Below are positions 1 through 45,593 of a stretch of 45,593 nt of DNA, piece after piece (positions within the stretch are counted from its first letter, which is position 1; each line of letters starts with the position of its first letter). This DNA is from Lyngbya sp. HA4199-MV5 (lineage in GTDB: Bacteria > Cyanobacteriota > Cyanobacteriia > Leptolyngbyales > Leptolyngbyaceae): assembly GCA_019359375.1 (NCBI GenBank), contig JAHHHL010000049.1, positions 1 through 45,593 on the forward strand, read 5' to 3'. The translations under genes and the position numbers were made by a program. The notes under the pieces are model-generated. The model did no database searches, had not been told where the DNA came from, and was given only the letters and a program-made list of their open reading frames with translations.

Positions 1-72
1 TTGATGCCGAAAGGCTCGAAGCTTGTCAAAATTACTCATAGTCAAGTGATTTGAAACGTCCTTGACTATTAA

Positions 73-100
73 GCAGTCAGATCGTTCGGTCTGGCTGCCT
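73..100 (+). terminator. Hairpin, possible terminator of a gene left of the window
   Basis: The arms agcagtcagatc and ggtctggctgcct pair imperfectly around a gttc loop, and a T/C-rich tail follows. No gene is visible on its left inside the window, so its partner is unknown. The T tract is weak. Confidence 0.3.
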
Positions 101-219
101 TTCCTCGCTCTTTAGTCTAAACTCCAGGCGTAATGGATAGAATTCAAATCCGGGCTAATGGTGCGAAACCCGTTAAAACGGGTTGTCAGGCGCTCCTAAG
201 TAGCTGGGTGGAATCAAAT

Positions 220-295
220 GTAGGATGTGTTAGGTATAGCCGTAACGCATCAAAACCCTTGGCAGCAAGGGTTCCGCTTCGCTAACCCATCCTAC
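220..295. repeat. Inverted-repeat element of the 'gtaggatg...catcctac' type
   Basis: GTAGGATG at 220-227 is mirrored by CATCCTAC at 288-295. The interior carries the related pieces 'gtgttaggtatagccgtaacgcatc' split by 'gcaagggttccgcttcgctaaccc'. This is the layout of small non-autonomous palindromic repeats common in filamentous cyanobacteria. Only this copy is seen in the window. Confidence 0.5.
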
Positions 296-517
296 GCAGA
301 TTTTATATTTAATTGTGCCTTCCTACTTAGTCCTCTTCAGAGGACTTCCCTCCATTAGCCCGCACTTTCAGTGCAGGGCGGGTTCAAGTACGCGCTCAAA
401 GATTTGTCAGTCAGCCAGACTGATTCACTGATAACTGTTCACTGATGACTGGTAGCTGTTCAAAACTCAAAACTCTCAAGCTGATCGCTTCATAGTAATT
501 CTGCCCACCGACCAGGC

Positions 518-2149
518 TCAGAGATTCGTCTGTCTTCTCGCGCTTTGCTGAAGTTGACGGGTTTCTTCCAGCAAAGTTTCGACATCGATTTCTGCCGATC
601 GCTTCACGTAATTCAATTTCAATTCTTCGAGGAAATCATTGACTAAGGTTTTCAATTCATTGGTCACTTGCTGTTCTTGAACTTCCTTGCCAAGGGTTTG
701 TCCAAAGTTCTGGATGAGGCGATTTGTGAGTTGGGTGCCGATCGGATCTTCAAGCGCCATTGTAAGAGTGCTGTAGGTTGCTTGTAGCACTTCAGATACC
801 AGGCGATCGATCAATTGTGTAGGCACGTCGCTCAGTCCCGGCATAGCTTTTAGCGTCTGGTAGGCGGGCGTTTGATTCAGAACCGATTCAATGGTGTGAC
901 GCAACAAAACTTCCAGATCGGGCTGCACTTTGGGCAAGACTTGATACACCGTTAGCTTGATGAATAACGAGACCAATTCTGTAATTTCGTCTACGTTATT
1001 GACCGAAATTTGATTGTTTTTGGGCTGTAACAACCAGCGCATAATTTCGCCTTGCTGCACAGCCTGCTGCACCTGATTGAGCACTTGCACCACCACTACT
1101 TCGGTTAATTCTTCGGCAATGCTGCCCACAAAGCCTTGCGTGGCTTGTCCGCGAAGTTCCTCTAGATCGATGAGATGGGCTTGATGAAGGCGAATGCTGA
1201 CTGGAATCACGCGGAGCCATGCCCAGGGATAAAACAGCAGCCCAAAGGGAAAGAAAAGGAGGACATCATACCAGCGCCAGAGAGCCGCATCTTGCCAGCG
1301 GACGCTCTTATATTGCCAACTGATGTACCAGGTACGAGCCAGAAATTCGATCGCAAACAAAATGACAAAGGGAGCATCCAGCACCCAAAAGTTATTCGTG
1401 AACTCCCCGTTTTCTTCGATTGAACGGTAGTAATTGGTTTGTATCAGGTGCCGGATGCGATCGTCAAACCAGGTAAGTTCTTGTTGCACGCCAGCTTGAG
1501 CAAGGTAATCTGCCGTCCAAAAGAGATTGAAGGCTTTTTGGGACGATCGCTTTGCCCGGCGGCGGGTGGCTTCTTCAAAGGCAAGTCGTTGTGCCGGATC
1601 GGTGCTTACTAAAGAAGCTGCAATGGTCGCCTTTTCGACATAGATGCGATCGCGCATCCGGTCTTTGATTTTTTCTAGCGTGCCAGCTTTGTTGGCGACC
1701 GTAAACCAGTTCTCGTTAATCATGCGCGTACTTTGCTCTTGCAGGGTTTTGAGCGCTTGAGCCACTGCTGGCGATCGCACACCCTCTTGCTGAATGAGCT
1801 GCTCCAGTTGATTCACGTTCTCCAGGTATGCCTGGGTCTCCCGGTAGGCTTCGATGCCTTTGACGCGATCGTAACAAGCGGTGAACAACGTCGCTTTGTC
1901 AGGAATCTCGCCCAGGGGTTTGCACACAGCCGGAGCAGGGGGCATGGGAAGCGTCACGGTGGGTAACAGGGGCAGCTTCACCTTGCCCAAGAGCCAAAAG
2001 TTCCGCAGGGGAATGTAGCTCAGGTCAAAGACAACCAGACCAAGGTTTGCCAGCGCTACGATCGCCATCAGGCGCTCAAACCACAGCCTTTTACGATGGC
2101 GGAGCGGTGGACGTGCAGCAGGAAGCCGAGGCGACATAGCAGAACTCAA
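518..2149 (-). CDS. Membrane protein of unknown function
   Basis: This 543-residue protein is not one I can assign to a function. A basic N-terminus leads into a membrane segment at residues 27-46, and a Pro-rich stretch follows at 58-74. Residues 80-250 look soluble, helical and charged. Two further membrane segments lie at 258-275 and 293-316. The last 220 residues are helical, amphipathic and Val/Leu/Gln-rich, with no catalytic motif I recognise. The topology (one N-terminal helix, a soluble insert, two closely spaced helices and a long cytoplasmic-type tail) is compatible with a channel-like or scaffold membrane protein, but that is a guess. The gene stands alone, divergent from the TpsB gene. 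Confidence 0.8.
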   Translation of the reverse strand: MSSAMSPRLPAARPPLRHRKRLWFERLMAIVALANLGLVVFDLSYIPLRNFWLLGKVKLPLLPTVTLPMPPAPAVCKPLGEIPDKATLFTACYDRVKGIEAYRETQAYLENVNQLEQLIQQEGVRSPAVAQALKTLQEQSTRMINENWFTVANKAGTLEKIKDRMRDRIYVEKATIAASLVSTDPAQRLAFEEATRRRAKRSSQKAFNLFWTADYLAQAGVQQELTWFDDRIRHLIQTNYYRSIEENGEFTNNFWVLDAPFVILFAIEFLARTWYISWQYKSVRWQDAALWRWYDVLLFFPFGLLFYPWAWLRVIPVSIRLHQAHLIDLEELRGQATQGFVGSIAEELTEVVVVQVLNQVQQAVQQGEIMRWLLQPKNNQISVNNVDEITELVSLFIKLTVYQVLPKVQPDLEVLLRHTIESVLNQTPAYQTLKAMPGLSDVPTQLIDRLVSEVLQATYSTLTMALEDPIGTQLTNRLIQNFGQTLGKEVQEQQVTNELKTLVNDFLEELKLNYVKRSAEIDVETLLEETRQLQQSARRQTNL

Positions 2150-2617
2150 AGGCAGATCAGGTTACATCCTACTCTGCAACCCGGCAGCGCTTTCATTCGT
2201 GCGTCATAACTTAATTGATCAAGTTTTTAGGGTTTAAGGCAGAGGGCAGGAGGCAGGAGGCAGAAGGAAATCCCGCTTTCTCGACCTTCTGCCCTCTGCT
2301 CTCGTTCGACTGAGCGCTCACGCCGAAGTCTGCCTTCTGCCTTGCTGAGACTGTACTTCACTAAATTGGAAATTGCTATGGAAAACTTCTCTCTTCCAGT
2401 TTTGTCACGTTTGAGCATCATTTTCCTGCCATCGGGTTGCTTCCTCGTAGAATGGGGCAGCACTTGATGGGTGCGGCGCACAAATTTTTGTTTATAGAGA
2501 AAGCGAAAGGATAAAAATAGCTGCATCAGAGATAAAGTGGCTGCATCATCGAGTAGGCTGATGCAGTCAAGCATTTTCCGTTAAACATAGAACGTTGATT
2601 TAAAGCACGGGTGAGAC
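2150..2617. repeat. Intergenic region with 'ggcagaa' short tandem repeats
   Basis: This spacer lies between two divergent genes. Positions 2238-2345 are built from degenerate 'ggcagaggg', 'caggaggcagaagg' and complementary 'ccttctgcc' units, so it can fold back on itself. The same family recurs at 9.78, 15.2, 19.77, 27.8, 30.6 and 35.6 kb. I see no gene; the minus-strand open frame across it is largely repeat-encoded. Confidence 0.6.
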
Positions 2618-4444
2618 ATGCAACGAAGGGGTTTTGGTTTTGAGTGTGGGGTTTCGCTGGTAGGCGCGATTTTTTGGTTGCTGCCAGCGCGAGTGCTTGC
2701 CACCACTGCGATCGATGCCCCAAACGCGATCGCACCCATTGAGTCCAGCAGCTTGATGGCACAGGTACAACCGCCACCCTCTGCGCCAACGCCGCCTGTA
2801 TTGCCTGATCCAAGTCAGCTCACGCCCGACCCAAACCGCGATCGCCTGATTCAGCCTGCTCCCACACCAACGCCACCTCCGGATCAGTCGCCCATCTTGC
2901 CCCCAACGCCAACGGTGCCTCCAGAAACGACACCTAGCACGCCCTCCCCTCAACTCAACGTGACTCGCATCGAGGTGACGGGCAGCACCATTTTGGGCGC
3001 GAAGGAACTTGACCCGATTACCAAGCCTCTGGAAAACCGCACGGTTACGTTAGAACAACTGCGACAGGCGGCTGATGCGATTACGCAGCTTTACCTCGAT
3101 CGGGGCTACATCACTTCACGGGCAATTCTGGCTGACCAGACCGTTACCAATGGCGTTGTGCAGATTCGCGTGGTCGAAGGGTCGCTGGAGCGCATCGACA
3201 TTGAAGGCACCCAGCGGTTGAACCCCAACTACGTGCGTAGCCGCATTCAGCTAGGAACCAAGCCACCGCTCAGCCGTGATGCGTTAGAAGACCAGTTGCG
3301 CCTGCTCAAAGCCGACCCGCTGTTTACCAACGTGGAGGCGAGTCTGCGTCCCGGCACCCAACTGGGGCAAAGCATTCTCATTGTGCGGGTGACAGAGGCA
3401 AAGGCGATCGACGGCTTGCTGCAAGCAGATAACTACTCGCCGCCGAGCGTGGGAGCCGTCCGTCTGGGTGGAGCTATCAGCTACCGCAACCTCACAGGCA
3501 TTGGTGATCAGCTTTCTGCCTCCTACTTTGGAACCACGCGCGGCGGGTCAGATGCCTTCGACTTTAACTACATTGCACCTATTAATGCGATGAATGGCAC
3601 GGTGCAGTTGCGGATTGCACCCAGCAAAAACCGCATTGTCGATCCTGATTTCGAGGTGTTTGATATTCGCGGTGAAACAACCCTCTATGAGTTGAGTTAC
3701 CGTCAGCCCTTGATTCGCACGCCGCGAGAGGAATTTGCGCTCTCAGTCGGGTTTGCCTTCCAGGATGGGCAGACCTTTCTCTTTAACGATATAGGCACCC
3801 CGTTTGGCATTGGACCGGATGCCGATGGCAACAGCAAAACGCGTGTCCTCAAGCTCGGGCAAGACTATGTGAGGCGTGATCCACAGGGAGCCTGGGCATT
3901 TCGATCGCAGTTCAATCTGGGGTTGGGCATTCTCGACGCAACTGAGAATGAGTCGCCCATACCGGATGGACGCTTCTTTAGCTGGCAGGGGCAGGCGCAA
4001 CGGGTACAGCGATTGGGCAATAGCAACCTGCTCATCGCCCAACTTGACTTGCAGCTTACACCGGATAGCCTCTTACCCTCTCAGCAGTTTGTGATTGGGG
4101 GCGGGCAATCGCTGCGGGGCTTCCGTCAAAATGCGCGTTCTGGCGATAACGGGTTTCGCTTCTCGGTGGAAGACCGCATCACATTGGGGCGCGACGAAGC
4201 TGGACTACCCACCTTCCAGCTTGCACCGTTCTTCGACATGGGCACCGTCTGGAACAAATCAAACAACCCCAACCCACTTCCAGAACAAACCTTTCTGGCT
4301 GCGATCGGCTTAGGGCTGCTCTGGCAACCGCTTCCCCGTCTCAACCTCCGGCTTGATTATGCCATACCGTTTGTGGACTTGCGCGATCGGGGCAACGATG
4401 CCCAGGATGAAGGCTTCTATTTCAGCCTCACCTATCAGTTTTGA
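2618..4444 (+). CDS. ShlB/FhaC/HecB family outer-membrane transporter (TpsB, two-partner secretion)
   Basis: This 608-residue protein should be an outer-membrane beta-barrel that exports a large partner protein, a member of the Omp85/TpsB superfamily. A signal peptide occupies residues 1-29, followed by a strongly Pro-rich linker at about 50-110. Two POTRA-like domains follow at about 113-188 and 189-258, then the barrel at 265-608. The Omp85 RGF motif is present in 'GGGQSLRGF' (R500 G501 F502), and the last residues are YFSLTYQF, with the terminal aromatic expected for barrel assembly. Length matches TpsB proteins. No TpsA-type haemagglutinin exoprotein is adjacent, so the substrate is encoded elsewhere or the protein serves another secretion role. 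Confidence 0.9.
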   Translation: MQRRGFGFECGVSLVGAIFWLLPARVLATTAIDAPNAIAPIESSSLMAQVQPPPSAPTPPVLPDPSQLTPDPNRDRLIQPAPTPTPPPDQSPILPPTPTVPPETTPSTPSPQLNVTRIEVTGSTILGAKELDPITKPLENRTVTLEQLRQAADAITQLYLDRGYITSRAILADQTVTNGVVQIRVVEGSLERIDIEGTQRLNPNYVRSRIQLGTKPPLSRDALEDQLRLLKADPLFTNVEASLRPGTQLGQSILIVRVTEAKAIDGLLQADNYSPPSVGAVRLGGAISYRNLTGIGDQLSASYFGTTRGGSDAFDFNYIAPINAMNGTVQLRIAPSKNRIVDPDFEVFDIRGETTLYELSYRQPLIRTPREEFALSVGFAFQDGQTFLFNDIGTPFGIGPDADGNSKTRVLKLGQDYVRRDPQGAWAFRSQFNLGLGILDATENESPIPDGRFFSWQGQAQRVQRLGNSNLLIAQLDLQLTPDSLLPSQQFVIGGGQSLRGFRQNARSGDNGFRFSVEDRITLGRDEAGLPTFQLAPFFDMGTVWNKSNNPNPLPEQTFLAAIGLGLLWQPLPRLNLRLDYAIPFVDLRDRGNDAQDEGFYFSLTYQF

Positions 4445-4859
4445 GCCTGAGTGAGGAATGAGGCTTGATGAAGGAGCCATTCTCTGCGTAGGGGTGTGGC
4501 ATGCGGCAGATGATTCTTGTCAATGGCAAAGACTGTTGACCGTATGCCGCGCCTCTACAGGTAAACGGCTGAGGTTGTTGAAGGCTTTCTCGGAAACGGT
4601 AGGCACGAGAGAGCAAAGGCAGCAACCGGGAGCTTTACCCACATTTCATGCGGCTTTGAACGATGGTAGCCGTAATGTAAAGCTTTTATAAAGCCATCGG
4701 TCGCAGTAACGTGTTAAGAGTAACGCTGAAAGTCAGTACCATCGGCTATGAAGCCGTTTGCCGCGATCGTTCCCCACTGGTCTAGAGGGTAGCTGAAGGG
4801 GGAGTTCTCCGCATACACTCGAAGGGCAAGAGTCGAAAGCACGTAAGGCTGTCTGTCCC
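4445..4859. other. Gene-free spacer upstream of the phosphohexomutase
   Basis: No gene or known RNA is recognised. It contains small hairpins, such as cggctATGAagccg at about 4745-4758 and a gatgg...ccatc pairing near 4663-4698. These could belong to the 5' untranslated region of the next gene. A plus-strand open frame at 4458-4691 has a protein composition I do not find convincing. Confidence 0.45.
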
Positions 4860-6320
4860 ATGAATCACCCTTCTCCAGCGTCGGTTAAGTCCACTCCGAT
4901 CAAATTTGGTACAGATGGTTGGCGCGGACTCATCGCCGCCGATTTTACGTTCGATCGCCTGACGCAAGTGGCACCATTAGCCGCGCAGGTGTTGGCGAAC
5001 GTCTATGGCAGCACCGCCGCAAACAGGCTGGTGATTGTGGGGTACGATCGGCGCTTTCTGTCAGAAGATTTTGCCCTAGCAACGGCTGAAGCTGTGAGAG
5101 ACGCAGGGTTTGACGTGTTGCTGTCGGATGGATATGCACCTACACCCGCCTTTAGCTGGGCTGCCAAGCAATACAATGCCCTGGGCGCGTTGGTCATTAC
5201 CGCCAGCCATAACCCCGGTCGCTACTCTGGCTTAAAGGTGAAAGGTGCCTTTGGTGGCTCGGTTTCACCCTTCGTCACGCAGCAGATTGAAGCCCTCCTT
5301 GCAGAAGGCAAAACGGTGACAGGCACCCCTGGAGTACTGCAAACCTTCAATCCCTGGGAAGGCTACTGTCAGGGGTTAGAAACCAAAGTGGATATTGCCG
5401 CCATTCGTCAGGCGATCCAGCAAGGAACGCTCACCGTCTTTGCGGATGTGATGCATGGTGCAGCCGCAGGCGGACTCGAAAAACTGCTGAAAACACCTAT
5501 TCGCGAACTGCACAGCGATCGCGATCCCCTCTTTGGTGGTGGCGCACCGGAACCACTGCCACGCTACCTCACTGACTTTTTTGAACAAATGCGCGCCCAT
5601 CGTCAGGAGAACCCCACTGGGCTTTCTGTAGGGCTGGTGTTTGATGGTGACAGCGATCGCATTGCGGCAGTAGACGGACAGGCAAGTTTCCTCAGTTCGC
5701 AAATCTTGATCCCCGTTTTGATTGAACATCTGGTCGCCAATCGCGGCTTTAAGGGCGAACTGGTGAAAACCATCAGCGGGTCAGATCTGATGCCCAAAGT
5801 CGCTGCCCTATATGACCTACCTGTCTTTGAGACGGCGGTGGGCTACAAGTACATCGCCGATCGCATGTTGGAAACCCAGGTACTTCTGGGTGGCGAAGAA
5901 TCGGGCGGGATCGGCTACGGCAACCACATTCCCGAACGCGATGCATTGCTGTCGGCGCTGTATGTGCTGGAGGCGATCGTGCATTTTGGTCTAGATTTGA
6001 GCGATCTGTATCGCAAACTTCAGGAACGGACAGGCTTTTTCTCCAGCTACGATCGCATCGATATTCCCCTGGCTGGCATGGATGTACGGGCAAACCTGCT
6101 TCACCAGCTAGAAACCAGCCCACTCACCGAAATTGCTGGACAGGCTGTGATCGACTGCCTCTCAGTGGATGGCTACAAGTTTCGGTTGACGGATCAAAGC
6201 TGGTTGCTGATTCGCTTTAGTGGTACTGAACCCGTGTTGCGGCTCTACTGCGAAGCGGCAACCTTAGAACAGGTGCATAAAACATTGCATTGGGCAAAAG
6301 ATTGGGCAAACGCAGCCTAA
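4860..6320 (+). CDS. Phosphoglucomutase/phosphomannomutase family protein
   Basis: This cytoplasmic alpha-D-phosphohexomutase of 486 residues interconverts hexose 1- and 6-phosphates, feeding glycogen, sugar-nucleotide and cell-wall synthesis. All four family motifs are visible: the active-site serine loop TASHNP at 114-119 (S116), the metal-binding loop DGDSDR at 262-267, the sugar-specificity loop GGEESGG at 344-350, and the phosphate-binding loop RFSGTEP at 452-457. The N-terminal FGTDGWRG at 16-23 is also typical. The substrate (glucose, mannose or glucosamine phosphate) cannot be decided from the sequence. FGTDGWRG and GGEESGG are shared with the PgmA-like cyanobacterial branch. No strong ribosome binding site precedes the ATG. 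Confidence 0.93.
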   Translation: MNHPSPASVKSTPIKFGTDGWRGLIAADFTFDRLTQVAPLAAQVLANVYGSTAANRLVIVGYDRRFLSEDFALATAEAVRDAGFDVLLSDGYAPTPAFSWAAKQYNALGALVITASHNPGRYSGLKVKGAFGGSVSPFVTQQIEALLAEGKTVTGTPGVLQTFNPWEGYCQGLETKVDIAAIRQAIQQGTLTVFADVMHGAAAGGLEKLLKTPIRELHSDRDPLFGGGAPEPLPRYLTDFFEQMRAHRQENPTGLSVGLVFDGDSDRIAAVDGQASFLSSQILIPVLIEHLVANRGFKGELVKTISGSDLMPKVAALYDLPVFETAVGYKYIADRMLETQVLLGGEESGGIGYGNHIPERDALLSALYVLEAIVHFGLDLSDLYRKLQERTGFFSSYDRIDIPLAGMDVRANLLHQLETSPLTEIAGQAVIDCLSVDGYKFRLTDQSWLLIRFSGTEPVLRLYCEAATLEQVHKTLHWAKDWANAA

Positions 6321-6515
6321 GCAGAAGATTTATTCATTAAGTAAATGGGGACCGATCAGAGGTAAACCACTAACTCAGCATCTTGTGCATGCAAAATCGC
6401 AGATATGGATGAGTTTCTGGAACAACAGCGTGGTCAACGCGATCGCCCCAGAAACTTACAGAATCAAACGTGACGAAACACTGAGTTGAAGTGACTCCTA
6501 CTCAAGCCATCTCGT

Positions 6516-7214
6516 CTATCGAGTCCCACCTGTCCCTGTAGTACCACCTGTAGGGGCAACAGAGGGAGAGGTGGTAGTTCCAGGCGTAGAGGTTCCAGGT
6601 GTAGTAGTCCCAGGTGTTGTAACTGTACTCTGACCAGGAGTGGTTGTGTTCTGACCGGGTGCTGTATTCAAACCAGGCGTAGTTTGATTCGCACCCGGAG
6701 ACACCATCGTGCTACCTGGAGTCGTCGTTCTGCCTGACGTAGTAGACGTAGTGCCAGGTGTGCCATTGATGTTCGTTACACCGCCAGTATTCGTTACGCC
6801 AGTAGAAGGTGAGGTCATGCCGCCTGTATTCAAGCCGTAAGGACTGGTTGTTCCTGAGGGAGACGTTACAGATGTTCCATAGGATGGCGTAACGACACCA
6901 TAAGAACCCGTTGGCGCTGCATTGCTGCCACCAGTTGCTCCAGTAGAGGGCGTTGTCGTGCTGTTGGGCGTAGTGCCTGGTGTTGTGGTTATGCCCGTTG
7001 AAGGAGACGTGGGCGATACTCCAGTGGAGGGTGATGTGGGTGATACTCCAGTGGAGGGAACTGTCGGCGTTACCCCAGTCGTACCACTTGCTCCAGCGCC
7101 ACCAGTGCTGCCACCTACACTACTCTGAGCAGAAACCTGTGAAGCAGAGAGTGCCGCAAAGGAGGCGAATCCGATCGCCCCTGCCACGAAAGCCAAATAT
7201 CTTAGCTGTTGCAT
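6516..7214 (-). CDS. Secreted Ser/Thr/Pro/Gly-rich low-complexity protein
   Basis: The protein has 232 residues. A signal peptide (residues 1-30, likely cut after VSA) precedes a mature region made almost wholly of Thr, Ser, Pro, Gly, Val and Asn. Short repeats occur, for example three consecutive copies of a 'STGVSPTSP'-like unit near residues 48-75, and the C-terminal part is built from 'TTPG' steps. No catalytic domain is present. The composition resembles extensin- or mucin-like surface proteins and suggests an extended, possibly O-glycosylated, exported chain. It is divergently or independently expressed next to the phosphohexomutase. The family cannot be named. Confidence 0.72.
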   Translation of the reverse strand: MQQLRYLAFVAGAIGFASFAALSASQVSAQSSVGGSTGGAGASGTTGVTPTVPSTGVSPTSPSTGVSPTSPSTGITTTPGTTPNSTTTPSTGATGGSNAAPTGSYGVVTPSYGTSVTSPSGTTSPYGLNTGGMTSPSTGVTNTGGVTNINGTPGTTSTTSGRTTTPGSTMVSPGANQTTPGLNTAPGQNTTTPGQSTVTTPGTTTPGTSTPGTTTSPSVAPTGGTTGTGGTR

Positions 7215-7317
7215 CTGAGATCAATCCTCTGAGCGCTCTACATCACCAATGTAGAAACCCTCGTCTAAACTTTCCCCTACCTTTGGTCATAAGTCAGCGT
7301 TCTATCGATCACCACCA

Positions 7318-7424
7318 TTGAGCGTAGACAACCTATTCCCCACGCCCCCCACGCTTCCTCTTCTCCCTCCGCTTCCTCACACCCCACACCCCACACCCAC
7401 ACCCCACACCCCATTCCTTACCCT
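7318..7424. repeat. C-rich short tandem repeat tract
   Basis: The tract is degenerate 'cccacaccccacac' and 'cttcctcttctccctccg' repeats immediately downstream of the histidine kinase gene. It runs into the last codons of that gene at 7418. Confidence 0.6.
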
Positions 7425-8941
7425 TCATCCCGCTGCGGCAAAACCACCGTCACCGTTGTACCCTGACCCAGCGTGCTGTCGATATGGATGTGCCCCTGAT
7501 GGTTCTCCACGATCGCCCGCGCAATCGCCAACCCTAACCCTGAGCCTGCCGCAGCGGTTTGGGTGCGTGCCTGATCAACACGGTAGAAGCGATCAAACAG
7601 TCGTGGTAATGCGTCTGGTGCAATGCCAATACCTGTATCGTTTATGCTGATCTGAAGAGATGCATTGCCCGATCGCTTCGTTGGTTGAAGCTTCACCAGC
7701 ACTGTTCCCCCCGAAGGCGTGTATTGCAATGCATTTCCAACCAGATTGGTAAAGAGTCGTGCTAATTGATCGCGATCGGCGTAGAGCGTACTCCAGGTTT
7801 CTTGCGACGACAGAGTTGTGGCGATCGTCGTTGTAGTCGAAGGCGACACTCCCGTCACCCCGCTTTGGCTGGCTGCACTACTAGCGCCATTCTTAGCAAT
7901 TGGCTCTATAAGACTCAATGCGAGCTGAATGCCCTTCTCTTCGGCAAGCATTTGTTGTTCTTCCAGCACGTCTCGCAGCAAGCTATCCACGGATACATTT
8001 ACACAGCGAGCCTGCACAATGCCGCTATCCTGTCGCGCCAGAAAGAGCAGATCATCCACCAAGCGCCCCAACCGTCGCGTCAATCGCTCGACGACTTTGA
8101 GATGCTGTTGCTGCGTTTTGGGATCGGGATCAGGATCTGCCAGCGCGACCTGGACATTCGTTTGAATGATGGCGATCGGGTTACGCAATTCATGGGATGC
8201 ATCGGCGGTAAACTGCTTTAACCGTTGGTACGACTCGCTCACAGGCTCCATCGCCAGACCAGAGAGAAACCAGCCGATCGCGGCGACAGTTGCCACCATG
8301 AGTCCAATGCCCAACAAGAGATCCCACACCAATTGGCGGACAGGTTTGGTTACCTCAAACCAGGGATGGCTGACCCGCAAATAGCCCAAGACTTGCCGAC
8401 CAACTTCTATCCGCTGCGTGACTTGGCGGAGAATGAGTGAGTCGGGGGAAGCGGTTGTTGGTTGTTGGTTATTGGTTGTTAGTTGTTGGCGATCGTTGTT
8501 CTCAGCTTCCTCGCCTTCCTGCGTACCTGCTTCTCTTAAGGCTCCACCGGAACCTCTTACCATGCGAACGGTTTCACCGTTATTGTTCAGATGCAGCGGG
8601 ATTTGCAGCGGTTCCGAGAGCGTTGACCAGAGCAATTCGCCAGTGGGACTGAACCATTCCAGATCGATGTGGTCATCTTCCCCGGTTGCGGCGTTGTCCC
8701 GAAAGCTAGCTTCCACATTCACCCGGAGCGCTCCGCCTTCAGAGTGGGGATTGACGGGTTCGATGACGAGCGATCGCCCCACCACTTCCACCACATGATT
8801 CAGCGTGTCATCCATCCGCTCAATCAACGTCTCCCGCACGTAGAGATAAAAGCCCGTGGCAAACAGCAACAGCAGCACCGCTGTAACGGTAGTATACCAG
8901 AGCGCAAGCCGACGACGAGTAGTTTGAAACATAGGTCTCAA
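7418..8941 (-). CDS. Two-component sensor histidine kinase
   Basis: This 507-residue membrane kinase probably senses an extracytoplasmic signal. Membrane helices lie at about 13-34 and 204-226 and enclose a periplasmic region. The HisKA box 'ASHELRNPIAII' contains the phosphoacceptor H250. The HATPase domain shows the N box (N403), DTGIGI at 435-440 and GSGLGLA at 466-472. The architecture resembles cyanobacterial RppB/NrsS-type kinases. No response regulator is adjacent, so the partner is unlinked. Two stretches look like additions: residues 140-168, where TTNNQQPTT (155-163) is encoded by a short tandem DNA repeat, and the Ser/Thr-rich 351-380 between the HisKA and ATPase domains. The catalytic core is intact, so the kinase is probably active. 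Confidence 0.92.
   Translation of the reverse strand: MRPMFQTTRRRLALWYTTVTAVLLLLFATGFYLYVRETLIERMDDTLNHVVEVVGRSLVIEPVNPHSEGGALRVNVEASFRDNAATGEDDHIDLEWFSPTGELLWSTLSEPLQIPLHLNNNGETVRMVRGSGGALREAGTQEGEEAENNDRQQLTTNNQQPTTASPDSLILRQVTQRIEVGRQVLGYLRVSHPWFEVTKPVRQLVWDLLLGIGLMVATVAAIGWFLSGLAMEPVSESYQRLKQFTADASHELRNPIAIIQTNVQVALADPDPDPKTQQQHLKVVERLTRRLGRLVDDLLFLARQDSGIVQARCVNVSVDSLLRDVLEEQQMLAEEKGIQLALSLIEPIAKNGASSAASQSGVTGVSPSTTTTIATTLSSQETWSTLYADRDQLARLFTNLVGNALQYTPSGGTVLVKLQPTKRSGNASLQISINDTGIGIAPDALPRLFDRFYRVDQARTQTAAAGSGLGLAIARAIVENHQGHIHIDSTLGQGTTVTVVLPQRDEG
8453..8490. repeat. 'gttgttggtta' short tandem repeat inside the histidine kinase gene
   Basis: This is a run of degenerate ggttgttggttgtta units read in frame as the Gln/Asn/Thr stretch of the kinase sensor region. 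The same repeat, read on the other strand, lies in rlmN at about 19837-19870 and between genes at 43969-44093. Confidence 0.7.
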
Positions 8942-9015
8942 TCTAGCAATTGGCGTAGGGAAAGTGCGAATGGAACGAGATCTTCCTGGATGGTTTGCCA
9001 GACGATCGCCATTCT

Positions 9016-9312
9016 TCAGAAGTAGAAGGTATGGATGGAATCTCTCAAGACCGATTCACGAAGATATGGCTTCAAAGAGTCTGGTGTACCTAAATCAACA
9101 GAACGTTCCAAAATTTCTTCTAAGTAACGCTTTAAACGCACAAAGGTAAAAAGACCTACCGGACGATCGAACGCAACCAGCAGATCGACATCACTATCCG
9201 ATCGAGCGTCATCTCGCGCCACAGAGCCAAACAGCGCTAGAGATTTCACACCAAAGCTTTTCAACGTCTTTTGATGGCTATGCAAAATGGCTAACGCTTC
9301 GTGTCGTCGCAT
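9016..9312 (-). CDS. MNT-type nucleotidyltransferase domain protein (MntA-like)
   Basis: This 98-residue minimal nucleotidyltransferase carries the signature G29-S30 followed by SDSDVDLLV, giving the catalytic pair D41 and D43. Members of this family usually pair with a HEPN-domain protein as a toxin-antitoxin module, in which the MNT protein AMPylates and silences the HEPN RNase. I see no HEPN gene on either side: the next gene is an ArsC-like protein 41 bp upstream on the same strand. It is therefore either an orphan antitoxin or a solitary transferase. The catalytic residues are intact. Confidence 0.85.
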   Translation of the reverse strand: MRRHEALAILHSHQKTLKSFGVKSLALFGSVARDDARSDSDVDLLVAFDRPVGLFTFVRLKRYLEEILERSVDLGTPDSLKPYLRESVLRDSIHTFYF

Positions 9313-9353
9313 TGCTGTTTTGTGGAAAGTTCAATTCATTCTAAACGGACACT

Positions 9354-9710
9354 CTACACACCAAGCTTTTCACGAATAACGTCAGGTTTATCTTTAAAGC
9401 CAACCATAACAGCAGTGCCGTCTTTGACGAAGAGTGGTCGCTTGAGTAACATGGCATCATTGGCAAAGGCATCGATCCATTGTGCGTCTGTCCAGTCATC
9501 TTTAGTGGTACCCAAAGCGCGGTAGGACTGCCCAGAGGTGTTTCGCATCGGTTTGGAGCCAAGTGCTTCTACCCAGCTTTGAATGAGCGATCGCGCTGGC
9601 GGCTTTTCCTTCGTATTCATGAATTCATACTCAACCCCGTTGCTTTCCAGCCAGGAGAAGGCTTTCTTGCAGGTGCCGCAGTTGGGAATACCGTAGACTT
9701 GGAGGGTCAT
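9354..9710 (-). CDS. ArsC/Spx-family thioredoxin-fold protein
   Basis: This 118-residue thioredoxin-fold protein belongs to the arsenate reductase-like family, which includes ArsC, YffB and Spx/MgsR. It begins with the fold's first strand and the redox motif N-C11-G-T-C14-K. The family's 'KRPLF' segment, equivalent to the ArsC 'RP' anion loop, is present near residue 90. The CxxC favours a redox-active or Spx/MgsR-like protein over classical ArsC, which has a single N-terminal cysteine. No ars operon genes are near, so arsenate detoxification is unsupported. It lies 41 bp upstream of the MNT gene on the same strand and may share its transcript. Confidence 0.85.
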   Translation of the reverse strand: MTLQVYGIPNCGTCKKAFSWLESNGVEYEFMNTKEKPPARSLIQSWVEALGSKPMRNTSGQSYRALGTTKDDWTDAQWIDAFANDAMLLKRPLFVKDGTAVMVGFKDKPDVIREKLGV

Positions 9711-9776
9711 AATGAGAAAGAACTGTTTTCCTTAGTTTAGGTGGATGGTTTGCGATTGGAGTAGCTGATGAGTTGG

Positions 9777-9816
9777 AAGGCAGAAGGCAGAAGTCAGGAG
9801 TCAGAAGTCAGGAGTA
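9777..9816. repeat. 'ggcagaa/ggagtcagaa' short tandem repeat
   Basis: This is a degenerate purine-rich repeat just upstream of the Uma2 gene start and belongs to the window-wide 'ggcagaa' family. Confidence 0.6.
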
Positions 9817-9823
9817 AAAGACA

Positions 9824-10393
9824 ATGGTACAAGTCCCCGAAAAGACGCTGACGTTAGAGGCATTTTTGCAACTGCCAGAAACGAAGCCTGCCAGTGAATA
9901 TATTGATGGACAAATCATTCAAAAACCAATGCCACAGGGAAAGCACAGCATATTACAAGGTGAACTGGTAACAAACATCAATGCCGTCGTTAAGCCGCAA
10001 CGGGTGGCGCTGGCATTTCCTGAATTACGTTGCACGTTTGGTGGACGATCGACCGTTCCAGATATCGCCGTGTTTACCTGGTCGCGCATTCCGGTAGACG
10101 ATCGGGGTGATGTTGCCAACTCCTTTCAAGCAGCACCCAACTGGACAATTGAGATCCTTTCGCCCGATCAGAAGTACATCAAAGTCACCAAAAATATTCT
10201 GCACTGCCTAACCCATGGTACTCAACTCGGTTGGCTCATCGACCCCGACGAACAAACCGTCTTGACCTACGCGCCCAGCAGACAACCCAACTTCTTCGAC
10301 GAAGCAACCGATGTGCTGCCTGTTCCTGATTTTGCAACAGGAGTACAGTTGACGATCGGAGAGCTATTTGGTTGGCTGAAATTGGTTAACTGA
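9824..10393 (+). CDS. Uma2 family (DUF820) putative restriction-endonuclease-fold protein
   Basis: This 189-residue protein belongs to the Uma2/DUF820 family, which is greatly expanded in cyanobacteria and has a PD-(D/E)XK nuclease fold. The core is visible as E25-Y-I-D-G near the N-terminus, V-P79-D80-IAVF in the centre, and W-T-I-E110-ILSPDQ, with D80 and E110 as likely metal ligands. The biological role of these proteins is unknown; transposon-linked or selfish spread is often assumed. It stands alone here, preceded by a short-repeat tract. Confidence 0.9.
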   Translation: MVQVPEKTLTLEAFLQLPETKPASEYIDGQIIQKPMPQGKHSILQGELVTNINAVVKPQRVALAFPELRCTFGGRSTVPDIAVFTWSRIPVDDRGDVANSFQAAPNWTIEILSPDQKYIKVTKNILHCLTHGTQLGWLIDPDEQTVLTYAPSRQPNFFDEATDVLPVPDFATGVQLTIGELFGWLKLVN

Positions 10394-10463
10394 GGTTGGG
10401 TGGCGATCGCTGACGGTCTGCCCTTGTTACACTTGAGCGACACGCATTGTAGAATGCAACGTT

Positions 10464-10688
10464 ATGTCAGAATTACTCGAAAGAATTACGGTTAATCCAA
10501 GGCAATGTGGTGGTCGTCCCTATATTCGAGGCATGAGAATTCGGGTGTCAGATGTTCTCGATCTGTTTGCAGCTGGATTGAGTGCTGACGCAATTCTGGA
10601 AGAAATGCCTGATCTTGAAGCAGATGATCTGAAGGCAGCACTTTTGTATGCCTCTCGTAAGCTCAATCATCCAATCTTGGTTGCATGA
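10464..10688 (+). CDS. DUF433 family protein, antitoxin-like
   Basis: This 74-residue DUF433 protein has a winged or helix-turn-helix-like fold and resembles VapB-type antitoxins. The family hallmark 'NPRQCGGRPYIRGMRI' is followed by 'VSDVLDLFAAG' and the acidic 'EEMPDLEADDLKAAL' helix. Its stop overlaps the start of the next gene in an ATGA quartet (10685-10688), the usual coupling with a DUF5615 PIN-like partner. That partner is frameshifted here, so this may be an antitoxin outliving its toxin. Confidence 0.9.
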   Translation: MSELLERITVNPRQCGGRPYIRGMRIRVSDVLDLFAAGLSADAILEEMPDLEADDLKAALLYASRKLNHPILVA

Positions 10689-11045
10689 TTATCTGGGTGG
10701 ATGCACATTTGTCTCCTGCGTTCGCGTAGCGTTGCACAGCAAGTCGCAATCTGGATTACTAATACATTCGGCATCACAGCATTCGCTCTACGAGATGTTG
10801 GGCTACGGGATGCTGAAGATCCTGAGATTTTTGAGGCAGCGAAGGCTCAGGGAATTATCTTTATGACAAAAGACAGCGACTTTGCCGATTTAGTTGATCG
10901 GTTAGGATCACCACCACAAATTATTTGGTTAACGTGTGGGAATACTTCAAATGCTTGCTTGCAAGAGATTTTGAGTGCAACGCTGCCAGAAGCACTGCGG
11001 CTTCTACAGACAGGCGAAGCGCTGGTTGAAATCAGTGGAGACTAG
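10685..11045 (+). pseudogene. DUF5615 PIN-like protein (toxin-like), frameshifted
   Basis: The reading frame opens at 10685, overlapping the DUF433 stop, and encodes MIIWVDAHLSPAFA with the conserved early Asp of PIN-like proteins. It then hits TAG. The rest of the domain (AIWITNTFGITAFALRD, LRDAEDPEIFEAAKAQG, MTKDSDF, GSPPQIIWLTCGNTSN) continues in the +1 frame to 11045. In family members the two parts are joined with almost no spacer, so the sequence between GCG (10720) and GCAATCTGG looks like an insertion of 22 or 25 nt, both of which shift the frame. A later start at 10701 would lack the N-terminal strand and catalytic Asp. The toxin function is probably lost. Confidence 0.75.
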
Positions 11046-11098
11046 CGGCACAACTTAGTAACGCCTACTTATGCGATCGCTGACAGCGTTGCATCGAC

Positions 11099-11140
11099 AC
11101 CCCACACCCTACTCCCTACTCCCTACTCCCCATTCCCACC
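11099..11140. repeat. 'ccctactccctactcc' repeat at the 3' end of the GH15 gene
   Basis: This is a C-rich short tandem repeat. Read on the minus strand, it supplies the last residues (V-G-M-G-S-R-E) and the TAG stop of the glycoside-hydrolase-like gene. Confidence 0.75.
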
Positions 11141-14100
11141 TGAGCCGTTTCAGCCAATTCTGTCAAGAACCGGAGCGCTTTCGCCACATAGCTGGCACAA
11201 TCATAAGGAGAACTGGCATAGAACGATCGCCATGCCGCTGCTTTGTGGTCATCGTAGCGATCATGATGATCGAGATGCTCGTCCATCCATGCCAGACGAA
11301 CGGCATGACCGACCAAGACATCCAGCACGATGTAGTCTTCAATTTGGAGGGTGGGGTTTTGTTCGGCGATCGCGGCGAGTTCCATCAGCGCTTCGATGTT
11401 GACCTGTCGGTATTCGGGTGCCTGGATTTTGTTCAGCAGATGTTCGACCTGGAGGGCAAAGTTCTTTTCGCCCGGAGTCGTTTCTGCCAGCAGTAGCTTG
11501 CTGTCCAGACGGTTGCGGCGTTCGAGTTTGTCGCCAATCACCAAGCCTTTGCAGTGCTTGAGCAGGTTCCACACGTTGGGGTAGAACTGCTTGGGGACGC
11601 GGTTGAGGGAGCCGTCTAGCTGACGTTTGCGCCACCAGTTTTCGACTTTGGGCTGAGTGTCCTCTTCCTGTTCCGATCGCACAATCCACTCGATATCCAT
11701 CTGCCGTTCTTTGATAGGCAGCGACTCCTGACGAAACAGCGCTTTGTCTAACCCCTGATAGCCTTCCAACACATGATGGAGACGGGTTTGCATTTCGTGG
11801 GGACTCAGTTGCATCAGGCGCTCATACGCTTCGTCTTGCGGTACGTTGAGTTCCCATGCCAGTTCGCTGGTGATGAGCAGAATGAGGTAGCCAACTCGGA
11901 GCGTGAGAAGTCCGTCAAACAGAGAGGGTTCCGCCTTGATTAGCAGGCTGAGGTAGATGAGGATCTCTTGCGTCAACATGCGATCGCGGATGTCTTCGCG
12001 GCAAAACTCCGTGATTTTCTCCATCACTTCGATCGGCGAACCGGGGCGCGTGATCAGCGATGCCTCACTGTAGGCGCGACCGACGGCAATTTGCTTTTGT
12101 CGTACCAGAATATCGGTAACGGCATCGGCAAGGCTCATGTCGATTTTGTTGCGGAGTCCAGCAGCACGACGGACGATCGCCCACTGCTTCAGCGTTCCGG
12201 CTTTGGCGTAAATTTCGTCCAGCAACGTGCTGACGGTGACTCGCTTCGCAGGCTGCCCAAATCCCGTATCAAAATCCAACCCTTTGAGCCGCACCAGGGT
12301 ACTCAGTAGCTCCACCTGTTCATACAGGTTTGCCGATTGCTTCAGGCTAGAGAGCAGTAGCCCCGTGTTGGTTTCGCACTCCAGCCGAAACTCTTGCGTG
12401 ATGCTGAGCGGCACCAGTTGATCGGGATGAAAGCTGAGGTACTGGGTTTCGGGCAGGGCATCCTGGACGGGCGATCGGGTGAAATCGAAGTCGTGCAAAA
12501 AGTCGATGCGTTCAACGGTTGCGGTGAGCATAAGCTGATTGAGCCGTCCAAGCTTCACCTGCACCCCATTGCAATTGCCATCGTGCAGTTCGCGCAGCAA
12601 GGTCAGCAGCGGCATGGTATCGGGCGCGTTCGGATCGTCTGCTTCCAGTATGTCCTGGGTAAGCAGCAGGGTCATGGTGGGTCGTCCAAGCTGGCTCCAG
12701 TGCCGCTGAATGTGCGCCAGTTCGGTACGAATCTGCGTCACCAAAACGTGGGGATCAAGAGCGAGATAGAATTGCTGCCTGTCGAAAATGGAGGGCAGAA
12801 AGACGAGGCGATCGCCCCGAATTTGAAAGATGCGTGCGGTGGTAAGGCTCCGCAACCGTCGAGCCGGACGACCACTGAGGCCGAGTTTATCGTTGCGTCC
12901 AATCTGGGTATAAACGGTGGCTAACTCCTGCGCTTCCCGCACCTGGAAGGACTCTGCCTGGGTGGGAGTCTGAGTGGCAATGCCATAGGCGGCTAACTGG
13001 AACTGAAGCGCTTCATTTTCTGCCAACAACGCAACCTGCACCTGGGGTGTGCGCTGCTGCCGGATATGGAGATGACGACCGAGGGGATCAATATCGCCCA
13101 CCGCTAGAAGATTCTCGCTGAGAAGCTGCCCCAGCAGGTACAAACTCTGCGCCCACACCAGCGGCACATTCTCGTTGGGCAGTCGCTTCTGGCTTTGAGG
13201 ACTCGCCTGCTCTGCTTCCACACGGTCTGCCGGGACGTAGTATAGCTCTGGCAACAGGTGCAGCCCATCCCGCTCGACGAGAACCGCTTGCAGCCGTTGT
13301 TGATAGTCCTGAATCTGATCCCGATCGCCCCGAAACACGGCATCCAGCAGCAGGTAGGTAAAGAATAGGGGCCATTCGCACTCGATATGCTCAAACTGCT
13401 TTAGTTCCCAGGGTTCGTAGTGCAGGCGGCTGGTGTCTTCCAGCACAGTCTGGTGTCCATCCCGCAAAAAGCGCTTGCAGCCGTACTTTCCTTGCAGTTT
13501 GGTCACAATGTCGTTACGGGTGCGATCGCGCAGCTTGTCATCATCCACCGCAAACGCTGGAAACCCAATCACGCTCAGCAGCGCGGCATCCACCTCTTTG
13601 GAACTGGACTCTCTGGGCAGCATGGATTCCAGCGTGATGCGCGATCGGGCGATTTCATCCGGCAGAACGTGAATGACCGAATTTTGACCGCCATGGACAC
13701 CAAACAGGTTCAGCCCGCTCATGGACTCCAGTGCCGCTTTTGCCATGCCGACAGAACTGGCGTTAAGCTCCGGGTTGCCGTGGTTAATCTTGTTGCCCCG
13801 CTCCCAGATGCCGTAGTCCGGTGTGCGGTAGGCGCGTCCGATGTAGTAGACCAGATTTTGGATGAAGTTCACCTCATCCGTTGTAAACACAATATGCAGC
13901 CCCGATGCCGTCATCTGCGCCAGCATCAGCAGAAAAATGGAGGTGGCATCTAGCTGCAAATGTCCCCACTGGTCATCTCCAACGACCGTGCCGCCTGTAT
14001 GGGTGTCGTACTTTGCATGGAGTGCATCCAATGGCGATTGCGTCACTTTAAACGTTTCCACCTTCTGCACCTGGCGCATCATGGCAAACAACAGCCCGCG

Positions 14101-14361
14101 CATGAGCTTAATGACGCTGTGTTCTAGCTCAAAGGTGCGCCCCCGATCGTCATCCAGCCGCCGATACGCCAGTCCCAGACCCCACACCGCCAGAATGCTG
14201 TAGACGTTATCTCGCACCCAGGCATCGGTATAGTCACCGTGAGCATTCACTGCCGTACTTGCGGGCAGCAACCCTGTAATAGGATTCTGGCGGATCAAAA
14301 TGATCGCTTTAATCTGCTCGTAGTAGCTATCCAGCCGATCCTGTAGCGTTTCAGTTCGCAT
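11116..14361 (-). CDS. Glycoside hydrolase family 15 / phosphorylase kinase alpha-beta-like protein
   Basis: This very large protein (about 1081 residues) is related to GH15 glucoamylase-like alpha/alpha barrels and to the regulatory subunits of eukaryotic phosphorylase kinase. The N-terminal 'NPITGLLPAST...DAWVRDNVYSIL' block, 'YGIWERGNKINHG...ELNASSVGMAKAALE' and the C-terminal 'DDHKAAAWRSFYASSP' are family hallmarks. It is cytosolic, with no signal peptide. The natural substrate of the cyanobacterial members is unknown; an alpha-glucan role is inferred from the family. I place the start at 14361 (MRTETLQDRL) because upstream residues in the longer frame (to 14421) do not look conserved. 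The extreme C-terminus is repeat-encoded. Confidence 0.9.
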   Translation of the reverse strand: MRTETLQDRLDSYYEQIKAIILIRQNPITGLLPASTAVNAHGDYTDAWVRDNVYSILAVWGLGLAYRRLDDDRGRTFELEHSVIKLMRGLLFAMMRQVQKVETFKVTQSPLDALHAKYDTHTGGTVVGDDQWGHLQLDATSIFLLMLAQMTASGLHIVFTTDEVNFIQNLVYYIGRAYRTPDYGIWERGNKINHGNPELNASSVGMAKAALESMSGLNLFGVHGGQNSVIHVLPDEIARSRITLESMLPRESSSKEVDAALLSVIGFPAFAVDDDKLRDRTRNDIVTKLQGKYGCKRFLRDGHQTVLEDTSRLHYEPWELKQFEHIECEWPLFFTYLLLDAVFRGDRDQIQDYQQRLQAVLVERDGLHLLPELYYVPADRVEAEQASPQSQKRLPNENVPLVWAQSLYLLGQLLSENLLAVGDIDPLGRHLHIRQQRTPQVQVALLAENEALQFQLAAYGIATQTPTQAESFQVREAQELATVYTQIGRNDKLGLSGRPARRLRSLTTARIFQIRGDRLVFLPSIFDRQQFYLALDPHVLVTQIRTELAHIQRHWSQLGRPTMTLLLTQDILEADDPNAPDTMPLLTLLRELHDGNCNGVQVKLGRLNQLMLTATVERIDFLHDFDFTRSPVQDALPETQYLSFHPDQLVPLSITQEFRLECETNTGLLLSSLKQSANLYEQVELLSTLVRLKGLDFDTGFGQPAKRVTVSTLLDEIYAKAGTLKQWAIVRRAAGLRNKIDMSLADAVTDILVRQKQIAVGRAYSEASLITRPGSPIEVMEKITEFCREDIRDRMLTQEILIYLSLLIKAEPSLFDGLLTLRVGYLILLITSELAWELNVPQDEAYERLMQLSPHEMQTRLHHVLEGYQGLDKALFRQESLPIKERQMDIEWIVRSEQEEDTQPKVENWWRKRQLDGSLNRVPKQFYPNVWNLLKHCKGLVIGDKLERRNRLDSKLLLAETTPGEKNFALQVEHLLNKIQAPEYRQVNIEALMELAAIAEQNPTLQIEDYIVLDVLVGHAVRLAWMDEHLDHHDRYDDHKAAAWRSFYASSPYDCASYVAKALRFLTELAETAQVGMGSRE

Positions 14362-14477
14362 CGACATACCATTCAGACTGAGAAGGATAAGACGGTTAAA
14401 AGGCGCGATCGCCGATCGCACCTCTAAATCGCTCCATTATCGCCTTTTCCGAAGGAATGACCGTTGCGGTTTACACG

Positions 14478-14528
14478 GAGTTGGGAATGGGGGAGTGGGG
14501 AGTGGGGAGTCGGGAATGGGGGAAGGCA
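14478..14528. repeat. G-rich 'ggggagtggggagt' short tandem repeat
   Basis: This is the complement of the ccctactcc family seen at 11.1 kb, located just upstream of the GH15 start. Confidence 0.6.
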
Positions 14529-14592
14529 AACGGAAGAGGATCTGAACTGTTTTGGATGCTTGCCGCGATCGTCTGAAGAATCTCGAAGGGGA

Positions 14593-14919
14593 TTGAGAGA
14601 GCCTCTGAGAATGTTAGGAGGCTTGCTGAGAGTGTTGAAAGAGCCTTCGAGAGTGTCTAGAGAAGCTCTGAGAGTGTCGAAAGAGTCTGCGGAAGGTGTT
14701 GAAAGAGCCTCTGGAAGTGTCTAGAGACTTGCTGAGAATGTCGAAAGAGCTTTGGGAAGTGTTTAAAGAGGCTCTGAGAGTGTCGAAAGAGGTTGTTGAA
14801 AGTATCGAAAGAGTCTCTGGAAGTGTCTAGAGAAGCCCTGAGAATGTCTAGAGAGCTTCTGGAGAGTGTCTAGAGAGTCTCTGAGAATGTCTGGAGAACC
14901 TCTGAGAGTGTCTAAAGAG
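14593..14919. repeat. About 15 tandem copies of a degenerate 21-bp unit
   Basis: The unit is roughly agagcctctgagagtgtctag, and nearly every copy is exactly 21 bp; a few have 22. Variation is concentrated in the middle (cctctg, gctctg, cttgct) and the end (ctag, cgaa, ttaa). The period is two DNA helical turns or seven codons, but stop codons recur in the frames I inspected, so it does not encode a long protein. It lies in an 816-bp gene-free stretch between GH15 and a minus-strand membrane protein. The function is unknown; candidates are a protein-binding array, a curved region or a simple minisatellite. Confidence 0.85.
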
Positions 14920-15000
14920 TAATGACACTGAAGTAAGCGCTTACCAATGGCTGAAAGCGTTGATCAACCCTACTCAAAGGCTGAAAGCATTGATCGCTCT

Positions 15001-15043
15001 TCATCCTTTAGCCTTCATCCTTCGGCCTTTAGCCTTCAAATTT
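15001..15043. repeat. 'ccttcagcctttagcc' short tandem repeat
   Basis: These are degenerate 'tcatcctttagcct' units; the family recurs at about 23.95, 32.25 and 43.4 kb, usually in spacers after genes. Confidence 0.6.
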
Positions 15044-15109
15044 CCCCTCATTTATCCGGATTCTCCCCGCAGGCTGGGAACAATAGAGTGGTAGATGCAC
15101 CCTGATAAT

Positions 15110-15140
15110 AGCCCCCGGCGCTTGTCGTCGGGGCTTTTTC
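15110..15140 (+). terminator. Strong intrinsic terminator without an obvious upstream gene
   Basis: The left arm agcccccggcg (15110-15120) pairs with cgtcggggct (15126-15135) around a cttgt loop, leaving one bulged C and one G-T pair. A run of five Ts follows. The T tract is on the plus-strand side only. The neighbouring genes on both sides are on the minus strand, so this may end a small RNA transcribed from within about 14930-15110. Confidence 0.7.
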
Positions 15141-15237
15141 TTTGGGAGGGGCGATCGACAATGCGTAGCAAATAAAGACCTAATAAGCAAGATTTGACCT
15201 TCTGCCCTCTGCCTTCTGCCTTCAAAATGGCTCCGTT

Positions 15238-16062
15238 TCAATGCCGTCGAGCCGCCAAGTCAGCATATTCGCCTAACCACTCATCTTTGGGATTCAGGGA
15301 GAACAGCAGCATTTCTACCAGCCCAAATAGAACGCTTTTGCGCCACAATCTTTGCTTCTGTTGCGTGCGATCCCGTTGAATTAAGTCAAGAAACGCCTGT
15401 GCTGATAGATCTGGAAGGATTTGAAGGTGCAAGTCAGTCATCATTTGCTGACGCAAGGCTAAGTGCGATCGCAACAACTGCTGAGGCTCGGCTCCAGACT
15501 CATACACACTTAAAACATGGGGCTGTCGGAAGAAGGCGTAAGCAGTGGCGGAGGTCAAACTTTTTTGGCGGTCAGTAGTAACTAGCCTCCAGTTTTGCTC
15601 TAGAGCGCTAACAATTAAACAATTCATAGGCAACTGTCCGATCAACTCGCTGACTTCAGCAAAGCAATGGTATTCGGCATGAGTGAAAAGTCTGGACACG
15701 TCGCTCGACGATTCAATGCCTTTATAATCACCCAGCTTTGTAAAACCCAGTGCTTCTAAGCTTCTGGTGTAGGCGTTTAAAGAGTCGCTATCAATAGATG
15801 GCACTGTCTCTAATTGCGTTGGCTCGTGCCTATATCGATCGGGAATGGCAATCATAAACAGCAGCTTTGCAACGACCTCAAACAGCACAATGAGAGGAAG
15901 CAGAGCCACAAGGAAAGCGATCGCAGGGCGAGGAAAAACGTGAAGTCTTTCTAAAAACAAAAAAATAGCGCTAGATACTTGAGAACCCATGCCGTTCCAA
16001 AGGGCGGAAAAGTAAAGTGCTGCTAGAAAAGGCAGAACGGTTGTTATGAGTCTAGATTTCAT
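15238..16062 (-). CDS. Membrane protein of unknown function
   Basis: This 274-residue protein has two membrane helices near the N-terminus, at about 5-35 and 43-72, followed by a soluble domain of about 200 residues. The soluble part is mixed, with Trp/Tyr-rich strands ('NWRLVTTDRQKSLTSATAYAF') and an acidic helix, and I recognise no catalytic motif. Its 3' end lies just after a 'ggcagaa' repeat at 15195-15227. I do not recognise the family. Confidence 0.75.
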   Translation of the reverse strand: MKSRLITTVLPFLAALYFSALWNGMGSQVSSAIFLFLERLHVFPRPAIAFLVALLPLIVLFEVVAKLLFMIAIPDRYRHEPTQLETVPSIDSDSLNAYTRSLEALGFTKLGDYKGIESSSDVSRLFTHAEYHCFAEVSELIGQLPMNCLIVSALEQNWRLVTTDRQKSLTSATAYAFFRQPHVLSVYESGAEPQQLLRSHLALRQQMMTDLHLQILPDLSAQAFLDLIQRDRTQQKQRLWRKSVLFGLVEMLLFSLNPKDEWLGEYADLAARRH

Positions 16063-16282
16063 GATGCTTTACAGCTAAAGTCTCATTTCCGAGCTAACTC
16101 CTGGGGTGTTTTCAAGCAGAGAGACCGTCTGTACAGACGCTATGTGTAACGTCCCTACTAACCCCCTGGAACGATTCAACCTTAAGCATTCCCCAGAGCA
16201 TGAATGGCGGAACGTTAATCTGTCTCCTCTTTGCCGTATGCAAGTAACCAGGCATCAGCGCGAAATGTAACGGATTGCAACG

Positions 16283-16288
16283 TATAAT
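16283..16288 (+). promoter_or_regulatory. Possible -10 element for pds
   Basis: A perfect TATAAT lies 39 bp upstream of the pds ATG. No good TTGACA-like -35 sits at the expected distance, so an activator-dependent or atypical promoter is possible. Confidence 0.4.
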
Positions 16289-16317
16289 GAGAGCAATCCA
16301 ACCTTGAAGAAGTTTAA

Positions 16318-17775
<1,458 letters not shown>

Positions 17776-17817
17776 GTCTTCGCTGTCTACAGCGAGTGTA
17801 TAGGCGTTCGCTGTCTC

Positions 17818-17823
17818 TATAAT
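17818..17823 (+). promoter_or_regulatory. Possible -10 element between pds and crtB
   Basis: A TATAAT occurs in the 239-bp pds-crtB gap, next to a small hairpin tcgctgtCTacagcga at about 17779-17794. There is no clear -35. It may give crtB its own transcript in addition to read-through from pds. Confidence 0.25.
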
Positions 17824-18014
17824 GTTCGTATTTTCAACGGATAGTTCTTTTTAAAGCTAACCGTTTGATGAAGCATTAAGCGGCTTTGGGGTGAAGGGTT
17901 TAAGTAACGTTGCCATGATTATTGTATCGTGGGCACGCTCTCATCCCTTACTGCGATCGCCCTGCCTACCCTGAATCTGCTCACCTGCCCTGTTCGCCAA
18001 GCGTTCTCAAGGAA

Positions 18015-18950
18015 ATGCTGAAATTGCCTGATTATTCTTGTGTGAGGACTCTCGCTTCCCTGGAAGATGCCTACGAACTCTGCCGCCAAATCACGGCAAA
18101 GTATTCCAAGACCTTCTATCTGGGCACGATGCTAATGCCAGAAGCGAAGCGTCGGGCAATCTGGGCAATCTATGTCTGGTGTCGTCGCACCGATGAGTTA
18201 GTGGATGGTCCTCGCGCAAGCTTAACCACACCCGAAACGCTAGACCAGTGGGAGAAGCAACTGGAATCAGTGTTTGCGGGTCAGCCGATCGAAGATCCTG
18301 ATGTGGCGCTGGTGGATACGCTGGAACGATTCCCGGCGATCGACATTCAACCCTTCCGGGACATGATTGCGGGGCAGCGGATGGACTTGTACCGATCGCG
18401 CTACGAAACCTTTGAGCAGCTTGAACTCTATTGCTACCGTGTCGCAGGCACCGTTGGCTTAATGACGACCCCCGTGATGGGCATTGATACCACCCCGCGC
18501 ACGGCACCCTGGGATGTGTACCGTAAAGTCAGTGACGATCCGACCAAAGAAGCCGTAGCGCTGGGAATCGCCAATCAACTCACCAACATTCTGCGAGATG
18601 TGGGTGAAGATGCCAGCCGAGGCAGAATTTACCTCCCGTTGGATGAGCTGGCGCTGTTTAACTACACCGAAGACGATCTGTTTAATGGCATTGTGGATGA
18701 ACGGTGGCGCGAACTCATGCGGTTCCAGATTCAGCGTGCCCGTAAGTTTTTTGCCTCTGCCGAACGGGGCATTCGATCGCTCAATCGGGATGCTCGCTTC
18801 CCCGTCTGGGCAGCCCTCATGCTGTATAGCGGCATTCTCGACGAAATCGAACGCAATGGTTATGACGTGTTCCGCCGCCGCGCCTATGTGCCCAGCGCAC
18901 GGAAGCTCACCTGTCTGCCGATCGCCCGTCTAAGAGCGGCTGTGCTGTAA
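18015..18950 (+). CDS. crtB: Phytoene synthase (CrtB)
   Basis: This enzyme condenses two geranylgeranyl diphosphates to phytoene, the committed step of carotenoid synthesis; its substrate is made by the crtE product encoded at 42.5 kb. The two Asp-rich Mg-diphosphate motifs are clear: DELVD in '[13 protein letters not shown]' and DVGED in '[18 protein letters not shown]'. I choose the ATG at 18015 ([20 protein letters not shown]), giving 311 residues. This matches typical cyanobacterial CrtB starts, and AAGGA lies just upstream. A longer frame back to a TTG at 17922 adds 31 residues that look non-conserved. Confidence 0.96.
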
Positions 18951-19015
18951 GCAACTGGCACTGGTCGCCTCCTCTCTGGGTATCCTCATCCTGTGTCAGA
19001 ATTGAGGAACCAGCC

Positions 19016-19192
19016 ATTTATCCAACGAACGAACAAGCCCACGCCTGCCTGCGGGTCTGTCAAATGCTTTCCAATGGGTATCAAGATATTCACCTGTTTC
19101 GGTTTGACCCGCTCACAGGCTGTGTTTACATTCTTGCAGGTGATGACATCGAAGTGAGTGTACATCCGAATGGACTTTGGGATTTCCTATGA
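19016..19192 (+). CDS. DUF6888-like small protein with a probable ATT start
   Basis: This 58-residue frame encodes NEQAHACLRVCQMLSNGYQD, then HLFRFDPLTGCVYILAGDD and a [10 protein letters not shown] ending, a pattern I associate with the cyanobacterial DUF6888 family. No ATG, GTG or TTG lies near the expected N-terminus. A GAGGA Shine-Dalgarno at 19004-19008 sits 7 nt before an ATT at 19016, giving M/I-YPTNEQAH. An internal ATG at 19064 would remove the conserved CLRVC part. The stop overlaps the ATG of the next gene in an ATGA quartet. The function is unknown. Confidence 0.7.
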   Translation: MYPTNEQAHACLRVCQMLSNGYQDIHLFRFDPLTGCVYILAGDDIEVSVHPNGLWDFL

Positions 19193-19434
19193 ACTCAAAT
19201 TATGCCGAAATGAGCCGCTCTGAATTGAAAGCCTATGTGCTGGAGCATCGAGATGACCTGGAAGCCATTCGGGCACTCTTCCATCATCCTGACGTAGCAG
19301 GGAAATGGACAAAGATGCCGCCGTTGGTTGATGAGAACGGTCAGCCAATTGAGGAAAACATTCGCTTTGCAGAAGAAGTTTTTCGGCGGCGGATGGAGGA
19401 AGACGAACAGAAGAAGCACGATCGCAACCCATGA
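19189..19434 (+). CDS. DUF6887-like small protein
   Basis: This 81-residue protein reads [23 protein letters not shown] in its first part and ends in a charged '[15 protein letters not shown]' tail. I associate the N-terminal block with the DUF6887 family, which is found next to DUF6888 in cyanobacteria. Both ends overlap neighbours: its ATG overlaps the DUF6888 stop, and its TGA (19432-19434) overlaps the ATG of rlmN (19431). Such tight coupling implies one transcript. A toxin-antitoxin-like or translation-related role is conceivable but unproven. Confidence 0.8.
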
Positions 19435-20606
19435 CCTCTTTGATTCACCCCAATCCGAAAACTAATCCATCTTCACCACTGCTGGGGAAATCGCTGGCTG
19501 AATTGACCGAATGGGTGCAGCAGCAGGGGCAGCGACCCTATCGGGGTAAGCAGTTGCATGAGTGGCTCTACCAGAAGGGTGTGCGATCGCTCACCGACAT
19601 TTCCGTTTTTTCCAAAGAATGGCGAGCTGAATTAGAAGGGGTAGAGATTGGGCGATCGACCCTCCACCATCGCTCCGCTGCCCCCGATGGCACCGTCAAG
19701 TTTCTCCTGCGTCTTTCTGATGGGCAGATCATTGAGACAGTAGGGATTCCGACGTTCAATTGGGAGCAAGCGGAGGCAGAAGGCAGAGGGCAGGAGGCAG
19801 AAGGAGAATGGAGCGAAACGACCTTATCCCTAGCAACTAACAACCAACAACCAACAACTAACAACTCTCTCACCCGCCTCACCGTCTGCGTCTCTTCTCA
19901 AGTCGGTTGCCCAATGGCGTGTGACTTTTGCGCGACGGGCAAGGGTGGCTTCGTGCGTAATCTAACCACAGCCGAAATTGTGGATCAGGTGCTGACGGTG
20001 CAAAATGACTTTCAGCATCGCGTCAGCAATGTAGTCTTCATGGGTATGGGCGAACCGTTGCTCAATACCGAGAATGTAGTAGCAGCATTGCGGTGTCTGA
20101 ATCAGGATGTAGGGATTGGGCAGCGCACCATGACGGTTTCGACAGTTGGTATTCCCAATCGGATCCGTAAGCTTGCCGCCAGTCAACTTCGTGCAACGCT
20201 TGCGGTCAGCCTTCACGCCTCGAATCAAGCCTTGCGAGAGAAACTCATTCCCAGCGCCAAGCACTATCCGCTAGAGGCACTGCTGGATGAGTGCCGTGAG
20301 TATGTGCAGCTTACAGGTCGGCGCGTGACGTTTGAATATATTTTGCTGGCAGGGCTGAATGATGAGCCAGAACATGCGATCGAGCTCGCCCAACATTTGC
20401 GAGGCTTTCAGAGCCACGTCAACCTGATCCCCTACAATCCCATTTCGGAAGTGGATTATCAGCGCCCCAGCCCTCAACGCATCCAAACCTTTGTAAATGC
20501 ACTGAAGGCAAAGCATATTGTGGTAAGCGTGCGCCAATCTCGCGGTCTTGCAGCCGATGCAGCCTGTGGGCAATTGCGCGCTTCTGCAACGAAGGCTTCA
20601 GCGTAA
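19431..20606 (+). CDS. rlmN: 23S rRNA (adenine(2503)-C(2))-methyltransferase RlmN
   Basis: RlmN is a radical-SAM enzyme that methylates C2 of A2503 in 23S rRNA and A37 of some tRNAs. The Fe-S motif C160-PMA-C164-DF-C167 is intact, as are '[20 protein letters not shown]', '[11 protein letters not shown]' and the C-terminal catalytic cysteine region 'DAACGQL'. The protein is 391 residues, longer than most RlmN. The excess is residues 108-148, between 'ETVGIPT' and '[12 protein letters not shown]', where the family normally has a short loop. That insert ([21 protein letters not shown]) is encoded by two short tandem DNA repeats. It lies on a surface loop before the radical-SAM core, so activity may be kept. 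Confidence 0.96.
19770..19870. repeat. Short tandem repeats inserted in frame in rlmN
   Basis: The first part (about 19775-19808) is the 'ggcagaaggcagagggcagg' family. The second (about 19836-19870) is the 'caactaacaaccaac' family, the complement of the repeat in the histidine kinase gene. Both are otherwise intergenic in this window. Confidence 0.8.
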
Positions 20607-20728
20607 ACTTGCCATTGTCTGCACAACAATCTTGCGCGATCGCGCAGACGTAAGACAGCCTGAATAATGGGCGCTTTCAATTAGTTGCGCCCCAACACTC
20701 CTACAGCGATCGCCACCCATCCAGCATC

Positions 20729-20908
20729 CTAGCGACGGGCATACAGACCAGGCGCATATGCCTCTATGACCCGTCCCGTTTGAGAACACGTCACCATCAA
20801 GTAGTCACAGGTCGAACATTGCGTTCTCGTCAAATGGTCAGCGTCGAGATAATACCGTTCGGCATGACTACCACAATTAGGGCAGTGAATCGCTAGTGCA
20901 GTAGGCAT
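20729..20908 (-). CDS. Small zinc-ribbon protein
   Basis: This 59-residue protein has two CxxC knuckles, 'HCPNCGSHAERYY' and 'QCSTCDYLMVTC', spaced as in a zinc ribbon. The ATG at 20908 (MPTALAIHCPNCG) gives a compact protein; a longer frame to 20944 adds 12 residues without obvious conservation. It is probably a metal-binding or nucleic-acid-binding small protein of a kind conserved in cyanobacteria. The specific function is unknown. Confidence 0.75.
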   Translation of the reverse strand: MPTALAIHCPNCGSHAERYYLDADHLTRTQCSTCDYLMVTCSQTGRVIEAYAPGLYARR

Positions 20909-21617
20909 ATTAATTTCTTTTGTCTTAAACACGGTTTGAAGCATGGATTTAGCGGACGATCGCCGTCCTTTACAGTTCTAAGTTGTTAACAAAGCGTATC
21001 AAAAGTAACTAAATCAAGGTTTAGGGAGAGAGAATTACGTCTCAGCTTATGCGTCTATTATGTCGGTATTTATGCTGGTTGGCAATCAAACTCCGGTTAG
21101 AGATCGATTGCTTTGCAGAGGTTCTGGTTGGGGATCAAAGTGTTTTGATGTTTTTAAGAATACGTAACTGTCTTTAAAGGGAAAAATCGTGACGGAATAT
21201 TAGTGATGAAGGTTACAATTCCTTTGAGAAACTTAACCATCATTCAAGATTCTCGCCGTTGTTAACGATCGTTAATTGTGTTGAAGGCTACAGGTTTAGT
21301 TGAACCCTTGGCTAAAGCGAAAGCCACCGAAAGCATGGAGTTGCTAATGCAGGGATTTGGTAGCGGAATATACGATTGCAAAAACATAACGATCGCAAAA
21401 GCAACTGACAGCGATCGCAGAAGTAATTGACAGGCGGACTGATTTCCCGATGGATTACGTAACTCTCGCTTTAATCAGCCATCAAGCAGCCTGAAAGCTT
21501 ACTGACACTGACGCAGCGTTCACGTTCGTGAAAGGTACCCTCTCGCCTCTGTACCCGATACCCTATCCCCCGTACCCTCATTACGAAAGAATCGCGACTC
21601 CAAACCCTGAGCCTTGC
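20909..21617. other. Gene-free spacer between the zinc-ribbon and DUF3067 genes
   Basis: I see no gene over roughly 700 bp. It contains a perfect 14-bp palindrome TTAACGATCGTTAA at 21262-21275, HIP1 octamers, and a short 'ctgtacccgataccctatccc' repeat tract at about 21540-21585. A plus-strand frame of about 41 codons from 21049 is unconvincing. Confidence 0.5.
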
Positions 21618-21935
21618 CTAAAAATCTTCTAGCAGCCATTCAGAGGCACGCTCACCCAGTTCAAGCGGAATGCTGACCGCTTTGCCTAACCGGGGGCGAT
21701 CGCGGGTTTGTTGAAGCGCCAGAGCGACCTGCTCGAAACTGCCCCAGGCTTGCAGGTGGCTGGCAACTTTGTCTAAATGCTCTAGATACTCCGCTTCGGT
21801 CAACGGAAAAGACACCTGTTCCAGGTACTTCCACATGACCAGAAACAAGATTTTGCCTTGAGTCCGTCGGAGCTGAATGTCGTAGGAGCGCCCCCACTTG
21901 TCCAGCAAAAGCTGGCGTAAGTCACGTCCGGTCAT
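21618..21935 (-). CDS. DUF3067 family protein
   Basis: This 105-residue protein is of the DUF3067 type, conserved in cyanobacteria and plastid-bearing plants. The N-terminal 'MTGRDLRQLLLDKWGRSYDIQLRR' block is followed by 'ILFLVMWKYLEQVSFPLTEAEYLEHLD', both recognisable. No catalytic motif or membrane segment is seen. It is divergent from petC-petA, an arrangement I believe is common in cyanobacteria, which hints at a photosynthesis-related role. The function is not established. Confidence 0.85.
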   Translation of the reverse strand: MTGRDLRQLLLDKWGRSYDIQLRRTQGKILFLVMWKYLEQVSFPLTEAEYLEHLDKVASHLQAWGSFEQVALALQQTRDRPRLGKAVSIPLELGERASEWLLEDF

Positions 21936-22274
21936 AGTGCTGCTGATCCCACAACTCCTCTCAGATTCACAGGAGTCGTTACCCGCTGCAAGGGGTACAA
22001 GCGGACTCGCCTGCGATCGTTAACATTTTGTATAAAACTGACCGCCCTCTACTTAGCTATGATGCTAGCGTCAAGAAATGTAATAATCTTAGTTACGTCC
22101 TCAGAAACGCGATGAGCCGCTGTGTGAGACGATTATGGCAGCGTTTGGTATGCCATGTCTGCAAAAGGGGCAGACAGCCGATCGACTGGAGCGCAGACCC
22201 AGTTTAACGCTCAATGCTTTTAGCGTTGCCCAAACCCTTCTTCAAGCCCTTTCTTAACAGAACTATACGTAGTC
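21936..22274. other. Divergent promoter region of DUF3067 and petC
   Basis: This 339-bp spacer has no convincing gene. AT-rich candidates such as TATGAT near 22060 and TAATAATC near 22080 could be promoter parts, but I cannot fix a -35/-10 pair. A 31-codon plus-strand frame from 22111 is noted but unsupported. Confidence 0.4.
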
Positions 22275-22814
22275 ATGACACAACTTTCTGGAGCTTCGGA
22301 TGTGCCCGATCTTGGGCGGCGACAGTTTATGAACCTTTTGCTAGTTGGTTCAGGAGCAGTCACCGTTTTGGGGATGCTGTATCCGGTTGTTAAGTACTTT
22401 ATTCCGCCTTCAAGCGGTGCCGCTGGTGGTGGAGCCACTGCCAAAGACGCACTTGGTAATGACATTCTGGTCAGTGATTTTGTGGCGAGCCATGCTGCTG
22501 GCGATCACGTTTTGGCTCAAGGGCTAAAAGGCGACCCTACCTATATCGTGATCAAAGAAGATAAAGCCCTGGCTGACTTTGGGATCAACGCGGTTTGTAC
22601 CCACCTGGGTTGCGTGGTGCCCTGGAATGCGGCTGAAAACAAGTTTAAGTGCCCCTGTCATGGCTCTCAGTACGATAGCAACGGCAAAGTTGTCCGAGGT
22701 CCAGCGCCGCTGTCGTTAGCGTTAGCTCACGCAACCGTTGCAGACAACAAGGTGAGCTTTACTCCCTGGACTGAGACTGATTTCCGCACGGGTGAAGATC
22801 CCTGGTGGGCTTAG
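22275..22814 (+). CDS. petC: Cytochrome b6f complex Rieske iron-sulfur subunit
   Basis: This 179-residue Rieske protein passes electrons from plastoquinol to cytochrome f in the thylakoid b6f complex. The N-terminus carries a twin-arginine-like RRQF followed by a membrane helix (about 19-42) that serves as an uncleaved anchor. A Gly/Ala-rich hinge follows at about 46-56. The [2Fe-2S] ligands are all present: C108-T-H110-L-G-C113 and C126-P-C128-H129. Length is typical. petA follows directly on the same strand, so the two are very likely co-transcribed. Confidence 0.98.
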
Positions 22815-22876
22815 ATTTTTGGGTTCAGATCCTGCGGGTTTAGATCGGTGAATCGTTTGCTGAATGTCCTTTGCTC

Positions 22877-23875
22877 ATGACACGTTCGTTACAGATGAAA
22901 AAAATTCCTTTAGAGAGATTGATAGCCACCGTTGGGCTTTGCCGATCGACGGCTTTAGCAGTGTTGGCGATCGCAGTTTTCCTGACAGGTAGCCTTTCGC
23001 TGCCAGAAACTGCCGCCGCTTATCCAATTTTTGCTCAGCAGGGTTTCGAGAATCCCCGTGAGGCAACCGGGCGCATTGTTTGCGCCAACTGTCACTTAGC
23101 AGCAAAACCCACCGAAGTCGAAGTACCCCAGTCTGTTTTGCCTGACTCGGTGTTTGAGGCAGTGGTCAAAATTCCCTACAACACGGATGTGCAGCAGGTT
23201 GTTGGCGGCGGCGATAAAGGTCCTCTTAATGTCGGTGCGGTGCTAATGCTGCCTCAAGGCTTCAAGATTGCACCCGAAGATCGCATTCCTGAAGAGATGA
23301 AGGAAAAGGTGCAAGACCTGTACTTCCAGCCCTACAGCGAAGATAAAGAGAACATTGTGGTGATTGGTCCACTACCTGGTGAACAGTACCAGGAAATCGT
23401 GTTCCCCATCCTTTCGCCTGACCCCAAAACTGATAAATCGTTGCGGTTTGGTAAATACGCCGTGCATGTGGGCGGCAATCGCGGTCGTGGGCAAATTTAC
23501 CCCAATGGTGAAAAGAGCAACAACGCGGTCTATAACGCTTCTGAAGCAGGCACCATTATAAAAGTGACGAAGCCAGAAGACGGTGGCTACGAGGTCACGA
23601 TTCAGATGGATGATGGCAAAACAGTGGTTGATACCATTCCAGCCGGACCTGACCTCGTTGTGTCGGAAGGGCAAACGGTGAAAGCTGGTGATGCCTTGAC
23701 CGTGAATCCAAACGTAGGTGGGTTTGGTCAAGCGGATACCGAAATCGTCCTACAAAACCCCGATCGCATCAAAGCTCTGGTAGCGTTTTTTGGTGCTGTG
23801 ATCCTGTCTCAAATCATGCTCGTCTTGAAGAAGAAGCAGGTTGAGCGGGTACAGGAAGCCGAGATGAATTTCTAG
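22877..23875 (+). CDS. petA: Cytochrome f (apocytochrome f)
   Basis: This is the c-type haem subunit of the b6f complex, which reduces plastocyanin or cytochrome c6 in the lumen. A signal peptide ends in ETAAA before YPIFAQQ, so the N-terminal tyrosine can act as axial haem ligand. The haem motif C-ANC-H follows. A lumenal domain, rich in Gly/Asp with a KxxK-type patch, precedes the C-terminal membrane helix '[18 protein letters not shown]' and the stroma-facing tail [16 protein letters not shown] use the ATG at 22877; an ATG at 22895 is equally possible and neither has a clear Shine-Dalgarno. Confidence 0.97.
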
Positions 23876-23912
23876 TCTTTAGGTTTGTCTCCGCACGATC
23901 AGGTTTGTTTCT

Positions 23913-23943
23913 AGGGATGGGCGATCGCCTGTCCCTTTTTTTT
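23913..23943 (+). terminator. Intrinsic terminator of petC-petA
   Basis: The stem agggatgggcga/tcgcctgtccct, closed at its centre by a HIP1 GCGATCGC palindrome, is followed by a run of nine Ts. It lies 38 bp after the petA stop. Confidence 0.85.
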
Positions 23944-24095
23944 GTACTAAAAGCTAAAGGATAAAGGCTGAAGGATAAAGGATAAAAGATTTCAACAGTC
24001 GCCAACGAACAGTGAACAGTGAATCAATCGACTTGACTAGGGGCTGTCATCAATTAATACTACACATTGCTTGCAGCAAGGGTTCCAGCCCCTAG

Positions 24096-24236
24096 GCAGT
24101 GTTTTAAAACCCTTTGGGTCGGTTCCTTGCCTCTTGGTGATCCCCCTAAATCCCCCTTCAAAAGGGGGACTTTGAACAATCTAGCTCCCTCCTTTTTAAG
24201 GAGGGTTGGGGAGGATCGAGGGTTTTAAAACACGCC
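24096..24236. mobile_element. 141-bp MITE nested in copy A
   Basis: The terminal inverted repeats gtgttttaaaaccct and agggttttaaaacac are perfect over 15 bp and extend imperfectly to the ends. CTAG flanks both sides (24092-24095 and 24237-24240), as expected for a target-site duplication. The left tip closely resembles the end of the IS5-like element at 45471. No gene is inside. Confidence 0.85.
24139..24217. repeat. Palindromic 'gatccccctaaatccccc' repeat inside the nested MITE
   Basis: Outer arms GATCCCCC and the GGGGAGGATC side pair imperfectly, with inner hairpins tcccccttcaaaaggggga and ccctcctttttaaggaggg. This repeat type is widespread in cyanobacterial genomes. Here it forms the core of the nested element. 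Confidence 0.6.
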
Positions 24237-24411
24237 CTAGCCTGGTGTGGTGGGACGGGCGTGACACTGCTGATATTGCAAGGTTTTGGAGTTAATTGAT
24301 GACACGCCCTAGTGACTGGACACTGATAGCTGTAGACTGACTGCTGACTGCTCAATCAACTCAAAACTCAAAACTCTTAACTTTCACCCCTCGCTCCTCA
24401 CCCCTCACTCC

Positions 24412-24843
24412 TCACTGAGATCGGTGGTGCGTCAACAGAGACTCGATCGCCCTTGCGGTTCTAAACTGCTCCCAGGTTGTGGCGATAAAGGCGACACGGC
24501 GTAAGCGCTGGCTAACGATCGGCTGCGACAATTTTTCTAAAGGAGCCAGGTTGAGCTTGCAGTAGCGCTGTTCACTCTTAGCATCCCTGGGCTGGTCGGG
24601 AAAAAGCTCCCAGCGGCAAACTTCACAAAGCTGGTTCACGCGAGCATAGTAGTGGATCGCATATGCTTCCGCGCCAAAGACTTTTGTTTGATAAAAGGCT
24701 AACCATTGAGGAGACCAGTAGCCCTGCTGTTTCAGCGTTTCAACCTGAGCGATCGGAATTCGATACCAATGCTGTGCATGGGCGATCGCCCAATCGTTGG
24801 GGCTGTTCATTACAGCGACAAGTACTTCACCACGGTAAGTCAT
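24412..24843 (-). CDS. Conserved-looking protein of unknown function
   Basis: This 143-residue soluble protein starts 'MTYRGEVLVAVMNSPNDWAIAHAQHWYRIP', continues with 'WLAFYQTKVFGAEAYAIHYYARV' and ends in a basic helix with His/Arg. The alternating aromatic pattern suggests a small beta-rich domain, perhaps PUA- or EVE-like, but I cannot name the family. It is divergent from ftsH across a 190-bp gap and follows the nested MITE. Codon use looks like that of its neighbours. Confidence 0.75.
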   Translation of the reverse strand: MTYRGEVLVAVMNSPNDWAIAHAQHWYRIPIAQVETLKQQGYWSPQWLAFYQTKVFGAEAYAIHYYARVNQLCEVCRWELFPDQPRDAKSEQRYCKLNLAPLEKLSQPIVSQRLRRVAFIATTWEQFRTARAIESLLTHHRSQ

Positions 24844-25033
24844 TCGTTAGGATGAGGTAAGGCAAAAAAGTACACAGACTTAGTGAACCCCGTTTTGGTA
24901 TGAGGTTGACAGGTCGTTCGTTGAACTTAGTGCCTGACCGACGATCCGCTATTCCTGAGATTAGGTTAATATTAGTTAACATCGATAGAATAGTGAAACA
25001 CTCCGCACCCCTAGATAAGGAGGACAAAACCCG

Positions 25034-26869
25034 GTGAATAAGCGGTGGAGAAATGTTGGACTGTACACGCTACTGGCGATCGTGGTCGTCTCGTTAGCGA
25101 CAGCGTTTTTTGATAATAAACCCCCCAGTCGGGAAACCTGGCGCTACAGCCAGTTTATTGAGAAGGTTCAAGAAGGCAAGATTGAGAAAGTTCGCATCAG
25201 CGCCGATCGCAGCATTGCGGTGGTACAAGATGGCAACAACCGGATCGTGGTGAACTTGCCAAATGATCCCGAACTCATCAATATTCTGACCTCGAATAAA
25301 GTTGATATTTCGGTGTTACCCCAGTCGGATGATGGGTTCTGGCTGAAGGCACTGAGCAGCCTGTTCTTCCCGGTCTTGCTGCTGGTGGGTTTGTTTTTCT
25401 TGCTGCGGCGTGCCCAGAGCGGACCAGGCAGTCAAGCGATGAACTTTGGCAAATCTAAAGCCAGAGTGCAAATGGAACCGCAGACTCAGGTAACGTTTAG
25501 CGATGTTGCTGGCATCGACCAGGCAAAGCTGGAACTGAGCGAAGTGGTAGATTTCCTCAAAAACGCCGATCGCTTTACGGCAGTAGGTGCCAAGATTCCT
25601 AAAGGTGTGCTGCTGGTTGGACCTCCGGGAACCGGGAAAACGCTTCTGGCTCGTGCAGTTGCGGGTGAAGCAGGCGTACCCTTTTTCTCCATCTCTGGCT
25701 CTGAGTTTGTGGAAATGTTTGTCGGGGTGGGCGCATCACGGGTGCGTGACCTGTTTGAGCAAGCAAAGTCTAACGCGCCTTGTATTGTCTTTATTGATGA
25801 AATTGATGCGGTGGGTCGCCAACGAGGTGCTGGTTTGGGCGGCGGTAACGATGAGCGGGAACAAACCCTCAACCAGTTGCTGACCGAAATGGACGGCTTT
25901 GAAGGCAATACAGGCATTATCATCATTGCGGCAACGAACCGTCCTGATGTGCTGGATGCTGCCCTTTTGCGTCCTGGTCGCTTTGACCGTCAGGTAGTGG
26001 TTGATCGCCCCGACTATGCGGGTCGGTTAGAAATCCTCAACGTTCATGCACGCGGCAAAACATTGTCAAAAGATGTGGATTTGGACAAAATCGCCCGTCG
26101 TACTCCTGGCTTTACGGGTGCTGACCTGTCCAACTTGCTGAATGAAGCCGCGATTTTGGCTGCACGTCGCAACTTGACCGAGATTTCGATGGATGAAGTG
26201 AACGATGCGATCGATCGCGTCCTCGCTGGACCTGAGAAGAAAGATCGGGTTATGAACGAAAAGCGCAAAGAGCTTGTGGCATACCATGAAGCGGGTCACG
26301 CCCTCGTTGGTGCGCTGATGCCTGACTATGACCCAGTACAGAAAATCAGCATTATTCCGCGTGGACGAGCTGGAGGTCTCACCTGGTTTACCCCTAGTGA
26401 AGACCGGATGGATTCGGGGTTGCTCTCTCGCTCCTATCTACAGAACCGGATGGCGGTCTCACTGGGCGGTCGGATTGCGGAAGAAATTGTTTACGGTGAA
26501 GCCGAAGTGACGACAGGTGCATCCAGTGACCTGCAACAGGTTGCTCGTGATGCCCGTCAGATGGTGACACGGTTTGGGATGAGCGATCGCCTGGGTCCTG
26601 TGGCACTGGGTCGTCAACAGGGCAATATGTTCCTGGGACGTGACATTGCGGCGGAGCGAGATTTCTCGGAAGAGACGGCTGCGGCGATCGACGACGAAGT
26701 TCGCAACCTGGTTGAACAGGCGTACCGCCGTGCAAAGGCTGTCTTGACTGGCAACCGCCATGTTTTAGATCAATTGGCTGCGATGCTGATTGAGAAAGAA
26801 ACAGTTGATTCTGATGAACTTCAGGAACTGCTGGCAAACAGTGATGTGAAGATGGCTTCGATCGCCTAG
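25034..26869 (+). CDS. ftsH: ATP-dependent zinc metalloprotease FtsH
   Basis: This is a membrane AAA+ protease that degrades damaged membrane proteins; cyanobacterial homologues act in photosystem II repair and iron regulation. Of 611 residues, membrane helices lie at about 8-26 and 108-125. The ATPase has Walker A GPPGTGKT (196-203), Walker B FIDEID (253-258) and the second-region-of-homology Arg in 'LRPGRFDRQ'. The zinc site HEAGH is at 418-422. The N-terminus resembles the FtsH1/FtsH3-type cyanobacterial proteins. The start is GTG, with AAGGAGG at 25017-25023 ten bases upstream. Confidence 0.97.
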
Positions 26870-26900
26870 CGTCAGTCGCTTCAACGCTTAATCAACGGGT

Positions 26901-26939
26901 TTAAGGGCGTGTTAGCAAGCTAGCACGTCCTTAATTTTT
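26901..26939 (+). terminator. Intrinsic terminator of ftsH
   Basis: A 16-bp stem ttaagggcgtgttagc/gctagcacgtccttaa with two wobble pairs and an AA loop is followed by TTTTT. It lies 32 bp after the ftsH stop. Confidence 0.8.
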
Positions 26940-27001
26940 GAGTGTAAATGGCTTAATCTTCGAGTGTAAATGCTGGGATGTGCCCTCATCTCCGATCATT
27001 C

Positions 27002-27466
27002 TCACCCAGGAGAAATAGGGAAGGATTCTTTTCCAGCGGTGGTTGATTGAAGCGTTGGCTTTTGAGCCGTCATCATCGGGGCGAGGGCTTTTGGTTGCTC
27101 CTTTTCAACCTCAATCGGGCTGGCTGAGTCAGGATTGACACGATATTCAGGTAGAGCATTCATGTCTCCCTGAGTGATGCGGACATGAACGACGCGATCG
27201 CGCAGGCTGATGCGTTCTACCAACTGATGATTGAGCAGCACAAAGCGCCAATGCTTGTGGGCATCGGGCTGTACAACGACGATCGCTAGCTGCCCCTGAT
27301 GAAGCACCAAGTTTCTCACATCTCCCACCGAAGTTCCGTAACGGTCTAAAACGGTAAAGTTGTCCAACCGCTCTCGCAGCACGTTCATTTTGGCAAGCAA
27401 CGATCGCTCCGGACGATGATGGGTTCCTGTCAAGGGAGACAATTCTTCCGGTAAGGCGTAGTTCAT
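27002..27466 (-). CDS. PRC-barrel-like protein
   Basis: The protein has about 154 residues from the ATG at 27466 (MNYALPEELSPLTG), which follows a GGAGG about 13 nt upstream. A longer frame to 27595 adds 43 residues that do not look conserved. The central part 'LDNFTVLDRYGTSVGDVRNLVLHQGQLAIVVVQP' has the strand pattern of a PRC-barrel, a small domain found in ribosome-maturation and photosynthetic proteins. A charged, low-complexity tail follows. It is convergent with ftsH. The function is unknown. Confidence 0.7.
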   Translation of the reverse strand: MNYALPEELSPLTGTHHRPERSLLAKMNVLRERLDNFTVLDRYGTSVGDVRNLVLHQGQLAIVVVQPDAHKHWRFVLLNHQLVERISLRDRVVHVRITQGDMNALPEYRVNPDSASPIEVEKEQPKALAPMMTAQKPTLQSTTAGKESFPISPG

Positions 27467-27755
27467 GGGCGAGTGACAACCTCCGTAAGCAACGACAGCA
27501 ATTGAGCGACAGTTTGAGATAGAGCGAACAGATACCCCTGAGAACAGCGTAGACAGAGTATGTGCAGTTACAACCGACACCTGAACCTGTACCATCCCGT
27601 TTGTCAGTAGTTGTGTTCAGTTAGTTGGGTTCAGCTACGGTTAACGGAGTACGCGGCTATCACACATTCTGTGGTGAAACAATGGGTTATTCAACCGTAA
27701 TGCATAACTTCGACTCCATCCGAAAGTAGGCATTGCTGACGATACGCCGTTGACT

Positions 27756-27859
27756 GGTCAAGTGAGGTGCGTTTGCATTTGAGGCAGAGGACAGGTTTCC
27801 TTCTGCCTCCTGCCCTCTGCCTCAAATGCAAACGCTTGTACCGCATTTAGAGGAAAACC
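27756..27859. repeat. Hairpin repeat element, copy 1 (perfect 22-bp stem)
   Basis: The arms at 27769-27790 and 27814-27835 are perfect complements over 22 bp, enclosing a 'ggcagaa'-type core. Outer flanks aagtgaggtgcg and gtaccgcattta are imperfectly inverted. A related copy lies at 35540-35667. It sits in the leader of the KDPG aldolase gene. Confidence 0.75.
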
Positions 27860-27934
27860 GCTATGTGTCGTTGACTGAGACCAAAGCCAACCGGGCGATC
27901 GTATGCTTGAACAAAGCGATTGTGTGACTGAATC

Positions 27935-28579
27935 ATGACTTTCCAGGACTGGCACACGCTTCTCCAGAAGTTTCGGGCGATCGCGGTGATTCGTGCGCCT
28001 CAGTTTGAGGTGGGCTACGCGATGGCAAAGGCAGCAGCAGCAGGAGGGATGCGGCTCATCGAAATTACCTGGGATAGCGATCGTGCGTCGGCGCTGATCC
28101 ACACACTGCGCCTGCAACTGCCCGACTGCACCATTGGCACGGGTACGATTCTGGACGAAGCCCAACTAAAGGCGGCGATCGCGGCGGGTGCCCAGTTTCT
28201 GTTTACGCCTCACGTCGCTCCCAGTTTGATTGAACGGGCCGTTGCCCAAGCGGTGCCGATTATTCCCGGTGCGCTTTCACCGACGGAAATTGTCAGTGCA
28301 TGGCAAGCCGGAGCTAGCAGCGTGAAAGTGTTTCCTGTGCAGGCGTTGGGTGGAGTCGCCTATATTCAAAGCCTGCAAGGTCCGCTAGGGCAGATTCCCT
28401 TGATTCCGACAGGTGGTGTAACGGTAGAAAATGCTCCGGCGTTCTTGGCGGCTGGTGCAGTAGCGGTTGGGCTTTCAAGCCATTTATTTCCCAAGCAAGC
28501 CGTGGCGGTGGGAGATTGGGACGCGATCGCACGGCAAGCGGCAACCCTAGTTGCACGCCTTCAGCCAAACAACGATTGA
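27935..28579 (+). CDS. eda: KDPG/KHG aldolase (2-dehydro-3-deoxy-6-phosphogluconate aldolase)
   Basis: This class I aldolase cleaves 2-keto-3-deoxy-6-phosphogluconate to pyruvate and glyceraldehyde 3-phosphate in the Entner-Doudoroff pathway, and can act on 4-hydroxy-2-oxoglutarate. The 214-residue TIM-barrel has E43 in 'LIEITWDS', the GTGTILDE strand, 'FTPHVAPSLIE' and the Schiff-base lysine K131 in 'SVKVFPVQALGG'. The phosphate-binding 'PTGGV' is present. No edd or other pathway gene is nearby. Several cyanobacteria carry eda without linked edd, so the role here is inferred. Confidence 0.92.
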   Translation: MTFQDWHTLLQKFRAIAVIRAPQFEVGYAMAKAAAAGGMRLIEITWDSDRASALIHTLRLQLPDCTIGTGTILDEAQLKAAIAAGAQFLFTPHVAPSLIERAVAQAVPIIPGALSPTEIVSAWQAGASSVKVFPVQALGGVAYIQSLQGPLGQIPLIPTGGVTVENAPAFLAAGAVAVGLSSHLFPKQAVAVGDWDAIARQAATLVARLQPNND

Positions 28580-28724
28580 GGACGATGACCTGCCTATGTT
28601 TAGACCCTACTTCAACTTATACACTCAGCGGCTCATCATCTGGGAAGGCAAAACGTCTGCTATGCGATTCTGATCTCAACAGTCGAAGCCCAACCTAAAC
28701 CCAACTTGAGTCTTTGCAATTCAA

Positions 28725-28811
28725 ATGCGCGATCGCTATGCTCACATGAAAGGTGCTGGCTATGATGAGAGTGGTGTGCAGGAGTGGGCACCCGTTTTGA
28801 TTCGTCGCTAA
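28725..28811 (+). CDS. Candidate small protein or gene remnant (28 codons)
   Basis: The frame from ATG at 28725 encodes MRDRYAHMKGAGYDESGVQE and then WAPVLIRR before TAA. The composition looks protein-like and has no low-complexity bias, but there is no clear Shine-Dalgarno. It could be the C-terminal remnant of a lost gene or a genuine short protein between eda and the hydrolase gene. I do not recognise it. Confidence 0.3.
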   Translation: MRDRYAHMKGAGYDESGVQEWAPVLIRR

Positions 28812-28872
28812 GCCCTCGCTGTCTGTGCTTTTCACTGGTTTAAATGCACTTTCATCATCATCAAGGTTGCTC

Positions 28873-29763
28873 ATGTTTCTCCCTCCTGGTTTTGGTCAAC
28901 ACTCCCTGGTCACTTCCCTTGGCAAAATGGCGTACTACACAGCGGACGCGCCGCCCTGGAATGCCAACGATCGTGACAAACTACCACCGCTGGTGTTTCT
29001 CCACGGGTTTGGGGGTGGGTCGTCTGCCTACGAATGGTCGAAAGTGTATCCTGCCTTTGCGTCAGAGTATCGCGTTTTGGCTCCCGATCTCATTGGCTGG
29101 GGGCGATCGGATCACCTGGAACGGGGCTATCAGGTCGAGGATTACATCACCACCATCATTGAATTCTTAGAGCAAACCAGTGAGGGGGCAGTGCCTGTGG
29201 TCGCATCCTCGCTGACGGCGGCGATCGTCATTCGGGCAGCGGTTCAGCGTCCAGAGTTGTTTCAATCCCTTATTCTGACCACACCAGCAGGGCTGTCTGA
29301 CTTTGGTTCTGACTATACGCGCACGTTTTTTGCCCAACTGGTCAGCACGCCCGTCCTCGATCGCGTTCTCTACAGCACAGGCATTGCGGTCAGTTGGGGG
29401 ATTCGCAACTTTTTGGAAAAACGGCAGTTTGCCCGACCAGAGCGGATTTTTCCTGAAATTGTGGAGGCGTACCTGGAATCCGCCCAGCAGCCAAACGCAG
29501 AATACTCAGCTCTCTCGTTTGTGCGCGGCGATCTGTCGTTTGACCTGTCGCTCTACATGCCTCAGCTAACCGTGCCAACCGCGATGCTCTGGGGTAAGCG
29601 ATCGCAGTTCACAGGTCCCGATATTGGCAAACGGCTAGCCGATCTCAATCCTCAAGCCATTCGCGCTTTTGAGGTGCTAGAGGATGTGGGACTGACTCCG
29701 CAACTGGAACTGCCTGCGGTGACGATCGCCCTCATCCGCCGCTTTCTAAAAGCGTTATCCTAG
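28873..29763 (+). CDS. Alpha/beta-hydrolase fold protein with a degenerate active site
   Basis: The fold is clear from the oxyanion segment 'PLVFLHGFGGGSSAYEW', 'RVLAPDLIGWGRSD' and a total of 296 residues. The start at 28873 (MFLPPGFGQHSL) is preferred over a GTG at 28825. The nucleophile elbow reads V-A-S-S-L-T-A instead of the usual G-x-S-x-G, and the position of the catalytic His (usually GHxPQLE) reads G-L-T-P-Q-L-E. The protein may therefore be non-catalytic or use altered residues. Similar elbow variants exist in cyanobacterial and plant relatives, so this may be a subfamily feature rather than decay. Confidence 0.85.
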   Translation: MFLPPGFGQHSLVTSLGKMAYYTADAPPWNANDRDKLPPLVFLHGFGGGSSAYEWSKVYPAFASEYRVLAPDLIGWGRSDHLERGYQVEDYITTIIEFLEQTSEGAVPVVASSLTAAIVIRAAVQRPELFQSLILTTPAGLSDFGSDYTRTFFAQLVSTPVLDRVLYSTGIAVSWGIRNFLEKRQFARPERIFPEIVEAYLESAQQPNAEYSALSFVRGDLSFDLSLYMPQLTVPTAMLWGKRSQFTGPDIGKRLADLNPQAIRAFEVLEDVGLTPQLELPAVTIALIRRFLKALS

Positions 29764-29807
29764 CTGCCTAAAGATCTTTCAGCGGTTGCTTTCAGGTGCT
29801 TTCCGTA

Positions 29808-29850
29808 CTACCCAATACCCTAAACCCAACACCCTAAACCCGACTCCCAG
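29808..29850. repeat. 'cccaataccctaaacc' short tandem repeat
   Basis: These degenerate C-rich units lie between the hydrolase and DUF4330 genes, which converge here. They include two CCCTAAACCC blocks. Confidence 0.6.
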
Positions 29851-29887
29851 ATTACAGTCTTCTTACCCAACCAATCACCGCTCTAAC

Positions 29888-30403
29888 CTACGCACCAATG
29901 CGAACATCAATCACGTACAGGTCTGAAAAGTCGTAAGTAAAGCCCTCAAGCTCGATTTTGGTACCTGTTTTAATCTTGTTATTACCCAGCAGAGGACCAT
30001 TCTTGGTCAGGTTGGCATCGCCCGCCACTGTTACAAGAAAATCTTTGGTGAGTGCGGCTTCGGGGCGGGGATCGGGCAGCGCTTTGAGTGTGCCATCGGG
30101 TTGGGGCACCGCCACGTTACGAGGCAATTCTCTGACGCTCTTAATCGTGATATCGCCAAAGGGTTGATTCCGAATGATCAGGCTGGTCTTGCCACCTTCT
30201 TTTAGCAGCGTTTTAGGATCCTGGGAGCCAACGCTTCTAATGACCACATCAACCTCAACAGGCTTCACGTTGGCATTGAGCTGAGCGCCCGTGATACTAG
30301 GCAGCAAAACGCCAACAATCACCAACAGAATGACCAAAGCCGCGCCAATATCTAAAACGCTGACCTTGCCAAACAACCGACCTTTAGAGTCCAGAATAGC
30401 CAT
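29888..30403 (-). CDS. DUF4330 family membrane-anchored protein
   Basis: This 171-residue DUF4330 protein begins with 'MAILDSKGRLFGKVSVLDIGAALVILLVIVGVLLPS', a short cytoplasmic segment followed by one membrane helix (about 15-36). The rest, about 130 residues, is beta-rich and should lie outside the membrane. The family is known mainly from cyanobacteria and its function is unknown. The gene is alone on the minus strand and convergent with the hydrolase. Confidence 0.88.
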   Translation of the reverse strand: MAILDSKGRLFGKVSVLDIGAALVILLVIVGVLLPSITGAQLNANVKPVEVDVVIRSVGSQDPKTLLKEGGKTSLIIRNQPFGDITIKSVRELPRNVAVPQPDGTLKALPDPRPEAALTKDFLVTVAGDANLTKNGPLLGNNKIKTGTKIELEGFTYDFSDLYVIDVRIGA

Positions 30404-30886
30404 GATTTTGCCTCGACGATCGCCACCACGACACCGAATGCGTCGGGCTACTTAAGAAAGATTTCTCAGGTACATCGGTCAGTTTACATGAGAGATGACG
30501 ATGAGAACCGAGTAATCCTGTGCAAGATTAGCATGGTGATGCAATCAGCAGCTATGTCTGCCAGAAATTAGGGGAAGGCAGGGGAAGAAGGCAGGAGGCA
30601 GAAGGAGGGATGAAAGGTAGAGGCAGAAGGCAGAAGGCAGAAGGAGGGATGTAGCTTGCTTCCCGTTGGCGAAGCCTGCCGAAGGCATAGGGTAGGCGAA
30701 AGGCGAAAGGTTAAAACGTTGACCGCTCGACAAGAGACAATGATTTTGCGGTTAGCTATCGTCTTCAGCGTACAGCCAAGACATTTGATTTACTGTTTAC
30801 TGGTGACTGTTCATTGGCGACTGTTCACTGGTGACTGATGACTGATGACTGTTCGTTAGAAGATCTACTGGAAAAGCTTGGGCAAT
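30404..30886. repeat. Gene-free spacer filled with several short repeat families
   Basis: Positions 30565-30655 are 'ggcagaaggcagaagg' repeats. Positions 30785-30856 are 'actgttcactggtgactg' repeats. Between them is a cttcccgttggcgaagcctgcc-type inverted segment split by a short loop. No gene is seen. Confidence 0.6.
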
Positions 30887-32014
30887 ATGGCGATCGTTCG
30901 ATTAGAGGGTATTACACGACAGTTTGGCAGTGCTACAGGCAAGACGGCGGCAGCGAAGTTCACTGGCATTACTGAGATCACGTTTGAGGTGCCTGACGGA
31001 CAGTTTTGGGCACTGGTAGGTCCGTCTGGTTGTGGGAAATCGACCATTCTCCGCACGATCGCAGGCTTAGAAAGGGCGACTTCGGGGGACTTGTATATTG
31101 GCGATCGCTGTGTGAATCAGGTGCCAGCTCGCCAGCGAGATGTGGCGATGGTCTTTCAAAACTATGCGCTGTATCCTCACATGACGGTGGCAGAAAATCT
31201 GGCTTTTGGACTGCAAATGCGGCAAGTTGAGGCGCAAAAGCGGCAAGAACGCATTGCAGACGTGGCAAAAATGCTGGCGATCGACCATTTACTCGATCGC
31301 AAACCGGGGCAATTGTCGGGTGGTCAGCAGCAACGAGTCGCCCTGGGACGTGCGATCGCCCGTCAGCCGCAGGTGTTCTTGCTGGATGAACCGCTGTCTA
31401 ACCTGGATGCTCAGCTACGGGATGACACGCGTGCCGAACTCAAACATCTCCATCAGCAAGTCGGCATCACAACGATTTACGTTACTCACGATCAAGTCGA
31501 GGCGATGACATTGGCGGATCAGATTGTGGTGTTGGATCAGGGACGCATTCAGCAAATTGGCGAGCCTCAAACCATCTACAGCCGTCCTGCCAGCCGGATG
31601 ATCGCCACGTTTTTGGGCAGTCCGCCGATGAACATTATGCGATCGGTCTACGAGGGTGCGGCGTTTCAGGTCTACGGACAGCGCCTGCCCTGCCCAGAGA
31701 CATTGCAAGCAAAACTCCAGCCGATCGTGGGGCAGTCCTACGACCTTGGCATCCGTCCAGAACACCTTCAGCTTAGTGCTGCACCAGGGCATCTCCAGGT
31801 AGACATCACTGTGGTCGAACCGCTAGGGCGAGAAGTTTTGGTGCGCGCTAAATTGCCTGCGGAAACCTCTGCTCAAGCTCAGGAAATAGCCTTTCAGTGT
31901 CGTCCTGACCAATGCCCTCGCGTCGGCGATCGCGTCTTCCTGACGGTGGAGCTAGACCAACTTTTTGTGTTTGATGTAGAGACGGGTAAGACGCTAGGGT
32001 GTGTCATCAATTAG
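30887..32014 (+). CDS. ABC transporter ATP-binding protein, sugar (MalK/UgpC) type
   Basis: This 375-residue ATPase drives a binding-protein-dependent importer, most likely for sugars or sugar phosphates. Walker A GPSGCGKST is at 45-53, the signature LSGGQQQR at 143-150, and Walker B VFLLDE at 163-168, with the switch His in 'YVTHDQVEA'. The C-terminal third is the MalK-type TOBE regulatory domain ('DLGIRPEHL', 'VEPLGREVLV'). No permease or binding-protein gene is adjacent, which is usual for shared MalK/MsmK-like ATPases. I use the ATG at 30887. The last six residues (LGCVIN) and the stop are encoded by the mobile element at 31994-32124. Confidence 0.94.
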   Translation: MAIVRLEGITRQFGSATGKTAAAKFTGITEITFEVPDGQFWALVGPSGCGKSTILRTIAGLERATSGDLYIGDRCVNQVPARQRDVAMVFQNYALYPHMTVAENLAFGLQMRQVEAQKRQERIADVAKMLAIDHLLDRKPGQLSGGQQQRVALGRAIARQPQVFLLDEPLSNLDAQLRDDTRAELKHLHQQVGITTIYVTHDQVEAMTLADQIVVLDQGRIQQIGEPQTIYSRPASRMIATFLGSPPMNIMRSVYEGAAFQVYGQRLPCPETLQAKLQPIVGQSYDLGIRPEHLQLSAAPGHLQVDITVVEPLGREVLVRAKLPAETSAQAQEIAFQCRPDQCPRVGDRVFLTVELDQLFVFDVETGKTLGCVIN

Positions 32015-32124
32015 CTCCGAAACCTTGCAATATCAGCAGTGTCACGCCCATCCCAATATACCAGGCTAGGGGCTGGAACCCTTGCTGCAAGCAATGTGTA
32101 GTATTAATTGATGACAGCCCCTGG
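31994..32124. mobile_element. CTAG-bounded 131-bp element, copy B
   Basis: This full-length, uninterrupted copy is reversed relative to copy A. It starts ctagggtgtgtcatcaatta and ends gatgacagcccctgg, where the final CTAG has become CTGG. Internal matches to copy A include cattgcttgcagcaagggtt and gcaaggttt. It overlaps the 3' end of the ABC ATPase gene. Confidence 0.88.
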
Positions 32125-32303
32125 TAGGCTGCGGCATCAAGACAGATATTATTTCAGGCAGTTAAAGCTTTGCCCTGATCCGTCCAGTAAACGGCTTCGC
32201 CCTCGTGCGATCGCCATAAGCGATGAACTCAAAGAGACGGTGTTTTTAGCCCTTATCCTTCAGCCTTTATCCTTCAGCCTTCAGCCTTTACCCTTTAGAC
32301 TTC

Positions 32304-32876
32304 CTACTGTCGGCTCATCCGATTCAATAGCCAAAGTGAAGCTGCAATGCCAAAAAACTGCGCCAGAATCACGTTAATGCTTGCCTGGACAACGAGAATA
32401 TCCAGCGGCTGAATAAATTTTGAGGGATCGGTATTCACAAAGCCGCCAATTCCCTGGTTAAACGCTTTAGCGGCTAACAAGCCTACGGTGGCTTCTGCAC
32501 CCAGTAGCGAGAGTAAAATCCCAATCAGGCTGGCAATCAAACCAGTGCGCAAAACTTGAATGGTCTCTGATTTGCGAGGACGATTTGCCGCTGCACCATC
32601 GAGTTTGCGTCCGATCGGAATGTAGCGGAATAGCGCCCAGTACATATTAAACACCAGCACAACGATCCCAAAGATTGTGACAAGTACACCAATGCCAGTG
32701 GTGGGGCTATTCTGATTTGCGCCACCAGAGCGGCTCAAAGCACCCGCAAAGATCAGAATAATGCTCGAAACAACCGTGAGCACTAGCTGGATCCAAAGGC
32801 TAATCCACCCGGTCATCCGAAAAGTCTTGGCGATTTCCTTTAGTGTGGCTGGCGCGGAGCTTGACTTGCCGAACAT
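32304..32876 (-). CDS. DUF3611 family membrane protein
   Basis: This 190-residue protein has four hydrophobic segments, at about 25-47, 64-88, 112-134 and 160-186, with little in between, so it is an integral inner or thylakoid membrane protein. 'LKEIAKTFRMTGWISLWIQLVLT' at the N-terminus and 'QASINVILAQFFGIAASLWLL' at the C-terminus are recognisable DUF3611 signatures. The family is found in cyanobacteria and plant chloroplasts, with no assigned function. It is alone on its strand, downstream of a 'ccttcagcc' repeat tract at 32248-32298. Confidence 0.88.
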   Translation of the reverse strand: MFGKSSSAPATLKEIAKTFRMTGWISLWIQLVLTVVSSIILIFAGALSRSGGANQNSPTTGIGVLVTIFGIVVLVFNMYWALFRYIPIGRKLDGAAANRPRKSETIQVLRTGLIASLIGILLSLLGAEATVGLLAAKAFNQGIGGFVNTDPSKFIQPLDILVVQASINVILAQFFGIAASLWLLNRMSRQ

Positions 32877-33402
32877 ATGCAGATGCCTAAAAGCATTGTG
32901 TTAAAAGCATTGTGCTATTAGTCTCGCATGGTAAGGCTGCATCAGGCTACACGAGAACCCCAACCAGGAATTGATACAAACTTAAAGCATTGAAGGTTTC
33001 AGAGGGGGGTGTAGGGCTTAGCCCCCAGCCAGGGATTCCACCCCTGCACTCCATCTCTACTCTCGCTGTTTAAATGGATCTGAAGTCGATCGCAGTGCTT
33101 TGATAGTTGTCTTCGTGGTTATGCTGTGGTGTGAGACATCGCCTACCATAGAGTACAAGTAGCAAAAGAGTAGCAAAAAGCGCATAGGCGTTGTATACGC
33201 AAAACGTTGCATTCCGTAAACATCTAAGCCTTCCTAAAAAACCATTTTAGAAGTTATTCCAGTCATATTGAGGGTTAACAGTTGATTAATCTTCACTTGC
33301 AGGAACCTGGTTGCGGTTCAATGAGGATGTCTATCCTTTAAGATGTCTATCCTTTAAGCAGTAACCGCGATCGACAATCTCATTCACACCAGAGTTGTTT
33401 TT
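32877..33402. other. Long leader region of the NarL-type regulator
   Basis: There is no gene over 526 bp. Positions 33000-33050 hold a repeat with the hairpin gggcttagccc and 'ccagggattccacccctgc', of a cyanobacterial spacer type. A perfect 16-bp tandem duplication is at 33326-33357. Confidence 0.5.
33326..33357. repeat. Perfect 16-bp tandem duplication upstream of the response regulator
   Basis: GATGTCTATCCTTTAA occurs twice, head to tail, with no mismatch, 45 bp upstream of the ATG at 33403. It could be a doubled operator or a recent slippage event. Confidence 0.8.
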
Positions 33403-34080
33403 ATGCTTGATGAAGCTCAATCTCAAAGTCCCGCATCCAACCTCCCTCCTCTACGCATTCTCATTGTTGAAGATGACCCAATGATGCAGCTAGGCTTGGA
33501 GCAATGCCTGGAAGATTACCCCCAACTCACCGTAGTAGGGCAGGCAAGCGATGGCTACTTGGGCGTAGAGGCTGCGTTGAAGCTAAAGCCTGATGTCATT
33601 GTGATGGATATTGGGCTACCGCGTCTGGATGGGATTGCCGCAACGCAACAGATCAAAGCGGCGTTACCGTCTGTGCATGTGGTGATGCTCACCTCACACA
33701 CCACAGAGACCGAAGTGATTGCGGCTTTATCCAGCGGTGCCGATGCCTATTGCATTAAAGGCACAAATATTGAGCGGCTGCTGGCTGCGATCGCAGCGGC
33801 TCAAGAAGGTGCTACCTATCTCGATCCACAAATTGCCCGTCGCGTCATCGAACATCTCAAACCACCGACCCCCGCCGGCAACATTGGTCACTTGTCTAAT
33901 CGAGAGCAGGAGGTACTTCAGCTCATGGTCGAAGGGCGTAGTAACCCTGAGATTGCAGCGGTGTTGTACCTCAGCCCTAACACCGTCAAAACTCACATTC
34001 GCGGCATTATGAACAAACTTGCAGTCGACGATCGCGTGCAGGCAGCCGTAGTCGCCCTGCGTTCAGGCTTAGTTAAATAG
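33403..34080 (+). CDS. NarL/FixJ-family DNA-binding response regulator
   Basis: This 225-residue transcription factor has a receiver domain (about 17-135) with the acidic pair ED at 23-24 and the phosphoacceptor D69 in 'VIVMDIGLPRLDG'. T/S and K of the switch are visible in 'VVMLTSHT' and 'AYCIKGT'. The LuxR-type helix-turn-helix is at about 160-222 ('LSNREQEVLQLMVEGRSNPEIA', 'LSPNTVKTHIRGIMNKL'). No kinase is adjacent; the unpaired histidine kinase at 7.4 kb is too distant and of the OmpR-partner type to be an obvious mate. The duplicated 16-mer upstream might be an autoregulatory site. Confidence 0.94.
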   Translation: MLDEAQSQSPASNLPPLRILIVEDDPMMQLGLEQCLEDYPQLTVVGQASDGYLGVEAALKLKPDVIVMDIGLPRLDGIAATQQIKAALPSVHVVMLTSHTTETEVIAALSSGADAYCIKGTNIERLLAAIAAAQEGATYLDPQIARRVIEHLKPPTPAGNIGHLSNREQEVLQLMVEGRSNPEIAAVLYLSPNTVKTHIRGIMNKLAVDDRVQAAVVALRSGLVK

Positions 34081-34170
34081 AGGATGGATTCGCAGCGCAA
34101 AATCTCTTGTCCAAGATGGTTGCTTTTCCTAAGCTCGGCTTTAGCCATTTGGAGGCATAGGACAAGGCAT

Positions 34171-34212
34171 AGAAAAATGAGGTGAGCGGAACAAAGTCCA
34201 TCTCACCTTTGA
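34171..34212 (-). terminator. Possible terminator of the universal-stress gene
   Basis: A 7-bp stem AGGTGAG/CTCACCT with a 15-nt loop (34180-34208) is followed on the minus strand by CATTTTTC. It lies about 110-140 bp beyond the stop at 34317, between two convergent genes. Confidence 0.4.
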
Positions 34213-34316
34213 AAAGTTGCGTTTACGATACCAGAACCCACTGCGGTAATCTTGAGTTGCTTTTGGACTCTTCTCCTCTCGCCTTTGGCAACATGTCTTA
34301 TATGTCAACAGAGTCG

Positions 34317-35003
34317 CTAGCTGCTAGGCGTTGTGGGTGGAATGCCGAGAATAGCGCAGGGAAACTCTGTCTTTAACTGCTGCACGAGTGGGTGCGCGAC
34401 TGAATCACAACCCAGCAGCAACAACGCTGCCGATTCTGCTTGCGACACATGCTGCAATTCTGTAGCGACCTGCCCAAAGCGGAGATGGGTTTTAAGCGAA
34501 CCGCGCCATTCGTCTGCCAGATGACGCGCTTGCCAAAGAATGAGGTCTGCCTGGTCAAATTGGTTTAGCTGACAGGCAGCGGCTCGTAGAGGAGGCTCGG
34601 CTACGGCACTACTGGAGCGATACCCCCCCTCAAGCGGACGAGAATCATGGTCGATCGACGCACGATAAGGGCGCTGGTCAAATGCTCGTTGGTCATAGCC
34701 CCACGGAGTTGTAAACTGGTGTGGCAAAGATGTAACAGGCAGGCAGTCGTTCACCGTATCCAGGACATAGACGACTTGAACCGTCACCTGCTTACCGGTT
34801 GCCAACCGCGTCTGATGAGCAATCCACAACGTCAAATCCAAAGCTGTTTGGCTACAAGGTGAGCCATTGTAGCCAACCAAAAGGTTGATCTCTTTAGCTG
34901 AGCATGGCTCTTGTGGCTTGGGCGGCACCAAAACCATTTGCTTGGCGAGATCAGCACGACCCAGCGCGTCTTGAAGACGTGCAAGCGTTGATAGAATATT
35001 CAC
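34317..35003 (-). CDS. Universal stress protein (UspA-like) family protein
   Basis: This 228-residue protein has the UspA-type Rossmann-like fold: 'INLLVGYNGSPCSQTALDLTLWIA' at about 38-61, a long variable middle, and 'LLLLGCDSVAHPLVQQL' with 'PCAILGIPP' at the end. The classical ATP-binding G-2x-G-9x-G(S/T) is not clearly present, so nucleotide binding is uncertain. A leading segment of about 35 residues precedes the fold. The gene is preceded by a long leader that contains a probable cyclic-di-AMP riboswitch, tying it to potassium, osmotic or dark/stress signalling. Confidence 0.8.
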   Translation of the reverse strand: MNILSTLARLQDALGRADLAKQMVLVPPKPQEPCSAKEINLLVGYNGSPCSQTALDLTLWIAHQTRLATGKQVTVQVVYVLDTVNDCLPVTSLPHQFTTPWGYDQRAFDQRPYRASIDHDSRPLEGGYRSSSAVAEPPLRAAACQLNQFDQADLILWQARHLADEWRGSLKTHLRFGQVATELQHVSQAESAALLLLGCDSVAHPLVQQLKTEFPCAILGIPPTTPSS

Positions 35004-35130
35004 GTTGAACCTCTCAAAAATAGACTGTACGAGAGGTGGGTCAGTAACAGATACACAACCGATGTTAAGCGGTAAACATACCCGTTAGGAGACTCCAATA
35101 ACCATAGCTTTTGAGGCAATAGTTTTGGGT

Positions 35131-35252
35131 GACTCCTCCCATTGCCGACGGAGTTAGCTGACGGGCTAAGACTGGAAGGTGTCTCTCTCAACTGAGATTA
35201 GCCCCGAATGGTTGGTTCCTCCGCTTGAGTTGAAGCGTGATCAGGACTCCCT
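35131..35252 (-). promoter_or_regulatory. Cyclic-di-AMP (ydaO/yuaA-type) riboswitch
   Basis: Read on the minus strand, the leader contains the conserved blocks of the ydaO/yuaA RNA in order: a CGCTTcaactcAAGCG hairpin (35222-35237) followed by GAGGAACCAA, then GGGGCTAATC, then GAGACACCTTCC, then CCGTCAGCTAACTCCGTCGG (35145-35164) followed by CAATGGGAGGAG. GGGGCTAA (35198-35205) can pair with TTAGCCC (35163-35169). The aptamer's 3' end is about 127 nt before the coding start at 35003. I see no T-rich terminator in between, so the expression platform may act on translation or on processing. Recognition is by eye, without a covariance model. Confidence 0.85.
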
Positions 35253-35539
35253 TACCTGAAATCAACTCACATTAGGCTACCCACTTGTTGGATGATTGAC
35301 GAACCTATCCCCTGACAGACCGATCACCGAAGAGCAATACGATGCGCGATGAAGCCAACTTAAGCCATCTTAATCGGTTTAAACTGCTATCTCTAAAACA
35401 TTAAGTAAAACATCTTGTACTGATCGAAACGGAAATCATCCTTAGCCAATATAGCCCACTGCGCTTAAATTGATATCTTCCCTTAGAGAGTTTAACGATA
35501 TGTTTACCGTACTATCGCATGTCCTGGTTAAGTGAGGCT

Positions 35540-35667
35540 GGTTAAGTGAGGTGCGATCGCGAAAAGGCAGAAGGCAGAGGGCGGAAGTGGAGCGAACAAC
35601 GGGTTTCCTTCTGCCTCCTGCCGTTGCCTCAAAGGCAAACGCTCGTACCGCACTTAGATGAAAAGCC
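35540..35667. repeat. Hairpin repeat element, copy 2
   Basis: It shares with copy 1 (27756-27859) the left flank aagtgaggtgcg, the core ggtttccttctgcctcctgcc, and the right part caaacgct-gtaccgca-ttaga-gaaaa. An extra insertion lies in the left arm, and an additional 'ggttaagtgagg' half-copy is just upstream. It lies in the leader of the helicase gene. Confidence 0.65.
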
Positions 35668-35806
35668 ACAAGACGCGATCGCCTCAAAACGTGACGGAGA
35701 GAGCCAGTCCAAAAATCAAGCTATATGATGAATGGAACGATCGCGTGAGTTGATCGAGTACGCGACGTTGATTGCTCCGTCTCCATCATAGGTAGGATTT
35801 TTGGGC

Positions 35807-38521
35807 GTGACTGTTTCCCCTTTAGCGTCAGGGCTAGACCTGAAGACTCTCTTTCCCTTCGAGTTGGATGGGTTTCAACAGCAAGCGATCGCAGCTTTAG
35901 AAGCGGGTCGATCGGTCGTTGTGTGTGCCCCTACAGGTTCAGGTAAAACGCTCATTGGGGAATATGCCATCTATAGGGCGCTCAAGCGTGGCAAACGGGT
36001 GTTTTACACCACCCCCCTCAAAGCGTTATCAAACCAGAAACTGCGCGACTTTCGAGCACTCTTTGGCAACGATCAGGTGGGTCTGCTCACAGGGGATATA
36101 TCAGTCAATCGAGATGCACCCATTCTGGTGATGACCACCGAAATCTTTCGTAACATGCTCTACGGTACGCCGATCGGCGAAGTCGGCACGTCGCTTACGG
36201 GCGTTGAAGCGGTGGTACTGGATGAATGCCACTATATGAACGATCGTCAACGTGGCACCGTTTGGGAAGAATCGATCATCTACTGTCCACCCGAAATCCA
36301 GCTTGTGGCGCTCTCTGCCACCGTTGCCAACAGCGATCAGCTCACAGATTGGATTCATCAAGTCCACGGACCGACTGACCTGATTTACTCCGATTTTCGC
36401 CCCGTCCCCTTAGAGTTTCACTTCTGCAACCCCAAAGGACTGTTCCCCTTACTCGACGACAGCCAAAAACGGATCAATCCTCGGCTCAAGCTCAAAGGTG
36501 GTAAAGGTGCTCCAGGCGGCAACAAGCGAGGACCACGCCAGGAAAGCCCCAATCTAGCCTTCGTGCTGAGCCAGTTGCGGCAGAAGGATATGCTGCCCGC
36601 CATCTACTTCATTTTTAGTCGGCGAGGTTGTGACCAGGCAGTCGCCACCGTAAGCGATGCCTCACTATCGATGGTCAACGAAGCCGAAGCCGCTCAACTG
36701 CGCGCCCAGGTGGATGCATTTCTGGCGCAAAACCCAGAAGCGGGACGGGCAGGACAGATCGAACCGTTGTACCAAGGGATTGCCGCACATCACGCGGGCA
36801 TTTTACCTGCCTGGAAGGGGCTGGTCGAAGAACTCTTTCAGCAGGGTCTGATCAAGGTGGTGTTTGCCACTGAAACGCTGGCAGCCGGAATTAATATGCC
36901 TGCCCGCACAACGGTGATTTCGAGCCTGTCGAAGCGGACAGATCTGGGGCATCGCTTGCTGAACGCCTCGGAATTTTTGCAGATGGCAGGACGGGCAGGA
37001 CGGCGCGGGATGGATAGTCAGGGGCATGTAGTGACGGTACAAACACCCTTTGAAGGCGCACGAGAAGCGGCGTATCTAACCACTGTCGGGGCCGATCCAC
37101 TGGTGAGCCAGTTTACGCCCAGCTATGGCATGGTGCTGAACCTGCTGCAAACCCATACGCTAGAAGAAGCGAAAGAGCTGGTGGAACGCAGCTTTGGGCA
37201 GTACCTCTCGACGCTGTACCTACGTCCCCAGCAAGAGGCGATCGCCCATCTCGAAGCCGAACTTGCCCAACTGCGAGCGCAACTGGGCGGCGTAGACTGG
37301 AATCTGCTGGCACAGTATGAAAAGCTGCAAGAGCGACTAAAGGAAGAACGTCGTTTGCTCAAAATTCTGCAAGACCAGGCAGCGGAAGTGCAGGCGAGTG
37401 ATCTGCCTGTCGCTTTGTCGTTTGCGATCGCGGGTACCGTCCTCAGCCTCAAAGGTGCCAATGTTCCCGTCGCCCAGCCTTTACCCGCTGCCCTGGTGAT
37501 GAAGATTCCCGGTGCAGGGCAGTTTCCCTACCTGATTTGCGTTGGGCAAGACAACCGCTGGTATGTGGTGACGGTTAAAGATGTCGTGGGTCTGCGGGGC
37601 GAAATTCCCCGGCTCAGCGGGGTGGATCATCTCACGCCTCCACCCGAAATGCCGCTCAAGCCAGGGCAGATGAAGTCAGGAGATGAAATGACAGCGGCGA
37701 TCGCCCGTCAAATTCCTGCTGTGCCATCCCCGATCGACGAAGCACCCGAAGTGTATGAGCAGCTTCAGCGGATGGAAGGCGTACAGCAGCAGCTTGAAGC
37801 CCATCCCGTCAACCGCTGGGGCAATCGCACCACCATTCTCAAGCGCCAAAGACGCATCACAGCCGTGCAGATTGAGCTTGCCGATCGTCAGGCAAAGCTC
37901 GATCGAGAGTCACAGTGGCGCTGGGATGTTTTTCTCAGCCTAATCGAAACCCTACAACATTTTGATAGTCTCGAAGGCTTGCTACCCACTCCGTTAGGGC
38001 AAGCAACTGCTGCAATTCGAGGTGACAACGAATTGTGGCTCGGCTTGGCACTGATGTCTGGAGAACTCGACCATCTCGATCCACACCATCTGGCAACCGC
38101 CTGCGCCGCTCTTGTCACTGAAGTTTCGCGACCCGATAGCTGGACGCACTACGACCTTTCTGGTGAAGTAGAAGAAGCGCTTGGAGGATTGCGGGGCATT
38201 CGTCGCCTCTTGTTTCAGATCCAGCGAAAGCAACAGCATAAGTTGAAAGAGAAACATCCGAATCAAGTCTTTGAAATGCCACCTGTATGGCTAGAGTATG
38301 AGATGGTTAGTCTCGTAGAGCAGTGGGCGTTGGGCATTGAATGGGCAGAACTTTGTAGCAACACCAGCTTGGATGAAGGTGACGTGGTGCGTATTCTCCG
38401 CCGCACGCTCGATTTTCTCTCGCAAATTCCGCATGTGCCCCATGCGTCAAACGAGCTGAAAACTACGGCAAACCAAGCTATTCGATTGATCGATCGCTTC
38501 CCGGTAAAAGAGGGTGTGTAG
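35807..38521 (+). CDS. Ski2-like DEAD/DEAH-box RNA helicase
   Basis: This 904-residue superfamily-2 helicase is probably involved in RNA turnover or maturation. Motif I APTGSGKT is near residue 41-48, motif II DECH in 'VVLDECHYMND', motif III 'LSATVANSDQL', and the C-terminal motifs 'FATETLAAGINMPA' and 'QMAGRAGRRGMD' are typical of the Ski2/Mtr4 branch. The second half has a long helical region ('LEAELAQLRAQL') and the DSHCT-like C-terminal domain. The GTG at 35807 is chosen because AGGA sits 9 nt upstream; a TTG at 35801 is the alternative. The stop is followed within 2 bp by a mobile element. Confidence 0.93.
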   Translation: MTVSPLASGLDLKTLFPFELDGFQQQAIAALEAGRSVVVCAPTGSGKTLIGEYAIYRALKRGKRVFYTTPLKALSNQKLRDFRALFGNDQVGLLTGDISVNRDAPILVMTTEIFRNMLYGTPIGEVGTSLTGVEAVVLDECHYMNDRQRGTVWEESIIYCPPEIQLVALSATVANSDQLTDWIHQVHGPTDLIYSDFRPVPLEFHFCNPKGLFPLLDDSQKRINPRLKLKGGKGAPGGNKRGPRQESPNLAFVLSQLRQKDMLPAIYFIFSRRGCDQAVATVSDASLSMVNEAEAAQLRAQVDAFLAQNPEAGRAGQIEPLYQGIAAHHAGILPAWKGLVEELFQQGLIKVVFATETLAAGINMPARTTVISSLSKRTDLGHRLLNASEFLQMAGRAGRRGMDSQGHVVTVQTPFEGAREAAYLTTVGADPLVSQFTPSYGMVLNLLQTHTLEEAKELVERSFGQYLSTLYLRPQQEAIAHLEAELAQLRAQLGGVDWNLLAQYEKLQERLKEERRLLKILQDQAAEVQASDLPVALSFAIAGTVLSLKGANVPVAQPLPAALVMKIPGAGQFPYLICVGQDNRWYVVTVKDVVGLRGEIPRLSGVDHLTPPPEMPLKPGQMKSGDEMTAAIARQIPAVPSPIDEAPEVYEQLQRMEGVQQQLEAHPVNRWGNRTTILKRQRRITAVQIELADRQAKLDRESQWRWDVFLSLIETLQHFDSLEGLLPTPLGQATAAIRGDNELWLGLALMSGELDHLDPHHLATACAALVTEVSRPDSWTHYDLSGEVEEALGGLRGIRRLLFQIQRKQQHKLKEKHPNQVFEMPPVWLEYEMVSLVEQWALGIEWAELCSNTSLDEGDVVRILRRTLDFLSQIPHVPHASNELKTTANQAIRLIDRFPVKEGV

Positions 38522-38522
38522 T

Positions 38523-38654
38523 CTAGGGTCTGTCATCAATTACGACTACATGTTACTTGCAGCAAGGGTTTCAGCCCCTAGCCTCGTGCGTTGGGGCGGG
38601 CACGATCATGCTGAGACCGCAAGGTTTTGGAGCTGAATTGATGACGTGTCCTAG
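38523..38654. mobile_element. CTAG-bounded 132-bp element, copy C
   Basis: It runs from CTAG at 38523-38526 to CTAG at 38651-38654 in the same orientation as copy A. It fills almost the whole 138-bp gap between the convergent helicase and GGDEF stops. The conserved parts are tgtcatcaatta, ttgcagcaagggttt, cagcccctagcct and gcaaggttttggag. Confidence 0.88.
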
Positions 38655-38659
38655 AATGG

Positions 38660-39658
38660 CTAATCCTCTTCTAAGCCACCAATCACCCGGTTTCGTCCAG
38701 CAGCTTTAGCCTTCAAAAGATTCTGGTCAGCACGTTGCAGCAGGCTGGCTCCCTTCGGATCGTCGCTGTCGTTCAGGGAAGCTGCTCCTGCGCTGATGGT
38801 CATGTCGAGATTAAGGGCTTCGTCGATCGCAAACGTTTGGTCGCTGATCAGACGACAGAGACGGCGACCGACTAGCAAAGCTTCTGGCTCATCGGTATTG
38901 CTCAGCAGAATGACAAATTCTTCGCCCCCATAACGAAATAGAGTGTCTCGAAAGCGGAGATTGTGCCGCAGCCGACCAGCAATCAGTTGGAGTGCCCGAT
39001 CGCCAATGGGGTGTCCGTAGGTATCGTTGATGTTTTTGAAGTAATCAACATCCAGCATCAACACGCTCATTTGCTCCGAGCGCGAACGGGAATTTTGCAC
39101 CTGGCGAGGCAGTTCCCAGTCAAGGGCACGACGGTTATTGAGTTCCGTGAGTGGGTCTGACAGCGCGATCGCCGATAGAATATCGTTCGTCCGCATGAGT
39201 TCACGGTGATTCTTGACAGTCCGTAGTCCAGAGGCAATTTGCGCACTCAGCAGACGGTCTTGCTGCATCACCACATCCAGATCGAGCGCTTCACCTTTGG
39301 CATCCTGCTTGGGAAACCACAGATAAGCATCAGCACCGCTCTCTAGCGAATCGGCTCGGCTCTCCATTTCCCAAAAGCGATCGCGCCACACCTCTCCCAA
39401 GGCATGGGTGGGATAGTCCAACAGCAAGCAATAGATCCAGGCAAGACGCGTTTGCTCTTTAATTTGGCGGCAGAGTTCTAGGCTACCCGGTTGATTCCCT
39501 TGAAGGATGACCAGATCTGGCTGCTGTGCCTGAACCAGCGGCATGGCTTCGCTCGGATTCGTTGCCACTTCCACAGTGCAACTCACCAAGTTACGGATAC
39601 GAACCAGAAGTGTTGCTAGAAAGTCATCACCTCCGACTAACAGAATCGAAGCGTCCAT
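38660..39658 (-). CDS. GGDEF-domain diguanylate cyclase with a receiver-like N-terminus
   Basis: This 332-residue protein probably makes cyclic-di-GMP. The C-terminal GGDEF domain (about 160-325) has the intact active site GGEEF in 'FRYGGEEFVILL' and the inhibitory I-site RFRD five residues before it. The N-terminal 130 residues look like a receiver domain, but the usual phosphoacceptor Asp position reads Q in 'LVILQGNQPG', so it is likely a pseudo-receiver. No kinase or EAL gene is adjacent. The gene is monocistronic and has an inverted repeat about 120 bp upstream. Confidence 0.93.
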   Translation of the reverse strand: MDASILLVGGDDFLATLLVRIRNLVSCTVEVATNPSEAMPLVQAQQPDLVILQGNQPGSLELCRQIKEQTRLAWIYCLLLDYPTHALGEVWRDRFWEMESRADSLESGADAYLWFPKQDAKGEALDLDVVMQQDRLLSAQIASGLRTVKNHRELMRTNDILSAIALSDPLTELNNRRALDWELPRQVQNSRSRSEQMSVLMLDVDYFKNINDTYGHPIGDRALQLIAGRLRHNLRFRDTLFRYGGEEFVILLSNTDEPEALLVGRRLCRLISDQTFAIDEALNLDMTISAGAASLNDSDDPKGASLLQRADQNLLKAKAAGRNRVIGGLEED

Positions 39659-40120
39659 TGGCGTTTCAGCAGCCTAGTTTAAGAGTCAGGTTCATCACTT
39701 TACCAAGGTACTGGGATTTCTACTGCCGGGAGTATGCATCGTAGACCATTTAGCAAGAGGACGCGAAACCTGGAATGATTTAAGTATCGATTTATACTTA
39801 AAAGAAGAAACATACCGGGATTGAACGTTTCCGCAAGCCTTGCTCCAAGAAACGGTTGAACGCTAGTAGTCTGTATGAACTAGCTTTCCCAGCCAGCTAT
39901 CCGCAAACTTTAGCAGGATATGGCAGCCATTCCTTAGCGATCGTGCTGGCATTCTGAACCAAACAACCAATACAATCACACGAACATCAGCATTTTCTTT
40001 GAGTATGCCCAGTTTCCCGCTGAGCCAGTCTGTTTTTTAACCCTTTCCGCTATCTTGCTAAAAATTCAGCATCCCATAACACTTTAGTCAGGTGGTGAGC
40101 ACCGCAGTGTTGAGACAATA
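39659..40120. other. Gene-free spacer with a 9-bp inverted repeat
   Basis: The 462 bp hold no gene that I see. TTTAAGTAT (39779-39787) and ATACTTAAA (39794-39802) form an inverted repeat around cgattt, about 120 bp upstream of the GGDEF gene. It could be an operator. The rest is unremarkable. Confidence 0.5.
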
Positions 40121-40576
40121 TCAGTACTGCTGCATTTGGGCATTGCGCTCCATGAAGTCCAGCAAAATGCGCTGGTGGGGCTTGCCGAGCGGACGGATCT
40201 GGTTAGCCCGGTGTGAGAAGCGATCGCCGCGCCTAATCTCTTCAGCCGTCGCCAGTGCCATATCCCAGCCTTCCTTCAGCACAAGCTGGCTGAGATCAAC
40301 ATCCAACACCCCTTGATAGACACAGCGAACTACCTGCACATCTTCATAAAAGCCAAACGGCGTAAGGATGGGTGGTGCGTAACTAATCTCCTCTACTAAT
40401 TCCCGCCGGATTGCCTCATCAGGATGCTCACCAGGCTCCAAATGACCGCCAAACAGTGCCCAATGACCAGGGTAGAGAATGCCAGGGATATCGTCACGGA
40501 GTTGGAGTAAGAAACGATCGTTTTGATGCAAGATGGCGATCGCAACCTGACGGCGAGAATCCTGACGTATATCCAA
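40121..40576 (-). CDS. NUDIX hydrolase
   Basis: This 151-residue pyrophosphohydrolase carries a complete Nudix box at about 44-66: GHLEPGEHPDEAIRRELVEE, with the metal-binding REL-EE glutamates. The flanking 'WALFGG' and 'FLLQLRDDI' strands are typical. The substrate (nucleotide, sugar nucleotide or capped RNA) cannot be predicted. It is alone on its strand. Confidence 0.92.
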   Translation of the reverse strand: MDIRQDSRRQVAIAILHQNDRFLLQLRDDIPGILYPGHWALFGGHLEPGEHPDEAIRRELVEEISYAPPILTPFGFYEDVQVVRCVYQGVLDVDLSQLVLKEGWDMALATAEEIRRGDRFSHRANQIRPLGKPHQRILLDFMERNAQMQQY

Positions 40577-40725
40577 GCGCTCTATCCTCCCTCTTGCAGC
40601 GGTTCTTCGTTGAGTAAACCACAGTCTTGTCGAGACGGGTTTGGGGTTCAGGGTATCGGGTGTGATGAGTGCAAATGAAAATGGCTGTAAGCTTTCACAG
40701 ACATTTTACGATCGTCAGCAGGCGG

Positions 40726-41214
40726 TTAGCTCTCAGCGTTAGATGTGCCACGATCGCTCTTGACGGCGGACGTGTGCTGAAGCTGCCGCTGTTGCTCAAG
40801 ATAAACGGAACCCTGTTCTTTGCCGTTGAGTGGAATGCTCTGATAAAGCAGTTTACCCTCCACCACGACACCATCCCCCGGATTTGGGATCGCGTCTGTG
40901 GCGATGACCCAGATGCTTCCAGTTGCGTCGCTGAGTTCATAGGCAGTTTTGCCCAGAAGCGGCACCCGTTGACCCACCTGCCCTTTGATTTGCACGATCG
41001 CGTTGACATTGGGCGCTTGTTTGAGTGACTCGATCGTACTGGTGGCGATCGCAAACCCAACGGGTTGAATGCCGCTACTGCCTTGTGACCCATCAAACGA
41101 ACCACAACCCGTCACACACCACAGCAGCAGGATGGCAATTGTCCATGACTTGCGAGCCGTAAATTTGCGAGCCTTCCTTTGAGTGTTTGAGAACTGAGTG
41201 TTTGAGAACCACAT
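40726..41214 (-). CDS. OB-fold-like lipoprotein
   Basis: This 162-residue exported protein has a signal peptide of about 38 residues ending in the lipobox V-T-G-C, giving a lipid-modified cysteine. The mature part has five-strand OB-fold character ('VNAIVQIKGQVGQRVPLL', 'AYELSDATGSIWVIATDAI', 'GDGVVVEGKLLYQS'). A Gln/Ser-rich tail follows. It is probably an outer-membrane or periplasmic lipoprotein of the small bacterial OB-fold type. The role is unknown. It is divergent from folD. Confidence 0.82.
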   Translation of the reverse strand: MWFSNTQFSNTQRKARKFTARKSWTIAILLLWCVTGCGSFDGSQGSSGIQPVGFAIATSTIESLKQAPNVNAIVQIKGQVGQRVPLLGKTAYELSDATGSIWVIATDAIPNPGDGVVVEGKLLYQSIPLNGKEQGSVYLEQQRQLQHTSAVKSDRGTSNAES

Positions 41215-41283
41215 CGCACGTCTATCCTTGGGGCATCAGCGAAAAGGGGCACTGGATCTGCGAAACTGGTAGACAACCTAACG

Positions 41284-41297
41284 CTGTGTTAACACAG
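41284..41297. promoter_or_regulatory. 14-bp perfect palindrome upstream of folD
   Basis: CTGTGTTAACACAG is an exact palindrome in the 136-bp divergent spacer between the lipoprotein gene and folD. This is the size and symmetry of an operator for a dimeric regulator. Confidence 0.45.
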
Positions 41298-41321
41298 ACT
41301 TTGGTGTTTGACCATGTGTGC

Positions 41322-41337
41322 GGCAGCGATCGCTGCC
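41322..41337. promoter_or_regulatory. 16-bp HIP1-centred palindrome just before folD
   Basis: GGCAGCGATCGCTGCC is an exact palindrome 13 bp before the folD ATG. The HIP1 core GCGATCGC is extended by four matched pairs on each side, so the mRNA can form a strong hairpin next to the ribosome binding region. Confidence 0.45.
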
Positions 41338-41350
41338 TTGATCTTGCCCC

Positions 41351-42217
41351 ATGTCTTCTACTGCTCAACTGCTTGACGGCAAAGCCCTCGCCAATGCCAT
41401 TCAAACCGACCTGACGCAGCAAGTGCAAGACTTGCAGGCTCGTAAAGGTCGTGCGCCCGGTTTAGCCGTGTTGATGGTGGGAGATAACCCTGCTAGTGCG
41501 GCATACGTTCGCAACAAAGAGCGTGCGTGCGCCAATGTAGGCATTGCGTCTTTTGGTCAGCATTTTCCAGCCACCGCGACCCAGGCTGAGTTAGAACAGG
41601 CGATCGCGGCGTTGAACAAGGACGATCGAGTCGATGGCATTCTCGTGCAGCTTCCGTTACCCGATCATCTAGATGCAGTCGCACTCTTGAACCAGATCGA
41701 TCCCGATAAAGATGCAGACGGGCTGCATCCCGTTAACCTGGGTCGGCTGGTGCGCGGAGAATCGGGACTGCGAAGCTGCACGCCTGCTGGGGTGATGCGG
41801 CTCCTTCAAGCCTATGACGTTGACCTTAAAGGGCAATACGCCGTTGTTATTGGTCGCAGTATTTTAGTGGGCAAACCCCAGGCGTTGATGCTACTCGAAG
41901 CGGATGCCACTGTTACGATCGCCCATTCCCGCACACCCGATCTCGGCGCGATCGCACGGACGGCTGATATCCTCATCGTGGCGGTGGGTCGTCCAGGGTT
42001 AATCACAGCGGCGATGGTAAAACCAGGCGCGATCGTCGTCGATGTGGGCATGAACCGCATTACCGATGCCAGCGGCAAAGCTCGTTTAGTGGGAGATGTT
42101 GACTTTGCCTCGGTGCAATCGATCGCAAAGCTGATTACACCTGTGCCTGGTGGCGTGGGTCCAATGACGGTTGCTATGCTGCTGCAAAATACGGTGCTGA
42201 GCTACATTGAGCGGTAA
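41351..42217 (+). CDS. folD: Bifunctional methylenetetrahydrofolate dehydrogenase/cyclohydrolase FolD
   Basis: FolD interconverts 5,10-methylene-, methenyl- and 10-formyl-tetrahydrofolate in one-carbon metabolism, with NADP. The 288-residue protein has the folate-site lysine in '[12 protein letters not shown]', the '[10 protein letters not shown]' and '[11 protein letters not shown]' blocks, the Rossmann segment '[11 protein letters not shown]', and the C-terminal '[16 protein letters not shown]'. Length is standard. It is followed by crtE and a divergent PAP2 gene, an order I believe is conserved in cyanobacteria. Confidence 0.97.
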
Positions 42218-42466
42218 AGGCACCCTCGCCAAAGCCCCGGCAAGACCGCCAAGGCGCACATTTAACAACCGTCATTTGTTGCCCAAGTTGCCCCACAGGA
42301 ACGCAAAAGTCCCAAAACTCAATGTCTCATGAGTGCAGAAACCTCCGTAAAATGATTGAGGGGTTAAGAAGCGCCAAGAGCGTGGAAATCAAGAATGATT
42401 GAGGGATAGCGATCGGGCAACGCGATTGTGGTGTAACTGAAGTGAGCACGGGAGGAAAGTATCGCA

Positions 42467-43393
42467 ATGGTTTTATCAGACAAAATGCACATGTCCCAGA
42501 AGGAACTCCATTTTGATCTGGCAGCCTATCTACAAGAGCGGCAAACTCTTGTAGAAGCGGCGCTCGATCGTGCGCTCCCAGTCATTTATCCCGAAAAGAT
42601 TTATGATGCAATGCGCTATTCTCTGCTGGCAGGCGGCAAGCGGCTGCGTCCCATTCTTTGCTTAGCCACCTGTGAACTCATCGGCGGCACGATCGACATG
42701 GCGATGCCCACCGCCTGTGCCCTGGAAATGATCCACACCATGTCATTGATCCACGACGATCTGCCCGCAATGGATAATGACGACTATCGACGCGGCAAGC
42801 TGACCAACCACAAAGTGTACGGTGAAGACATCGCTATCCTGGCAGGTGATGGCTTGCTTGCCTACGCCTTTGAGCATGTGGCGATGGAAACGAAAAACGT
42901 CCCCCACGATCGCCTCTTGCGGATTGTTGCCATTTTGGGGCGGGCTGTTGGCGCGGCGGGTCTGGTTGGTGGGCAGGTCGTTGACCTTGAATCGGAAGGC
43001 AAGACAGACGTTTGCCTGGAGACACTCAACTTCATTCACAACCACAAAACAGCGGCATTGCTCGAAGCCTCCGTGACCTCAGGCAGCATTTTGGCAGGGG
43101 TTTCAGAGGCGGATTTGCAGCACCTCACGCGCTATGCCGAGCATATTGGTCTTGCCTTTCAAATTGTGGACGATATTCTAGACATTACCGCCACCCAAGA
43201 GCAACTGGGTAAAACGGCTGGCAAGGATCTACGGGCACAGAAAGCGACCTATCCCAGCATTTGGGGGTTGGAAGAGTCCAAAGCTCAGGCGCACACTCTG
43301 GTACAAAAGGCAAAAGCAGAACTGGCTGGTTTTGGCGATCGTGCCAGACCGTTAGTGGCGATCGCTGACTTCATCACGGCTCGTACCCACTAG
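42467..43393 (+). CDS. crtE: Geranylgeranyl diphosphate synthase (CrtE)
   Basis: This trans-prenyltransferase makes C20 geranylgeranyl diphosphate for carotenoids, chlorophyll phytyl tails and quinones. The first Asp-rich motif DDLPAMDND is at 97-105, the second in '[14 protein letters not shown]', with the GKT loop after it. Of 308 residues, the start at 42467 is supported by GGAGGAAAG at 42451-42459; an ATG at 42488 is less favoured. It supplies the substrate for CrtB encoded at 18 kb. Confidence 0.96.
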
Positions 43394-43402
43394 ATAGAAA
43401 GG

Positions 43403-43470
43403 CTTAAGGCTTAAGGCTCAAGGATAAAAAAGTATCTTTAGCCTCTAGCCTTCAGACTTCATCCTTTGCT
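43403..43470. repeat. 'ggcttaaggctcaaggataa' short tandem repeat
   Basis: Degenerate units and their complements (cctctagccttcagacttcatcc) lie between crtE and the PAP2 gene and can fold back on themselves. They belong to the 'ccttcagcctttagcc' family. Confidence 0.6.
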
Positions 43471-43491
43471 TTCCCTCTCACCGCAAAACAC

Positions 43492-43947
43492 ATGCAGAAC
43501 GTTGGCGACATTATCCACAACCAGGTACTGCTGGTCGCGCTTATAGCGTGTCTGGTGGCTCAAGCCATGAAGCTTATTATTGAGTTTGGCACACATCACA
43601 AAGTCAATTTGCGGGTGCTGGTTGAAACGGGAGGGATGCCCAGTGCCCACTCAGCACTCGTCACAGCTCTGGCGGCAGGCGTGGGGCAAACCGCTGGCTG
43701 GGCAAGCTCTCAATTTGCGATCGCGATCATTTTTGCGGTGATTGTCATGTATGACGCAGCAGGCGTGCGGCAGGCAGCAGGCAAGCAAGCTCGTATTTTG
43801 AACCAGATTATTGATGAGTTCTTTCAGGAAGACCACCACTTCAACGAAGATCGCCTCAAAGAGCTGCTTGGGCACACCCCTGTACAGGTGATTGCTGGCT
43901 CGATCTTAGGAGTGCTGATTTCCTGGGTGGCGGAGCTTGCCTACTAG
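43492..43947 (+). CDS. Divergent PAP2 family protein (DUF212)
   Basis: This 151-residue integral membrane protein belongs to the acid phosphatase/vanadium haloperoxidase-related (divergent PAP2) family. 'ETGGMPSAHSALVTALAAGVG' contains the PSAH phosphatase-like motif, and 'MYDAAGVRQAAGKQARILN' is a family hallmark. Four hydrophobic segments are visible. Its position after crtE suggests dephosphorylation of a lipid or prenyl diphosphate, but this is inference. Confidence 0.92.
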   Translation: MQNVGDIIHNQVLLVALIACLVAQAMKLIIEFGTHHKVNLRVLVETGGMPSAHSALVTALAAGVGQTAGWASSQFAIAIIFAVIVMYDAAGVRQAAGKQARILNQIIDEFFQEDHHFNEDRLKELLGHTPVQVIAGSILGVLISWVAELAY

Positions 43948-43968
43948 AAAGTGTTGAGTTGAAGCAGT

Positions 43969-44093
43969 TGTTGGTTTTTAGTTGTTGGTTGTTAGAGAAG
44001 AAGGAAATAGGGCTAAGGGTGAAGCTTTGAGTTCTTGCTGCCCGCTAACTCCTGACTCCTTCTAACAACTAAAAACTAACAACTAACAACCAC
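43969..44093. repeat. Inverted 'ttgttggttttta' repeat between convergent genes
   Basis: The left part (43969-43996) and the right part (44062-44093) pair over about 20 bp with one mismatch, enclosing about 65 bp. It lies between the convergent PAP2 and DUF2993 stops and could act as a bidirectional stop structure. Confidence 0.6.
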
Positions 44094-44117
44094 CAAAAAC
44101 TCTCTCGCTTTCTAACT

Positions 44118-44903
44118 TCAACCATTACCAGGAAAATGCTCAATCTGGGCATAGCCGCTGAAGACCAGTTTCTTACCCTGCGTTTCTAAGCGGTTGATAC
44201 GCATGGTTACGCCGTCCAGATCAAAGCGATCGAGATCCACCATATTATCGAGAATCTCGGCAAACGCCATCGTGAGCACACGCGAAACGCCTCTAAGGTT
44301 TTCTGGCACCACGTCTTCGGTAAACTGCGGGTTCTGGAACGAGATGCGACGACGACGTTCGACCGCTAAGGACGCAATCAGGCTGATCGGTACAGAGCCG
44401 TTCGGAAGTTCGGTCTTCGCAAAGATCTTGATTTTGCTCTCAGGCAGAAGCTGTAGATTGACATCCGTAAACGAGACAGGCTCACCACCTGACAGATTAG
44501 TAAGTTCAGGTGTATCAATATTCAGCAGACGCTTTTTCACTAGCTCAGCCGTAAACGCCTGGTTAATGCCTTCTTCAGTCAACACAACCTGAGCGATCGC
44601 CTGTGTGGGCTGTCTCAGACGAATTTTGCCGCTCAGAACGGAACCAAAGTCGATCGAAACCGCATCGGTTTCAAACGACATATCTTCGACCCAAAAATCT
44701 TTACGAATGACCAAACGGCGACCATTCATCTTGAAATTGTCAATACTCCCTTGCAGCAGCTTGCTGGAAGGAGAGCAGCGGATTGCCACCTCAACTGACT
44801 CACTCTGAGAGAACAGATGACGGATCGATTGGCTGACAACCTTGTTGAGCATACGCTCGCCAAAGTCGGTGCCGGTAGGGGGTGCAGTGAAGCCACCAAT
44901 CAT
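44118..44903 (-). CDS. DUF2993 family protein (LmeA-like phospholipid-binding)
   Basis: This protein has about 261 residues from the ATG at 44903 (MIGGFTAPPTGTDFGERML), which fits the family start; a GTG at 44957 adds 18 residues. The N-terminal 'NKVVSQSIRHLFSQSESVEVAIRCSP' is a DUF2993 signature, followed by a repeated beta-rich fold. Relatives in Actinobacteria (LmeA) bind phospholipids in the periplasm. No clear signal peptide is seen here. A membrane-lipid-associated role is inferred from the family. Confidence 0.88.
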   Translation of the reverse strand: MIGGFTAPPTGTDFGERMLNKVVSQSIRHLFSQSESVEVAIRCSPSSKLLQGSIDNFKMNGRRLVIRKDFWVEDMSFETDAVSIDFGSVLSGKIRLRQPTQAIAQVVLTEEGINQAFTAELVKKRLLNIDTPELTNLSGGEPVSFTDVNLQLLPESKIKIFAKTELPNGSVPISLIASLAVERRRRISFQNPQFTEDVVPENLRGVSRVLTMAFAEILDNMVDLDRFDLDGVTMRINRLETQGKKLVFSGYAQIEHFPGNG

Positions 44904-45339
44904 GCGATCTTTCGTCCCGAAGGTTGTCTCACTACGTTGTAACAAATTGTGAAGCACTCAGCAATCTTTTTTTGGACTGAAGGCACTGGAACAACCAAGC
45001 AGAAACTCAACTAAAAACTTGAAAAGGAGTGTGGAGCAAGGTTGTACATTTCTTGCCCTGCCAGGTGACAATCGATTAGAGTTTTCTCAACCTTTGATTT
45101 ATAAAACTGATGAATCGAATCGACTTGACCTCTTATAACGATAGGCTGCTGGCAAACAGATCCTCGACAACAAAGTCCTCACCGTAAAATGATACCAGTG
45201 CCTTGCTCAACAAGTCTGACAGTGGACTGTTTTGCCACAACTGTGCGACTTTGATGCTGTAGAGCAGGTCGATCGCTCCTTAAAAGCTTTGTAGAAATTA
45301 GCATACCCATCTAACCAGAAAAAATCAGGTACTCGCCTT
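44904..45339. other. Gene-free spacer with a possible gene remnant
   Basis: There is no complete gene. A minus-strand open frame at 45133-45279 encodes 48 protein-like residues ('SPLSDLLSKALVSFYGEDF'), without a normal start, directly after an in-frame TAA. An AAGGAG lies 8 nt before a CTG codon in it. It may be a remnant of a gene broken by the mobile elements on its right. Confidence 0.4.
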
Positions 45340-45470
45340 CTAGGGCGCGTCATCAATTGGCTCTAAAACCTTACGGTATCAGCCTTATCGCGCCCGCCCC
45401 AACGCATAAGGCTAGGGGCTGGAACTCTTGCTACATGTAATGTGCAGTTGTAATTAATGACAGCCCCTAG
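45340..45470. mobile_element. CTAG-bounded 131-bp element, copy D
   Basis: It runs from CTAG at 45340-45343 to CTAG at 45467-45470, in the same orientation as copy B. It ends exactly where the IS5-like sequence begins. The left half is more diverged than in copies A and B. Confidence 0.87.
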
Positions 45471-45593
45471 GTAGTGTTTTAAGACCTCAAGCTAGGATGG
45501 AGATATGTAGTATCTCAAGGAAAAAGTAACCGACCTTGGTCACACGAAATCCAATTTCACGCAAAGACTTAAGCGATGCACAATGGCAACGAC
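45471..45593 (+). mobile_element. Left end of an IS5-like insertion sequence (truncated by the window)
   Basis: The tip gtagtgttttaagacct matches the nested MITE tip gcagtgttttaaaaccct at most positions. It begins immediately after CTAG, a target consistent with IS5-family insertion. The open frame inside reads towards an IS5-type transposase. The right end lies outside the window. Confidence 0.7.
45536..45593 (+). CDS. IS5-like transposase, N-terminal fragment
   Basis: The frame encodes VTRNPISRKDLSDAQWQR before the window ends. 'LSDAQW' is the characteristic start of IS5/IS1031-type DDE transposases. A TTG at 45536 is the likely start, with AAGGA at about 45517-45521 upstream; the exact start is uncertain. 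The catalytic region is not in the window. Confidence 0.65.
   Translation, partial: MVTRNPISRKDLSDAQWQR

Follow-up and report, generated by a model that had tools for sequence, protein, structure and literature searches.

We asked whether a riboswitch of the cyclic-di-AMP (c-di-AMP) class controls a universal stress protein-like (Usp-like) gene in a cyanobacterium and, if it does, by what means its signal would be read out. In the literature passages searched, the class is described as acting on genes for K+ and osmolyte transport and for the cell wall (PMC3766115, PMC7288161, PMC6488665), with one regulon study naming transporters and cell-wall enzymes as the targets of ydaO (PMC3766115). 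The window, a 45,593-nucleotide contig of Lyngbya sp. HA4199-MV5 (JAHHHL010000049.1), carries a first-pass annotation that placed a ydaO/yuaA aptamer on the minus strand and proposed a search with the RF00379 covariance model. That search did not return a low score. Specifically, RF00379 (c-di-AMP/ydaO) matches 35247-35131 on the minus strand over all 134 model positions with 55.4 bits, well over the gathering score of 38 (E 2.8e-10 over the 45.6-kb window and E 3.4e-12 over a 551-base stretch), and it is the sole family found at E<=1 by covariance-model search of 34950-35500. The aptamer motifs that the annotation had named, CCGTCAGCTAACTCCGTCGG and GGGGCTAA/TTAGCCC, are present in the leader. 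It is very probable that a genuine c-di-AMP-class riboswitch lies ahead of this small, stress-protein-like cyanobacterial gene, an assignment on which the covariance model, conserved synteny and the one diadenylate cyclase domain encoded in the same genome agree. Judged from the sequence, we consider it highly probable that the riboswitch acts on the gene at 34317-35003.

The 5' edge of the aptamer had to be redrawn. The first-pass annotation had set it at 35252, which is too short, and the Rfam edge at 35247 is too short as well; the leaders of relatives place the true edge at about 35277-35284. The P1 5' strand lies 30 nt 5' of the Rfam boundary because an arm of variable length, TGAGTTGA...TCAACTCA (P2), comes after P1. 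These boundaries come from an alignment (A1) of 58 of the 63 leaders that share the window's 5' element (type A, see below), which leaves out one leader missed by the start-codon rule although it holds the same elements (G004) and four in which the rule-derived start looked wrong or distant (G166, G131, G188 and G153). P1 is paired as GCC:GGC or its equivalent in 58/58 aligned leaders, two of which have the compensatory GCT:AGC. The P2 arm exhibits both-side changes at all 8 of its pairs with only 52.6% of cells pairing, a low value that we attribute to the varying arm length. The window copy has the columns that are invariant across A1, and its score is among the lower ones of the 107 RF00379 matches found in 97 genomes, which is probably due in part to misplacement of the 5' edge by the Rfam model.

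Table 1. Features of the riboswitch leader and its gene (window coordinates)
Feature	Coordinates	Strand	Basis or remark
RF00379 c-di-AMP aptamer as placed by Rfam	35131..35247	-	55.4 bits, gathering score 38
Proposed closing helix P0, 5' strand GTGGGT	35279..35284	-	Type-A element; directly 5' of P1
P1, 5' strand GCC	35275..35277	-	Pairs with 35144-35146; beyond the Rfam and first-pass boundaries
Aptamer arm P2	35226..35269	-	8 bp in the window; incompletely modelled by the Rfam alignment
P1, 3' strand GGC	35144..35146	-	Pairs with 35277-35275
Conserved post-aptamer hairpin AGGAG...GTCTCCT	35087..35137	-	Also in the minimum free energy (MFE) fold of the window leader
Proposed P0, 3' strand ACCCAC	35036..35041	-	Complementary to GTGGGT 35284-35279; immediately precedes the sequestering strand
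CCTCTC, strand pairing with the ribosome-binding site	35031..35036	-	SD hairpin conservation
GAGAGG, ribosome-binding site (SD) within hairpin	35010..35015	-	6 nt before the GTG start
Usp-like protein, 228 aa, GTG start	34317..35003	-	PF00582 and predicted fold

The position and minus strand of the gene were correctly given in the first-pass annotation, as was the 127-nt distance from the aptamer to the GTG start on the same strand. The gene stands alone, with both neighbors (33403-34080 and 35801-38521) on the other strand. Its Usp-like label is upheld by a PF00582 profile match of 23.6 bits (E 8.1e-05), just below the Pfam cut-off of 24, together with the predicted fold; a relative of the protein in a transporter locus (L126) scores 40.0 bits, over the cut-off. 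The closest named relatives are from Stenomitos rutilans (80% identity), Tildeniella nuda and Stenomitos frigidus. A search of NCBIfam gave no match to the window protein at E 1, and a sequence-profile search gave no solved relative at E 0.1. An AlphaFold2 model built from 47 sequences has a pLDDT of 78.6, with low values across residues 91-129 (below 50 at 91-93 and 97-129). Foldseek comparison of this model with the PDB returned 23 matches at E<=0.001, the best of which are universal stress proteins (TM-scores by target 0.30-0.70). Fifteen of the 23 are named universal stress or USP-like, three are Rv2623 (so named in 2jax) and five are otherwise named, among them 2z08, which is called a Usp in the part of PMC8214093 that was available. 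The protein is thus predicted to have the Usp fold.

We also considered two ligands for the protein itself, guided by the motifs that the same passages of PMC8214093 give for the c-di-AMP site of KdpD-type Usp domains, (A/G/C)XSXSX2N(Y/F), and for the ATP site of Usp proteins, G-X2-G-X9-G-(S/T). By eye in a protein alignment (A2), the KdpD motif does not occur at the matching place, which reads VGYNGSPCSQ, and the ATP motif is not seen after G198; the protein was therefore rejected as a candidate binder of either ligand on these motifs. The USP domain of KdpD with c-di-AMP (PDB 7ji4) shares the Usp fold with the window protein at Foldseek rank 32.

The association of this riboswitch with a Usp-like gene is widely conserved. 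Among 97 whole genomes, including that of the window, 63 have an RF00379 match and 55 a match to the Usp-like protein. For 46 of the 55, RF00379 also hits the same strand no more than 1.5 kb upstream of the Usp-like match, and 39 of those 46 hits sit 100-180 nt from where the protein match begins. Clustering of the first long ORF downstream of every one of the 107 RF00379 matches showed the Usp-like protein as the commonest target (46), ahead of an NtrB-like permease (41), followed by 11 membrane proteins of ~445 aa, which we take to be of the slr0753 type, and 8 singletons, with one match having no ORF. Because these clusters depend on that first long ORF, a small number of the singletons may in truth belong to the larger clusters but be frame-shifted or read in the wrong frame. 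In a broader set of 291 genomes drawn from the class, RF00379 is present in at least 156 and the Usp-like protein in at least 108. From this set 60 of the 63 Usp loci outside the first set were fetched (G281, G183 and G260 were left out), and an aptamer core, called by motif within 1.3 kb upstream and not by Infernal, is present in 44 and absent in 16. First set and further loci together give 90/115 with an aptamer, by two different criteria. The fair tallies are 46/55 genomes and 44/60 loci, since in the pool of 106 leaders used below the 46 linked ones were picked for an upstream RF00379 match and all 16 coreless leaders fall among the 60 further ones.

Nine of the 55 genomes have no RF00379 match directly upstream of the Usp-like gene. 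In three of them (G067, G082 and G089) this gene lies within or behind a transporter operon, and in five (G017, G020, G029, G037 and G058) none of the searched motifs occurs in the 480 nt upstream, save GAGAGG in G017. In the ninth (G012, locus L119) the aptamer core motifs are absent from the 480 nt upstream, with GTGGGTC and GACCCACCTCTC...GAGAGGT retained; this leader is perhaps a riboswitch caught in decay. A separate observation concerns family f24 (L139, L140, L146, L149, L152 and others), in which ~400-1000 nt separate the aptamer core from the Usp start, suggesting an intervening small ORF or second element.

We then considered how the leader might act. The first-pass annotation had seen no obvious terminator between aptamer and start and had suggested that the mechanism may be unusual. 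The first statement holds, as the four sites given by a terminator scan of 34050-35800 all lie outside the leader, whichever strand is considered; a simple sigma-70-like promoter scan of the same region found no promoter. The second statement holds in part. The leader has a visible hairpin at the ribosome-binding site, and such a hairpin is an ordinary kind of riboswitch output; what is distinctive is a proposed long closing helix, P0. The SD hairpin CCTCTC:GAGAGG is paired in 97.6% of cells in the 58 leaders, with none of 2000 shuffles pairing as well, and C-G is replaced by U-A in 11 sequences, which may represent a single event since all 11 belong to family f32. RNAfold predicts the ribosome-binding site to be 2% unpaired in the window leader. 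The post-aptamer hairpin is paired in 80.6% of cells, with both-side changes at 7 of its 14 pairs. A GGGAGG stretch after the aptamer was tried as a competitor of the SD hairpin and was rejected by eye, as the pairing is broken by GGAAGG variants that keep CCTCTC.

P0 would join the 5' end of the leader to the stretch directly before the sequestering strand. Its 5' element, GTGGGT or a near variant before P1, defines the type-A leaders and occurs in 63 of 90 Usp leaders with an aptamer core, the window included. At least 5 contiguous base pairs can form in 57/58 leaders as compared with 31% of shuffled 5' flanks, and at least 6 in 44/58 as compared with 10.5%; when the alignment is left unshifted, pairing is seen in 85.6% of cells. 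A permutation test in which the hexamers were anchored individually detected no covariation beyond conserved complementarity (326/348 cells versus a shuffled mean of 325.7). A clean compensation is seen in a single sequence, G015 (GTGGGC:GCCCAC); changes on the 3' side mostly retain G-U pairs, and family f32 leans on G-U pairs in this helix. A local partner for GTGGGT, (T)ACCCA after the aptamer, was also tried. It gives at least 6 bp in 32/58 leaders versus 37% of shuffles and at least 5 bp in 50/58 versus 71%, and its CCC core is missing in sub-clade g6. The distal ACCCAC is preferred over this local partner because of its 44/58 versus 10.5% of shuffles. From these patterns of complementarity P0 is likely to be a real helix.

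Folding predictions agree with such an arrangement in the window leader. In the unconstrained RNAfold structure (-87.9 kcal/mol), P0 adjoins the SD hairpin end to end, with probabilities of 0.81 and 0.88, respectively, and these are 0.86 and 0.87 when P1 and two more aptamer helices are imposed. Over the 58 leaders the mean P0 probability goes from 0.32 to 0.50 under the imposed aptamer fold (up in 46, down in 5 and the same to two decimals in 7), a rise that may partly be a trivial effect of closing P1. The mean unpaired probability of the ribosome-binding site stays at 0.12 whether or not the aptamer is constrained, and the window leader has a value of 0.02. Predicted access to the site is therefore equal in both fold states, and folding alone shows no switch.

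Taken together, we regard the leader 35284-35004 as a probable c-di-AMP riboswitch controlling translation of the Usp-like protein, with a platform that is likely to be translational as read from the conserved hairpin and helix. In the proposed mechanism, ligand binding would stabilize P1, the stabilized P1 would favor the adjoining P0, and P0 would stack end to end on the SD hairpin and lock it, such that high c-di-AMP leads to less Usp synthesis. We lean toward this OFF polarity since P0 would contribute a further helix stacked on the sequestering hairpin. A second reason is that, in the passages seen of PMC7288161, c-di-AMP riboswitches are described as controlling Bacillus subtilis kimA and ktrAB negatively. 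The opposite outcome, in which the same riboswitch and platform turn translation ON with ligand, is unlikely. Here the 6-bp P0, including its last C, would rob the sequestering strand of its first base or bases and weaken the SD hairpin. In type-A leaders these two helices can overlap by one to three nucleotides; moreover, imposing the aptamer raises P0 and lowers the SD hairpin in G028, G103, G180 and G262. The window leader itself does not behave in this way, as its two helices lie end to end and are both kept with and without the constraint, and the negative control of kimA and ktrAB also speaks against an ON switch.

Action at the level of transcription would make the SD hairpin secondary to Rho-dependent or non-canonical termination, or to RNA stability. 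There is precedent in that the Bacillus thuringiensis kdp c-di-AMP riboswitch is described as transcriptional in the available part of PMC6488665, but the absence of a terminator-like site from both strands of the leader and the presence of a conserved and compensated SD hairpin, which termination control would not need, make this reading rather improbable for the window gene. Much less probable still is that the aptamer is decaying or binds another ligand in this lineage, with the gene no longer under c-di-AMP. The window score near the low end of relatives' matches would fit such decay, and the G012 leader shows that GTGGGT and the SD hairpin can be kept where the core motifs are gone. Yet the invariant columns of A1 are intact in the window copy, the genome encodes a diadenylate cyclase domain, and the low score probably stems in part from the misplaced Rfam edge. 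We thus retain the translational OFF switch as the preferred reading.

The riboswitch-Usp pair is tied to transport more strongly than the first-pass annotation had it, through an NtrABCD-like gene cluster under the same riboswitch class. NtrABCD/CmpABCD-type transporter leaders belong to RF00379 as well, and in other genomes this transporter is the gene-cluster partner of the Usp-like gene. An RF00379 match lies 3.5-6.0 kb upstream on the same strand in at least 16 of the 63 further Usp loci, among the matches listed. In these 16 loci, which were chosen for that match and are not a random sample, the order behind the riboswitch is permease, binding protein, ATPase and Usp-like gene on one strand in 16/16, and a second aptamer core is present between the ATPase and the Usp-like gene in 12/16; in two of them (L258 and L269) the 5' riboswitch was missed by motif and found as an RF00379 match. 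The order in L126 (G082) is riboswitch, permease, binding protein, Usp and ATPase. There the permease scores 237.6 for ntrB and the ATPase 353.2 for ntrCD, over the NCBIfam nitrate-transporter cut-offs of 209.05 and 291.8, respectively, and the binding protein belongs to PF13379, with NrtC/CmpC chains and then NrtA and CmpA as the closest PDB entries. At another transporter cluster (L127) we observed a second, canonical Usp gene at 3020-3559 (PF00582 100.6 bits) directly behind the Usp-like gene.

The genome of the window has a second RF00379 match (G000:C86:150085-150276), and it heads an NtrABCD-like transporter operon without a Usp gene (L125). The window gene therefore looks like a detached regulon member, that is, the detached partner of a nitrate-type transporter with the same riboswitch class. 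Judged from gene order, the Usp-like protein would work with the NtrABCD-like ABC transporter, perhaps as a regulator or assembly partner. A comparable case is TeaD, the Usp of the TRAP transporter TeaABC in Halomonas elongata, which has a role in regulating transport; it shares the Usp fold (Foldseek rank 4) and likewise goes with a solute transporter, although the partner here is an ABC transporter and TeaD is only 12% identical to the window protein. As a separate observation, the NtrB-like permease of L125 (8126-8973, contig C86) is split into two overlapping ORFs of 142 and 145 aa. The ORF for the binding protein (6655-7902) is also shorter than that of relatives; both would be frameshifts or assembly errors.

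The two leader types differ in their flanks. In permease leaders P1 is preceded by a stretch that contains GTC, often as AGTCA, and the aptamer is directly followed by GACTG or a similar sequence (30/41 each by loose patterns), in contrast to the GTGGGT and distal ACCCAC of the Usp type. The P1 flank thus seems to pair locally in permease leaders and distally in the Usp type. Permease leaders also show a CTCAG...CTGAG hairpin pattern in 15/41 cases versus 4.15 expected from shuffles.

Elsewhere in the window, a match to NsiR1 (nitrogen stress-induced RNA 1, RF02399) lies at 15089-15141 on the plus strand with 50.2 bits versus a threshold of 39, between a GH15/KPBB_C gene and an amine oxidase gene. 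NsiR1 is typical of heterocyst-forming species, and a copy in a Leptolyngbya-like genome would be noteworthy. Upstream of this match, a 57-nt unit recurs four times within 14701-14927 as degenerate direct copies at spacings of 42/64/64. A GGDEF protein with a diguanylate cyclase domain is encoded at 38660-39658 on the minus strand, two genes from the c-di-AMP riboswitch.

As a member of RF00379 the window leader is ordinary, having the core sequence blocks, P1 and arms of the class. It is notable in its Usp-like target, in its regulon and in a platform that joins the SD hairpin to a proposed long-range helix with the stretch 5' of P1, with no terminator-like site. Nelson 2013, by the account in the passages seen of PMC5986932, connected riboswitches of the class with osmoprotectants in cyanobacteria, and one has been said to be verified for Synechocystis slr0753, a putative chloride efflux transporter (PMC10117731, seen in part), which is likewise cyanobacterial but belongs to a gene family other than that of the Usp target. 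The literature passages searched, whose scope did not extend to the target lists of Nelson 2013 and Block 2010, make no mention of a Usp target. The target is conserved and little described, and target and platform are new as far as that literature goes.

A tentative extension is that a cyanobacterial c-di-AMP regulon might pair an NtrABCD-like uptake system with a Usp protein dedicated to it, each under its own riboswitch. The translational switch of the Usp copy would then read the ligand via a helix that joins the mRNA 5' end to the SD hairpin, and the Usp, by analogy with TeaD, could serve the transporter as a regulatory subunit whose synthesis is set by the second messenger. The control of cyanobacterial gene expression by c-di-AMP is barely mapped, with slr0753 the one verified riboswitch target named in the part of PMC10117731 that was seen. 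Given the prevalence of the two leading targets, a test of one example each of the Usp and permease types would bear on most of the class in the 97 genomes, and an uncharacterized Usp-like family gains a likely partner and signal.
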